Shown here piece by piece: positions 1-64,000 of a stretch of DNA of 64,000 bases. The notes under the pieces are model-generated. The model was not told where the DNA came from. It worked only from the letters and a program-made list of their open reading frames with translations, and did not search any database. Position 1 is the first letter of the stretch, and each line of letters opens with the position of its first letter. A program made the translations under genes and the position numbers. Source of the stretch: Hyaloperonospora brassicae (taxonomy: Eukaryota; Oomycota; Peronosporomycetes; Peronosporales; Peronosporaceae); assembly GCA_947650285.1 (NCBI GenBank), contig CANTFL010001468.1:147756-211755 (forward strand), written 5' to 3'.

Positions 1-384
1 CACGGTGATTCAAGATACGCTTCACTAGGAAGCGTTGATCACCGTGAGCATCCACCAAAGGATGTGGTGGATGAGGAAAGACCTCCTCTAGATGATTCGG
101 TTCACCATCTCGACCCTTACGAGATGGATCGCGCAATCGATGAATTGCGCGATGACTTGAAGCACGAGCGCGATTGGCGCTACGCTTTGACTGATACCGT
201 GCGGAAGAACCACAAGGATCACGAGGCTGATCGGGCGAGGGATCGCGCCGATTATGCCACGGCGCAGCTTCAGGTCGAGCGGGATGTCCGCTCCCTATTC
301 GGCGAGCTGGCGACAGCTCGCGGGGAGATATCTCGGTTGAGTTCCGAGGTATCGTATCTGCGCGACCAGACGGATCGTCTGTAG
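1..384 (+). CDS. Coiled-coil ORF antisense to the Gypsy 3' region, partial
   Basis: The frame is open from the left window edge (no start seen) to a TAG at 382-384. It reads as a very hydrophilic, heptad-like helix: DRAIDELRDDLKHERDWRY, ARDRADYATAQLQVERDV, ELATARGEISRLSSEVSYL. Directly after the TAG the same frame continues for 28 codons with the same composition (RERKNLINVLERGGYLHRKK) to a TGA at 469-471, which suggests a premature stop in a once longer frame. It lies on the strand opposite Pol, just past the integrase C-terminus. It may be a real accessory ORF of this element family or a compositional by-product of its palindromic sequence. I recognise no domain. Confidence 0.4.
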   Translation, partial: HGDSRYASLGSVDHREHPPKDVVDEERPPLDDSVHHLDPYEMDRAIDELRDDLKHERDWRYALTDTVRKNHKDHEADRARDRADYATAQLQVERDVRSLFGELATARGEISRLSSEVSYLRDQTDRL

Positions 385-420
385 CGAGAACGCAAGAACT
401 TGATAAATGTTCTTGAACGT

Positions 421-1947
421 GGGGGCTATCTTCATCGGAAGAAGAAGGCTCGTACTGACAGTACGGCCTGAGTTGCCCCACGTAAAACGTAGGATGCGTG
501 CGCATCTTACGTGGCAATTCGAGTGTGTATGCATTGCCCTTGCGATGCAACACTCGAAATGGCCCAATATACTTCGGCAGTAGTTTAATACTGCCGACAC
601 TAGTGACTGTATATCTAGGTAACTTTACCGTAGACAGTAGTACTAGGTCATTAACTTTAAATGAAAGAACATTTGCTCTTCCATTCTTGTCTGCGTTCCA
701 TTCTGACGGTCCACCGCATTTGCGATGGCGTCCTGAACGAAACGGACTACCGATTCTCGAGTCAGCAGGAAGTTCTCTGCTGACTCTTTGTTTTGTCTTT
801 CAGTGCGCTTCGTGCGCACTGCTAAGAGATTGCCCTCTTCTTCAGAGAGGTTGTCTTCTTCCTCGCTGGAATAATCGTTGACGATGCTGAATATACCAGC
901 ATCTTCATCATCATCCAAGTCATTAATAGCGTCGCCGCTATTACTGATGTGATCTTCTTCATCAATGTCGACTTGATCGACATCGGCATCATACGTGACG
1001 AAGTTAGCGTCGACACGTAATGAGCAAGAGCCAAAACGGTTTTTGCTTGAGCGAGTCCCTCCCCCCTTAATCCAAGAGTCATACTCTAGAAGGGTGTGCA
1101 CACGTGGATGGCGTAGGCCATTTACGTAAAACGGTGTGTGCTATGTGGAAGCATGCACCGAATTATTGATGGCGAATTCCACCATGGGTAGGAATTCGCT
1201 CGAACTCGGAAACGAGTGGACATATCCTCGAAGGATCTCTTCGAGGACACGGTTTGCACGTTCCGTCTGACCATCTGTTTCGGGATGGTCAGAAGTGGAC
1301 ATCTTCAATTGTGTTCCAAGAGTACGGAACACGGTTTGCCAAAATGCCGCCGTGAACCGAGGGTCACGGTCGGATACGAGTTCACGGGGTAACCCGTGGA
1401 GTCTAAAGACCGTGTCTAGAAAGACACGAGCACAACCTTGAGCCTTGATCGACTCAGGGACAGCAGCAAGATGCACCATCTTGCTGAATCGGTCAACAAA
1501 CACAAGAATACCATTATTCTTGTGAGCATCTTCGGGAAAACCGAAGACGAAGTCCATTGAAACGGACTGCCAGCACTCTATCGGAACAGGCAGAGGCTGC
1601 AATGGCGCACGGGATGAAGGACTAGGCTTCACCCGTTGACAAACCTCGCAAGCACATATGTACTTGCGGACAACTTGATACTGGCGTGGCCAGTAAAAGT
1701 CACGACTTACCGTGAGTTAAGTCTTTTCTCTACCACGATGGCCACCTATTGGGGCATCGTGACACTCATACATGATGAGTAAACGCAAATCATGATGAGC
1801 GAGTACGACGACACGAGTCGTGTCGTCGGCAACAGCTGTATAGTACAGCAATCCGTTGCGTGTACTATACCGATCCGATGAGGATCGGTACAAAGCCGGT
1901 AAATCCCTCATGGATTTACTGGATGGATTCACCAGATGATCCATCAA
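421..1947 (-). pseudogene. Gypsy integrase, broken
   Basis: Integrase inserts the cDNA. The zinc-binding N-terminus is in 1947-1717 (VLAHHDLRLL, ECHDAPIGGHRGREKT), then the frame breaks near 1716. The catalytic core follows in 1632-1141 with SMDFVFGFP, VDRFSKMVHLAAV, LVSDRDPRFTAAFW and the DDE glutamate region HPETDGQTERANRVLEE. The C-terminal domain continues in 1101-421: an acidic insert, FVQDAIANAVDRQN, and in another frame GPFRVLHRKGNAYTLELP, MRTHPTFYVGQLRPY and an acidic serine tail. Breaks near 1716, 1140 and 640-720 disable it. Residues of all three integrase domains are visible, so the family call is secure. Confidence 0.92.
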
Positions 1948-3821
1948 TCGCAGAAGATCCTTATCTTCTGCGTATGCCTTTGTACGTCGTCAAGTAAACT
2001 TGACGAAGGGACACTGACTGACAGTGTCGCAACAGTGGGCCTATCCTCACTGTTGATTTGTGCGTCCGGCTCGAAATCGGGCCGGCGCGAAAGCGCATCA
2101 GCGACGATATTGAGTCGTCCTGGTTTATACTCCACGGAGAAGTTATACTCCGCGAATAAATACAGCCACCTCGCCATCCTTTGCGAGAGGTGTGGGCTGT
2201 TTAAAGCCGTGCGTAGCGACGCATGGTCCGTATAGACAACAAACGATCTATCTCCCAAAAAATGGACGCGAAACTTAGCCAGTGCGTACTTCATGGCAAG
2301 GATTTTCTTGTCATGCACTGGGTAATTACTCTCATCTGCTTGCAGCTGACGCGACTGATAACAGATGACGCGCTCCGCGCCATCTGCATCGAACTGCATT
2401 AACGAACAGCCGATTGCAAAATCGCTGGCGTCACAGACCACATGAAATGGTCTGTCCTGATCTGCAATCGCCAAAATAAGCGATCGCATCAAGCTTTTCT
2501 TGATGCCTTCAAAGGAAAGCTGACAGTCAGCGTTCCATGACCACTTGACATTTTTCTTGAGCAAGCAAGAAAGATGAACAGTCATCTCGGCGTACTTGTG
2601 CGAGTACTTGTGCAAGTACGCCGCTAGACCAAGGAACTTCCTTAGTCCCTTGACATCGACTGGCACTGGTCAGTCGGTGATCGCCTTGATCTTTTCGGGA
2701 TCAGGGCGTACGCCGTGTTTACCCACGATGCACCCAAGAAGTGGTATTTCGCTAGCCGCGAATATACATTTCTTGAGTTTGGCGTACAACTTATGCTTGC
2801 GCGTAAGTTGAAGGACTTGACGAACGTGGGTTCTGTGAACTTTAACGTCCGTCTTTCCGTCCATATCCCGGCTATGGACGAACACATCGTCGAAGTAACT
2901 CGGTGCTAAATCGCGCACTGGTATCAACAGATTTGTGACACATCTGTTGAATGTTGCAGGGGCATTGCTCAGCCCCTGTGGCATAACTAGCTACTCCCAC
3001 GCATCCCGCTGGGGGTACTCACTGCCGTGAACGGGATGTCCTGTTCACGCATGAGGATCTGATAAAATCCATCCATCAGATCCATGGACGAAAAGATGGT
3101 ACTCTTTGACATACCATCTACGATTACGTCCTTCCTCGGTATCGGTGTCTGAGCCGGTACCGTTGCAGCATTCAATTTGTTGAATGCGTGCACTATCCGA
3201 CACCCTCCTGTGGCCTTTCGCACACAGAAGGTCGGAGAGCTGTGAGGGGATGTCGATTTCCTCACATGGCTCGCTGCTAAGCGATCGGCAAAGAACTTGT
3301 CGATCGCTAGTACTTGTTCACGAGGCGGTGGCCACTGCTTCATGACACAATACTTCGAGCCCGGTCTGAGCTCGATCTCGTGTCGAGTGCCTTTGTCCTT
3401 AGGCAACTCGCACGGTACGGATTCAGGGAACACATCCTTGAATTCGATCAAATCCTTATACAAAGTATTTGCCCTGAAGTGACTCCCAGAATTGGGACGC
3501 GTATCGCTCAATCCGAGTCTTCTCATCGAGGACACTTTCGTCCATCGATGAGCTGCTGAGAACCCGTTCGTTCTCAGCAAATACTGTGGCCGACCGAATA
3601 TCGGCCACATACTTATCCTCTGTGACGAGTATGCAGATCTGCTTGACTTTGCCACTACGCAGATCACGCAAGAACCGTTTCGGTTCTAGCGTTGGCAACT
3701 GAGTTATCTCCGAAGTTATCTTAGGAGGCACAATCAGATCAAGCGTATAAGCGCCTACGCTTGATCCGTCATTAACCAAGACGTTCAACGTTTCGGTTAC
3801 TTCCTGGGAACTTGTTTCCAC
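1944..3821 (-). pseudogene. Gypsy reverse transcriptase and RNase H, broken
   Basis: These domains copy element RNA into DNA. The linker (3821-3456) is followed by the RT fingers/palm in 3667-2987, with CELPKDKGTRHEIELRPG, TFCVRKATGGCRIVHAFNKLN and the first catalytic strand FSSMDLMDGFYQI. Near 2987-3000 a frameshift and a TAG fall just before the conserved MPQGLSNAPATF. The next piece (2984-2670) carries the active-site motif YFDDVFVHS. The RNase H-like part (2666-1944) has FLGLAAYLHKY, VVCDASDFAIGCSLMQ, DKKILAMKYAL, YTDHASLRTAL and GRLNIVADALSRRPDF. At least two breaks separate the pieces, so no full-length enzyme is possible from this copy. Confidence 0.93.
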
Positions 3822-4391
3822 AGGTTGCTGAAGGCCTAATCCTTCAGCAAGCTACTCTTGAGAAATTCCTCTCTCAAGTACGTGGGGACTTATTCCCTCG
3901 ACGTCTTCTGACTGTGGCTGTGCAACCACAGTCAGGGACCGATACTCTACGGTCGACTCTCCAGTCGAACTAGGATTTCCATGTTGCCCTTTGGAGGCAA
4001 CAGGTTTTTTACTTCTAAGATTCTGCCCGCTAGGCATGCATTCATGTCCCGGTCCACTCGACTTAATCAAGTGGTGGACCTTCGGCGTAGCCTGTACTTC
4101 TGTACAGCCGCCGGGAGCTTGCTCCACAGTGTAGTGATCAACTACAATGTGATCTTGTCCAGTCATGCTAACGACCGAACCGCAAGTGAGGCCATCGCAC
4201 TCACTCGCAGAACATCCACACGCTTGTGGACGCTCCAAGATGTTCATCTGATGGCCATCTGATGAACGAGCAGCAGGCATCTTCACGGATCGATGCTGCC
4301 AGCTCACCCTTGGCTCGTACTTTCTGAGCCAAGGTAATCCCAGGATGACATCAAATTTGTCATCCAGATCCAGTACGATGAAGTCATCATC

Positions 4392-4685
4392 TTACTGTTC
4401 GTCCTCCAACGTGTAGTAGATTCCTACTACACGTTTCTCAACGGTTATCGATGCGCCTGTTGCAAGGCGCACCGTCATCCTCGTGAGGGGAATGTCGCGC
4501 TCAACAAACTTGAGCCTACCACCCTCTAGTGACTGGCGACGAACAAAGTTGTTCGACGCCCCACAGTCTACTAGGGCACGAAGCGACAAACCATTTGTCG
4601 CTTCCAACTTCAAGGTGATGAGCGAAACGTCATCAACAGGTGCAGAGACACACACTGATTGTGTACCTGGAGCAACTTTCGTCAA
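4392..4685 (-). pseudogene. Gypsy aspartic protease segment
   Basis: This open segment contains LRALVDCGASNNFVR, the retropepsin active-site signature of oomycete Gypsy elements, with Cys where D-S/T-G-A is usual. The following residues (MTVRLATGASITVEKRV) fit the flap and second strand region. It would process Gag-Pol. It lies between the gag knuckle and the protease-RT linker. The frame stops at 4392 although element coding continues below it, so it is cut off from RT. The unusual residue before Gly could be decay or a family trait. Confidence 0.75.
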
Positions 4686-4735
4686 GAGATTTGCAAATTC
4701 TCTTGAGATTGCTGGATCAGTAGGGCGCTCCGCCC

Positions 4736-5893
4736 CTACTGACCCCGACCATTTTTTGATGGTCCGTCTCGCTGTTGCGGCTTCGCAACAGCGCTGGAAC
4801 CACGCCCATTTCCCTTCTTGGCGAATGGTCGTCCATTTCGCTCAATACTGCTTGGTACTGGGCGTGAAGCACTACACTCATGTGCGAAGTGCCCTAACTT
4901 CTGACAGCGATTGCACTTCAGCAATCGCTTGTTATTTGAAGAGCGAGGTCTCTCGCTCTCAACATATCAGAGGTCCATTGGTTCTGGACCTCCCATCTCT
5001 TGTCGTCTCGGTGGATGGTAAGAGTTTGAGCTAGCATGAGCCTGTCTCATGCTAAAGTCTTCCTGTTCCGCGGCTGATATCGCTTCTTCAAGCGTATTCA
5101 GCTCAAGGCGGAATGGGTGGCTCCTGACGGGCCCTTCTGCGAGCCCTTGCATGAACACCAAAATCAACGTGTATTCATGAACTGGGTTAGAAGTTATACT
5201 ACTCGCTAGGAGTCGTATATGTTGTGCGTAAGCGTGCACATATCGCTTACCCTGCTTGAGTTTCAGAAGCTCAGAACGATCCCTGAAATCAGCTCGTGGT
5301 AGCTCAAACGTTTGTCTGAGCCGGTACTTGAAGTCATCTAGCGACCTAAACACATGTGGGTCGCTACTCTCGAGTCCCAGGGACCAAGGTTTTGGCACGA
5401 CCTGCCAATTGGGTCTGAGCGAATGTGAGTTTCATTTGCTCATCTTCGACGCGACGAGCCCTTAAAGCTCTGTCGAGCTCGACAAACCATCGTAACAGGG
5501 AGTCCTTCGACACTCCACTGTACTTGGAGATGTCAACCTTCATGACCTCGGGACGACGCGCATGCGCCTTCCCGCCCACAGCAGCATGGGATTGCTGCTG
5601 TCTCAACAGCTCTGTCTGATGAACACCGAGTTCTCTCAACTGCTCGGCCTGTTGAGAGCCTTGCTGGTGGAGCAAGGATACTTTCTTCCTTTCGGCGACA
5701 AGTTTACTTTGGATGAACTTGGCGATAGCGCGGCATGTTGTTGGTCTCTGTCTAGAGACTCCAACATGGCGCTAATGGCGAACTCGCCTACGGTAGAACT
5801 CATTCATTCTACCGCACCCCATTCGATGTCACTCAAATGGGTAAACCCTTCACTCGTGGCGTTAAAGGTCCCTTTATCATCCAACATGTTCAT
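4736..5893 (-). pseudogene. Gypsy gag (capsid and zinc knuckle), broken
   Basis: Gag packages the element RNA in cytoplasmic particles. An ATG at 5893 opens a short acidic N-terminus that hits a TGA and then changes frame near 5700. Reading resumes at 5675-5364 and 5398-4967 with the retrotransposon gag core, including LLRWFVELDRALRARRV, FKYRLRQTFELP and the conserved LEEAISAAEQED. After another break, 4924-4736 carries a CCHC knuckle (CNRCQKLGHFAHEC, spacing CX2CX4HX4C) followed by a basic Ser/Gly tail. At least three disruptions make it non-functional. It is followed immediately by protease. The family assignment is firm; the exact original frame junctions are inferred. Confidence 0.85.
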
Positions 5894-5937
5894 GTTGGAT
5901 GTTGTGGTCCTTGGAAGGACTACAAAGTGCTACCAGG

Positions 5938-6330
5938 TGTAACGGGGCATACCCTTGCGTGAACTTAACGCAAGGGTATCGGTGCCCCGACAGACGTACA
6001 CGAGGCGACGAGGAAGCGTAGGATAAGGAGAAAGCAGAACTGTTATATTAATTACAATTAAGTCTTTTAACTACTGTCTCTCTGTTTGACTTAACTTTAT
6101 TATGTCAATATAACTGAGTGTATGGTGACGTCTCGTCACCACTCATTGCGCGCGTCCTGTGGCGAGTGGTGGGTTGATATCATCACGATATCAACCAATG
6201 AGCAGATCCTTTGGTCGCTTCACCAATATCACCATTATCGGTGATATTGTTCGAAGAATATTCACTTAATATTCTTTGTTGTCACTTTCTTTTAAAGTGA
6301 CACTTCCATGTAACGGGCTGCCCCGTTACA
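5938..6330 (-). repeat. 5' LTR of the Gypsy element
   Basis: The 393-bp segment starts TGTAACGGGGC and ends GCCCCGTTACA, a long terminal palindrome containing the canonical TG...CA. A second copy of similar length lies at 48067-48457. It lies directly upstream (minus-strand sense) of gag. Internal perfect stems include TGGTGACG/CGTCACCA near 6123-6141, AATATCACC/GGTGATATT at 6225-6248 and AGAATATT/AATATTCT at 6255-6275. The interior flank reads CCTGGTAGCACTTTG on the minus strand and is the likely primer-binding region; I do not assign the tRNA. Confidence 0.9.
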
Positions 6331-7872
6331 GTTTAAGTAAAAGCATAGAACTAAATCTTTCATTCATTTAATCACGCCCGGGGAATCACCCTTTCGGCAC
6401 GCCAGTCAATAGTGGCCGTTCTTATTCGTGTTTCCATTAGTTCGCAACGAAACACTCGAGAAGCACGGAATACTACGTAGTAGCAGCTCTTTCGATGGCG
6501 ATACATTGAAGCTGCTGCCCGACTACCTGTTCCAGGTGTTAATAATCAATCGTAGCAGCATTAAAGTAGTATTGTAGACGAATTGGGTGTACACGGCTCG
6601 AGTACATCGTGTCTCTGCTTACAACACGTTTGGAAGTGGTGTACGCGACGCCGCGTTTAGTCAGCCAAACAGACGCTGCATAACATCAGCATGGGCTTTT
6701 TGTAGCACAGTTCGCCGAAAGATTCTACTCCGGCGCCTCAATTTTTTTGTTGTGTCAGACCCGTGCTGAGCTAGCGGTGCGCGCGTCCCTCGATGCTTGT
6801 GATCGAAAAATTACACCGTTATGTTCGATTTGGTCATGTGAATATGCGTGAATCCAAGCTGACGTTTTTTTGTTTCCAGTAAATCCACAGCTACAAATAG
6901 TGCTAGTTGTATACATTAGTGACATTGATAGTTGGGATTAAGTACTTGGAAAAGCGAGACCCGCCATGGGCTAGAAGCGAGGTCGTGGATTTTATGACAT
7001 CAAATGCATGGCGTTCTATGTGTTCTCAGCGGTATCATCGGGATTGATTTTATGGTACCTACGCTATTGCGGATGTTCTTTTCGTTGTTGGACGATTCAC
7101 CTTCTGCAGGCATCAACAATGAAAGAAAAGGTACGTGATGATTTAATTATACAGGTGCTGTGCATTGACTCATTTACCACCACCCATTCCACACAGTCTT
7201 CGGATTGGACAGTATCAACTCGTGACCGTTCAGCCAATCAAATGGCGCTTAGCAACGGCACCAGGGATAGTCTTTCTCTATCTGCACCGGCTACTTATGC
7301 GTACAGATCACGCAAGAGAGGCCAATGCAGCAGCTCGTACGTAGAAAAAGTACCCAAACTTGTCACATGCAGCTGCTTATGCAGCACGAACCGCCACTTA
7401 AGCCTTACTTGCCGCAGCTAATGGCACCGCTACAGCAGCAACATCAGCGACAGCCGATGATGAGCGCAGAATTGTTTGGAATGGGCCCACCGCCTTCACC
7501 CGCGCGAGTTCTCGAAGGCGTCTCGCCAGCTGTTTATATCGATCCTTCTACAGTACAATGCCAGACGTAATTAAAGCTGCAAAACAAGACGATTCAATAG
7601 AGGCACGGTGGAAGCTGGTAGCTATTTAGTAAGTAGATATATGTTGGATACAAAAGGGTCAGAAGTGTATATTTAACACACTTGCCGCCTCACTTGCTGC
7701 CTCTGTCTGTTTTATTGCTGCCGTCTCGCCTCTCCCCAACTCCGCGCCCTTAAATCATGTAACAAATTGGGTTATCTGGTCCAGCACTTTATCTCCGCCA
7801 GACAGCGCAACTGGTGTGCAAAGACTCTGCTCGTGGTGACACGAACCTCCGTCCATTGATTTTTAACACCCA
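6331..7872. other. Intergenic stretch, one weak ORF
   Basis: The dense hairpins stop at the LTR edge. I recognise no transposon domain or conserved gene. Around 7008-7135 a short frame is followed by a GTACGT...TACAG segment that could pass for a tiny intron, but the reading frames on both sides do not join into anything recognisable. Confidence 0.5.
7325..7570 (+). CDS. Gln/Pro-rich ORF, unknown
   Basis: This 81-residue frame is rich in Gln, Pro and Met (MQLLMQHEPPLKPYL, LQQQHQRQPMMSAEL, GMGPPPSPARVLEGV). The composition resembles a low-complexity activator-like region or the C-terminal scrap of a larger protein rather than random frame noise. No domain, promoter or upstream exon could be defined. 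It may equally be spurious. Confidence 0.2.
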   Translation: MQQLVRRKSTQTCHMQLLMQHEPPLKPYLPQLMAPLQQQHQRQPMMSAELFGMGPPPSPARVLEGVSPAVYIDPSTVQCQT

Positions 7873-7889
7873 CTCACTTCCCAATTTGC
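7873..7889 (+). promoter_or_regulatory. Putative oomycete Inr/FPR core promoter
   Basis: The sequence CTCACTTCCCAATTTGC fits the known oomycete initiator plus flanking region (TCAYTYY followed by a WTTT core). It lies about 70 nt upstream of the ATG at 7950, with no intervening ATG, which is typical spacing. It therefore supports 7950 as the start of the secreted-protein gene. Confidence 0.5.
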
Positions 7890-7949
7890 TTGGTTCCCTA
7901 CTATTTGTCCGGCCCCATTCTCGCCACGACTCGTTTACGGAAAGCTCCA

Positions 7950-9002
7950 ATGACGAGAAGCTTCTTCCTTCTTGTGCTCACGCCTGTCGTCGTTGCTAGC
8001 GGCGACGCTTTGCTGGATCACACGGCCGGCATACGACCCGACTTTGCATCCTCGGATCAAGATCAAGTAATTGAGTCTAACGTGACCGGCACGTTGGCAT
8101 TTCGATCAACCGAAGGAACGACTAATGCTGCCAGTGATGAGAGAATGCTGCATTCTTTCGAATCGTCAGCAGAAACGATTGGAGCCCTTGCGAGCGGGAG
8201 TGAAAGCTGGATTCCACAGATAGAGGAGGGGATTCCCTGGAGGGAGCTACTGATCAATGCAGCATCCGATGCTGAACGTGCCTGGGAGAATTATGCGACA
8301 GCCTGGAGAGACAAGAATAGTGGCTTGAGTAAATCGGTGGCTGACTGGAGGATGGATCTCGACGATGCTATAAGGGCAGAGGATGATGCTTGGGTGGAGT
8401 ATGAGGCTGACTGTGCGAAGGCGGAGGCCACCTATCGTAAACTGCATGAAGTGTGGGGGAAGAAGAGAGCAGCCCGAAAAAAGCGTCAAGCAGCTTGGAA
8501 TAAGTTCAACGCAGCATCAAAGAGCAAGAGGTTACCTGGAGCTGCCTGGGCAAAGGACCCGGTTGCCTACAGGAAACGATCACAGGCTTGGAAGATCAAG
8601 ATGAACGCTTGGAAAAAAGACAAGGCTGTGCGGAAAGCGGACATAGCTTATCGACAAAGTAGCATGGCAAACGTGAAGGTTGAAGCTGTTCGTCGGATGA
8701 TCGATGCGTTGGTAAGGGAGATCAAGACGTACCTGAGGGAATTCGAGGACCTGGAGGCAATGGGTGTTACGGTGGAGGGCTACCAAAAACGATTCGATTT
8801 GGACCCGTTGATCGTGAATCAGTATGTTGGCGGCGAAGTCACTCGCGAGATTCTTTACCGTAATGGGCCGGCGTACACGAAGTATTTGTGTTACAAGATA
8901 TTCATCGAGAGTGGGAAGGATGCGCTACTGCTCTTACCCTATCAGTTGCTTTCATCAATGAGTCGGCAGGTGTATCGAAGTTCGCGGGCAAGCCATCGAT
9001 AG
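7950..9002 (+). CDS. Candidate secreted effector, Trp/Ala-rich helical protein
   Basis: This is an intact 350-residue frame. The upstream frame extension to 7890 lacks ATG, and the first ATG after the putative initiator is 7950. Residues 1-20 form a signal peptide (MTRSFFLLVLTPVVVASGDA), so secretion is predicted. Residues 63-68 read DERMLH; RMLH resembles a degenerate RXLR-type motif at the usual distance from the signal peptide, but no true RXLR or dEER is present. Residues 86-228 hold eleven Trp, most preceded by Ala (RAW, TAW, DAW, AAW, QAW, NAW), in highly charged helical sequence with Lys/Arg runs. The C-terminal third is less repetitive. There are no introns, and it stands alone between a retrotransposon and a gene-free block, the usual setting of host-interaction genes. 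Function and target are unknown; effector status is inference. Confidence 0.6.
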   Translation: MTRSFFLLVLTPVVVASGDALLDHTAGIRPDFASSDQDQVIESNVTGTLAFRSTEGTTNAASDERMLHSFESSAETIGALASGSESWIPQIEEGIPWRELLINAASDAERAWENYATAWRDKNSGLSKSVADWRMDLDDAIRAEDDAWVEYEADCAKAEATYRKLHEVWGKKRAARKKRQAAWNKFNAASKSKRLPGAAWAKDPVAYRKRSQAWKIKMNAWKKDKAVRKADIAYRQSSMANVKVEAVRRMIDALVREIKTYLREFEDLEAMGVTVEGYQKRFDLDPLIVNQYVGGEVTREILYRNGPAYTKYLCYKIFIESGKDALLLLPYQLLSSMSRQVYRSSRASHR

Positions 9003-12000
9003 TTGGGGGACGACTTGCATCTTAGCTATGTGAAATGTAGAAATACGCTAACGTGACCATTTCACTTTAATATACGTATGTGTTGACATCTCCATGAAAC
9101 CTATTAGTTTTGACCGGATCAGCTATCGGTCAGCGGCAGCTAATTGTAAATTTTAGGTCGGTCATCGCTGACTACAATCAGCTTTGCAGCGACGGTTAAT
9201 GCTTTAAATACGACTATGAGCGGTTCCATATCGGCGGGCAGATAAGTAAGACGCCAATCAAATACCTGATGCCCATTCGACAAAATATTGGATCCCAAGA
9301 AAGATGAGAACCAGGACGCTGCTGGTTAAGCAGCTTCAATTGTAACAAGGTGACTTAGTCGTTCATCTAAAGCAAGAGTCTCAACGCCAACATGAATACC
9401 ATCTCAGCACACGATGTTGCGGACACGCACATGAACGCGGCTTCCAATGCACAAACATATCTTTCGGAGATACTAGTCGGCGACACTTAACAAAGTATGG
9501 CTCTTTTAGATGATACAGTTGAAAAACCTTAGAGCACAAAATGCACTCGCATGTTTAGACTTACATTGACACATAGTTCGTTTCCGAGGATTAATGAAGA
9601 TCTAGTAGGGCTCTTACACGAAACTGTACCTAATAATTACGATACCAGCAAGAATTTCTTAACGCTTGACGGGAATGGACGAACCGTGAAGCCTATATAG
9701 ATGTATAAGCGCATCTATAACGCAGAGTATGTACAATTCTCTCCTGGTCAGATTATGGTATTACGAATTGACAAAAAAGGTAAGTCAGACTGCCACAATG
9801 CTGTAGTAAAGCGCGATGATGAGTCATATATACCTGCACGGCATAATGGCCAAAGCCCTAAATATCAAACGCTGATCATGATGACACAAGCCCAGCCATA
9901 CGATTTTGATATTAATTACCAAAATGTACAGTCTTGATGACGCAAATGGTTACAGGTCCTATAATTTGTGTCTTTATTATGCTTTCAGCCGCATGAGTTA
10001 TGCATTTTTAAGCTGTATCATTTTACAGAACCGAATTATTTGCTGAACGTACGCGTATCATTGTGACCAGAAAAAACGTAATCGACGATGGAGTTTATGT
10101 GCCATATATGGTGGTAAAATTTGCAATAGTTAATATAGGATGTAGTGATGTTTTGAGGTTTCGCTAAGCATCAATTGTCGACACAACTAGAAACACACAC
10201 GCACTTAAGATTAAATTACGCTACTTTCAACCGATTATCTGACAGACGATGACGTGATTTTTCTCATGGCCATGATGCTGACGTAAAAACGTCTCAAAAC
10301 ACTTAATTTTAGTCTGCATTTGCAGATCCAAATGTGTGGGAACAACGACAAGGGTCTTTTTGCTTGCAACTATCGATTATGAATCCATACCTACGAGTAG
10401 GCTTATATTCCTTTAAAATTCATGTAAACTATCCGAAAATCATTGCTTTGCTTGCCGATGCTTTCACCATATATGAACAATAGCTTTTTAGCTCTGGATT
10501 CTGGTACCTCCTTGGGATTGCTTGGAGACAAAGCTACTAAATTACAATGTCGACGTTGATGATATAAGCATTGTCTTAAAATATATTACCTGACGAATAT
10601 ACTTCAATGATTTTTGTTGTCGAAGATTAATTGCCCCGGAACTATTAGGAATATTAGATGGATTGCGCGACATCCAGCAACCATGAATATCTATATCAGA
10701 TAATTACGCACTTTTACGGTTTCGAAGAATGACAATCACTAATACAAAAATATATCCATAGGTCATAGAGTTCAACTATCGTGCGTTGCTTTTTAGTGAT
10801 GCATTAAAAAATTTCGCTTGATGAATTATCAAAATTTTCTTTTGCTAATCTCGTTGACAGAAAGTAGGTTCATTTACACCGTCAACGTTGACAGGATACT
10901 TGCATATAGAAGATAGAGACTGGCTGCATTCCAAGTGCATTATGATGTCTGTCTTAGTCTCACTAATACTGAATAATATGGTTTACGTTCTCAACGCCAC
11001 TATTCATATACTACGATAGTCGAGACACGCGTTCAAAATGGTGTTGCGGCAAATGATCACGTTCATCCATCTCCTTTTGACAAAAATTCAATGACTCGAC
11101 AATGACTGACAAATGCTAGTAAATATTTTACTAGCATTATTAGGATCAGATATTTACAACGCGTGGGTCCATGGACCGCCTGAATTTAGCTTTCGAGTAC
11201 AAGGGACATTTTACCTGCGCGTGGACCTATATATCTTATGCTTTGTCACCCTTTGGCAAATATGGTATCCATCCACGCGAGGCGGCCACCCATTTTGGTT
11301 TTCTAGTCTGCTATATTGGACTATCTTCGTCGATTAGATATCGTAGCACAAGTAGCGGATGTCAATCGAGCACCATATCTCTACAGCCATTGCTCAGCCA
11401 CTCGTTTGCCAAAGTCGATTATCTAACATTATTCGCAATAAACATTATATACCCGGTGCAAACGACGTACCCAAATATGACCATCCGATAAATGCAATTA
11501 GGTTTTTTACTGGTTCAAACAGAATGTGTAACAGATGTGATATTTTAAACCCATTTGTCCAGGATTTCATCAATAGTCTGTCCATAAACAATTTTACAGA
11601 TATATATTATTTGAAAGCGATGATTGATTTTCGAGCTTACATTACACAATTATTAGCCGTGCACGACTATTGCTATGCACTTGCAGCATACGTAGCCTAC
11701 TTCTTAACATACAATTGAAGGCATTAATGTGGCAGAGTGTAACATTATAAATTTTGCCAACATAAACCCCGGTGATTGATGCTGATACATATGGTCAAAT
11801 CCACTTGGTCTGATTTGTAGACCTATTCAAAACCGAATGTTCCTACAAAGATGAGGTCTGAAATCATGTGAATTTTTGAATATCTCAGGTTCAACACGTC
11901 TACCTACGACGATGTACTGGATCAGTCGATCTGCTACATTTATTAGGTCAGTGTTTACCTCATCGAATAAGATGTATGGGTCATAACAGACAGGTCCTCC

Positions 12001-15000
12001 CGACCCCGGAATAGTAATGATCGATTATTGATGGAGTCGTACTCGTTTTAAATCACCATAACCCTCTGGGACCCATTAAGAGTAAAACAATGGCTAAAAT
12101 GTCGGGATACGACTGTGGCATAACTACGTTCCGATAACATTCTCAATGACACTGTGATCTTTCACTTGAATATGATATTATAGAATCTTGGTTACATATG
12201 ACCAATCTGGTGGTATTGAAATTGACAAGAAGCTTAGGGATCGATCACATATGGTATAGATATGTCGATAGACATATATCTATGCTTCGTAGATTTCAGA
12301 AAAAATGTTTGCGCATACAACTACCATCTAAATGCTTATTCTAGAATGATATATCCGCAATACAGTGTCACCCGAATAGAGGTTACACGCCAAAGTGTCT
12401 ACTTAACCTCTTACATAGCTGTGAAGGTATTAGACCGGTCACGCTTCCTATCGAAAAAGAGACGTAAATGAAGAAATGTTTTGTTGATAACGGATGTACC
12501 TAATAATAACTGTATATAGTATCTTTTGCATCGAAATAAATGGGCCATACGTATATCGTAATTGTTGCCGTAAATTGGATCAGACACAATATAAAATGGG
12601 GCACCATTGTAAGTTACATACCCAAATATAGGCACTATTTGTTATCGGCGTCGATAATGAGATTCGAGATTCGATTGTTTGACATGTGGCTTAAAGAAGC
12701 GGTCTTTGCAAACACTTCTACAATACGGATGATAATTCTGGATCTAATTTAAGCTAAGGCAGTGTTCCGCAGAATACCGAGAGCATAATCACAGGCACAT
12801 TATTATGCAATAAGCTGCTACACAGCGTTCACGTATATCCGACACATTTATTAACTTCTTCAGAGCAAGCGAGAGATATGAAAACAACGCAGAACTGCGG
12901 ATTCTACGCCGGTAGAAGTACTTGACGACCACGACAGTCAGGTCGATCTCGCTGACGCGGGACATCGCGAGACCTATCTCAAATATTAGGATCGAGAGAA
13001 GAGTTTAGAAGCCAAAATATTGTGTCAAGTATGTAAAAACCCATTGTGATGGGAATCATAGCTTACAAGTTATTTTGGTCAGATATGAACGAAAATATCA
13101 AGCTACAATTCTTACTTAAATTTTCTTGGGGTCGCAAGACGTCTTAATTGACCATAAGATCGTTACAAGTGAAAAATCACATTATCGAGTGGAATCAAGT
13201 CGTTACGGTATCAGATTAACCGATAGACAATCCAAATTTCTAAAACAGATCGTAATTTAAAAATTCTGGCATAGCGCATTCCCATTATGATGTTTACTTT
13301 CGAGAGAGACCGATATTCCTAGGAATGATACAAAGGGCTGACGAAGGCTTCACCACGGGTAATCAAGCTAAGCACAATAGGGCGATGATGCGCCAGTATA
13401 TATATAAACGATTGTCACTCTTTAAATTTAATGTTAGCTTCCAAGGTGATTCCACGGTAGTGCCAATCAGAATCATATATTAGTTCAAGTTGGTCATTGT
13501 CTTGTAGCCTTGCGTAACTAAATGTTTTTGATTACTTTGCGAAGCATTATTCTTTATCACGTGGATCCGATATTACAACTGGATCCGAAAATGTTGATGA
13601 AAAGAAGCTACAAAATAAATATGGTCCTAATTACATGAGGCAGCGTCGTAACTAACGTTAGGTACATTTTGTGACTTGTGCCAGTATTGTTCTACCGATA
13701 ATACGCTTCGGAGGTGGGCATAAATTCAGTATTTGACCATATTACATAGATATAATATTCTTAATGCGACACCCTGAATCAATGCATGCATTATATTGTC
13801 GTATTACTTGTATCGACTAAACAGAATGTTGTCAATGTGCTGCTACAAAATTAGTTTTCTCTCTGCTATTACTATTGACTACAAAATAATAGAACGCGCT
13901 CGCCTATACGATTTGTATAAAAAATATCTGATTATTTAGAGGCAGTACTTTCAATAGAACTTTACTATTGAGTGGTGTTTGATAACATTGTCCTTATTGC
14001 TACGTCCTTTATGTAAACGAGGTTATCGACCGTAATGTTGGTGTTTGGTCATGGCCACTTCGATATATTTATTGGATATAACCGATCTGTGGCTGGCAGT
14101 AGAGCCTAAGTCTGTACAAGAGAATTGAAAAATGAACAATTGGGTTAGTAAAGTGTGTTAGATAGACTAGTATGGTGCTAAATCATAAAAGCGATCTATC
14201 GCAATATAATTCGGGTAGACATGAGATGACATCCTTTCGATCACAGTGGTGTCTGCTTATACAATTGAAACGATGCTATCATACGGCATTCTGGTACCAT
14301 CATAAAAGTCCGTATGGGCTGTAAACCAAGAAAGAATTTGCGGCATATATGGCGCGCTGGGCTGTTTGCTCTTATCGGTGGTGACGGAGCCGCTGTCATA
14401 AAATTAATTTATATCGAATTACTGTAAGTATTTTTGGTAGCACTAAACTTTTAATTTGCTTATTAACGACACGCGACAATTTTTTTTCGATTGAAAATAT
14501 TTGGCCGAGCGTCGTTTTTACGGACCAACGCTCCAAATTTTGCTTTAACTTTGTCAGGCAGGCGTGTGTCTAAGACGCTAAGGACAACAGTAAGATGAGA
14601 TTATGTTGCTACGGTATGTAGTTATAATGTGATTAAATTAGCGGCTCTAGGCATCACGTAGTATATAGAATTGTAGAATTACCGAATGCTTTTGCTATCC
14701 TTCCATATATTGTCTGATTAAAAAGCACCAAATAATATCGTCAAGATGAAGCTACAATTATTGTATTATAGCAGACGGGTTCTTATATCTTGTATGAAAA
14801 GAAAATGAGCTGGCGATGCATTTGACATGCTGTCAGAAATATCGCGCATTCGACGACAATATAGCTCTATACAAGTGAGCTTCATCGTGAAAACAGATAA
14901 AAGTCAAATTAATAAGATGTAGGAGCTCACAGATTGCATAATCTTAAGAGTTTGCTTGTGCGTTTTAATCCAAATCTGTACGAATTTCGATTATCTCGCA

Positions 15001-17472
15001 AAATTTTGTACAGATATACAGCGTATTTTCATTGTGTACAACTTTCATGGAATAAGGGCTGGTGTATCGACTTCAACGACCAAAGGTCGGCTTTGTCCAG
15101 AAAAAATTTACCAGACTAGAAAATTTACATACATCCAGTGCGTGGTGTCGTCGATAATGCTAATGCCGAATTAAGTATATTGGTAGGTTGTAATAAGTCC
15201 GACCTGAGCAGTTTATATATTAAGTATTGTATTAGGTGTGCCAGGTAAAAATTATTTATAATTTCGGACTTCGCCATGGATCTCTGCATAATTGAAGACG
15301 TATCGCTTTATGTCAAATTTGTGATCGCTAATTTCAAAAAATTACATACATTAAATCAACGAAAGCGTTGGATTTATGGTACCTCTAGGTGTAGGTATTC
15401 TTAAACTAATGGCCTATAAAATTACACATTTAACCAGACGTTTAATCCTACGGTATTCATGAATTCAAGCTTTTGACAGTGATTAAGTAATATGCAAATT
15501 ATAGGTAATTTGTGATCAACTGCTTAGACATATGTATGTATGAAATTAAGTTATCGTTTTGTGATATTCTAACAGTAAAAATCGGTTTAATATGATCAAT
15601 CATTAATATCACAACAAAAAATGTTTAATTATTATCATCTAGGTCTTTAGCAACAAAAATATTGCTATTATTCCATTGCAATTATAGCTTTTATGATTCG
15701 ATTCAATTACACTATCGTAATATAATGACTTTCGATAAAATACATAAGGATTTAATTAGATCTTCGCGCTCGTCATCGGGCACGATGACGTGCTTTGCAT
15801 ACGCGTGTGCTAGTAGTAGAGAAGCGCTTAAATCAGGGTAGCGATATTGTTGCTGCCTCTATATCAAGCTGTACTGTTCTTACGAATCATGGCTTCTCCT
15901 TCTGATTGTTGTGACGCACAGGATCACACTTGACACAGTCTGGCTGATCAATCGCAGTATAATGTTTCCTTTAAGAGGTCTGGAGTGGGCTTAGTGTCGA
16001 TGACGTCGTAGTTTACCCGCAATACGCGTCAGAACCCGAATCCTTGTACCTCTTGATACAGTGTATAAATTATGGTATTCTGCATACAGACTCTTTCAGG
16101 TCTTGTCGAGAATGTTGGTATGTTTCAATAAGTAATTGTTTAGAATTGGCTCTTAACTAGCCACCCTACATATCGAGTATCAAATCGCGATATGCGCGCA
16201 GAAGTCTAACAAAATAATGAAGCTGAAGGTTTAATTTTCGAGCACTTCTCTTGACGTTTATTAATAATTCGAAAGTATATACGAAAACATATTTGGTTTG
16301 CATAACGATTACAATGATTTGCTTACCGCAAGTGTTGATGCGAAGATGTTGCTTGAAGCTGAGAAACGCGAGCGAGGCCACTCAACCGCTTCTTTCCGGG
16401 ATCTACTAATTTGGTCTTCTTACCAAGCAATGATCCATCGGAACGTTAAGGTCATGCAGCGATTTGGTGGCTGAGAAATTCTGTCTGGTTTAACAACATA
16501 TCATAAAAAGAGCTTTTCATTCTGAGGGACCACTGTAAATTATTCTCGTCCCTTGAGGTAAAACATATGCTGATTAATCAAAATGTATGTGTACTTGAAC
16601 TATATATCTGAGGTTATACTGAACAACCACGAAATTCGACATACTAGCGTAGAATATGGCATTTTTATTGGAACCACCGAATTCGTATTTACTTTCTTGA
16701 GCACAAAATCCAGGTGCTTGTGATGTGTTGTTCATAACCACGAAGAAAAAAATCATTTTATGCAAATTAAGGAAACCAAAGTTAAGAACTTCGAATATTT
16801 TATTCATGATATCTTGATATCATCAGGGGTCGTACAAATGATATGTGGGCGTTGCTTGTACTGAACAAATTCATAAAAAGGGCTAGGAAGCCCTGTAACC
16901 CCAATGTTTTGGATAATCGAAACCAAATCGAAACAAAGGTTTACATATTTTGAGAAACACCTAAATTTGGCAAGATGGAACTGGATCTCGCGAATACAAG
17001 AAACATACCATGATTTGCGCTACATGTACCAATAAAGAAAACGAAAGTCGATCTAGAGATGAAATTGAACATTTAGATTTCTCCAGAAAAATATGTCATC
17101 TATTATACAAATCTTTTCTAGCACGTCGATGTTAGTAAGGGTTTAAATCAGCTCCTTATATTTGCTTTCGACGCTACAGGAATACTTAAGGCTTGGCGTA
17201 CATAGACTTAAATTCAGTAGATAAAGGAAGAATTTATTCGTGTGGAGAAGCGCGAATGTAGAATGACGGAAGTGTGGATCGCGCGATTCACCTTAAGTGC
17301 CCTACCAGTTTGATTGGTGGAGCGCGTACGGAGATGGTCCTGTTGGGATGAGGATGGTGATCAAACGACTGATTGAAGGAAAACGACTGTCCTAGTCGCG
17401 CAGGATGATCCACATTCTAAACTGGATACCGCTGGGTGGTGTGGATCACATAATTGGTGTGGATCATATACC
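9003..17472. other. AT-rich gene-free block
   Basis: Over about 8.5 kb all reading frames are short and none resembles a known protein. I saw no LTR, TIR, tandem array or tRNA-like element that I can defend. The longest frames (for example 11359-11718) are AT-driven and hydrophobic without family resemblance. The sequence could be very old transposon debris. Confidence 0.6.
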
Positions 17473-17591
17473 GCGATCCACTACGCCGCGATCCACTGTG
17501 GGGCTATGCGCTGTGGAGCGATCCGCTGTGGATCGATCCGCTGTGGAGCGATCAGCTGTGGATCGATCCATTACGGAGCATCCGCTATGAA
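17473..17591 (+). repeat. 15-bp tandem repeat, about 8 copies
   Basis: Degenerate 15-bp units of the type GCGATCCGCTGTGGA run head to tail, alternating GC and TC at the first two bases. The period is a multiple of three, so one frame reads as a DPLW-containing pentapeptide repeat (RDPLW, SDPLW, IDPLW); I regard this as a consequence of the repeat rather than a gene. Related units in the opposite orientation lie near 35654-35700. Confidence 0.75.
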
Positions 17592-20500
17592 CCACATGAT
17601 GTAAGAGACAAACGACATAGACAGGCGGTGCACAACAGTCAACCTAGCGAACCGTTAGCTATAGCCATAGGGTTTGGATTTGGTTGGTTTATATTAAACA
17701 TAATTGAATATGCATTGAATGACACGCGTCGACTTCTCCCGGGCAGAGTCTTTGGCCTCCTGTTGAATAGAGAGTCACCCACGTATCAGCGGACTTTGCC
17801 CTTATATTGTTTGGCCAGGCGAAAAGTCAATTCTCACGCCCCCTCTACTGCGATAGGACGCACTGAACCCTAAGGTTCGGATTCAAGATCGCGAGACGGC
17901 TCGAGTGGTCAGAAAGATCGCGCATCAAGCATCACCCCTGGCAAAGACGACTCTGAGAGATCACTCGCGTTACAAGCGATCAAGTGAAGAATTTCACGCG
18001 ATTCGCACCTACGTTTGGCCGGGTGTAGCATTTCCACCTTATCAACACCTATCCCTAAGACGGTCAAGTTCAGCTTCAGCTCAAGTCCACCAAGAAGAGC
18101 GCAACCCGTCCCACCGACAGGTACACAAGGTGAGCAAGAACATTCATAACACGGAATTAGGGTATCCCTCCGTTAGTCGGTAGTCCGGGCGCCAGTGGAG
18201 AGCCGGGATCACAAGAAAAATGTGATCACCGCTCCTCCACATTTGCCGCACTGCATTATCCCCAAATGAACATCGTAAAGGATATCTATTTCACGTAAAT
18301 ATGTTTCGTTTAAGAAGTTCTATATCGTGTCGGTAATGTTATCTTCTGATCGCACTGCTTGTTAAGCAAATTTCTATCTGTAGTTGTAAAATTTATGATC
18401 AGTTAGCTCGATAAGCTTCATCTCACTCGCGTAAGAGTGAGAGAAGTTCCCAACATCATGACTCAGATATGAATAGCGAATAAGAATTATATACAATAGG
18501 TAATTGATATCGCGGCCATTCACTCAAAATATTGGCTCTGCGGAAGAATATCAGTTTGTGAGTGATTTTGGTCAAGGCCTTAGTGGCTGATAATCGATAA
18601 GTTACCATGTTGCTAACTCACTGACGATCCCGTCACGAGATTTCTGAAATACTGTCACCGACTCAATTTGGTTTATTATGATTCAAGCCAAACCGCATTC
18701 AAGTATTATTGAACTTGTCATGTACTCAATTAGATGTAACCTCGATGTGTAAGGAAAAGATCCTAAACCTGGATTGCCTATCGATAAAGAAGCCGACGAG
18801 CAAAATTAATTCTGAGACTTCCGCTTTAATCGTCACCGTATCCTGATTAATTCCTTGCTCTCGGTCTAATGACTTTGTCTCGTCAGGCTAGCACTCATCC
18901 CGCCAATTCTTCAGGGAGACGCATTCGCTGGGCCTGTTAGCTTTTGTCGAAGTTAAAGTAACTATTTCGTGTTATCTTTATGCCCCGACCTATTAATTTT
19001 GTTTTACTCTTTTAATAAGCAACATTCTAGTGTTGCAGTTGTCCTCGTGAGCTTCGCGCTAATTGCATCAATCTTTGCGGTAATACGACGTGCCGTGTTG
19101 TTCAATCCGATCTGGATCCTTTTCTTCATGAGACCTATAAAATTAGGTTGTTAGGGACAGTATACTTCTCGCGCCTTTTGATGCAGTCACAATTTATTGT
19201 GAAATTATCTATTTGGCCGATCTACATTCTACAAACTGGTCCTTTTCTCGCTATTTACGCAGTATACATCGGTCGAGTTATCGGCGTCGCCAAAATCCAA
19301 ATTTTTTTGCTAGTTCTGGATAAGTACAGCGTACTTTTCTGCAATATGTCGCAGATTTGTGGGTCAGCTTTAAATATTCTCGACTTTAGCATTGGTCAGT
19401 GTCCGTAATATGTATGATTTCATATTTAAATCTGAGCATTTGCTTACAATTAATGCGCTATTATAATTATAATCGACATGTCTCACATCTTAGATACTAT
19501 TAGGAAATGTTTCCTTCTTATCGAACTTTAAACTTTTTTTTCGTGTGGGAATATTTTACTCCATTTCAGCATAGATGCAGCACCTGCGCAAGCAGCTACA
19601 TTTTTAGGATCGAAAATACTATTTTATGAATCTAGGAACATAGTGTGAAAGTAACAGCCAAGCCGATCTGTACTTCTGCCATGATTACTACCCTACAAGC
19701 AAGCTATCGTAATGATATTTTAATAATAATATATAATGATGATCCTTGTGCGCAATGGGTTATGTACCGACATCAACATCCTACCTGATCGTATAGATCA
19801 ACCAAATTAGCTCTTTTACAGTCATTTAACGACGGAAACATAAATATGGATATCAAATTCAAACGCTAGATCCACATATCGTACATTATATTCCATTAAA
19901 AATCCCGGAGTGACGTGGCCTTTCCATAAATATCCAACACGATAAAGGCATCATCGTGCTGATCTTTTCATTGTAAATTGAAATTTGATCAAAAGCAAGT
20001 CATTGTTCGATATTCTTTAGTCGCAGAGCGCACTGTAGCTATCGTCGAATAAACTTTTCATATAATCTCACTCAAGATGACAAATTGCCCGTGATACAGG
20101 CGTTGCGCAGAGTCATTGTACACCCCTCATTCGACAAGGAATTGCCACATTATATTTATCTTCGATATACTGGTGAATTAATCGGATGTTATTGCGAGGT
20201 GAATCAATGACTGGGGTTGACGTGGTGGTAGGTACCCTTATCAATTATTTATCAGCTTAAACAGATGTTGCTGCATCAGTATGTCGTTCATGATTACCAA
20301 ATGTGGCAAACCTCATCTTTCGTTACTATATGACGACTTCGACATAGCGTCTGGAGTGCAATCTTGGAATGTCCTGAAACGTCTGATGACTTTTTTCCCA
20401 GTAAATTGACACACTAGGCGAAGAGCAATACACCTTTCAGCGTTTCACTGTTTACCTTATCAGTGTGAAGTGTCTAAATTTTGTGTAACATAAGTGCTAG

Positions 20501-21388
20501 GAACCTCCTGAGTAATGAAGGGTACATTTATAGGATCAAGACCCCCATCGATCCCTTAGCTACAAGAAAGTAAGGTGTCCCAAAGAAAGTGAGCTTTTTG
20601 ACATATACACATTCTTCTTACATCGATCATCAAGCTTGACTAATAGATCCGTCTCCGATCGTAACACTTGGCTCTAGCTGAGGCTCTTCGAAAGTCCCTT
20701 AATGTATTACATGGATCGATCTCGAGCCTGCATTTGACTTAAGTCCTCGCATTTTAAGGCGGGAATTGGTATACATAGCACAACAATACAAGCGCATCGA
20801 TCACAATATATCGGCCTCCCTAATGACTTTCAAGCAACACAGTGAAAAAATAGTATTAATCGGTCTTGTTTGAAAAGGGTAGATATCTCAAGATATGGGG
20901 TATGAGCATGAATCGATATTACTCTGTTATGATCTTAGGAGTTTCCTTAAGCCGAAAAGGGCTTGTTCGATATATTAAAACCTGAGGTATTGAGGCTGGT
21001 AGACACACACCCTCATTTTTACGGCCATATTCTTCATTATGTTTGGGGGAAGACATAGTAGTAATTGTTGTTGTGAAACACGTCGCACTTACACTAGGTA
21101 CAGCGTAATATTGTGCCCTTAACAATACAAGGTCAATATACGTATGGACGGATTGGCGAAAAGGCAGCTTGTCGGAACGCGAAAGGGACCTATGCGATAC
21201 GGGTGCGCCAATGTAACGGTACCAGACTTTGGTTGTGCAATAAAGGTATGGGTACGTCTAACCTGTGGTGTACCGATTGTTTAGATTAGGTAGTACTAAA
21301 TCCGGTGGTGAAGGGTTCCAGATACATAAAAACACACGTTTCGAGTACTTTAGTAGATAAAAGAGATTAGAACATTACAGGTTAAAGA
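17592..21388. other. Gene-free block, possible old LTR debris at its start
   Basis: 17640-18240 has a somewhat higher GC content and looks like the R-U5 end of an unrelated LTR followed by a leader, but no partner repeat or coding region supports this. The rest is AT-rich with no recognisable gene up to the MULE terminal repeat. Confidence 0.4.
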
Positions 21389-21560
21389 TTGCTATTTCTA
21401 ACACACTGTTTGTTATTTCGACCATAATTTTAGCAAGCTACACACGCCAAAACTTCAACAATTTCCGCCACACCACACTTTAATAAGTTCCACCACACCA
21501 CACTTTATTAAGTGCCACCACACCACAACTTTTGTTTAAAAAAAGCACCACAGCATTAAA
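21389..21560 (+). repeat. MULE left terminal inverted repeat
   Basis: It begins TTGCTATTTC and passes through ATTTTAGCAAGCTAC into a run of CCACCACACCACACTTT-like units separated by short AT spacers. The reverse complement of 29694-29500 shows the same order (TTGCTATTTC, CTTTTAGCAAAGC, then CCACACCACACTTT units). The two arms are diverged but clearly homologous. Confidence 0.75.
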
Positions 21561-21779
21561 CTATCGTACCAAACCACCACCTCATAGCCAAACGCAACCC
21601 ACAAACCGTCTTTGCAGATCGAGACGCGCTTATAGATCATGTCAAGTAGCTTGTACTGGAGGTAAGTTTCGCATTCACAATCAAACGATTGGACAACGCG
21701 CGCACCCATCCACTTGCAAAACTAGATTGTGAGTTTGGCGGCTCATTTCAAAAGCGAAAGTCAGTCTTGTGATGGAAAA

Positions 21780-22242
21780 GGACCACCGAGAAAGCGGGAC
21801 GCGTTTGATCGTCTACAGGTGGAAAGCAACTAGAAGCCAGCGGAATGATGGATGTCATCTTCAAGTAAATTGTGGTGGGAACAACGATGCCCTAGCCTTG
21901 TTGGACATCCGAGTAGTCGGCGCCTGATAAAAATGCATTTGAGTCTATCCAGAAGATGATAGCAGCTGGTGTGCCTGTGCGTCAAGTGCTGACATCGCTG
22001 CGTCAATAGGACTCAGCATCAGCCGACGATCGCAAAAACAATAAAAAAACGCCATAGCAAACCTCGTCGCGTTGTATTGTACGGTAGATGGCCAATTTAA
22101 GAGCAAATGAACGAGCCTGAATCCGAAAGTTTCTATAGCGCGCTCGAATGCAGCAATGATGGCAAGTGAAAAATACGCTTTTTTACGCATGTGGAATCTG
22201 CGGCGATCGCCCAATAGTTCAGTTCAGTGCTTTTGTAGACTG
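21780..22242 (+). pseudogene. MULE transposase, N-terminal part, broken
   Basis: The frame pieces show the region before the DDE fold. KMIAAGVPVRQVLTSLRQ (about 21950-22005) matches the helix that precedes the catalytic domain in MULE transposases, and a weaker stretch before it (DGCHLQVNCGGNNDALALL) resembles the upstream zinc-binding domain. The last codons before the Copia LTR read SAFVDC, which is the first catalytic Asp motif (normally VDCTYKTNR). Several stops interrupt the segment. The remaining domain resumes at 27144 beyond the Copia insertion. Confidence 0.65.
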
Positions 22243-22552
22243 TGTAATTTGAATTTGCAGCGACAGGTGCCAAGTAGCAACAGTTGTCAAAAATGTAATG
22301 GGTGCGGAGCGACAGGGTCAGTGCGACGTTGCCATGTCTTGGTGGATAAGGAGTGAAGGGGTCTGAATGACAACAAAATCGGTTGGTCTAGAAGCGTGCG
22401 GAAAAGAGAAGATATGAGACCATGCACAGCACCTGCAAGAGTAGTAGTAGTGTGCACTAGGAATAGCCAAGTGCGCAAGTATATGTAAATGTCAGTTCCA
22501 AAAACACCATCCCGTGCTAACATCTCCATTGAGCAAACCGTAATCTTCAACA
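22243..22552 (+). repeat. Copia 5' LTR
   Basis: It runs from TGTAATTTGAATTTGC to AATCTTCAACA and is repeated at 26834-27143. Differences seen by eye are one near 22336 (CCATGTC against CCAGGTC) and three in the last 22 bp. Confidence 0.93.
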
Positions 22553-23123
22553 GGGTTATGAGCCCGAAAGACGCCGTGAGCTTAATGAAGAAGATGGGTA
22601 AGCAGAAGTACTTGAGTGGAGGAGTTCCGATTGAGTGGGATGGGCGTGATTGGCAGTTTTACAAGCTGGTCATGCGAAATGTATTCGATGAGCAGAAGAT
22701 GAGTGACATGATTGACGAGCGGTATGATAAGGCCAAGCTTACCACTGCGGAAGGCCAAGAAGCATACGATCAACTTCAGCTCCGGGCGAAGCGCTACATC
22801 TTTACTAGCCTATCGCGAGATCTGCTACATCAGGTGCGCGAGCACACAACAGCACCAGAGCTATGGAAAGCTTTGGTGGCTTTATACGAGGACAAGTCGT
22901 ACCCCACACATCGAGGAAACCGTGTAAGACAGATGGTTCATGAGCTTTGGAATGCAAAGCTGGAGGTAGGTGAAGATGTGAATGCGCATTTTGCAATGAT
23001 GTTTAATCTCAGGACGGATCTGGCTGATCCACAATACACCGTGAACGAACTTGATATGCGTGAAGCTTTGTTATCTAGTTTGCCGACAACGACTCAATTC
23101 AACCAACTGCGACACACAGTATG
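22489..23123 (+). pseudogene. Copia gag
   Basis: This is the structural protein of the particle. The first ATG (22489) lies inside the LTR; an alternative ATG at 22558 lies within the presumed primer-binding site, and either could be original. The body matches the Copia gag (UBN2-type) fold: WDGRDWQFYKLVMRNVF, WKALVALYEDKS, NAHFAMMFNLRTDL, REALLSSLP. The frame ends in a TGA after RHTV, continues in frame for 16 further codons (FAGDAAIYTPEKFES) to another TGA near 23170, and there the coding shifts by +1 into the knuckle/protease frame. Confidence 0.85.
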
Positions 23124-23169
23124 ATTTGCGGGTGACGCGGCGATCTATACACCAGAAAAATTCGAAAGC

Positions 23170-26100
23170 TGATTCGAACAGGTGCTGCCCTGCAAGAAGA
23201 GGCCAAGAGCGGATTGGGCATTGCCGCTCTGATGAGCACAAGGCGCAGGGACGTGGAAAATCAGCGTGAACATAAGAAAGGTGTTCATGGTGGTAATAGC
23301 AAAGGGTTTAACGCTATTAACATAGCGAAAGGGCTGGGTAGAGCGAAGGACAAACAGAAGAAGTGCTACACGTGCAGCAGTTACGAGCATATGAAGAGAG
23401 ATTGTCCTCATCGTGCAAAATATGACGATGCGTCGACACCAGCCAGAGATAAAGGCGGCGATCGTGATAAAGGTAAACGCAATGCGAAGACAAACTTCAC
23501 GCGACGTGACGTGCTTGGTATCTTTGTTGAGGATCAAGACGTAGAAACCAGTGAAATGGGGCATGTGGACGATGTCGAATGCATTGTTGAAACACAGAAA
23601 GAGACCAATTCCGTCGAGATGCAGGAGTGGTACATCGACACTGCATCAAACACTCATGTGGTCGGTGACAAACGATACTATATTCGATATAGGGAGCTTT
23701 CGATCGACGAAGCGATTGTGCGTGGCGTTGCACCAAGCTTCCAGGAACAACCAGTTGGTGTTGGAACGATCGTTCTTGAGACACTTGTCGAAGGAAAGAC
23801 AGTCCATACTGTGATCGACGACGTGCTCTTAGTTCCTGGTGCGATCAACCCGCTTTTGTCGATGGGACGTGCACTCGACGATGGATTTAAATTCGGGTGG
23901 GACTCGAACACGCACCGATTTACTATGATAAAGAGCAACGAAGCAGTGGCACAAGCTGACAAAGTAGGAGCAGTTTGGGTGTTCGAGGGGGAAATCGCAG
24001 CTTGAGATACGGTTGGCAAAAGTATAGAGACGCGCGTGATAAACTTTACAGCTTAAGATGGTGTCACTGATCTGCAGTTGTGGCATAAGCGCTTGGGTCA
24101 TGTGTGCCCACAGTACATCAAGCTGATGGTGAATAAGAAGCTTGTCGATGGTATGATGCTCTCAGGACGAGATGTACATGACTGTGAGACATGTCACTTG
24201 GCAAAGCAAGTACGAAAGTCATTCAGGAAGTCGCTGGACCGCAAAATTGTCATGCCAAATCAACTTGTTTATGCAGAGATGCTAGTGCCGGGCATCTCTT
24301 GCGGCACAAGAGTTGGAGCAATTTTGGTCATCATGGATGCATTCAGCAAGTTTGTGACGACCTACATGCTGCGCACGAAAGCAGCAAGTGCAGCGGCCGC
24401 TACTTTGAAGCAGTACTTTGCTTGGGCTGAACGACAAGCTCGTCGTCATACAAGCGAAAACATCGGCTATACAAGGGCTGCATATCCGGTACGACAACTA
24501 CTTACGGACAAAGGTGGTGAGCTCGCGAGTTCCGAATTCAAGCAATGGTTATATATTCGAGGCATAAAACATGTACAAGTTGGACCAGCCAGTTCGCAGC
24601 AGAACCCATGCGAACGGGTTCACAGGACATTAACGGAGATGACGCGAACGATGTTGCAACACTCGGGCATGTCTAAAATATTTTGGACGGATGCATTTCA
24701 ATAAGCTGTCTATATTAAGAACCGCATATTTTCTCGTGGATGCGCAAGCACACCGTACGAAACAATGTTTGGAATGCGACCAGACATCCATCATCTTCGA
24801 ACTTTTGGCTCACTGTCGTATGCGCACGTCAAAGCTAACGCACGTCGTCACAAGCTGCACCGTAACGCAAAGATCGGGTATGTTTTGGGTTACGCAGAAG
24901 ATATCGTGGGTTGAAAACTCTACTTTCCGGATGAACGCACGCGGAAATACGTGCCTGACATTCGGGTGAACGAGAACGTTCTCTACCGCCGCCGACATAC
25001 CAAGGCATATGTTGCAACCGACACCGTGGATTTTTGCGATGTAACCATCGACGAGGGCGACAGCGGTGTCGATGCAGACGAAGACGTGACCAATATGTGC
25101 TACGACGTATGTGACAGCGATGACGTACGTGATGTAACCATCGACGAGGGCGACAGCGGTGTTGATAAAAATGGAGACGTGACCAGTATGTTCAACGTGG
25201 TCTATGGGGTGAAGACCAACGAGCAAGGAGGAGTGATTCGATTTGAAGCTCGACTCGTTGCGCGTGGTGACAGGCAACGCGCAGGTGTTGATTTTGTCGA
25301 CACGTTTGCACCAGTCGCTCGCATGGCGTCGTTTCGATTGTTTGTCGCATTGTCGGCGATGTTAAATCTGGAAATCTACAGTTGTGACGTATACACAGCC
25401 TATCTCAATGCGGACTTACAAATTCCACAGTACGTAAATTGAATTCAAGGTCACGTGAATGATAGCAGCAAAGCGTATATAGTGAGGAAAGCGGTATATG
25501 GATTGCGTCAAGCTGGACGAGCGTGGAACACGGAATTAGATCAATTTCCAAAGGCACAAGATTTTGAACATGGATAAAGAGAGCCGTGCTTATACGTACG
25601 TTGGCAAAATGGAGAAGTCTTTCTAACGCTGGTATACGTCGACGATGTACTCACAGCAACAAAATCAGTAGAGCAGAAGGATGAATTGTTCGAGTTGCTT
25701 AATAAGCAGTATGGCATTAAAGATCACGGGCGAGCAACACAGTATCTTGGTGTTGAGATTGATCGCAGTGACTCCAGCTACTGCTTGCAGCAGACTCAGT
25801 ATACACGTGAAATTCTTGAGCGGTTTGGATTCACAGAAGCTCGCAAAGTCGGCAACTCAGTGGATTGCACCACGCGACTTGTGCATGAAGAACCAGAGAC
25901 AAGTACTGAAATGGTTTCTTATCGGTACCGTCAGTATACACGTGAAATTCTTGAGCGGTTTGGATTCACAGAAGCTCGCAAAGTCGGCAACTCAGTGGAT
26001 TGCACCACGCGACTTGTGCATGAAGAACCAGAGACAAGTACTGAAATGGTTTCTTATCGGTACCGTGAGGCACTAGAGGCGCTCATGTAATTGGCAAAGT

Positions 26101-26746
26101 CAACGCGACCAGACATCGCGTTTGAAATTGGGTTGCTCAGCCGGTTTGCCAGTAATCCGAGTAGCAAGCATGTTGGAGCAGTGAAGCGAGTATTTCGCTA
26201 TTTGTCAAGTACGTTGGCGTACCGATTAAGCTACAAGCGCCAAGATGGAAGTGCAAGTCAAATTGATGTCGAAGGATATAGTGACAGCGATTGGGGCGGT
26301 GATCCAGATTCGAGACGCAGTGTTACTGGAGTCGTATTTACTATTGCGGCCGGTGCGGTGTCATGGCTATCACGGCTTCAGAGCGTAGTTGCACTGAGCA
26401 CTGCAGAAGCGGAGTACATAGCATCGTGTGAAGCAGTATGTAATCAGCGTCTATTCGAAACGTCATTGAAGAAACATTAGGCGTGACGAAGCAGGGCATC
26501 GCAGTGAAGCTCGGCGTCGACAACTCGAGCGCGATGACACTGGCGATGGATCCGACATTCAGTCGTCGGACACGACACATTGAATTGCGCTGGCACTATG
26601 TGCGCGAGCAAGTGAAGAAGAGAAAAATTATACTTTACAAGGTCACGACGGCTGAAAATGCTGCAGATCTTCTTACGAAAGCAACCAGTGCAGACAGGAT
26701 TCAGCACTTGATGCGACTCATCGGACTTACGGATGGAGCCATATAA
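23170..26746 (+). pseudogene. Copia pol (protease, integrase, RT, RNase H)
   Basis: The region carries a zinc knuckle CYTCSSYEHMKRDC, the protease site WYIDTASNTHVV, an integrase zinc region (HKRLGHV, CETCHLAK) and a core with VIMDAFSKFV, LLTDKGGEL and NPCERVHRTL. The first catalytic Asp position appears to be Glu (VYAEMLVPG). RT follows with ARLVARGDRQRAGVDFVDTF and the active site LVYVDDVLTA, then RNase H with YSDSDWGGDPDSRRS and STAEAEYIASCEA, and a C-terminal DNSSAMTLAMD...RTRHIELRWHYVRE. From 24006 to 26480 one frame runs through, broken only by in-frame stops (at about 24006, 24051, 24702, 24912, 25440, 25575 and 26088). A frame change near 26460 separates the last part. It cannot be translated to full length. 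Confidence 0.93.
25797..26066 (+). repeat. 135-bp perfect tandem duplication inside Copia RT
   Basis: 25797-25931 is repeated without a difference at 25932-26066. The unit is 45 codons, so the frame is kept and the peptide from QYTREILERFGF to VSYRYR occurs twice. It lies between the RT active site and RNase H, where the family normally has the unit once. Confidence 0.95.
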
Positions 26747-26833
26747 GTCAGTGAAATTGATTGAAGCTCGGCAGTCTACGACTAAGTGGATCGACTGCGC
26801 ATATCGAGTGATTGCAAGTAGAGGAGGGCGTGT

Positions 26834-27143
26834 TGTAATTTGAATTTGCAGCGACAGGTGCCAAGTAGCAACAGTTGTCAAAAATGTAATGGGTGCGGAG
26901 CGACAGGGTCAGTGCGACGTTGCCAGGTCTTGGTGGATAAGGAGTGAAGGGGTCTGAATGACAACAAAATCGGTTGGTCTAGAAGCGTGCGGAAAAGAGA
27001 AGATATGAGACCATGCACAGCACCTGCAAGAGTAGTAGTAGTGTGCACTAGGAATAGCCAAGTGCGCAAGTATATGTAAATGTCAGTTCCAAAAACACCA
27101 TCCCGTGCTAACATCTCCATTGAGAAAACCTTAACCTTCAACA
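26834..27143 (+). repeat. Copia 3' LTR
   Basis: It is the same 310-bp sequence as 22243-22552 and directly follows the polypurine tract. The base after it (27144) re-enters MULE transposase coding sequence. Confidence 0.93.
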
Positions 27144-28381
27144 ATGTATAGTACTAATCGGTTCCAAATGCCGTTGCTGCACTTCGTTAATTGCACAACC
27201 CCTAACGCCAGCTTTTCGATTGTATGCGCCTTTCCTAGCGGAGAAGCTATATTTGATTATGTGTGGCCTTTGAAGAAGGTTGGCTAGCTGTATGTCAATG
27301 GCGACTTTCGGCTATTGTAGTTTCTGATGCATACGCGTCATTGGCAGCAGCCTTGGCATATGTAGCTCCTGGCTCCCGCCACCTTTTGTGCTTATGACAC
27401 ATAAAGAATTGTTGTCACAAAACAATGGCGCATTTCAAGAAAAACGAACATCATAAGGCACTTCTGCAGATGTGGACCGGTTTCTGTCAGGCCCACACAC
27501 CTAACGAGTTTCAAGCACGCAAGAATCACATTTTTACCGATTTATCTGATTAGCCGGCACTGTGCACGTATCTCGGCAAAACATGACTTGTACACAACCA
27601 AAAAATTGTCACAGCATGGACTATCTATTGCCAACATCTCGGAAATGCATCAACATTGACAGCAGAGGGTGTTCATGCATCACTAAAGCGATACTTGCAG
27701 GTTAGCACCGGCGACCTGCACCGAGTTAAGGAGCGCATCGATCAGGTTTTGACGCATCAAGTTAACGAAACCCGCGCCGCTGTTGAGACGCAGCAAATAG
27801 AATGCCGTATTTTTTGCAAAAGGTGCAGGTATATGCAAATTGAACGTCGCCACGACACAGCACGCGTTAATGTTGACCAATAATCATCTTGATTTGAGCA
27901 ACTGTAACGCCGCGACCAACCAGCCATTACAGGAATGTAGTGAAGTATTTCGCACAACGCTGGGTCTACCCTGTGATCGTAAAATCGGCAAATTGTGCGG
28001 AAACGAACCAATCGATCTTGTTCGCATTCCACAGCATTGGCACCTGCATATTCAACAACCGGGTGAAAATGGTCAGACTCGCATCACGGAGCTGAGACGA
28101 GCGGTGGTTTGGCTACAGGAGGCATCCAGATCATGGTCCACAGCCAAATTCGCGATCGCTTGCGCGCTGACAAAGAAGTTGCTAGATGCCCATATCCCAT
28201 CCCCCGACGATATTCCTGTGGCAAAAAACGAAAGGCAGGCCTATCGGGACAAAAAAACAAGCCGAAGTCATCGACAAAACGAGATCCATCCGGATTGAGC
28301 TTTCGCCGTTATTGCAAATACTGCGGTAAGCCTACCATGAGAGAATGTAATGCCCGCAGAAGCCGAATGAGAAAGAGATGA
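27144..28381 (+). pseudogene. MULE transposase, C-terminal part, broken
   Basis: Coding resumes exactly after the Copia LTR with TNRFQMPLLHFVNCTTPNA, the strand after the first catalytic Asp. After a frameshift near 27270 the second Asp motif appears (IVVSDAYASLAAALAYV), then HLLCL-stop-HIKN (Trp codon changed to TGA), MAHFKKNEHHKALLQMW, and the catalytic Glu in TAEGVHASLKRYLQVSTGDL at 27656-27715. The SWIM-like tail follows (FRTTLGLPCDRKIGKLCG, IPQHWHLHIQQP) and ends in a small Cys-rich stretch (YCKYCGKPTMREC). Multiple stops disable it. Identity as a MULE DDE transposase is firm. Confidence 0.88.
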
Positions 28382-29499
28382 TGATAGATGCAGGAGGAGA
28401 AGATGTGTCTAGAGAAGGAAAGCAACCCACGGTCAAGCCGCCGAACATTATATTCTGCTGTGGAGAAGACGTGGCGGACCTGATTGGTGAATATAAATTA
28501 CGATACCTGGTTTGACTACAGTAAATGAATCAATTATATTGGGCATCGGTCAAGATGGTGAGCGGGTTTACCAAATTCGTATTCGCATGAATCAGCTCGC
28601 CACTTGCGCTACAAATTTTTTTATCGCATCAAAAGATTTGGCCAAATGAATTATAAGTTTTGACCCTCTTCCTCCAAACCATTTTTATTTCCTTCTAGAT
28701 CATGTTTTTGCTCTTCATCTTGTTCTCCATTTTGCTCTTCATCTCGCACATCATGAGGCACTTGTATTTGCTCTTGTTATTGGTATTGCTCTCGGTCTTG
28801 TTCTTGCTCTTCTTGGCCTTTGTTAAGAAGTTAAGGATGATAATTTTGCCAAGAATGTTATGAAAGGTACCTCACAGTCATGCAATACGTCAGGAGAGCC
28901 TGATGGTACTCTACAGCACTATCAATTGTTCGAATGGCTTTCGCTTGAGTGTCGGAAGGTTATATCGGTTACCGTGTTGATATTACTCTTCTGTTGCTAC
29001 AAATGCACTAACTACCTGCTATCTTCAGCTGCAACTCACTTTCCAGATCCGCTGCTAGCCACGACAACGCATTTTCTCTATCTCTCTCTACACATGAATG
29101 TGGTTATGCTTGTGCACGCGAATCGGCGCGCCTTTTCATGCGTCTTGGAATGCCACATGACCACATACCAATTTCTAATAGCATTTTTAGCGCAACAGAT
29201 TGATTGCGCCAATCTATCAAACTTTTACAGCAGCTCCTGTAACAAACGCTGTAATTCTTCCCGAAATCTTTAGCCTGTGTAGCAGTGCCATATTTGGAAA
29301 CGTTCGTAAGTTTGCGCTATAAGATACAAAGAAACCGATACGCACCGCAACACCCATATGAGCACACCAGACCTCAAGTTTTCGCTTGTATTCCGCCATA
29401 CTCCTATTTAGGTCCTATACGTAGAAAGCGCATCAAGTTTATCATAACACAACCAGTGCAGAGCTGGTGTAGTGAGGTAAGGTTAATAAACGTGCTGTG
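28382..29499. other. MULE 3' internal region with a Glu/Gln-rich minus-strand scrap
   Basis: 28651-28830 read on the minus strand gives a low-complexity acidic tail (VRDEEQNGEQDEEQKHD) ending in a stop at 28651, with at least one internal TAA. It could be the end of an accessory MULE gene or simple-sequence noise. The rest contains only unrecognised short frames. Confidence 0.3.
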
Positions 29500-29694
29500 G
29501 TGGTAAATTGTGCTGTGGCGGTAAATTGTGCTGTGGTGGTAAAGAGTGCTGTGCTGGTAAAGTGTGCTACGGTGGTGTAGTGTGATGTGGCGGAACTTGT
29601 AAAGTGTGGTGTGGCTGAACTTGTCAAAAGTGTGGTGTGGTACGCTTTGCTAAAAGTGTGGTGGAAAGAGCAAAAAGTGTGGCGGAAATAGCAA
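29500..29694 (-). repeat. MULE right terminal inverted repeat
   Basis: Repeated AAAGTGTGGTGTGG-like units, interleaved with GTGGTGGTAAA units, end in GGCGGAAATAGCAA. This is the inverted counterpart of 21389-21560. The internal repeat number differs between the two arms, so the TIRs are internally repetitive. Confidence 0.75.
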
Positions 29695-30627
29695 GTCCCT
29701 TCGAAGTACTTAGACGGGTCAATTTTCCGTGAGAAATGAACTAAACATTAGATTAGATTACGATCACTTAAAGACGCGTGCTTTGCTAAGGCGTCGATAT
29801 CGTTGAGAGTTTACTAGCCTTCTTCAGGCATATACTATCGAACACCTTGTGCAATTTGATTGTTTAAATCGTCATTATTGTATGACAGGAATAAAAGCTC
29901 CGTGAGCTAGTAGACGCGTGAGTCGCTCCTTAAAGAGCTAGTTGACTCGTTGAGTCGTTTTTCTTACTACGAACCAAGTGGCTCTTTGAGTCGTAGCTTT
30001 CCTTAGCTGTGATAGCTCCGCTTCTGCTCATTGGTGCAAATTTAATCAAAATGTTGTCTCCCCGTTCTAGTACAGCTACTGAACATCTGCTTTACTGATT
30101 GTTGTGTGGCGATTGGTGATGAGTGGAACATGTTTGATGCCATGGTCGATGTCAATCCTTGTGCCGAATGTGATCAGTCCTCTATCAAAAATTGCCTACG
30201 GAGGCGATATCCACGCAAACAAATTGAATGTACCCTTTCATATAATTATCACAAATGGCAATGGTTGATTAACATGTCATGTAAAGTAGCGAATAATTCT
30301 TCTTGTAGTCCTATTGCAGCACTCCTATTGGAAAAGATGCGAGTAGAATTTTCTCGGCACGTACGAGTCAGTGATACATATTTACCCAATCGAAATTGGT
30401 CCCTCTGACCATTGTTACCAAACCATAATCGTTTCCGTCCGCTTCGAGAAATCACATCATTATGACCTGCAATTGTCGGTAATCAATCATATATTGGACC
30501 ATCTGACACAGATCTAGTCATATTTACGGGCAGACTCAACAGTACGAACATTAGCCAGCAACTCAGTAGCCCCTGATCATATCGTCCTGTCGTGGACTCT
30601 TCTTGGTTGGTCAATACACCACCACTC
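29695..30627. other. Intergenic, no recognised gene
   Basis: 29898-30000 contains irregular repeats of GAGTCG/GAGCTAGT type. A 100-codon frame at 30106-30408 has scattered Cys but no known family and no promoter that I can support. The NSUN2 gene starts at the end of this stretch. Confidence 0.4.
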
Positions 30628-33205
30628 ATGACCACAGCCACGACAGCCACGGCCAAGTCGTCTCTAGCGGTCCACAAACAGAGCTTCCGCGAGTACCTGG
30701 TACTGCCTGAACGCGCCGCTTCCAGTCCACGCATACAGTGTACACACACAACCCTTGATTCTCACTCATTGCGACGGTCAACTGATGTTCTGTAGCGCGA
30801 GACGGATGCAGTGCAAGACGAGACAGAGCTCGACAAGCTGATGCAGCTGCTGCACGAACCTCTGCCCGTCTCGTTCCGTCTCAATTTGCACCGTCCAGAC
30901 GCTGCGAGGTTCGTGTTTGTCGCCGCGCCGTAAGACGCTTCGGAATCCACTTGTAACTTCACTGTGCACGTGTCGCAGGCTGAAGACACTGCTGGCTACG
31001 GAGCATCAATTTCCGAGTCAGAAGAACTTTTACGGTACAATTTCTGTGAACCCGCCAAAGTGAGTGTGTGCTTGTTGCAAGGTATTGGACGACTGTGTCG
31101 TTGCTTCTCGATGATTTATATATAATCTGTGCAGGCCGATTGCATGGTATCCGCTGAAGAATGTGGCGTGGCAAATGGATTGTGGGCGTGTTGCGCTGTC
31201 GAAAAGTGGTACGTGTTATTCATGGCTTTCGAGATGAGGTCAAGGAAGCTCTTCTGGTCATTTTGTGGGAATTGTTGACCAGCGCCGAAGCACGCGGACG
31301 TGCGTGCATTCCACACGTGTTTGTTGGAGCATACGGATCGTGGAAACATCGACCGCCAGGAGGCAGTGAGTATGCTGCCAGTGCTTTTCCTGGACGTGCA
31401 ATGCGGTCACCGGGTGCTTGACATGTGCGCGTCTCCTGGCTCGAAGACGACGCAGGTCATTGACTGTTTGTTGTCGTCAGAAGATAGCAACGGTAAGAAA
31501 CAGAGCGGCCTTGTCGTTGCTAATGACCTTGACAAGAAACGGGCGTATATGCTTGTGCACCGCCTTTCGAGGAACACGCTTCGTCGTGCTGTGGTGACCT
31601 GCGGTCCAGGTGACACGTTCCCAGGTCTGTACGACGCTGAAACAGAGACTTTGGAGTCGACAAATGTGTTCGACCGTGTGCTGTGTGACGTTCCTTGCAG
31701 TGGTGACGGAACACTGCGCAAAAACCAGTCGATATGGAAGGACTGGCATATTGGCCAAGGTCTCACGTTACATCCGGTTCAGCTAGCGTTGGCTCTTCGC
31801 GGGGCAGCTCTGCTGAAGGTAAACGGCACCATGGTCTACTCAACGTGTTCCTTCAATCCCGTGGAAAACGAGGCTGTTGTGGCGGAACTGCTACGCCGTG
31901 CCGGAGGATCGCTTGAGCTGCTGGACGTTTCGAAAAAGATGCCTGCGCTTGTCACCCGTCCAGGTCGGTCGAAATGGCGTGTAGGCTGGCGCTCAAAGTC
32001 GAAGTCTACCAACAAAGGCTACCTGTTTAAGGGTGCGGAGAATGACAATGATAACGTAGGTTCAGGGCTCCATGATTGGTTTGACGAATACGACAAGGTG
32101 GTAGAAAGCCTTCGTGGTAAGCGGATAACACGATCAATGTTTCCGCCGGAACATTGTGTTGCCAAGGAGCTGCGCAAGACACTTCGTCTCATCCCAACCG
32201 ATCAGAACTCTGGTGGGTTTTTCATCGCTGTGCTGCGCAAATTGCGCGACTTGCCTGGTGTAGAGGGACGTCAGGAAGGCTTTGCCGCACTAGAAGAATC
32301 GGAAGCGTTGCCACCTGCTGACTATATCTGCAAGTTGTGTGGCACGGGGGGCCATTTCTTAAGAAGCTGCCAGAATTTCTTATCGGACACAGAATTCGCT
32401 GCTTCGAACGCATCACTGAAGCCACGGAAGAATCGCGGAGAGGCGTCGACTGATGCAACAATTGGTGCAACGAAACAGTTCGATAAGAAGCGTGAGACGG
32501 TCTACCGTGCTGTTGGGGATGATGTGTGGCAGCAATTGCAAGAGTTTTATGGCATTGAGGATAAAACGCTAAAGGTGAGTGTACAATGAGCTTATGGGGG
32601 TGCTCTGGTATGTGTTTACATGTTTGCGTGTGATTCAGGAGCACTTATGGTGTCGCTCTGACACTGCGGTGACCGTGAATTACGTGGACAAGGAAATCGC
32701 TGATGCCTGCTTAAGTGGTGACGCACTTGATGTGAGTGATCTTCTTGCTCACGTTGCGGTCAAGGTTCTGACACAATGAGTGCTATGTGCGCAGATCATC
32801 AATACGGGCTTGAAGGTGTTCACTAAGACGACAGAACGAGGCGAGGTGTTTTACCGCCCCTCGGAGGAAAGTCTCGGCTTCCTCGACGGCTTTTTCACCA
32901 AGCGTCGCTTTGACATATCGATTGCCGACTTCTCCAATCTCCTCGGGAACGCAGATAATCACGTAGCCTTCGACTCGCTGTCGTCAGGTCTGCGCAAGTC
33001 ACTCGGCGATATGCCAATGGGCCCTGCAGTTGTCCGAGTTCAGGAAAATGAACAACTCTGCATGAACATATGGGTCGGTAAGGGATCAATTTTGCCTCGC
33101 GTGTCCAAGGCCATGCGCGAAGAGGTCAAAGACGCGCTGACGCAGTACACGGAAAATGGTAAACACGCCTTTGCTGATCCCGATGCTGACCTCACTTCGC
33201 GCTAA
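30628..33205 (+). CDS. NSUN2-type RNA (cytosine-5) methyltransferase, 7 exons
   Basis: The product methylates cytosines in tRNA and other RNAs with S-adenosylmethionine, normally in the nucleus or nucleolus. Inferred exons are 30628-30699, 30796-30908, 30979-31059, 31135-31208, 31283-32574, 32639-32731 and 32795-33205. All introns are GT-AG, 63-96 nt, and the phases join to 711 residues. Visible motifs are the N-terminal HEPLPVSFRLN, PIAWYPLKNVAWQMD, RQEAVSMLP, the SAM site VLDMCASPGSKTTQ, the releasing Cys in CDVPCSGDGTLRKN and the catalytic Cys in STCSFNPVENEAV. A CX2CX4HX4C zinc knuckle (CKLCGTGGHFLRSC, about genomic 32330-32370) sits in the C-terminal half, and the end (INTGLKVFTK) matches the family C-terminus. 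The first exon and its CTG|GTACTG donor are the least certain part, although the joined sequence fits the family without a gap. No inactivating change was seen. Confidence 0.88.
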
Positions 33206-33915
33206 GCTCATTAGCGTGTCATTCCTCGAACAAGAAGATTGGTCTTCCGTCTTTGCTACCAACTTGGTCCTCTATGTCGACTTCGTCATTTGTCGTTGAC
33301 TCTGACTCCTGTAACTTGTGCGAAGATATAATAAACCCATTTCATCTCCAAGCGGTCTTTGCGTTAGCGCTGTGAATGTCAACGAAACGCCTACATGCTT
33401 CCGCAACAAAGAGTTTTCGATGCTACTACCATTCTTCTTGATCCCTATGCAGCACATCTAGCACTGGCTGCGTCACATTACCACAACATTGACGACTATA
33501 CGTCGAAACGGCACGTCAAACAGAATGTCATTAGGCTCTACGTTGTCGTTTATATTATTCAACAAGCGCAAAAAACGCGTCTTCATTACCGGCCAGGGCT
33601 GTAAAAAGATCTTAGGAACGTTGTTTCTTTTGGTGTACGGCAAGCTGGCAGTATACGTGTGAGTCAACCTCTTTGTATTCGAGCAAGAAAATTGTGTTTA
33701 CATATTGTCATATTTTTCTCTTGGTGCGTTCTATTCTACCGCGATCGCGCTAGTAAGATATACTTCATCCTGGTGCGTTCTCATGCAGTGCGACCGGGGC
33801 TTGGCGCTGATTGATGTGCGAGGTAAAGGTAGTAGCTACTGGTGTCAGTATTTCTATTTCTCTTTATTGATCGGTGCATTTCTGCAATGCATTCACGGAA
33901 AAACATATCGGCATG
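33206..33915. other. Intergenic, nothing recognised
   Basis: This is the downstream flank of the methyltransferase gene. Only short frames are present, none with family resemblance. Confidence 0.4.
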
Positions 33916-34240
33916 TAACGGGGTGAGCCCGTTGCAGGATGTTGACACTAAATTGGGTCAATGAGAATAACATGTCAGCTGGTAATATTTTACAGTATTT
34001 ACGTTGCTGAGTGAATATTGAAGGAATATGATCCGTGGTACTGATGTATTCAGCCCCGCTCCACTTCTTGGTTGGTATTGACCAGCATGTCGACTTATTT
34101 GACCAACAATCGCTGCTAGAAGCGCGCAATCAGTGGTGAATGAGTAGCTGCTACATTACGTATTTGTAGGTTGCTTTACTAAAGGCGAATTCAACGAGAT
34201 TGAATTTGAAAGGCTTTTACTGTTAATTCGGTACAATTCA
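33916..34240 (+). repeat. Degraded LTR related to the Gypsy LTR, opposite orientation
   Basis: It begins TGTAACGGGGTGAGCCCGTTGCA, close to one terminus of the 5938-6330 LTR (TGTAACGGGGCAGCCCGTTACA on that LTR's minus strand). About 200 bp in, GCGCGCAATCAGTGGTGA matches the LTR interior (GCGCGCAATGAGTGGTGA on its minus strand) at a similar distance. The rest is strongly diverged and the far end is not defined. Confidence 0.45.
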
Positions 34241-36330
34241 GCTTTTAACCTTTACTAAGTACCTTTGATTAGTCGATAAATCATTCTCTGCACGTTCGTG
34301 TCGTGATATTTCGGGACACCAACTCACACTGTAGTCAGCGTGAATATCTTATACTGACACCTTACAAGCGTTCCTTGTCCATCAGATCCGTACCGTATAT
34401 AAAAGCGTGGGTCATAATGCATTGCCCTGCAACGGACTTGAAGCTTAATCCATAATATTTTATTACCGAACAGCGGTCTCTAATTAGAAAGGATCTCTAC
34501 TAGTTATATGTGTCATATGGCAAAAGCATAGTAGAATACTTAGATGTCGAGCTGTAATATTGACATCCGGACTTCAGGTCATTTTGGAGCAGATTGTCAT
34601 ATCAATAGCGTCTGTGATATGCGGTGACTAAGTGCGAATATAATTATAGTGGTATACATTATCAACAGCCTCGTATACCAGACATCTTAGATGCAGTCTC
34701 ATATGGTCAAAAGATTGGCCGACGCAGCGGCAGTGAAACCGCGAAATCATTGTAGAAAAGTGAGAAAATTAGCAAACAATCGTCCATCTAGCTGATTTTA
34801 AATTTTACAGTGTCTTGGACATAGCACGCGTAAAGGTTCGAGGTGTTTCGTTTGCATCTGTTTAATACAGAGTATAATAATGATGGTATCGGCAGGCATA
34901 AACATGTGGATATGATCGCCGGTCTACTGATCCCGGGACTAATTTAATGGATGTAGTGGGTTGGGGGGGGTAAATATTTTAAGATCCAATGTGATCCCGA
35001 CTCTTCTCTGGATTCCATCCATACGGACAATGGGATGTCTACTCCACTTTGCGTATCAAGCCTGTATCACCTTGTGATACCATCAGCGACGCGGGCTGCA
35101 CTATCCTCGGTAAATAGAGTAAATGCTGAACGTAACGGAATGTAGTTTGTTCGGGATGTCGATCACTTTATATAATCATAAGATCTCGTTGCTTCTCTGG
35201 ATGCTCTCGATAAAAGTTATGATGATCTTCGATGATGTCTATTATTCCAATACTCCATAATTGTTACACCAGCCTCCTGACCAATTTAGCCGTCTCGAGA
35301 TCTTAATTAGTAATATGTGGTGCTCATCTGCGTCGTAAGGCTATCTGGGAGGCGGATTATAGGCGTCTCCCTCCAGCTAAAACATTCTTAGTTTTCTTGC
35401 TGACGAACCTGTCCGCGATTCCCTGACTACGATGGGTTGAATATTTATTACTAAAGAGAAGAAAGAATACGTGTTGCTAAAAAAATCCACTATGCAGTAT
35501 GTAAAAATCATTCCAAACATTGTAATTGGGTCTGTCTGTACCTTTTAATCAAAACCTAATCGTCGTTGTGTCCCTATCATCCCCATGATTTATGTGATCT
35601 ACATCCATTTCCAAAAATATCCGGATCACATGTTGGGTAACGATCGAGAACTGCATCGCGGAAGCAAGAATCGCGGAAGACTGGATCGCGGTATTAGATC
35701 AGATTACACCGCATCGCGATCACATATTTCGTCACGATGGAGTACTGGATCTCTACATAGAAATCATATCGCATCGTGGGGTCCGCATTTATTCTGAATT
35801 CTCACATACTATTTATTCCGCAATAACTAGTCACGATTGAGTAATATACGATCAAGGTCTACATTTATTAATCTTGTGGTCGCAATTCCTTCCTCAGTTC
35901 TCGGGTCTTCCCCTCTTACATTTACTATTCTTCTCAAGTATGTGTGACGCCCTCGTAGCGGATCTATTTTTGTGCGATCAATACGTAATTTTATAGCTTA
36001 CGATTCCTCTTCTAAATCGTGGACCTTGGATCGCTATCTTGTATCCACCCCGCCATCGAATTGATTTGTATCAAACGACTTGGGTTTCACTCATACAATC
36101 TATATTCCCTTCCCTTTCCGTCGCATTGTTCTACAATATGATTTTCAATTTGTACATCACCGATCAAACATATTCTCGGAAATTGACATAACACGCGACG
36201 CATTCGTTCAAAATTTTATCTTCTTCTTTTCTCCCTATGATTGGTGCTTTTATAATTTGCATCAAATACGCACATTATCAAAGATCTACTAATTAGGGCT
36301 AACAACAATCCAGCTTTGCAAACCGGAAAA
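34241..36330. other. AT-rich block with a short 15-bp repeat patch
   Basis: 35654-35700 has three units around ATCGCGG at 15-bp spacing and looser copies to about 35780. They are the reverse-complement type of the 17473-17591 array. There is a G-run (GTTGGGGGGGGT) at about 34960-34971. No gene is recognised. Confidence 0.45.
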
Positions 36331-36910
36331 GCGCTAGATTCGCCGACAGTTGTGCGATCCGTCTAGAACGGTGTGCAGGTCATGGGGTGAGTTCAGGCTG
36401 CCGACAACGCTTGCTATAAATATGATGTCCGCTGATGCTGTAGCGCTGTTTGTCAGTGTGTAGACACACTGTGGCTGCTTCATCCATGCTTGAGAGAGAC
36501 TAGACATGCAGACCAAATCTACGCGCACTCGATATTTTCATGCGTCATGTACGTCTTGCCAATGAAGTCGCTTTCGAGACGGGTTGCTCTTGTTGGCTAT
36601 CATGAACAGCAAATGAGATGCCGCAGCGTTCTGCAGAAGTGAGATGTTGTATTGACAACAATCCCATCATCGAAGATCCATCATATGTCAAGCACGTCTT
36701 ACTTGACCTGGTCAATTTGTGCTCCATGCGCACCGCCCGTGACAATGTTGACATTCGACATCATTAGATTTGAATGTCACGGGTTGTTCTCGCGGGCGGG
36801 GTACATTTGTGTGTTGTGTTCAATCCAGGGCTAGTCAGATGTCTGATGCAGCTGAGTTCTACCAAGCCATCATGCGAACGTAGTCACTCGAATACGCAGT
36901 CAGTCTACAG
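36331..36910 (-). repeat. Inverted repeat copy A (partner at 46990-47566)
   Basis: Read on the minus strand this segment is nearly identical to 46990-47566; I saw roughly half a dozen differences in about 577 bp. Both copies share the same short frames (for example a 69-codon frame differing in one residue), none of which I recognise. The partner lies about 10 kb away in opposite orientation. Confidence 0.9.
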
Positions 36911-37379
36911 GGCAACGAGTTTCGCTAGCAGGTCGACTAGCTATTATAGAAAGAATGATTTTGTTTCCATTATATGCCATAGAGTGACTATCATAAGTTT
37001 CAGGGTTTATGTAAATTCAAGACGTCGAGATGATAATCTCATGTCTATATATAATGTCATTTTGGCCTGCGTAATCGACGACTGAGATATGTTTTGTAAC
37101 TACACCGTCACAGCGTCAATATTAAGTGAAAATGGTGACGACGAGTATGAGTGCCGTAGGTGTAACGTCTGTTCAAGAATCGTCACGAACATGTTATCTT
37201 TTTTTGTTATTCGCGTACTTTAACAAGTACTATTTATATTATCTATCGTGTTGGACGTTGGCGTTTCGGATGTAGCCGGGCACTGAGCGTACGCCGGTGA
37301 AGTCTGCTAGGTAGTGCTGATTTAGTCTTAAGGTGAGGTAGATCTAAAAGTTTTTCTTACCATCGTTAAACGTGTGGTT
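36911..37379. other. Gap between repeats, nothing recognised
   Basis: This is AT-rich sequence with short frames only. Confidence 0.4.
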
Positions 37380-38600
37380 GCGGCAGGGGCTGCAGTACTG
37401 AGGTGGATCAGTTTGTGATCGGTAAGCTACTGTGGAGGCTCCTGGCGGAGGGGGGGGGCGAAATACGTCTGGCCACGCGTCCGAATACAAGGTTTTTGTT
37501 ATTCATTCGTTTGTTTCTAATAGGTTATGAGCCCAATCCTCACCTCAAGTTATCACCCCAAGGATCCACCAGTGCAACGGATGCTCCGCCGGTGAAGGCG
37601 CGTCAGGCATAAGTAGGCGCCGAAGGTCCCGTCTGAAGATTGACGAAGACGGCGCACGTGCTGACGACAAGAGAGAAGCGCAAGATGGAAGACGCGAAGA
37701 TGAATTGGCTGTGCAATTGCTACACAAGAAGTCGGGGAGTTGGTGGCGGAGGAATATGCTAGAGGGAATTAAAGAAGAAGGAGGCTCTTATCAAGGTGAC
37801 CGGATGTTATTTGTGGCGCGAAAGGTCCGCACGCAAGGGATTCGAGAGGTTTCGCAAGACTGCAAGATACGACCAATACACTAGATCTCAAGATCGGCTG
37901 GCCCGGGGGAGCGCAGGAGTCGCTCGACAACAAGACGTCAAACGACCGCAAAAAGCTCTCGCGAAAGGGTGCTCAGCGTCAGGGGAGTCGCAGTCATGAT
38001 TTCTGGAGAGAATCGACAGGCCGATAACTTGGACGTCGAAGGGTAGTGTTGGAAGTGGAGACGTCATAGCGGAAACTCTTATCCGGGGCGACGCCCCGGC
38101 TGCCAGGTTTGGTAGTTCTAATGGGTGATTTGTGTGGGTAAACTAATTTGAGAAGGTTATTAGTCGTTGAGAACAGGATAGATAAAGATCTCACTTTTCG
38201 ATTGATAAAGCCACTGACGAGCGCCCCCCGGCAGGGGGGGGCTGAAATGCGTATGGCGCGCGTTTTATTATAGAGTTTATTAATTATACTTAATTTATTT
38301 CCTACATGTCGAGTACTGAGAGATTTAGTCCGTGGATTCCTTCGGAGTACCCGGGGTACTCCGCGAGTACGCTGGGCTCGTAGTATTTGAGGAACCACAC
38401 CCCTCATTACACTATGGAGCTTTTCGGCCTACTGGGGCTTCCAGTCCACCCAACTATCCTTACCCGGGGTGCGGGTTGGTAGGGCGGCCATCTCATTAAA
38501 TGGTTGCTCGTCGACATATCGGCCTACCTCCGGCCTCGGTAATCAAACCTACCCCTAGGGTGTCGATCCAGGAACCTCCCGATCCCAGATTCGGTGCTCT
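37380..38600 (+). other. GC-richer relic with broken basic coding sequence
   Basis: This 1.2-kb island is visibly richer in GC than both flanks. Frames on the plus strand carry a basic, helix-prone sequence (YLWRERSARKGFERFRKT, ARYDQYTRSQDRLARGSAGV) reached after stops and frameshifts, resembling the gag-like or basic region of a retroelement, but no RT, protease or transposase is present to prove it. G-runs (GAGGGGGGGG near 37449 and CAGGGGGGGG near 38233) flank the island. The two stretches GTACCCCGG-like near 38350 and 38465 are unremarkable. Confidence 0.3.
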
Positions 38601-41600
38601 GTCGAGTACTGAGCACGTACATTTCGAAAGTGAGACGTGTGATCCACAAATATGGTTACATATTTACCACAATTGACGTATATTCTTACGCTTTCCTGCT
38701 TCCAAAACGATTTTACCACCGTCTGCCATATTACTTCAGTGTGGAGTGCTAGGCTACTGAAATTTTCGTCCATAGAAGGCTTCTCCGCTATTTATTCGTC
38801 GACTCCGATCCCCGAGCCAACGCGTTTGTCCGAGAGGCTTCATGTTTCCTTCAATAAAGCTGAAAAGCGATGCTTTTTCCATAAATACCTCTCACATTGC
38901 AATATAATCAGCTATTGACATGGTAGTACCCGTCCGCCGATAAGACACACCACTTTATCTATCCTTTTGATACGGCGTAATTCATTCATTCCGAGGCGAC
39001 GAGCCTGGCGAAAACTTGAATCAATCATTTTCTGATTTTGCGCAGGCTTGCCCAAATGAAGCGTTCCAACAACTAGATCTTCGATTAACAAAGCCGATCA
39101 ATTTGAATTCGCTGCAACGTCGATCCTTGTACGCATACCATTCGTCAAGGCGCACGTGCAGTCGCGAGCGCTTTCCGCCACCCCTTGTGCATCAAAACGT
39201 TCCTTGCTTCATAACTTTAACCGGAAGTAGACGAAGCTTGTCAAATAAGAATATTGACGGATAAAGATACACAGTATCATTAATGATTGACGTCATTTTA
39301 CCGAGATGACAATATTTTGCTTGTCAAGGTATCAGGTGTAGATTGGACCTTCCACCACATTGTTCATTACATGAACCGAAACACTTTGCTACAAACAATG
39401 ACTCGGACCACACGTAGCGTTAATTGGATATTAAATATTGTGTACCATGCTGAAATATTCAGCGGCGAAGGATACATAGGTCATGCGAACGATGGCGAAC
39501 CACAAATCTGAGTTGAGTCGGGCTACCGCGTTTCATTTCATTGATTATATATGCTATCGCACGAGTAGTGATACGTTAGAGCTCTTTCTTTCATATATCA
39601 ACGCAAACAGATGCCATAAGAGGTACGACGAGGCTCGCGAGAATGCGGATGACTATGCAGTCGATATGGACTGCGAGGTCAAATACAATAAGCAAAAGCC
39701 TCACTGATCCGTCTCGCGTTCGATCGCATTGTGCTAGACCCCCCACAGATTTCTACGAGATACTGCCCTTGTAGCGACCGATGCCATATTTTCATACGTT
39801 TGGTTTTCTATACGCGAGAACTGGTACTGGTTCATTTAGTATTCCGGATGAGATATACGTAGATCACTTGCCTCTCATCCATCCGGATGTGGACGTAGCA
39901 CATAGGGCTACTCACTACGCGGTATATGACAAAGACGTCAGTACATGTATCGACGTTGGCCCACGATTTGGGTGTTCCGTTGAAAACGAGTGTCGTTGTA
40001 AGTTCGATCGTGCGGGAAGCGCGCTGGACGATGACCATAAATGCCGCCGTTAAATTGAGATTCGTACTGTAAATACATTGACCGACATATTCAGCATTTG
40101 CGAATCTATTTGACAGGAAGGATCGCAAGTTAAAAGTGAGTAAAGGTTTAGCACAGTATAAATGGCAGAAACCATTACCACAGTGATATCGACTGCTTCT
40201 TTACCTATTGCGAACGTGACCCCATGAGCTTTTCAGGCCATGACGTCGATGATCAACCTTCAAGTCTGCACACGTTCAAGATTCTTAGCGAGGCATACCA
40301 CAATTATCACAGTGCATCATCTGAGTTTTGGTTTGTCGCCCTGGATCATATTTTCCTAACTATGGTGCTCAGCTTATTTTCGTTCAGCAGGTTCAAATTG
40401 GCGCCGTCGGATATTTCGCTCGGAAGGAAACTTTATCTTAAGCTTACGTTGCTGTAAGTGCAACCTGGAAAGTAGCGCGATGCAATTGGTTCGTCCTAGA
40501 ATAAAGTAGCAAATAAAAATAAAAATTAATCAATAAATTGGACATTTAACCCGATAGAGGATGCAGCGCTTCATATCGGCATTCGCCGATGCTAAGGTGC
40601 CATACGCAATAATGAACAAATAAATGTATGTCTGTTTATAAGTGGTCGAATGGGCAAAACAGCAATATCACTTCTAAATTACAGTTGATGAATGTAAAGC
40701 TGAGTTCGATAATATTAACTTACTAGCCCTTTCCCATGTATGGTAGTGTAAGTGAGTCACTCATTATTTTGAGATGTAAAAAGCTACGTATGATCTGTGA
40801 AAGAAGCCGCTATGGTATACAATTGCCTGATTCGTGTGCGCATTAGAATGCTCCTTTACAAAGCAGACTTTCCAAATGTTAAGACATGTATGAATCATGA
40901 CCTGCTCCTAATTTATGATTGCATTAGAATTGACGAAAAATATTAATTGGCGGGTCGATAAAAAAGGTGCATTACAAGTAAATCAGATCAGTTTATACGA
41001 TCAACAAGTTTTAATAGAATGAAATTACCCCTGACGTTAATGGAGCAATTCTGAATGTATACGCGAGCACCTGTAGGTTTTACATTATTTGTTATGCTGT
41101 TCCGAATATATTACTACTTCAAACATACTTTTCTATCCCTCCTTGGCATGTTTGTCATGACACCAGTTCTTTTTATTCCCTATTTGTAGAGATATGCATC
41201 GTTTCGTCAGTGGCTTACCATCCACTACAATATCTTGTAGAATGAGAAACATGTGCCTTCTTCTCAATATAATATGTTCATATACGGTCTAAAACACCTT
41301 TCTCATCCGTATATATGGACGGCATGATACCGGCCCGACGAAATCCCGTCTAGAACCAAATTCCTACTATCAATATATTTATAGCTCTATATATGGCATC
41401 TCCGGGTTTAGGCGAAATCAGTAAGTATTGTCAGGACAGATCATAGTCTTGACAAATACATATCTTAGATGCTCGTGTCAATTATGTGCTTACAGCATTT
41501 AATGCTGATTGAATCATATTAACAAATCGATTGCCTTACTTCAAGTACAGAATATTATCAAAATCATAGACTTGTCACCTATATATTCGCTTCAACTTGA

Positions 41601-44283
41601 TTTGACAGCATAAAATATGTATTTCTCACTTCAAATTAAAAGGAATTCGGCGTACTAAATATTAATATACCATAAGATACAATCATATAAGATAGTGGGG
41701 GAGCTTCGACTTCGTCGCCGAGATCAACAAACATTATAAACAACTTTACTTTTGTGTCACTTAGGCTTCAACAAATTGTCGTCAATTTTGAGTAGACGTT
41801 TATTTATTGGCTCGGCAACAATAGAATTTGCTCGTATCTTTTGACATCTCACACCGTAGAGAAGAGATGACACACAATACGTTACGTGATGGTTTTAAGT
41901 TGATGCTCGAGGACGAGAAAAAATGTGAGATGCGACAGTCGCATTCCCTGAGATAACTTGAACGATCTATATGCTCAGGTGAATGTAAGTTGTTCGAATG
42001 TGAAAATGTAGAAGTAACGGCCAATTGTAGGAGACCAAACAAATGTTACATGTATTGCATACGAAAAAAACGTTTCGTAAAAGACACAATGTTGTAAGTG
42101 CAACAGCAAGAATTGGGTATCGAGCAGGTGACAGATATAATATATACACACATCTGCCTTTCAACATCTACTAGAATGAATCTGCAAAGGAACCCTTAAT
42201 TTTTCGCATATGGTACGGCATAGGGCCATGCTTCATAAGCATTGTAGCTCCTTTTCAGCCGCGTCAAGTTTGCGTAAAATTGTCACGTATATTGTGGCAT
42301 TTTGCTCGGTCCTCTGTAGCGAACAAGTTGGTATATACGTAATATTACTATAGGGTAGAACGTGTTTGTTCTATCACCTTTCATTTTAGATCCCTGAAAT
42401 GGATACAGCCCTGCACTTGCATTAAAATCTATCGCCATTCACCATTCACATTGTGAATGGTTACGTAATCGTGTGTAGGATGATGAGTTATGCCATAAGA
42501 AAAAGGGAATCACATATACGAGCAACACCATACTTTATTCGCTTTGATGCTGAAATGCATTAGTAAAGCCATCGTACTCGTTTACGATTTTGCGGGGATA
42601 TCCAGATATACAAATCTAACGCCAACTAGATTTATAAAGTAATTTCATTTACATAAGTAATATACAAAACGGATATTTGGATGTAAACATTCTGCGCACC
42701 ACTCATTGCGCGCGTATGCCGATCGTGAAATTTTTGCGTGCAGTGGAGTATGTTAGCCGCTGGGCAGTGCGATGTCAAATGACGCTGAACTTTGTCTTCA
42801 TGATGTGTTCTATCGATTTGACTCTATAGTTTAATTTTACTGACTATCATTCGCTTAGATATCGTTGTTGGTATGATGAAACGAATAATGTGTCATATAA
42901 TCGCTAATACGAAGACAATACATCCTATCAGTGAAAACAAATATGCTTCACAAGACGATTGCGCCAACGATTTATGATGTACGATCAGATATATGCGTGG
43001 CTGGTGTCGTTCGTATTCATTTTAATCACTCTTCTTCGTTCCTTTATCTTTCATTGATTAAAATCATGTCAATTATTTTGTACTCGACGGTTTCTATGCA
43101 ATAAGAAAATGTATGTAGCGCTTCGGACGCAGCCTTAAAGCCTTTTTAAGACTCCAGTGTACGGTTACGTGTGTTCTATCTCTTTATATACATATGCTAA
43201 TTCTACATTATAGTTTGCGTAGCTACCGCCTAGGCGGATATGATAAACGCAATTTAAATGGACATCGCATGTGTTAACATGAAGCAAACGCAATGCTATA
43301 CAAAATGTCGAAATAATTATGAAAGGGCTACATGAGGCAAAAAGACGAGATGAACTACCGCATGTATGGTAGTTACATCAATATTCTATTAAAGGCACTT
43401 ATACTGATGCTTGTAGACATGTTATTTGGGAGGCAAGTTGACCTAGCGCGCATTGCTTACAAAGGTATTACAAATTAAGCTATTGTACAAAACTGTACAT
43501 ACGAGTGCAATATTTGTGTTTGTAGGAGTAAGAACAGTATGTACCGATTAAGAAGGCTCGTTGGTACGTAGGTACTCTATTTTTACAGCGATAATATCGC
43601 ACAACACCGTGATACTTTTCCTTTTGCATTACTCACAGCCGGTCTAGACGACACAAGAAAAATGCATATACTTTCGTCAAAGCTATGTAGATCCTGCGGT
43701 GAAACAATTTACGTCTCACCAAGTATAACAGCATAAAATTCAGTTACTGATGGACACATTGGACTATTTGGATGCCCCCGAATCGTCAAAAGTGATCAAT
43801 ATCATTCAAATCACCATGACATCTGAGTGAATGTCAGCGCCATGGTCGATATGGTCGCACGTGGCTCTATGCATGTGTGTAAAACAAGTAAAGTATACGT
43901 CGCTGGTCCATATTTTTGCATGATTCTGTGAATTTTGTTATATCGTTACCGGATGGTGCAACATGTTTATCTTGCGAGTGTTTGGTGCATCCATCTATTT
44001 TCCCCATCGTGTTTTTGATATAATTCTTCAGAAATCTAGTTACATTGTATATTATCATAGCATTTTTTAAATTTTCTCATTTTCATTGTATCTTATATAT
44101 GTCGTGACGATTGAATGATTTTGCATCTTGTACAAACTTCAGTGCCATGCGAGGGGCTCACCCCATTCACCAAGAGATTCGGCATCATTGACGACGCACA
44201 CCACTATGGTCTCAAGCTCCAACTTTACGAGCTTCGCACGCACAAGCGATCTCTTCCGGGCCAAAGTAGTGCGCATGTCGTAC
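38601..44283. other. AT-rich gene-free block
   Basis: No frame resembles a known protein. The only repeat link found is a 19-bp exact match (CACCACTCATTGCGCGCGT, 42697-42715) to the Gypsy LTR interior (6137-6155 and the same motif in the solo LTR), suggesting very old LTR debris. Confidence 0.5.
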
Positions 44284-44530
44284 TTAGGACAAGTCTTGTG
44301 AACAGTATACCACACGATGGCTTCGGCACGCCCATCCATTTTCCATTAATTGATCCTCTTTTGGTGTTGCTCGCGTGACTTGTAGCACGTGCAGTGCGTT
44401 GAGGTTGCGGCGGCCGTCGTAGCCGCCATACACGATCAGATCGTGTGGCGACACGGCTGTGATTGAGTGGACCTTGACGGCAAGTGCAGGGTCCGTCGTC
44501 GTGGGTGTAATTGAGGGACGCAGCGCCTTT
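44284..44530 (-). pseudogene. Kelch-repeat fragment
   Basis: Between two stops the minus strand encodes VHSITAVSPHDLIVYGGYDG followed by RRNLNALHVLQV. This is one Kelch blade (the GG doublet and the hydrophobic L-hydrophobic-V strand after it). Kelch blades form beta-propellers for protein binding; a single blade bounded by stops cannot fold as a propeller, so this is a relic. No neighbouring blades were recognised. Confidence 0.45.
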
Positions 44531-45389
44531 CACCGCAGCATTGTGGAAGCTCTTGGGTCCAGTGTGTTGGTGGTGGTGATTACTACGGGGTAATTATTGA
44601 TCTAATGATGTCCGTAGTGTGCATTGGTTCAGGATCCACAATGCGCCCGGTGGCTTGAAGCTGTGTGTATCGTTGTATATGTTTGTTTAATTGACCAGCT
44701 CTTTGCAGCTTGCGCATCGACTTGAGGACATTCGCGCTCCGCGCGCTTGTATGTTGTCTACGCCAAGAAACGACAGTAAATGCATCTCGGAGACACCGCC
44801 GATCTCCAACACAGCGTCACGATACTGCGAAGATTTCTCGTCAAGCACGAAGCTGACAGCAAGAAAAAGCTTCATGTACGCGGCAACCAGTTTGCCGGTG
44901 GATCTCGTGTGCTTGCTGGAGCTATCGGACTCATCTCAGACATGGAGTTCCTGAGCATACCAGGAGAATTATACGTCTTTCAGGTTTGTTGCTGCACTCG
45001 TTTGGCTTCGTTTTGCTGATTTTCATCGCTTGTATCCTCACTTCTTTCGTGTGTAGCTTTCGTCTGTACCTTGTTGTGTACTTTAGATTCCAGCATCAAA
45101 ATTCGAGAGAATATCTTGTGGTTCAGCTGAATTAATTGTTCAATCAAGGTGGCTTGATTAGGGAAAATCGGCTGTTTCGTTACATTGCTCGAGCTGGCTT
45201 GAGCCTCGATGAGATTTGGTTGCAGACATGTTTTCGTGTTGCAGACTAGATGCGATGACTGAGCTAGAAGATCGTTGATGGAATGACCTTGTCGGTTGAG
45301 GCACGCTTTCGAAAGTGTGACTACAAGTCGTCTTTCTTGATACGCTTACAAGAATATAATAATGAAGCAACATGTAAGTAATAAGAATT
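44531..45389. other. Unassigned, several overlapping short frames
   Basis: 44690-45010 has competing open frames on both strands with protein-like composition (plus: HVRGNQFAGGSRVLAGAIGL; minus: LEIGGVSEMHLLSFLGVDN). I cannot decide which, if either, was coding. Confidence 0.3.
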
Positions 45390-46640
45390 TCAAGCACCAT
45401 TTCGTTCTTGTTTTACTGTGGAGTCGTTAGGGCCGTGAGACGCGTTGAAGAGCGCTGCCGCAATAGCCTGTAACTTTGTCTGAGTATCGGAATCGAAGGC
45501 ATTGAGCAATAGAAGCGAGACGACTATGTCAGGGTGTCGCTCACCTAATACCTGAGCAACCTTATGGCCTTCGGACGGTGTATCGAAGACATACGCAAAG
45601 GGCTTGTTCGTCAATGTCATGTTCTACGCCCCTCGGTCGAAGATCCACTATAGACACAATCCAGCCCCGTTTGCATGCTGCTCCCCTTTAAGCCGAAAAG
45701 AGCGAAATATCAAGCGCTCGGATACGCCTGCTTTTACCGCGACCTGATCAAGAACACGGTTGAAGTAGCTGTGCACACCAGGGAAGTTTTCTGGACTGTT
45801 TCCTTCTTTTCAGCGGCGGAAGACGTATCCTGCGAAGACACCACGACCTCTGGGTGATCAATCAAATCGAAGAGCGGAGTTGCCGGAACCAACGTGGACT
45901 GCGAAACAGCAGACTGCGCACGAAGTTGGCTCAGCACTGAAAGACTAGGCGATGAGTGGGTTAAAAGGGCAAGTGCAATGGCAAGCAGAGGACACGTGGC
46001 GAAGTCTTCGTCAGGGAAGAGCAACAGACCTTGCTCTTTAGCAGTCTTGATGCGGATAAAACGGACAAGAGATATGGCGCCCGAGTCAATAGACAGGTTT
46101 GCCTTCCGCAGCATTGCGAGGTCCGATGCTCGACTGAAGAGGAGTTAAAGCAGACACAACAGCGCCACATATTCTTAGTCAGCACCTGTTACCGCAGTGG
46201 AATACAAGTACTCCATCATTTTCTAAAGAGTCGACTTTGTGCACGCTGGGGCCTTGTTCACAAACGATCCTGACTTACGCTTTATGCAATGTCATTCTAG
46301 CGTCTGTCTCTTATTGAGCAGGATCTTGTCGACAGCTGCTCGATGCTGTGGAACCTGTTCCGACAACCTGTTCTTGGCATGTCGAAAGTTTTGTATGACT
46401 GAGTGTCGAGCTAAAAGATGTCCCTTTCGGACCTCCTTGAAGGCGAGATACATGCCGAACTTGTCCACCACAGCATCTAAGACGAGAGTTGCTCTCTCGC
46501 GCTGCATGCACTGCTGCAGGTAGTCCCAACTAACATCTTACTCCGTGAGGAGCTACAAAAACGAGCGTGCTGCGTTCTCGAGAGCACGCCTCGTGTTGGT
46601 AGGTGCGAGGTTGCAGATGTCGGAGCTTGGGAGCGACTCA
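45390..46640 (-). pseudogene. Tyrosine recombinase-like protein (oomycete family, Crypton-like), broken
   Basis: From the recombinase N-terminal helices (QQCMQRERATLVLDAVVDKFG, ARHSVIQNFRHAKNRL) the minus strand runs to RASDLAMLRKANLSID, then VRFIRIKTAKEQGLLLFPDE with CPLLAIALAL. The catalytic part follows: RSFRLKGEQHANG (catalytic Arg box), WIFDRGA and NKPFAYVFDTP (candidate nucleophile Tyr). Proteins of this layout recur in oomycete genomes as tyrosine-recombinase mobile genes. Several stops (near 46545, 46190, 45665 and 45630) and frame changes break it. The Crypton assignment rests on the recombinase type and host group, not on recognised element ends. Confidence 0.65.
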
Positions 46641-46989
46641 TCTTTCGTCGTATATACCTGAAATGTTGGGGCTTGGGTGTTAGTTATTTAATATATAACT
46701 ATCTTAGTGTTTGTACTGCGACATCAATATCAACACTGCCCCATCCGACCCAATACGTCGGAGGAATGGCTGTGAGAGCTTCACTTGTCAATCTACTCTA
46801 TGATTGGTCCTAAACATTGTATCAGTTCGATTTGACTTGCTAATACAAATTTTAATATCACCATCACGCCCATCCTATTGGGTCAGTAAATACAATGCGT
46901 AATTCAAGTGCGGTCGGAGATTTAATGTTATTCATCCATATGTGATGACTTCACCGCACATCAATCTGCCAGCAGAACCTGTTACCTGC
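46641..46989. other. Short gap, nothing recognised
   Basis: This is AT-rich sequence between the recombinase relic and the inverted repeat copy B. Confidence 0.4.
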
Positions 46990-47566
46990 TGACTGACTGC
47001 GTATTCGAGTGACTACGTTCGCATGATGGCTTGGTAGAACTCAGCTGCATCAGACATCTGACTAGCCCTGGATTGAACACAACACACAAATGTACCCCGC
47101 CCGCGAGAACAACCCGTGACACTCAAATCTAATGATGTCGAATGTCAACATTGTCACGGGCGGTGCGCATGGAGCACAAATTGACCAGATCAAGTAAGAC
47201 GTGCTTGACATATGATGGATCTTCGATGATGGGATTGTTGTCAATACAACATCTCACTTCTGCAGAACGCTGCGGCATCTCATTTGCTGTTCATGATAGC
47301 CAACAAGAGCAACCCGTCTCGAAAGCGACTTCATTGGCAAGACGTTCATGACGCATGAAAATATCGAGTGCGCGTAGATTTGGTCTGCATGTCTAGTCTC
47401 TCTCAAGCATGGATGAAGCAGCCACAGTGTGTCTACACACTGACAAACAGCGCTCCAGCATCAGCGGACATCATATTTATAGCAAGCGTTGTCGGCAGCC
47501 TGAACTCACCCCATGACCTGCACACCGTTCTAGACGGATCACACAACTGTCGGTGTATCTAGCGAC
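46990..47566 (+). repeat. Inverted repeat copy B (partner at 36331-36910)
   Basis: It is the plus-strand counterpart of copy A. Homology starts at about TGACTGACTGCGTATTCGAG and ends at about AACTGTCGG followed by ATCTAGCG. Downstream (47567-48066) a few open frames continue with no partner at copy A and no known family. Confidence 0.9.
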
Positions 47567-48066
47567 GTGCTCATTCTTGGATTCGAAATATGAACTGTTG
47601 TCAGCTTTTGTAGTACACCTTCGTCCTTCGAAACAATCGTCCCAGCAAGTAACACTTCTTGGACGATCGTGCCACCTACGGGTCCATCGTTTGCTGAGAT
47701 TCTGGTGTACGAAACAAGCAAGCGGCAGGCGGCTGGCTAGACAGTTTCGAAGGTGCAGATACTCGCTTGCAGAAATTTGTATACGTGTGAACATCAGCCA
47801 ATGCGGCCGTCAGGTGTATGTCAGGTATCAAGCTTGTTTCGTTGCGCCACATTGGCGAATTTTAGACAAGCGCGTAGACGCTTGCAAATGGCGGGCAATC
47901 TTTCGACTTCCACAATGTCCAGATTCGGCAAAAGGAAATGTCACGGCAAAGTATGATCCGCAGACTTTGTCGGTACGACGAGTATGGAATGACGGGGGCT
48001 CTCAAATGTCACAAACGGAGGATTTTGCTTGCGTAGCGACTGCTGCTCATTTAGCCAGACGTATAA
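47567..48066. other. Unique flank of copy B, nothing recognised
   Basis: Short frames with protein-like patches (VPPTGPSFAEILVYETSK) occur but are broken and not recognisable. Confidence 0.3.
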
Positions 48067-48457
48067 TGTAACGGGGCACACCCTTGCGTAACTTAACGCA
48101 AGGGATTTGGGTGCCCCGACGGACGTACACGTGGCGAGCGAGGAAGCGTAGGTAGGGTAAAAGTAGAACTGTTATATTAATAAATTAAGTCTTTAAACTA
48201 CTGTCTCTTCGTTTGACTTAATTCAATTATACTAATATAACTGGATGTATGGTGACGTCTCGTCACCACTCATTGCGCGCGTCTTGCGGCGATTGGTGGG
48301 TTGATATCATCACGATATCAACCAATGAACAGACCCTTTGGTCGACCCTTCAATATCACCACTTTGGTGATATTGTTTTAAAGAATATCCATCTTTATAT
48401 TCTTTATTGTCACTTTCCTTAAAGTGACAATTTCATGTAACGGGCTGCCCCGTTACA
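48067..48457 (-). repeat. Solo LTR of the Gypsy family with TATAA target duplication
   Basis: It aligns along its full length with the LTR at 5938-6330 in the same orientation: same terminal palindrome, and GATATCATCACGATATC and CACTCATTGCGCGCGT inside. It is flanked directly by TATAA at 48062-48066 and TATAA at 48458-48462, a perfect 5-bp duplication. No internal element sequence adjoins it, so it arose by LTR-LTR recombination of a complete insertion. Confidence 0.95.
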
Positions 48458-48462
48458 TATAA

Positions 48463-50450
48463 CGCACTGCACATGAAAAAGTATGTCAACGCGTTACAAA
48501 ACGCCCGAACAACATTCCTTTACAAGCACATGCGCATCAATCAGAGTTTGAGTTTCTTACGTCGAGAATAAGGCTGGACATGGCCATACCGCGTAAATCC
48601 CCTGGTGACGCAGCACACGACTTCAATGAATCATGTCTTGCTTGCGCAAGTCATCGATAGATATCCGTTCTAACAAGCCGCAGATGGAAGGTCCTTGTGT
48701 CATCTCCTATTGGTGGGTACTCGATCTGCGGATGTTGCGTAAACACCGAGCAAAGGTATAGTCTACGTGACTGCAGCTTTTGAGGCTGCAGCCACGTAGA
48801 AAAATCACCAGCCACATAGAAATCAGCAGCGGCCGTCAGTTTACTGCAGTGTCAGGATTTCCCATCGAATCTGTCGCCTCTACACAAGTCAGGAGTAGCC
48901 GGAACCAAGACACATGTAGCCACAATCTTGTTTTGAAAAAGGAAACGGTATCTCTTTCCAGCACCCACATCTATCCTGTCATATCCTTCTCTCGGTGCAG
49001 AAGTATGTGCTGCCAATTGGGCAATACAAATGATGTACGAGTCGACATCATTCGTACATGCGTGCATTTCGCTGACACCAGTACCACGTACACACAAAAC
49101 TTCGTTGTGCTGACTACAGGTCTCCGCGACGTCACACGGACAAGCCGTTGCTGGAACACGCGTGCAGCAAAGTCTATTTTGTTTCTTCTACATTGGTAGG
49201 GCAAGACAACATCAAGCATGCGTACAAGCGTTTGTACAACGAAGGATCAGATATCGATGAGTCCGAGCTTGGCGTTACTTCACGTTTACCCGTGCTCTAC
49301 CTCCGCATCAGATTCGATCCACGTAACCAGACGGTATTCCGTGGCTTCTGATGACAAAAACGCTGGTGACGACGGTGCATTGAAAGGTCGTGCTTGCACG
49401 CTCCATTAGCAGAGGGACCTGCCATCGAATGCACGACACTCGTGCGACGATTCGAAGTTGCGCATCGAAAAAAAGAGAGCTTGGAAACATCCGCCACGTG
49501 TCGCACGAGCTTGCGAGCTCATTGGGTCTCGGACAGACAACAGAGAAAGGACAACGAAACATGACGACCACATGAACATGACGACTCGTTAGGTGCACAT
49601 TTCGGCGAATCAGTCGTGAGCGAGGTAAAGTATCGTGCCTTGGCACTGGCTTTTTTCATGAAAAAAACGCCTTCGTTTCTACTTTATTTCTAAGAACGTC
49701 GTCAATCGCAGTTGTCCAATCAAAAGAAAGACGACACAGCGAGGCCACAGCGGCAGGAGAATCAGGCACATATTGAGTCGTCGTCGCCTGTCCCGATAAG
49801 TGTCCTGCAGTGCGGTTGTCACAACAGCGTGAGGCCAGCTGAGTTAGGAGAAAGTTTTGCTCATGTGGGCAGGTCAGCGTTTGCGACACATCGTTCGCTG
49901 ATAGGATCCGTCGGCGCAAAGATCTTGCAGCACTTCCATGGTCTCGCCATATCGTTTCGTCTTCCCTGCAAGTCGTGGGCTCTACAAAACCGGATGCGGT
50001 CATGGTATCAGATTTAGCGTCGCAGGAGGGAAGAGGGACGGCCGCCGCTGTCGCATAATGGTAAGCAGACAGTAGAGACATCCGGCCTAGAGGCGGACGG
50101 AGCTGGTCCGTCGACTGGCTCACTGGCAGACTGGGCGATCGACACGCACAGTACACCCCATGTCACGCATCGCTGCCGCTCGATGGAGACGAATCCAGAA
50201 CATCACCGCCAGCATCGTGCGTGCAACTGTTCGAGAGCTGCTGCTGATCGATCGATCGAACCGACTCCTCCTCTGGCCACGGACGGGCACGTCCAGCCGC
50301 AGCAACCCATTGTGGATCGCCTGACGCCTTTTTTTGCGCATGCCACGCGCCGTGAAGCGGCTGAGCCCGGCAGCTTGTTTGGTACCTGTCTCGTCTGCAA
50401 CCGGTCTTGCCAGCTCCGTTGTCCGTTGAGGGTCGTTTCGCGCGCTCCCT
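48463..50450. other. Intergenic, nothing recognised
   Basis: The composition shifts gradually toward the GC-rich gene region at 50 kb. Frames on both strands are short or compositional. No domain is recognised. Confidence 0.4.
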
Positions 50451-50795
50451 CTCTCTCTCTCTCTTTTTCTTTCCACTCTTTCTCTCTCTTTTTCCCTCTC
50501 TTTCCACCGCTGCCGCCCTCGGTCTACAATCGGTGCCAAAACGTGCACCGCCATCTCGTCCCATCGAGTCAGTCCGTCCGTCGGTCCCACACAGTCAATC
50601 GGACTCGCATCCCACGACTGCTCTCCTGTGCGCGCCCACTATAAGACACTCACTCACTCACTCACTCACTCAGCCGCATACACACACACACACACACATA
50701 CACACACACAGAGACATAGAGCAAAGCCACTGCTGCCGACAGACGTACCGACTGACCGATAGACCGACTGACCGACTGACGTACCGATCGACAGC
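50451..50795 (+). repeat. Simple repeats upstream of the NIPA gene
   Basis: There are four different simple tracts: pyrimidine CT/TTC runs (about 50451-50512), CACT units (50649-50672), a CA run (50680-50712) and irregular GACC/GACT units (about 50740-50790). They end about 20-25 nt before the start codon, so at least part is probably 5' UTR. Confidence 0.8.
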
Positions 50796-50813
50796 AGCCG
50801 CTCGGACCGCACA

Positions 50814-52253
50814 ATGCGCAGCGACTTTATCGGCGGCGCCATTGCCATTCTCTCGGCGTTCCTCTCGATCTTTGGCGTGAACCTGCAAAAGTACTCGCAC
50901 GACAAAGAAGAGCTCCGCGCCGTCCCGCGGCCCTACACGATGCGGCCCATCTGGTGGGTCGGTATGGTCTGCGTCGTCGCCGCGTCGCTCGGGGACTTTC
51001 TCGCGCTCGGGTTTGCGCCCCAGACGCTCGTGGCGTCGCTCGGGGGCGGCTCGACGATCTTGGGCAACTGCCTCATGTCGCACTTTTGGCTCCAGCAGAG
51101 CCTCTACGTGACGGACATTGTCGGCGTTGCGGTCGTGTCGCTCGGCGTTGTAGTGCTCGCGGCCGCCAGCGAAGGCGACGCGGGCCACTACGAGATGGAG
51201 CAGATCTACGAGCTCATGGCGGCCGCGCCGTTCATTCTCTACGCGCTCATTACGACGGCGTTCACCATGACGCTGTACATGCGCGCGCGGCGGTCGAAAG
51301 CGCCGGCGCTGCGCGTCGCGAGCACGGACAAGGACGACGCGCGGGTGGACGACGTGCAGGAGAAGAAGCGGCAGCTCGCAGCGGCCTCGAGCCGTCGCGA
51401 CGCGGCCAATCAGACGACGACAAGAGCGACAACGACTGAGCCGAAACCAGCGCTGGTCGACGACGCGGTGGCGCTCGAGGAGACGAAACCGATGCGCCGC
51501 GGGGCGTTCATGTCGCCGTTCCCGTCGCCAATCTTTGGGGACCACTTGTCGCTCTCGCCCATGGGCACGCACCGCCTCGGGAGCGACGAGGACGACCACT
51601 TGGAAGAGATAGAGCTGTCGAGCTGCAAAGTGGGCAAGTACGACGAGAGTGAGATTGAGAAGCAGACGCTGATCATTGACCCCAAGTTGCCGCTCTACTG
51701 GGCCGCGATCTCGGGCACGATTGGCGGCCAGTCGGTGTTGCTGGCCAAGTGCGTCGTGGAGCTCATTTCGTCGACCGTGTCGGGCGACAACCAGTTTCTG
51801 TACTTTGGCACGTACGTGCTGTGTCTCGGCATGGCGGCCACGCTGTTGACGCAGACGCACACGCTCAATCTCGCGACCATGACGGGGGACACCATGTCGT
51901 CGTACCCGGTGTTCCAGGGCTTTTGGATCACCATGAGCAACATCAGCGGCGTCGTCTTTTTCCAGCAGGCGCACAGCTTTACCAAGACGCAGTGGATCAT
52001 GTTCCCGACTGCTATTGCACTGGTGGCCCTGGGCATCTACCTGGTCTCGAAGCACGAGAAGTTTGGCCATCTCGTCAAGTACTCGATCGCGATGCCCATC
52101 AGCCTTAGCAGTCCCCGTCAGCACGACATTGTGGCGCAGTCGTTTGTCTTTCGCGTGTCGACGCCGCAGAAACTGCACGAAGACGACTATGCGAGCAGCA
52201 CGGAAAGCAGCAGCCCGGACGAGCACTCGAGACGGGCGTTGGAAGTAGTATAA
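50814..52253 (+). CDS. NIPA-family magnesium transporter
   Basis: This single-exon protein of 479 residues belongs to the NIPA (Mg2+ transporter) branch of the DMT superfamily, acting in the plasma membrane or endosomes. The first helix, FIGGAIAILSAFLSIFGVNL (about residues 5-24), starts the family pattern of nine membrane segments. The others lie near 46-66, 70-92, 97-118 and 131-153, then 288-313, 326-350, 357-380 and 391-411. Conserved family stretches are ASLGDFLALGFAPQTLVASLG and, in the second half, GTIGGQSVLLAKCVVELI. A hydrophilic, acidic insert of about 130 residues (155-285) separates the fifth and sixth helices and is longer than in typical family members. The tail is Ser/Glu-rich. 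Third positions are strongly GC. The ATG follows directly on the simple-repeat leader. Confidence 0.92.
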   Translation: MRSDFIGGAIAILSAFLSIFGVNLQKYSHDKEELRAVPRPYTMRPIWWVGMVCVVAASLGDFLALGFAPQTLVASLGGGSTILGNCLMSHFWLQQSLYVTDIVGVAVVSLGVVVLAAASEGDAGHYEMEQIYELMAAAPFILYALITTAFTMTLYMRARRSKAPALRVASTDKDDARVDDVQEKKRQLAAASSRRDAANQTTTRATTTEPKPALVDDAVALEETKPMRRGAFMSPFPSPIFGDHLSLSPMGTHRLGSDEDDHLEEIELSSCKVGKYDESEIEKQTLIIDPKLPLYWAAISGTIGGQSVLLAKCVVELISSTVSGDNQFLYFGTYVLCLGMAATLLTQTHTLNLATMTGDTMSSYPVFQGFWITMSNISGVVFFQQAHSFTKTQWIMFPTAIALVALGIYLVSKHEKFGHLVKYSIAMPISLSSPRQHDIVAQSFVFRVSTPQKLHEDDYASSTESSSPDEHSRRALEVV

Positions 52254-53350
52254 GCGCAGCAAAGTGGCGCGTCTATTGTTTGGCACGTAATGAGACCCGG
52301 AAGAAGAAGGGGGTGAAGTTTCTACTTGTTGGACGGAGAGTGCGTTGCATTTGCTCGAGTGGCTCGTCGTCGGAGCGTGCGCGAGTGAAGGCGTCACGGA
52401 TTGTTGATCAATGCGTTCTGCGCGGTAAAAAAGCTGCATAGGCTGCAGTGCTTGTGCTGATTCGTTCGCGTCTCTGCTGTCGCACACAGGTCGGAGCTTT
52501 GTGCTTGAGCGCTCCAGCGTAGCAGTTCAGTCCCACTCGGCAGGCAGTAGGACACACGATGGGCAATGCATCGCACGGGGGTCTCGTTGCCGCGCACTTT
52601 GTAGCTGGGTGGGTCGTTGCTGTGGACAGGATGCACTTTGCCTGCTCGGCCGACTGCATCCTGTTGGACACCTGCGTCGTGCCGTCGTCCCGTTAGATAG
52701 TAAGAGTGGGGCGAAACGGTGCGCCTTCAGCACACGAGTACGACATGCACCAGTCTCGTGATGCATGGAGAGAACTTCTGTGCGTTCATTAGCATGCCAA
52801 GTGCTCGAGCGTGGCTTTGCTCAGGGCAGTGCCAGTCTGCGTGGTCGTAAGAACTGGCGTGGCCAGGAGACCACTGACGCCTGTATGGGCCCACAGCGTA
52901 TTCATTTGGTCCCTAAGGCAGCAACGTCAAAGCCTACATCACCTGATCGCTGGACGCGTGGGCATGCAACGTCGTCAGCTGCTTTCGTTCTCTATCGAAC
53001 GATGGAGGACGGACTCGCGTTGTCTGTTGGTACAGGTGCTACTGGGTGACTCCGTTGACGTTCCGGACCGGTCGCTGCAACTGTACCCTTCCATGCTACG
53101 TCCTCTCTACGTCCGGCTTTGTTGATTTTCTGCACGGCTCTTTGCAGATAGATGCTCCGCTTCTTGTCCCGTGCACCTCTTCGTGGCTGACCACACGGAT
53201 TACGCCCGACGGTCGACACAGTCTGTTGTCCAGGTCTTCGTCCCATCTGTCGTGTAGATAAAAACACACATAGTCGCTTGTCAGATGATGTCGTGGGGGT
53301 GTGCAGCCTCATCGGCTCTGCCTGTTCGTCTGTGTCCTTGTCGGAGCTAC
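52254..53350. other. Intergenic between NIPA and ISWI, nothing recognised
   Basis: The two genes converge here. Frames are short and without family resemblance. Confidence 0.4.
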
Positions 53351-53644
53351 GCCACGCAGTCACTTCGGTGATCGCACTCCACGTCGGGGGCCGCGCAAGC
53401 GGCTGAAGGGGGCCACCATCGCAGATGGTTGAGCTCCTCGGAGAGATATATGGCGGGTTGGCGTTCTCCACGCCACGCAGTCACTTCGGTGATCGCACTC
53501 CACGTCGGGGGCCGCGCAAGCGGCTGAAGGGAGCCACCATCGCAGATGGTTGAGCTCCTCGGAGAGATAGACGGCGGGTTGGCGTTCTCCACGCCACGCA
53601 GTCACTTCGGTGTTCGCACTCCACGTCGGGGGCCGCGCAAGCGG
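53351..53644 (+). repeat. 121-bp tandem repeat, about 2.4 copies
   Basis: Units start GCCACGCAGTCACTTCGGTG at 53351, 53472 and 53593; the third breaks off after CCGCGCAAGCGG. Copies differ at only a few positions (for example GGGGGCC against GGGAGCC, and ATATATGG against ATAGACGG). The period is not a multiple of three, so it is not a protein repeat. Confidence 0.93.
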
Positions 53645-54170
53645 TCCTAAAGGGGTTTGTTGCCTTATATGGCAGCATACCCGCGTTGTACGTGCTGCCG
53701 CTCCGGCGGTACGCATGTCCCCAGTCTACTTGGTCGCGCCAGCGGTCATGATTGACTCGTAGTTGGCTTTGGTAGGAGGGTCTCTGACCTCGTTGCCGTC
53801 GCCCCTGGCTCTACGGAGCCCTTTAGTTGTCGACCCGATACCCGGGCCGTACTTCTTGTCACACTTATCAGTCGTTAGTTATCATTATAATGGACGTACT
53901 TGACACCACCTTGTCGGAGCTCTACGCAAAAGGTCCGATCGCTTGTGCAGCTGCTTTGCTTCGTCGATCATTATCGTGTCTGCTTTTTCATCTACGCCTT
54001 TGCCAGGCGCCAGCAGAGTGGCAAGTGCCTTGACGCCTGACTGCCGTACTTAGGCCGACCGACAAGTGGGTACACACTACAACTGCATGACCTTCGCCCG
54101 CGACGATTCAAACGTTGTTTGCTTTGTCGCTCGTGAATATAAACAGGAGCTATGGCACTTGCTTCCCTAC
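53645..54170. other. Intergenic, downstream of ISWI
   Basis: This would contain the 3' UTR of the ISWI gene (minus strand). Nothing else was recognised. Confidence 0.4.
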
Positions 54171-57100
54171 TCAACCCGAGCGCTGCCTCTTTGTCGAAGA
54201 CGACGACGCCGACTTGGACGAGCTACTGCGCTTCTTGCTCGAGCTCGACGTCTTGCTATGGCTGCTACTGCTCGTGGTCTTGCTCTTGGACTTGGAGCGC
54301 GAAGAGCTACTCTTCTTCGCCTTCTTGGCAAGATCGTCCTCGTCCTTGCTATTGCGGCTCTTGAGCTCGTCGTTCTCGCGCTCAACCATGCGCGTCAACA
54401 CCTCGCCGCGCTTCTGAAGCTCAGCAATGGTGCGCGACTTGAAGAACCAGTCGAAACGGAATTGCCACGCCTTACGAATCTCATCCCGGATCTCGCCCCA
54501 ATGCTCCAACGGACCGTACTTGTTCATCATGACCACGAGAAACACGTCTTCTTCCAGGATGTAGCCTTTGCTCTTATAGCCGGCCGGGTAGTGCAATCGC
54601 ATGTCACGCAATGGGTGGCTGTATCGGCTGCACTTGCGCGCTAACGCCTGCTTCACCACTTCGTTGCGCTCCAGACGCTTCTCGCCTCGCTCAATCTTCT
54701 CCACATACTTTGCGTGGTCCTTCAGCTCCGTAAAGCGAGACCAAAACGTATCGTAGTACCGTTCCACCTGTGCAGGATCCTTGCCAAGAACTGCCGAGAC
54801 CTCCTCACATACGCGCGTCTTGTCAGCGCGACCGTAACGCTCACAGCTAGTGATAAACTGCTTCAGATCCCGTCGTGTCCAGTCGCCAAAGCCTTCCTTT
54901 TCGAGAGCCCCTAGCTCCTTTGCATCCGCGGCGTCCATTTCCGTCTCGTTCAGCTCCTTCTCAAGAGCAGTAGAACGTGCGTCGTCGCCTCCCTCTTCCT
55001 CTGCTGAGTTTTCCACGGACTCTTCACCCTCAGCAGTCTTCGGCTTTCGCGCTTTGGCACGACTCTCGTCAGCTTTGGCTTCCTTTATGAGTCGAGTAAG
55101 TTCCTTCCGGCGGTTCTCAACTTGAGTCTTCTTTGTGAGCAATGCCACCATGCGTTCCTGCTGGAAAAACTGATAGTCATGCACAACGGGGACCTTTGCA
55201 GCGTCTGAGCCAGACTTCTTAGGCTTCTTGGGCTTCGATAGACCCGCTTGCTGACGATAATACTCGTCTTCGTTGTAGTTGGACTTGCGCTCGCGCTGAG
55301 GAAGAGCAATGAACGTCGATGGTAAAACGTCTCCACTGTTCGAGTCCTTCAGAAACACCTCTCCCTCGAACTCATACAGGCTTGAGGCGTTGGCATTGCC
55401 GTTGTCACCCGACAATGAGAAATTCGCCAGATTGTGCTGCATGTCAGCCGCAATTTTGCCTTTCATGGACTCAGTGCGTTCTTCACCACGAGCCAGAATA
55501 GCGTCGATGTCGTCGTCGGTGATCATCGATCCTCGAGCGTTGAAGATTTCGTCGGCACCAAAGCGCACCATCGTCATCAGCTCGTCTTTCGACAGCTTCC
55601 GATTTTGTTGGGCGAGTCGACCCTGCTGAATGATAGCAGCGTCAAGGTACAGCTTGCGCTCTGCACGCTCCACGATTTTCTCTTCGACTGTCCCATCCGT
55701 GATGAAACGAAACACGCGCACAATCTTCGTCTGTCCGATACGATGCGCGCGATCCATGGCTTGCAAGTCCACCTGAGGGTTCCAGTCCGAGTCGAATAGA
55801 ATCACGATATCAGCCGTGGCCAAGTTGATACCGAGACCGCCAGCACGTGTGCTCAGCAAGAAGCAGAACTTAGTACTCCCCGGGGCGTTAAACTCCTCCA
55901 TCATGCTGTCACGGTCTTCGCCTTTCGTCGATCCATCCAGTCGACAATAGTCGTGACTAAAGTAACGCATGTAATCTTCCAGGATATCCATCATAGACGT
56001 CATCTGGCAGAAAATCAGCACACGAGAACCTTGCGCCCGAAGCTTCGGCAAGAGTTTGTGCAACAAAGTCATTTTACCACAGTTCTCCCACAGATGAGGT
56101 CCCTCCTGGTACGGCGGACCAGGCTCCGCGCCCTCAAACAAGTACGGGTGGTTGCATACCTTACGCAACTGCATCAGAATGTTCAGCAAACGCACGCGGT
56201 CACTGCCACCAATAGCATTCAAATGCGTCGCATCACGATGAAGCACGTGCATGTACCACTCACGTTGCATTTCAGACAAACCAACATAAAGCTTGGTCTC
56301 AATTTTCGGCGGCAATGAATGCTCCACGTCTGCCTTCAATCGACGCAGTAAGAAAGGACGCAATATCGTGTGCAGCTTCTTGATCACGTTTTCCTGTCCT
56401 TCTTCTTCGTCCACATTAAACCACGAGTCAAAGTCTTCGGCGTCTGAGAAAATGTCCGGCAGCAAGAAGTTCAGCAGCGCCCACAGTTCATGCAAATTAT
56501 TCTGCAGTGGCGTGCCCGTAATCAGTAGTCGGTGCTCAACCTTGAACTCACGCACAACACGCGAAAGCTTCGAGTTCTCATTCTTTACTCGATGCGCTTC
56601 GTCAATCAGCAAGTACTTCCACTTGATCTTCTGCAATATAGCTTTCTCAATAATCGCCACTTCGTATGACAACACCAACGCGTCAAAGTCCCGCTTCACC
56701 ACCGTCTCTCGCTGCAGCGCCCGCTCGTCTTTGCTACCCATGAACTTAAACGCGTTGATCGACGGACACCATCGCTTGAGCTCCTTCATCCAATTGCCGA
56801 CCGTGCTTTTCGGCACAATAATGATATGAGGTCCTTCAATCCCTCGTGCTTCTCTCAAGTACGCGAGCAACGAGATGCTCTGCAACGTCTTGCCTAGCCC
56901 CATTTCATCGGCCAAGATGCCATTCACGCCCGAGTCATGAAGACGAATCATCCAGTTGAGACCTTCGAGCTGATACGGTTTCATTGTGCCAAAGCGTATA
57001 CTCGACGGCTGCTGCGTGATACGCGTATACCGCGCATCGTCCATGTCCTGTAGCGCTTGTGCGTCTGCCTGTTTACTGCTTTTGCCACGTTTCGAGCCAG

Positions 57101-57653
57101 CGTCTTTGGCCGCTGCTTTCTTGCTGCGGGACATCTCTTTGCCGACAGCGCTGCTGCCGCCCATGAGGAACGACGTAAACACGTCGGACTGAGCCATGAG
57201 AAACGCCATTTTCTTCTCTCGCGCCGACTTGGCGCTCCACTCAGCGTCCTGCGTCAGGTTCTGCTTGACGAGGTCCAGCGACTTGAGCTGCCGGTCGCGC
57301 TGGTCGTGCAAAACCTGCTCTTCCTCTCGACGTAGCGCCTCGCGCTCGGCAGTCGACAAGAGCGGCGTCTTCGGCGCGTCGGGCGATCCACTCGACGGCT
57401 TCTTCTTGTGCAGCTGTTTGGCCGCTGTATCGGTTGGACTGTCCCCTGTACGCGCGCTGGTGGACTCCCTCAAGCACGAAACAGCGGCATCGTTTGCGTT
57501 CGTCGCGTCGTTCTGTGGACTGCCACGGGGAGAGGAGAGAGACGGCGCAGCAGGAGACGCGATGCTGCTGGCAATGGGACTCGCACTGCCGCTACTGGGG
57601 CTCGAGCACGCGCTGCTGCTGCTACTGCTGCGACTGCTGCTGGATCCGGCCAT
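54171..57653 (-). CDS. ISWI-type chromatin-remodelling ATPase (SNF2 family)
   Basis: This single-exon nuclear protein of 1160 residues slides and spaces nucleosomes using ATP. The frame is open to 57752 but the only ATG near the family start is at 57653; the upstream extension begins with GTG. In order: a Ser-rich N-terminus (1-60), a basic linker, the DEXH helicase lobe at about 221-400 with DEMGLGKT (249-256) and DEAH (351-354), the second lobe at about 530-680 with STRAGGLGINL and QAMDRAHRIGQ, a HAND region at about 710-830, SANT at about 921-975 (GFGDWTRRDLKQFITSCERY) and SLIDE at about 1000-1090 (EEDVFLVVMMNKYGPLEHWG). The last 50 residues are an unusual run of Ser and Lys, probably a disordered nuclear tail. 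All ATPase motifs are intact. Confidence 0.96.
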   Translation of the reverse strand: MAGSSSSRSSSSSSACSSPSSGSASPIASSIASPAAPSLSSPRGSPQNDATNANDAAVSCLRESTSARTGDSPTDTAAKQLHKKKPSSGSPDAPKTPLLSTAEREALRREEEQVLHDQRDRQLKSLDLVKQNLTQDAEWSAKSAREKKMAFLMAQSDVFTSFLMGGSSAVGKEMSRSKKAAAKDAGSKRGKSSKQADAQALQDMDDARYTRITQQPSSIRFGTMKPYQLEGLNWMIRLHDSGVNGILADEMGLGKTLQSISLLAYLREARGIEGPHIIIVPKSTVGNWMKELKRWCPSINAFKFMGSKDERALQRETVVKRDFDALVLSYEVAIIEKAILQKIKWKYLLIDEAHRVKNENSKLSRVVREFKVEHRLLITGTPLQNNLHELWALLNFLLPDIFSDAEDFDSWFNVDEEEGQENVIKKLHTILRPFLLRRLKADVEHSLPPKIETKLYVGLSEMQREWYMHVLHRDATHLNAIGGSDRVRLLNILMQLRKVCNHPYLFEGAEPGPPYQEGPHLWENCGKMTLLHKLLPKLRAQGSRVLIFCQMTSMMDILEDYMRYFSHDYCRLDGSTKGEDRDSMMEEFNAPGSTKFCFLLSTRAGGLGINLATADIVILFDSDWNPQVDLQAMDRAHRIGQTKIVRVFRFITDGTVEEKIVERAERKLYLDAAIIQQGRLAQQNRKLSKDELMTMVRFGADEIFNARGSMITDDDIDAILARGEERTESMKGKIAADMQHNLANFSLSGDNGNANASSLYEFEGEVFLKDSNSGDVLPSTFIALPQRERKSNYNEDEYYRQQAGLSKPKKPKKSGSDAAKVPVVHDYQFFQQERMVALLTKKTQVENRRKELTRLIKEAKADESRAKARKPKTAEGEESVENSAEEEGGDDARSTALEKELNETEMDAADAKELGALEKEGFGDWTRRDLKQFITSCERYGRADKTRVCEEVSAVLGKDPAQVERYYDTFWSRFTELKDHAKYVEKIERGEKRLERNEVVKQALARKCSRYSHPLRDMRLHYPAGYKSKGYILEEDVFLVVMMNKYGPLEHWGEIRDEIRKAWQFRFDWFFKSRTIAELQKRGEVLTRMVERENDELKSRNSKDEDDLAKKAKKSSSSRSKSKSKTTSSSSHSKTSSSSKKRSSSSKSASSSSTKRQRSG

Positions 57654-57850
57654 GGCCTTGGACGACGAGGGGTGCGTGGCCTGCGCGCGTTGGACGAGAG
57701 GTGTGAGTGGCGTGGACCACGTAGTTGCTACACCAAAATGGCGCCGTGCCACACTACAGGCGCAGCACGGACCGATGAGTTGGTGTGTACCACGTCACAC
57801 ACCCACGAAGCGTGTCGCGTATTTTGGTTGGCTGAAAGCCGTCACTCGAG
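57654..57850. promoter_or_regulatory. Shared divergent promoter of ISWI and NOP9
   Basis: Only 197 bp separate the two start codons. An ATTTTGG heptamer occurs once in each direction (minus at about 57735-57741; plus at about 57821-57827), roughly 25-85 nt before the respective ATG. This suggests a compact bidirectional promoter. Confidence 0.5.
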
Positions 57851-59959
57851 ATGTCGCGACCGTCGTCGATGGCCGAGTCCGAGGCGCAGGACGACGTCCG
57901 CCCGCAGCGACCCGAGTACGCCTGACACTGGTTGATTGGATACATTGCATGTGTGGCAGAGGTATGTGTCTGACTTTTGCATTGCAGACGCGTGCGTCCG
58001 CGTCGTCTGGAGCCCGATACGCTGTCGTATCTAAAAGAGGTGACCGAGATGTTGACGCAGTCTGGGGACGACTCGACGGTGGACGATACGGAGCTTCTGC
58101 TTTGGAACGTGCTGGAGGAGCTGGCGCCGCGAGCAGCCAGTGCTGCGTCCGACCGTCACGCAAGTGAACTAGTGGAGGTCTTCGTGCCCAAGATGAGCGA
58201 CGCGCAGCTGCGGTTTCTACTGCACAAGATGGCGGGCTACATGAGCCACTTGTGGACCAACCGCTACTCTTCTCACGTGCTACAACACTTGCTGTCCCGT
58301 GTCAGTGCTGCTGTGGCGAAGGAGGTGGACGGTATGGTGAACAAAGAGGACGAGGACATGGACGAGGACGACCGGATGAAAGACATCCCGCTCTTGAGCG
58401 ACGTTCTTGTTCACATGGTGAAAGAGGTACAGAATGAGTGGATCACGCTCATGAACGATGTGAGTGCGAGTCACGTGCTGCGTTCGGTATTGGCTGTGCT
58501 GGCTGGCAAACCGCTTGTGCCGGAGAAGCGAGGCAAGAAGGCGAAGCACCGTGTCATTACATTCACAGAAGCTCGACCTGGAAAGGATGGGTCTGGAGAC
58601 AGCACGTATGACGTGCCAGATACGTTTGATGCGTTGTTCCAGGAGCTGCTGGCAACCTTGATCGAGAGCTCGACACACGAGCTACAGAATCTGCTGTACG
58701 ATCAGAACTCGGGCCCGCTCATCGCTTCAGCGTTGAAATTGGCACCTCCAAAGAGTCAGCGTAAACTCGCTGAGAAGATTCTCGAGTGGGAGGACAAGGA
58801 CGCGTGCGAGCGTAATTTCTTCGACTTGGCGGCTGATGCTGTGACGAGTCACTTGCTCGAAGCTGTGTTTGAAAGTGCCAGTGATTCGTTTTTCAGAAAG
58901 TTGTTCAAGCGATGTGTGCGTGGCAAAATGGTGCAGCTGGGCGAACATAACGTTGCCAACTACGTGGTTCAACAAGTTATTAAGCTCGTGCGCACCGAGG
59001 CTTTGGCGACCGAAGTTCTGGAGGAATTGCAGACTTCGTTTTGGACGTTGCTGACCATGGGCAGGCCTGGCGTCATTTGGCGCGTGATGGAAATGTGTGT
59101 GACGTTCAAACTGCGCCAACAGGAGGTATTTGACGCGCTTGTGAGCGCAGTTGCAAAACAGGAGAGCAAGAAGCCCGAAGCTGTTCGCAAGAACTTTGTA
59201 GCGTCTCTGCTGAGCGTGCAGCTGTCAACATCGGCTACGTCTGCGAAGGTCCAGGTGAACGTGATGGGTGCTAAGATTATCGAGCAGCTGCATCAATTCG
59301 AGTCTGGAGACTATTTGACTCCGTTGTACAAGGGCATTCTTTCGTTTAACAGCATGCAGCTCATGGCTTTGGCCAAGGACTCGACTGGCAGCCGCTGCGT
59401 CATCGAACCCTTATGGGAATCCAAGGAACCTAGTACAGCATGGGTGCGGCAAGAACTGTATGAGCGTTTTGTGGGCAAGTTCGGTACACTGGCAATGGAT
59501 CGTCTGGGTGCTTTTTCGGTCATGAAGTGCTACGAGGACCTGTCTCTGGACAAGAAAGAGGTAGTTGTGCGCGAGCTTTTGGCCGTGGAGACACAGCTCA
59601 GCGGGAGCCATTTTTCGCAGCTTGTCATGAACACTTGCCATTTGTTCGAGTACAAGCAGAGCCGCGAAAAGTGGGAGGCGCTTTATACGAAGCAGCAGAA
59701 GATTGCTGCGATGTTCAAAGATTTCGTACAGGAGGACGAGACACTCGAAAGCTCCAGAGAGCAGAAGAAGGAGAAGAAGGGGAAGAAGCGCAAAGCTGCT
59801 CAACTTACCGGAACGGAAGCTGCACAGCGTACGGAGGAGATTGCGAAGAGTGCAGACGTAGCTGTGATTATGGATGCGCTGCGGAGCGGTGCTGCGGGCA
59901 AGGACAAAAAGACCAAGAAGAGCAAGAAGAGCAAGAAGCAGCGTAGTGAGGAACGGTAA
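57851..59959 (+). CDS. NOP9-like nucleolar pumilio-repeat protein, 2 exons
   Basis: NOP9 binds pre-rRNA and is needed for 40S subunit maturation in the nucleolus. Exon 1 is 57851-57915, a 72-bp GT-AG intron follows (57916-57987, GTACGC...TTGCAG) and exon 2 is 57988-59959, giving 678 residues. The joined frame reads from a short charged leader into LSYLKEVTEMLTQSG. Pumilio-like helical repeats follow: NRYSSHVLQHLLSRV, NDVSASHVLRSVLAVLAGKP (the stretch typical of NOP9), LLYDQNSGPLIASALKL, VTSHLLEAVFESAS, HNVANYVVQQVIKLV, DSTGSRCVIEPLWES and AMDRLGAFSVMKCYEDL. The C-terminus is a Lys-rich tail (KEKKGKKRKA, KKTKKSKKSKKQR) fitting nucleolar targeting. No defects were seen. It is divergent from ISWI. 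Confidence 0.9.
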
Positions 59960-62900
59960 TATGTACGCGTGCTAGCGCGGCGGTGCGATGTAATAGACTT
60001 CGCTGTGTGTGCAGAGCTCGTTGTTACATCTTCTTTTGCAGTGCATCGGGTCGTGCCAAAGTGTTTACTTTGTGATTGTTAACGATGTCCGACCACTTCA
60101 CATCTTGCGTCTTGTGACAGCTCAAATAAACGTACCACGTCTTCTGCAAAGAAGAATCAGGTGCACCGACACTGGCCCCTTCGCAGGTCAACGGTGACTT
60201 GCAAAGATTTCACTTCGACATGCAGCAATTCTGTTGCTGTACGTGTACTCGCTCCTGTGGTCTCAGCATGTCACGACTGACGGCAATGCGATCATTGACC
60301 ATTGTTGTGGCCCTCACAATGTGCCCATCCACGATGCAAAGAAGTGCTCTGCTTGAATGACCGAACGATGCGAAGCGCACAGATTCAACTGTCCTCGTTC
60401 TTCGACACTCTTTTGACCGACACCAGCGCCAGTACCATTACCGCTGCATGATGTGATCACGTTGGACCAATATGAAACCCACGCGGTCTTTGCCATCTCG
60501 CTCCACGTTCATAAGACCTGCACCCCAACACAACTTGTGGTACCTTCGTCCAGAAGCATAACCCTCGAGTGAAGATAGCTACTTGACCCAGAAAAACGTG
60601 TGAAGTGAGTCTGACTATCAAGCGAGCGATACATTTGGTACCAAAGGTCGACGAAACGTTTGTCGCCATTACACGAGCTGTTTCGTTGACATGCCTTCCC
60701 GCGTCAACCATATCCAAGGAACCAGTCGCCGAGTTAGTTACTTTCGACCGCACTGCCCGGTGAAAATCCCGGTACGAGAGCAGCAATGTCCTCGAATAGT
60801 GTCGGTCACGACACTATCACCTCGTCGCTACGATTTCGTTGCAGCAACGACTGTGTCCTGAATGAGCGCAGCGAACATGCACTATCTACTGAAGCTTCGA
60901 CCACTGGAGATTCGTCGAGTGACGTACCTATCTCGCTTGACCACTCGCTCCAAAGCACTGCTGCAATGACCTTCTCATCGACGTTCCGCGGTCCCACAAT
61001 GCAGGCGATGCAACAACATCTGCATTTCCATGTTGCTCGCGCAGGAAGCATCAGGAGTGAGCATACATTGCCTAGTGGCTAAACACGGACGCGACAGAAT
61101 GACTCCGTCAGGGGCCTGGGGAACAGCATCAACCATTGTGGCCGACGGATCCCGGATACAATAGCCTTCGATCATAGAAAGTCAGCTGCCTTCGGGTACG
61201 AAGCGCTCGAGCAGAATGTCCTGCTAAGATGGGGTGTACCTCTCTACAGAGTCCGTACCTTTCGACAGTGTGTATCTGCCGCTACGAGAAACTTGTCGCT
61301 CTGGGCCTTTGGAGCGTGATAAAGCGAAGTCAAAGCGAGACTGGAAACCACCACACCCAAGTCGGATGTGAGCCGTTCGTTCAATTGATCTCAGTGCGAC
61401 GCGGTCCTATGTACATGCAGCAGGAGGGAGGGGGCTGCACAAAGGCTAGACGGTCGATAACGAGGAGGCGCCCGCGCGCGCGGTCTATCGATTGCGTGCG
61501 CATTGTCAGTGCGATAGCGCAGGTCGGAAGGATGCTGCCACGAAATGTGGCGTGGCCGCCGATGCAGCCTGTCGATCTACGAATGCGACGCCGAAGCGAT
61601 TTGGTTTCCATTCGTTGGCTACGCGATCTGAGTGCAACGCGTGGTACTACAGCTCCATCCGATGATCAATGGGTACAGTTACACAGGACGGAGACCTCGA
61701 CAACTTTGCGGAATGAACAGGTATCGGATGTTGTGTGCTATCCGTTATCCATAGATCCGAATAATCCCCATCGCTCCAAATAGTCCGATGGACCAAATAA
61801 AATCGGTCGATAGGAATCAAGCAGAACATGACCAAGCGAAAAGCGCCCAATACAAAACCGAAGACCACCCCGACGGTACTGCCGATCTTTAGAATGCTGT
61901 CCAGATATTTTGCCTCCGGATCCCGAGCAAACTCCGCGCGTGTCCGAAGGTGTGAGACACTGATCCTACTCTTTCCATGCGATTTGAGCTACTGTGGGAG
62001 CTTTCGTGGAAGCGCGCCACCGAGCGTGGCACTGCCTCCTTTCAAATGACAATGCCCGTCGCATAGCACGGACGAACTGAAGATAAACGATTGTAAGGCT
62101 CAGCCACTGTCGCCACAAACGACGGCCAAGACCCAGTCGATGGAAGCCGGCATCATCTCGGCACCGGAGCAACGTTACTGCCGTTGCGCTCGATTGCGAT
62201 GGAAGTATCCACAGAGCCCACCAACTGATTGCCACGCACTGTTCGGTAGCCGCCCGGACCGAGATCTCGGCCACACCATTTTCATTTCTCCAACCAGAAA
62301 GGGCTGTTTGCTAAGCCTCCGAGCTCTTCAACGACAATGGACACGGAGAGAGGCACAGAGGGGTTTGAAGAGGGCGGGGGGGCTAAAAGTGAGCTGGAGA
62401 AAGAGCTCGGAGACATGCTTAAAACAGCCGCGTGTCCGGAGTCCCGTGTCCGTAGTCCCGTGTCGATCTTCGAAGCTTCATGACTACATCGACGAGAGTG
62501 AGAGTGTCGAGTCGAAGCTGACCAGAGACGAGGTTCTGGAAGAGATTGATGGCAGAAGAGGACGGAGAAGGTAGTGGGCTAGCTGAAAATGTGGGACGAT
62601 TCGCAAAGAAGGCCATCGGGTCCGAATCTATTAACGCTCTACGTAATGTTTAGTCCCTCTCACGCTGCACACAAAAGTCACCGGCCTGCTCACAGCGTTC
62701 TCTGCACCCTTCCGCCTGATGCTCGCGACGCACACAGTAGCCATCCACCCTTATCCTTTGGTCCAAGAAGGTTCTCCCTACGAAACATATCACCCGTGAC
62801 GGTAGTGTGCTCTACGCATATTCCTTTGCCATGCAAAGAGCCAGGGTTCAAGAAAAGCCCGTAAAGTTGAATAGCTCGTTCGGGCAATGACGTACAACAC

Positions 62901-64000
62901 ATAACTGCGGCTGTCGGACGAGGTCAGCGGGGGCCCAATTCGAGACCTTCCCGCAGACCTTCACTGCACACACCGATGTCTCATAAACCCCTGCGCCATG
63001 TTTACGCCAGTTGCGGTCGAGACTGTTGCATACGAGGGTTCGTCATGACGATGGGCCCTGTACACCTCATGCTGGTAATGTCGAGACCGCGAGCTTTAAC
63101 CGCCGGTCCAACACACTGGCGTTCGTCATTCATCTGGTCGCCCCTCACCATCCGGCACAAACTACGGTCGCTAATGTCTGCAAAGAGGACAGGGATGGAC
63201 ACAGTGTTGCTGGACGCGACACCAGACGCAGTCGTTCGAACCGGACATTGGCAACTCGATTGCCGCACTCCACAAAGATGAGCAGTCGCCTCAAGATGCT
63301 CAGCGAAGCATCGGGGAATCTTCAAATCCTAGCCCCGGTTGCTGCCTGTCCGTTGAAGTCACGGAGAGGGCGAAGGGGTAATTCGCGAAGCAGACGCGAT
63401 GCAGCGGAAGTGATCAAGTATTCACATGGTTCTGTTGCGATGACCGCGGCGTACTGCTTGCGTTGTTGTTGCTGCACGCGGACGATAAGCGCGTCGTGTG
63501 GTTATACGTAAAGCTAAAAAAGCTGCCGGCTGAGGCGCATAATGACAGAAAAAGCGTATGTATGCGTATGCTCTATGTCTCGTACTATCTCTGGGCGATG
63601 ATCTTTTTCGGAGATGGAAGGTGCTCCAAAATGGGTCTTTTGAGAATAGATGCACTGCCAAATAGAGCCCAATTGGTGGGCACGACAGCTTACTGTTGTG
63701 TAACGGTGGACATTCTAGACGAAGACGTTCTAGAAGACGAGGCAGTACAAACAGAAAAGCCATCCGGTCTGAAACATCCTGGTCGATGTTCATGCCCGGC
63801 CTATGCACTGAATCCGCAACCGAGATCCGGACCCAAAGGATCGTCAACCACGTGCCCTGGAACGGACAGAGTCTCCGTTCGAAGTGGTTGATCAGCGCGC
63901 CCGCCCTTGGCTAGGTAGCTCGCCCGCTGATTGCGACTCGATGACTTCACGAGTTACCACTGCCCAATGCAATGTGCCGTGGCCAATCGATATTATGATC
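59960..64000. other. Terminal 4 kb, no gene recognised
   Basis: Several open frames of 100-185 codons occur on both strands (for example 61229-61783 plus and 63463-63891 plus), but they overlap each other on opposite strands and show basic or low-information composition without any family motif. I treat them as chance frames in moderately GC-rich DNA. A short acidic stretch ending at 62574 (DEVLEEIDGRRGRRR) is the most protein-like patch but is isolated. Confidence 0.4.

Follow-up and report, generated by a model that had tools for sequence, protein, structure and literature searches.

A Gypsy retrotransposon in the genome of the oomycete Hyaloperonospora brassicae is tiled along its length with short, perfect hairpins. 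The hairpins lie over the protein code as well as in the non-coding LTRs, and their stems measure 7-11 bp in this lineage and about 5 bp in a second Gypsy lineage of the same genome. It is quite possible, if somewhat short of probable, that they form a strand-symmetric code of lineage-set stem length which selection maintains and which the element itself reads on both its RNA and its cDNA; such a code would act as a structural identity tag across the whole genome of the mobile element. The tiling illustrates the extent to which synonymous sites can be put to other use: in one young copy, perfect hairpins take up about 39% of the sequence, and the long frames are still open.

The window is the whole stretch of 64,000 nucleotides that was analysed. 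The element (Metaviridae-type, long-stem lineage) occupies positions 1-6330 and is coded on the minus strand, and the edge of the window truncates it on its 3' side. The whole copy, with limits set by its two LTRs, spans C876:146099-154085 and begins before window base 1. Its 5' LTR (5938-6330, minus strand, 393 bp, TGTAACGGGGC...GCCCCGTTACA) is non-coding and contains seven perfect stems. The second LTR lies outside the window at C876:146099-146490, and the two are 99% identical. A TGG-type stretch 3' of the 5' LTR may be the tRNA primer binding site; no tRNA genes to compare with it were found in the 16 sources scanned.

The coding segments, all on the minus strand, are gag (4970-5431; Retrotrans_gag, PF03732), protease (3855-4391; RVP_2, at 19.8 bits, which falls 0.5 bits short of its curated threshold, 20.3), reverse transcriptase (RT; 2673-2990; RVT_1), RNase H-like (1947-2669; RT_RNaseH and RT_RNaseH_2) and integrase (1144-1716; rve and Integrase_H2C2). 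The element thus has two LTRs and gag followed by the order protease-RT-RNase H-integrase by Pfam, with the protease match below its cut-off. This layout is shared with other oomycete Gypsy/Metaviridae elements; the element differs in its whole-element hairpin tiling, no report of which was found in the literature searched. A CCHC zinc-knuckle motif lies downstream of the gag segment, both here and in copy L021, and Gag of subfamily F1 carries the motif. The open segment at 2-799 (minus strand), with a Tf2-1-like SH3 domain (PF24626), is probably part of a third frame found in L021, where it is 411 aa long. Among the best 120 of 1,413 RT matches, the closest named relatives are from Peronospora matthiolae and Pythium oligandrum. 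A 300-aa RT piece gave no confirmed relatives in viral_contigs and genome_contigs, and every Rfam family stayed below its gathering score.

An earlier note on this DNA had listed ten stem pairs and a nested pair at 17-23/29-35. All are present where they were placed, some of them one base longer than listed. The note had also counted at least 13 stems between 3050 and 3950, where there are 15 perfect stems of at least 7 bp, 13 of them with loops of at most 15 nt. Examples, to which no strand is assigned, are 3737-3766 in pol (11-bp arms, 8-nt loop), 4580-4604 (11-bp arms, 3-nt loop) and 4408-4435 (arms of 12 bp, towards the upper end of the lengths seen). The pattern had been said to end at 6330, and it does so because the LTR ends there.

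For the whole element, stems were defined as perfect and non-overlapping, with arms of at least 7 bp and loops of 3-15 nt. Positions 1-6330 contain 80 such stems, against 4.46 ± 1.93 (maximum 10) in 200 dinucleotide shuffles, an excess stronger than had been claimed. Shuffling that preserves codons gives the same picture: 14 open segments, some of them overlapping, hold 82 stems, against 7.70 ± 2.74 (maximum 18) in 500 shuffles. Eight other stretches of 6,330 bp in the window have 2-13 stems each. Neither codon-preserving shuffles nor other genomic DNA reproduce the density. The stretch with 13 stems contains a solo LTR of type B, of the same family as the window element (approximately 48067-48457, minus strand), which is also hairpin dense. 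The excess spans gag, pol and LTR. In copy L021 the observed and shuffled counts are 19 and 1.6 for ORF1, 66 and 3.5 for ORF2, and 18 and 1.7 for ORF3. Density reaches about 18 stems per kb in the youngest copies and drops as copies decay, with fewer stems in older chromosomal copies. The earlier contrast had been with the Copia element alone, where the pattern was not apparent. The broken Copia of the window, at 22489-26087, has a weak stem excess, and an intact Copia piece shows none.

The stems have a characteristic size. The arm-length excess peaks at 7-11 bp with a single arm above 12 (arms in L021 are 7-14 bp, mostly 7-11), and among 30 non-coding stems the mode is 8-9 and the maximum 11. 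The median hairpin span is 24 nt. A search for regular spacing found none: the distances are random (exponential, CV 1.03), with gaps of up to 190 nt. Simple counts found no shared loop or stem motif in the long-stem lineage.

Comparison with an unrelated Gypsy element, which the earlier note had proposed as a check, gave a surprise. A second intact Gypsy lineage in the genome, with a pol 55% identical to that of the long-stem lineage, is itself saturated with stems, of 4-5 bp, and can therefore not serve as a hairpin-free control. In its copy L086 there are 80 arms of 5 bp where 17.4 are expected, and stems with loops of 3-8 nt never have arms as long as 7 bp; only 11 of 91 stems extend beyond 5 bp (p=0.002). 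At the loop-closing position C is favoured (70 against 16.8), and the loops are T-rich. Stem positions are unrelated between the two lineages. Stems of L086 are conserved in comparison with L023 (0.100 against 0.188, and 0.042 against 0.183), and no more conserved than other sites in comparison with L009 (0.042 against 0.048). Because both lineages share one host and yet differ in stem length, we infer that stem length is a property of the lineage, determined by an element-encoded factor, although a rule of this kind would call for more than two lineages.

Pairing within the stems is essentially Watson-Crick only. Copy L021 has 16 imperfect stems and 97 perfect ones, and mismatches inside its stems are G-U in 17 cases and A-C in 17 (57 and 48 with flanks included, p=0.44). 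Six related pieces together give 41 G-U and 45 A-C inside stems. At the outer flanks of the stems the same pieces show a lean towards G-U, 66 against 43 A-C (10 against 1 in L012 alone). The folding excess over shuffles is equal on the sense and antisense strands: MFED in the long-stem lineage is 49% and 50%, respectively, and 15% in the short-stem lineage, all for pol only with a codon-shuffle control. The lack of a G-U preference inside stems and the equal excess on both strands argue against a structure of the sense RNA only.

Evidence for selection comes from the rates at which stems change. Between non-coding LTRs of types A and B, divergence is 0.027-0.039 in stems and 0.14-0.15 elsewhere, 3.6-5.5 times lower in stems. 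Double changes number about 1 in 62 pairs, against 9 predicted by arm-to-arm copying (p=0.001); in pol there are 10 in 513, against 60 expected under copying before protein constraint is considered. Such changes do occur: the stem at 4580-4604 has a C-G to T-A double change in subfamily F2, and 5032-5054 (no strand assigned) has two adjacent ones between F1 and F2. Between these subfamilies, third codon positions have changed about half as often in stems (36 of 353) as elsewhere (181 of 833). Variants shared among copies are likewise rarer in stems (23 of 620 against 111 of 1365, p=2e-4; with stems more loosely defined, 37 of 678 against 97 of 1307, p=0.11), while singletons, the copy-private mutations, are equally common (155 of 620 and 336 of 1365). 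Some comparisons show no stem conservation, namely F2 LTR stems against type A LTRs (0.275 and 0.259 elsewhere) and, within F2, L044 against L045 (0.036 and 0.041). The LTR stem at 6172-6196 (10-bp arms, no strand assigned) is the same in F2 copy L075 as in the LTRs of types A and B shown, and altered in F2 copies L069 and L067. Since divergence is low in the stems of LTR types A and B and double changes are too few, the stems are likely kept by purifying selection in the transposing lineage rather than by template switching alone. The earlier note had suggested selection for a folded RNA genome; selection is supported by the LTR and F1/F2 comparisons, and a fold of the sense RNA alone is not.

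How the hairpins would be used can be proposed only tentatively. The account preferred here is that an element-encoded protein, most likely Gag/nucleocapsid, reads the selected tiling of perfect Watson-Crick hairpins on the genomic RNA and on the complementary cDNA. Such a reader would set the stem length of each lineage, host factors being common to both, and Gag/nucleocapsid, by recognizing hairpin geometry, would pick out the nucleic acid of its own element and condense it. The hairpins would have to fold as RNA and then again as cDNA of opposite sense. If both must fold, G-U would not be favoured, because it becomes A-C on the other strand. Counting against this account are the random spacing of the hairpins, the lack of a common motif in simple counts, the lean towards G-U at the outer flanks and the tolerance of G-U that is usual in RNA-reading proteins, together with the comparisons in which stems are not conserved; the scarcity of imperfect stems would follow from copying as well. 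Should Gag indeed be the reader, the code could help account for the way the RNA of one retrotransposon is told from that of others and from host RNA.

Alternatively, the palindromes may be a product of RT template switching, in which the folded-back nascent strand copies one arm into the other, with a tract length that differs between the two enzymes. This is unlikely. Copying would give few imperfect stems, no G-U preference and lineage-specific stem lengths, all as observed, and in chromosomal copies stems and other sites do decay alike; it has been put forward for nematomorph palindromes (PMC6649704) and for stems in RNA (PMC8794818), in the available parts of both papers. It predicts, however, near-neutral divergence of stems by way of double changes, against the low divergence between LTR types A and B and the scarcity of double changes there and in pol. 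Moreover, arms stop at 11 bp even in the 30 non-coding stems, and lineage-specific stems have no clear 5'/3' arm bias (58 differences against 50; 20 of 28 have changes in both arms, with some stems entering the count from either side). Template switching, one of the possibilities in the earlier note, is not supported by these rates as the sole cause, and it could still help create stems. Evasion of RNA silencing is an equally improbable reading, in which sense and antisense transcripts fold, blocking pairing with each other and the binding of small RNAs, with stems below the length of a Dicer substrate. Strand symmetry and the 24-nt span suit this, and self-folding 21-nt windows make up 0.35 and 0.43 in the sense of the two lineages, against 0.22 in one L081 codon shuffle, and are higher on both strands. 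According to the portions available, Phytophthora infestans has small RNAs of both orientations along its Gypsy elements (PMC3522703), and structured viral RNAs are sensed less in animal cells (PMC3950689). The same host silencing nevertheless faces both lineages, whose stem lengths differ; placement is random with long gaps, and the intact Copia piece has no hairpin excess.

It is doubtful that folding of single-stranded cDNA alone is selected, for instance as an aid to strand transfer or as protection of the minus strand, the RNA being irrelevant. Watson-Crick-only pairing is natural for DNA, and the loop-closing C and T-rich loops of L086 would fit, but there is no antisense-specific signal, and A-C (G-T in the antisense) is not favoured over G-U. 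A conventional fold of the sense RNA, serving packaging, translation or stability, is very improbable: the folding excess is very large and G-U leans upward at the outer flanks, yet mismatches inside stems show no preference for G-U, and the antisense folds equally well relative to shuffles. The chance that base composition, codon usage or accident made the hairpins is practically nil, both types of shuffle lying far below the observed counts and 29 other open frames lying near expectation (43 stems against 38.4, arms of at least 7 bp).

Perfect inverted repeats with both arms coding are also found in functional protein genes of the mitochondria of Nematomorpha (Mikhailov et al. 2019, PMC6649704). 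In the available text of that paper, imperfect repeats are likewise not in excess, gains and losses occur between relatives, repeats were counted from 15 bp upwards (43 bp on average, 142 bp at most), and conversion is proposed without an established function. The hairpins described here differ in belonging to a nuclear retrotransposon, LTR included, with dozens per copy, and in having arms of capped length, 7-11 bp or 4-5 bp. Unlike the nematomorph palindromes as presented there, they are partly conserved beyond other sites, and their double changes fall far below what arm-to-arm conversion would give. Template-switch mutations are described as creating and maintaining hairpins (PMC8794818, in part); they too would yield perfect stems and double changes, whereas the rates here indicate constraint rather than neutral double-change turnover.

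The GORS paper deals with positive-strand RNA virus genomes and uses an MFED threshold of 3%, with 9.0% and 10.9% for native MNV and HCV regions. The element resembles these genomes in a folding excess that is genome-wide, coding regions included, and exceeds 3% (pol only, with codon shuffles in place of that paper's dinucleotide control). It differs in that it sits in a nuclear genome as an integrated LTR retrotransposon, and in the size and make-up of the excess, 49-50% on both strands (15% in the short-stem lineage), from perfect stems of set length. RNA viruses are known to carry dispersed packaging stem-loops that their own capsid proteins read (PMC6281560, PMC4751978 and others, as far as the available parts go). 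They share with the present hairpins their genome-wide number and conserved geometry; here the pairing is perfect and strand-symmetric, and simple counts reveal no recognition motif in the long-stem lineage.

One genome here contains many copies that differ in age, both lineages and the non-coding LTRs, and this makes the elements a natural test case for telling selection from mutation in the origin of palindromes.

Some minor features of the stems may be added. A shortage of repeats that pair third codon positions with each other is a trait of the nematomorph palindromes. In L021, stems that pair third codon positions together number 20, against 38 and 37 in the other phases (chi-square 6.5); codon shuffles behave likewise (66 against 87 and 104), and the bias is not clear beyond them. 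Arm and loop lengths are correlated (rho -0.24). A limit on hairpin span was set aside as the cause, since by estimate inward extension by chance should yield a similar correlation. Arm length decreases as GC rises in L021 (rho -0.27, p=0.0024), and the correlation falls short of significance in both L003 (p=0.19) and L044 (p=0.125). Stem energies in every one of the three copies tested have a narrower spread than any of 100 arm randomisations.

The Gypsy LTR retrotransposon whose larger part lies at window 1-6330 (minus strand) has an LTR at 5938-6330 (minus), followed in order by gag, the protease region, reverse transcriptase (RT), RNase H, integrase and a segment with a Tf2-1-like SH3 domain. 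The earlier note had described the element as dense in perfect hairpins, and this was borne out. Counting non-overlapping perfect stems with arms of at least 7 bp and loops of 3-15 nt, there are 80, against 4.46 ± 1.93 (maximum 10) in 200 dinucleotide shuffles. The excess stays in the codon-preserving check that the note had proposed: 82 stems in 14 open segments versus 7.70 ± 2.74 (maximum 18) in 500 shuffles, where segments overlap in places and a stem can count twice, in observed and shuffled totals alike.

Genomic comparison used twenty 10-kb pieces at round coordinates, on contigs chosen as carrying the element and so not a random genome sample; 23 of their 200 one-kb windows hold at least five stems. 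Twenty-one of the 23 belong to the five loci where blastn matches the element closely. The other two are in the locus L020, where positions 6000-8000 carry five stems per kb across two adjacent kb without such a match.

Open frames of at least 200 aa provide another control. Of 43, 29 were summed, leaving out 11 relatives of the two Gypsy lineages discussed here and three Copia frames. They show a slight excess at most (arms of 5-6 bp, 267 versus 232.6 expected; at least 7 bp, 43 versus 38.4), with L007:7305-8582 by itself contributing 14 versus 7.2 and 5 versus 1.5. In an intact Copia frame of 1,726 aa, a 399-aa piece has no excess of five-bp arms with loops of 3-8 nt (4 versus 3.7), and its folding-energy excess over shuffled controls (MFED) is -4% and +5%. 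In a broken Copia at window 22489-26087, stems of 6-7 bp are weakly in excess, unlike in this intact piece of another family.

The anatomy of the stems can be seen in L021, a copy of the window copy's subfamily (F1) taken from one 10-kb piece, with LTRs 99% identical and frames of 396, 1308 and 411 aa. Its 132 stems (loops 0-15) have a median span of 24 nt and cover 39% of its length. Compared with shuffles, arms of 7-11 bp are the most over-represented; five reach 12 and one 14. Loops of 3-6 nt are the commonest, and the excess tails off by about 13. Since the arms of 30 non-coding stems (mode 8-9) reach a maximum of 11, protein coding is not what limits arm length. Placement is random, with exponential linkers (CV 1.03). 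Arms shorten with rising GC content (rho -0.27, p=0.0024); the copies L003 and L044 give the same sign without significance (p=0.19 and p=0.125). Stem energies in L021, L003 and L044 have standard deviations of 3.2, 3.1 and 3.1, against 3.8, 3.4 and 3.3 for the lowest of 100 arm-composition randomisations.

Single mismatches inside L021 stems comprise 17 G-U, 17 A-C and 27 others; including flanks, G-U and A-C number 57 and 48 (p=0.44). Six related pieces give 41 and 45 inside stems, 46 and 44 in inner flanks, and 66 and 43 in outer flanks, a skew pulled by L012 (10 versus 1). The two counts are about equal in six further copies, scored on the fetched strand (labels swap for L081, L083, L084 and L085). 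Folding of pol reaches -61.6 kcal/mol per 150 nt in sense, versus -40.9 ± 0.85 in codon shuffles, and -60.0 versus -39.0 in antisense; the difference between senses equals that of the shuffles. In 250-nt windows MFED reaches 49% in sense and 50% in antisense. Because G-U and A-C are similar in number and the folding excess is equal on both senses, the favoured property is nearly the same on both strands.

Conservation can be followed into F2, a second subfamily, with gag 73-77% identical to F1 copies and two pol pieces 84-88% identical to the window copy. F2 is also saturated, with 9-15 stems per kb in five gag pieces, 12-15 in the two pol pieces and 4.6 in the old copy L006. Fully paired in the F2 copies are 34 of 58 testable L021 pol stems (L044) and 25 of 57 (L045). 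In all stem rates given here stems were picked as perfect in one copy, so that copy's private changes drop out of them; so counted, 36/353 third codon positions in stems and 181/833 outside them differ from L044, and 45/347 and 197/840 from L045. Second positions show no difference against L045 (27/327 and 65/862), and between L044 and L045 stems are hardly more conserved (33/918 versus 107/2634). Non-coding LTRs of types A and B diverge by 2.7-3.9% in stems and 14-15% elsewhere. Many LTR stems are subfamily-specific, and F2 LTR stems are not conserved in type A LTRs (0.275 versus 0.259).

The earlier note had offered two causes, template switching and folding of the RNA genome. Under a copying model, in which a mutated arm is rewritten from the other in either direction, stem divergence should stay close to the neutral rate and take the form of double changes. 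The LTRs should then show about 9 doubles, and about 1 is seen (p=0.001; 0.9 per 62 pairs in the A-to-B direction, none in reverse). In pol 60 are predicted, an expectation that coding constraint lowers, and 10 are seen (10/513 pairs of L021 stems against F2). Clear double changes are present in gag stems between subfamilies. Since doubles fall far below the copying prediction, we take these alignments to reflect purifying selection that acts on pairing within the lineage that transposes. Selection is thus the part of the note's proposal that is supported; template switching as the sole cause is not, nor is a fold of the sense RNA only, as the strands are nearly equal. Copying, or templating by reverse transcriptase, remains a rival for how stems are made. 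Its best argument is the scarcity of imperfect stems in L021 (16 versus 97 perfect, at 8 bp or more), which strong selection yields as well.

The age of copies bears on the same question. In the 2700-4700 stretch of 19 copies, including the window copy (12.5 stems per kb), the youngest hold 17.5-18 and the lowest 11; L014, a more distant old copy, holds 5.8. When neutral decay was simulated from L003, the 18 remaining copies all came out above its mean; this suggests that some of their divergence dates from a lineage that retained its stems. Mutations private to one copy fall in stems as often as at other sites (155/620 and 336/1365, p=0.87). If a stem must recur in at least 10 of the 19 copies, variants common to at least two copies are less frequent in stems (23/620 versus 111/1365, p=2e-4); with a definition of at least three copies, which lets in misassigned pairs, the figures are 37/678 versus 97/1307 (p=0.11). 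Copies are related by descent, and these p-values are optimistic.

A second Gypsy lineage in the same genome (L086, L009, L023 and L011) has stems quantised at 4-5 bp and favours C at the loop-closing position (70 versus 16.8 in L086). The L009/L086 family shares 558 of 1021 pol residues with the long-stem lineage. It was taken as a hairpin-free control, L086 having 0.5 stems per kb of at least 7 bp, but an excess of shorter arms overturned this. The comparison with unrelated Gypsy elements that the note had suggested thus divides: the long-arm excess is missing, yet L086 is saturated with short stems. With loops of 3-8 nt, it has 110 arms of 4 bp versus 62.5 expected, 80 of 5 bp versus 17.4, 11 of 6 bp versus 3.9 and none of 7 bp or more versus 1.2; the two longer stems that it does have carry loops of 9-15. 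Its commonest loops are 3-6 nt. Extension past 5 bp is rarer than chance (11/91, p=0.002), and 0/91 reach 7 (p=0.003).

L086 stems are conserved against the old copy L023, 83% identical (0.100 versus 0.188; reverse 0.042 versus 0.183), and against L011 (0.136 versus 0.196). They are hardly conserved against L009 (0.042 versus 0.048; reverse 0.020 versus 0.053) or L087 (0.046 versus 0.059). Double changes between L086 and L023 are not above slid controls (5/250 versus 0-5 of 251). Either strand gives an MFED of 15%. Hairpins sit at unrelated positions in the two lineages (13.5 nt versus 13.5 ± 2.8 for random shifts).

Selection on pairing that is near-equal per strand, combined with unlike stem lengths in two lineages of one host, would point to an element-encoded reader meeting both senses. 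Gag/nucleocapsid would be the obvious candidate, since in retroviruses and Ty elements it packages the RNA and accompanies the cDNA inside the particle. A CCHC zinc-knuckle motif is present in F1 Gag. The role of Gag/nucleocapsid as predicted reader of the hairpins is a tentative suggestion, somewhat on the doubtful side. RNAi evasion remains another explanation, and both lineages have more self-folding 21-nt windows than a codon shuffle of L081; Phytophthora Gypsy elements have small RNAs in both orientations (PMC3522703). Folding of the cDNA also remains.

Among known systems, the closest coding case is the nematomorph mitochondrial palindromes, for which an origin by conversion was proposed and whose arms are far longer than here (PMC6649704). 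The closest genome-wide case is GORS of RNA viruses; native MNV and HCV regions have MFED of 9.0% and 10.9% (PMC3950689). A template-switch origin of hairpins has also been described (PMC8794818). Among the titles and abstracts listed in searches of an open-access library, which includes few subscription papers, none described an LTR retrotransposon tiled with hairpins.

The host is Hyaloperonospora brassicae, a protein of which is 100% identical to one encoded in the window over 99% of the length. The element family is large, with 2,117 first-look candidates (40 of them scored). A Phytophthora RT protein query gave 5,741 candidates; each of the 106 scored yielded a place, and in 104 of these the stretch that matched is free of stops, which makes many copies young. 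Among the matches listed, the RT piece shares 85% identity with a Pythium oligandrum protein and about 59-75% with named Phytophthora relatives, a patchy distribution that could mean horizontal transfer. F2 (L044/L045) is 84-88% identical to the window copy in pol, while its gag reaches 73-75% and the LTRs shown 72-77%; past recombination between subfamilies is possible.

The other LTR of the window copy lies outside the window at C876:146099-146490 (C876 is the contig carrying it). The pair is 99% identical, yet at most 94% identical to any other among 40 LTRs scored, and the reading frames are broken. The copy therefore appears to be a recent insertion whose source was already defective or divergent; alternatively, its LTRs were homogenised. 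At window 48067-48457 the family also has a type B solo LTR, 99% identical to the LTR L058. L006:1497-1980 is an F2-type LTR region whose own end recurs in inverted orientation at the same locus.
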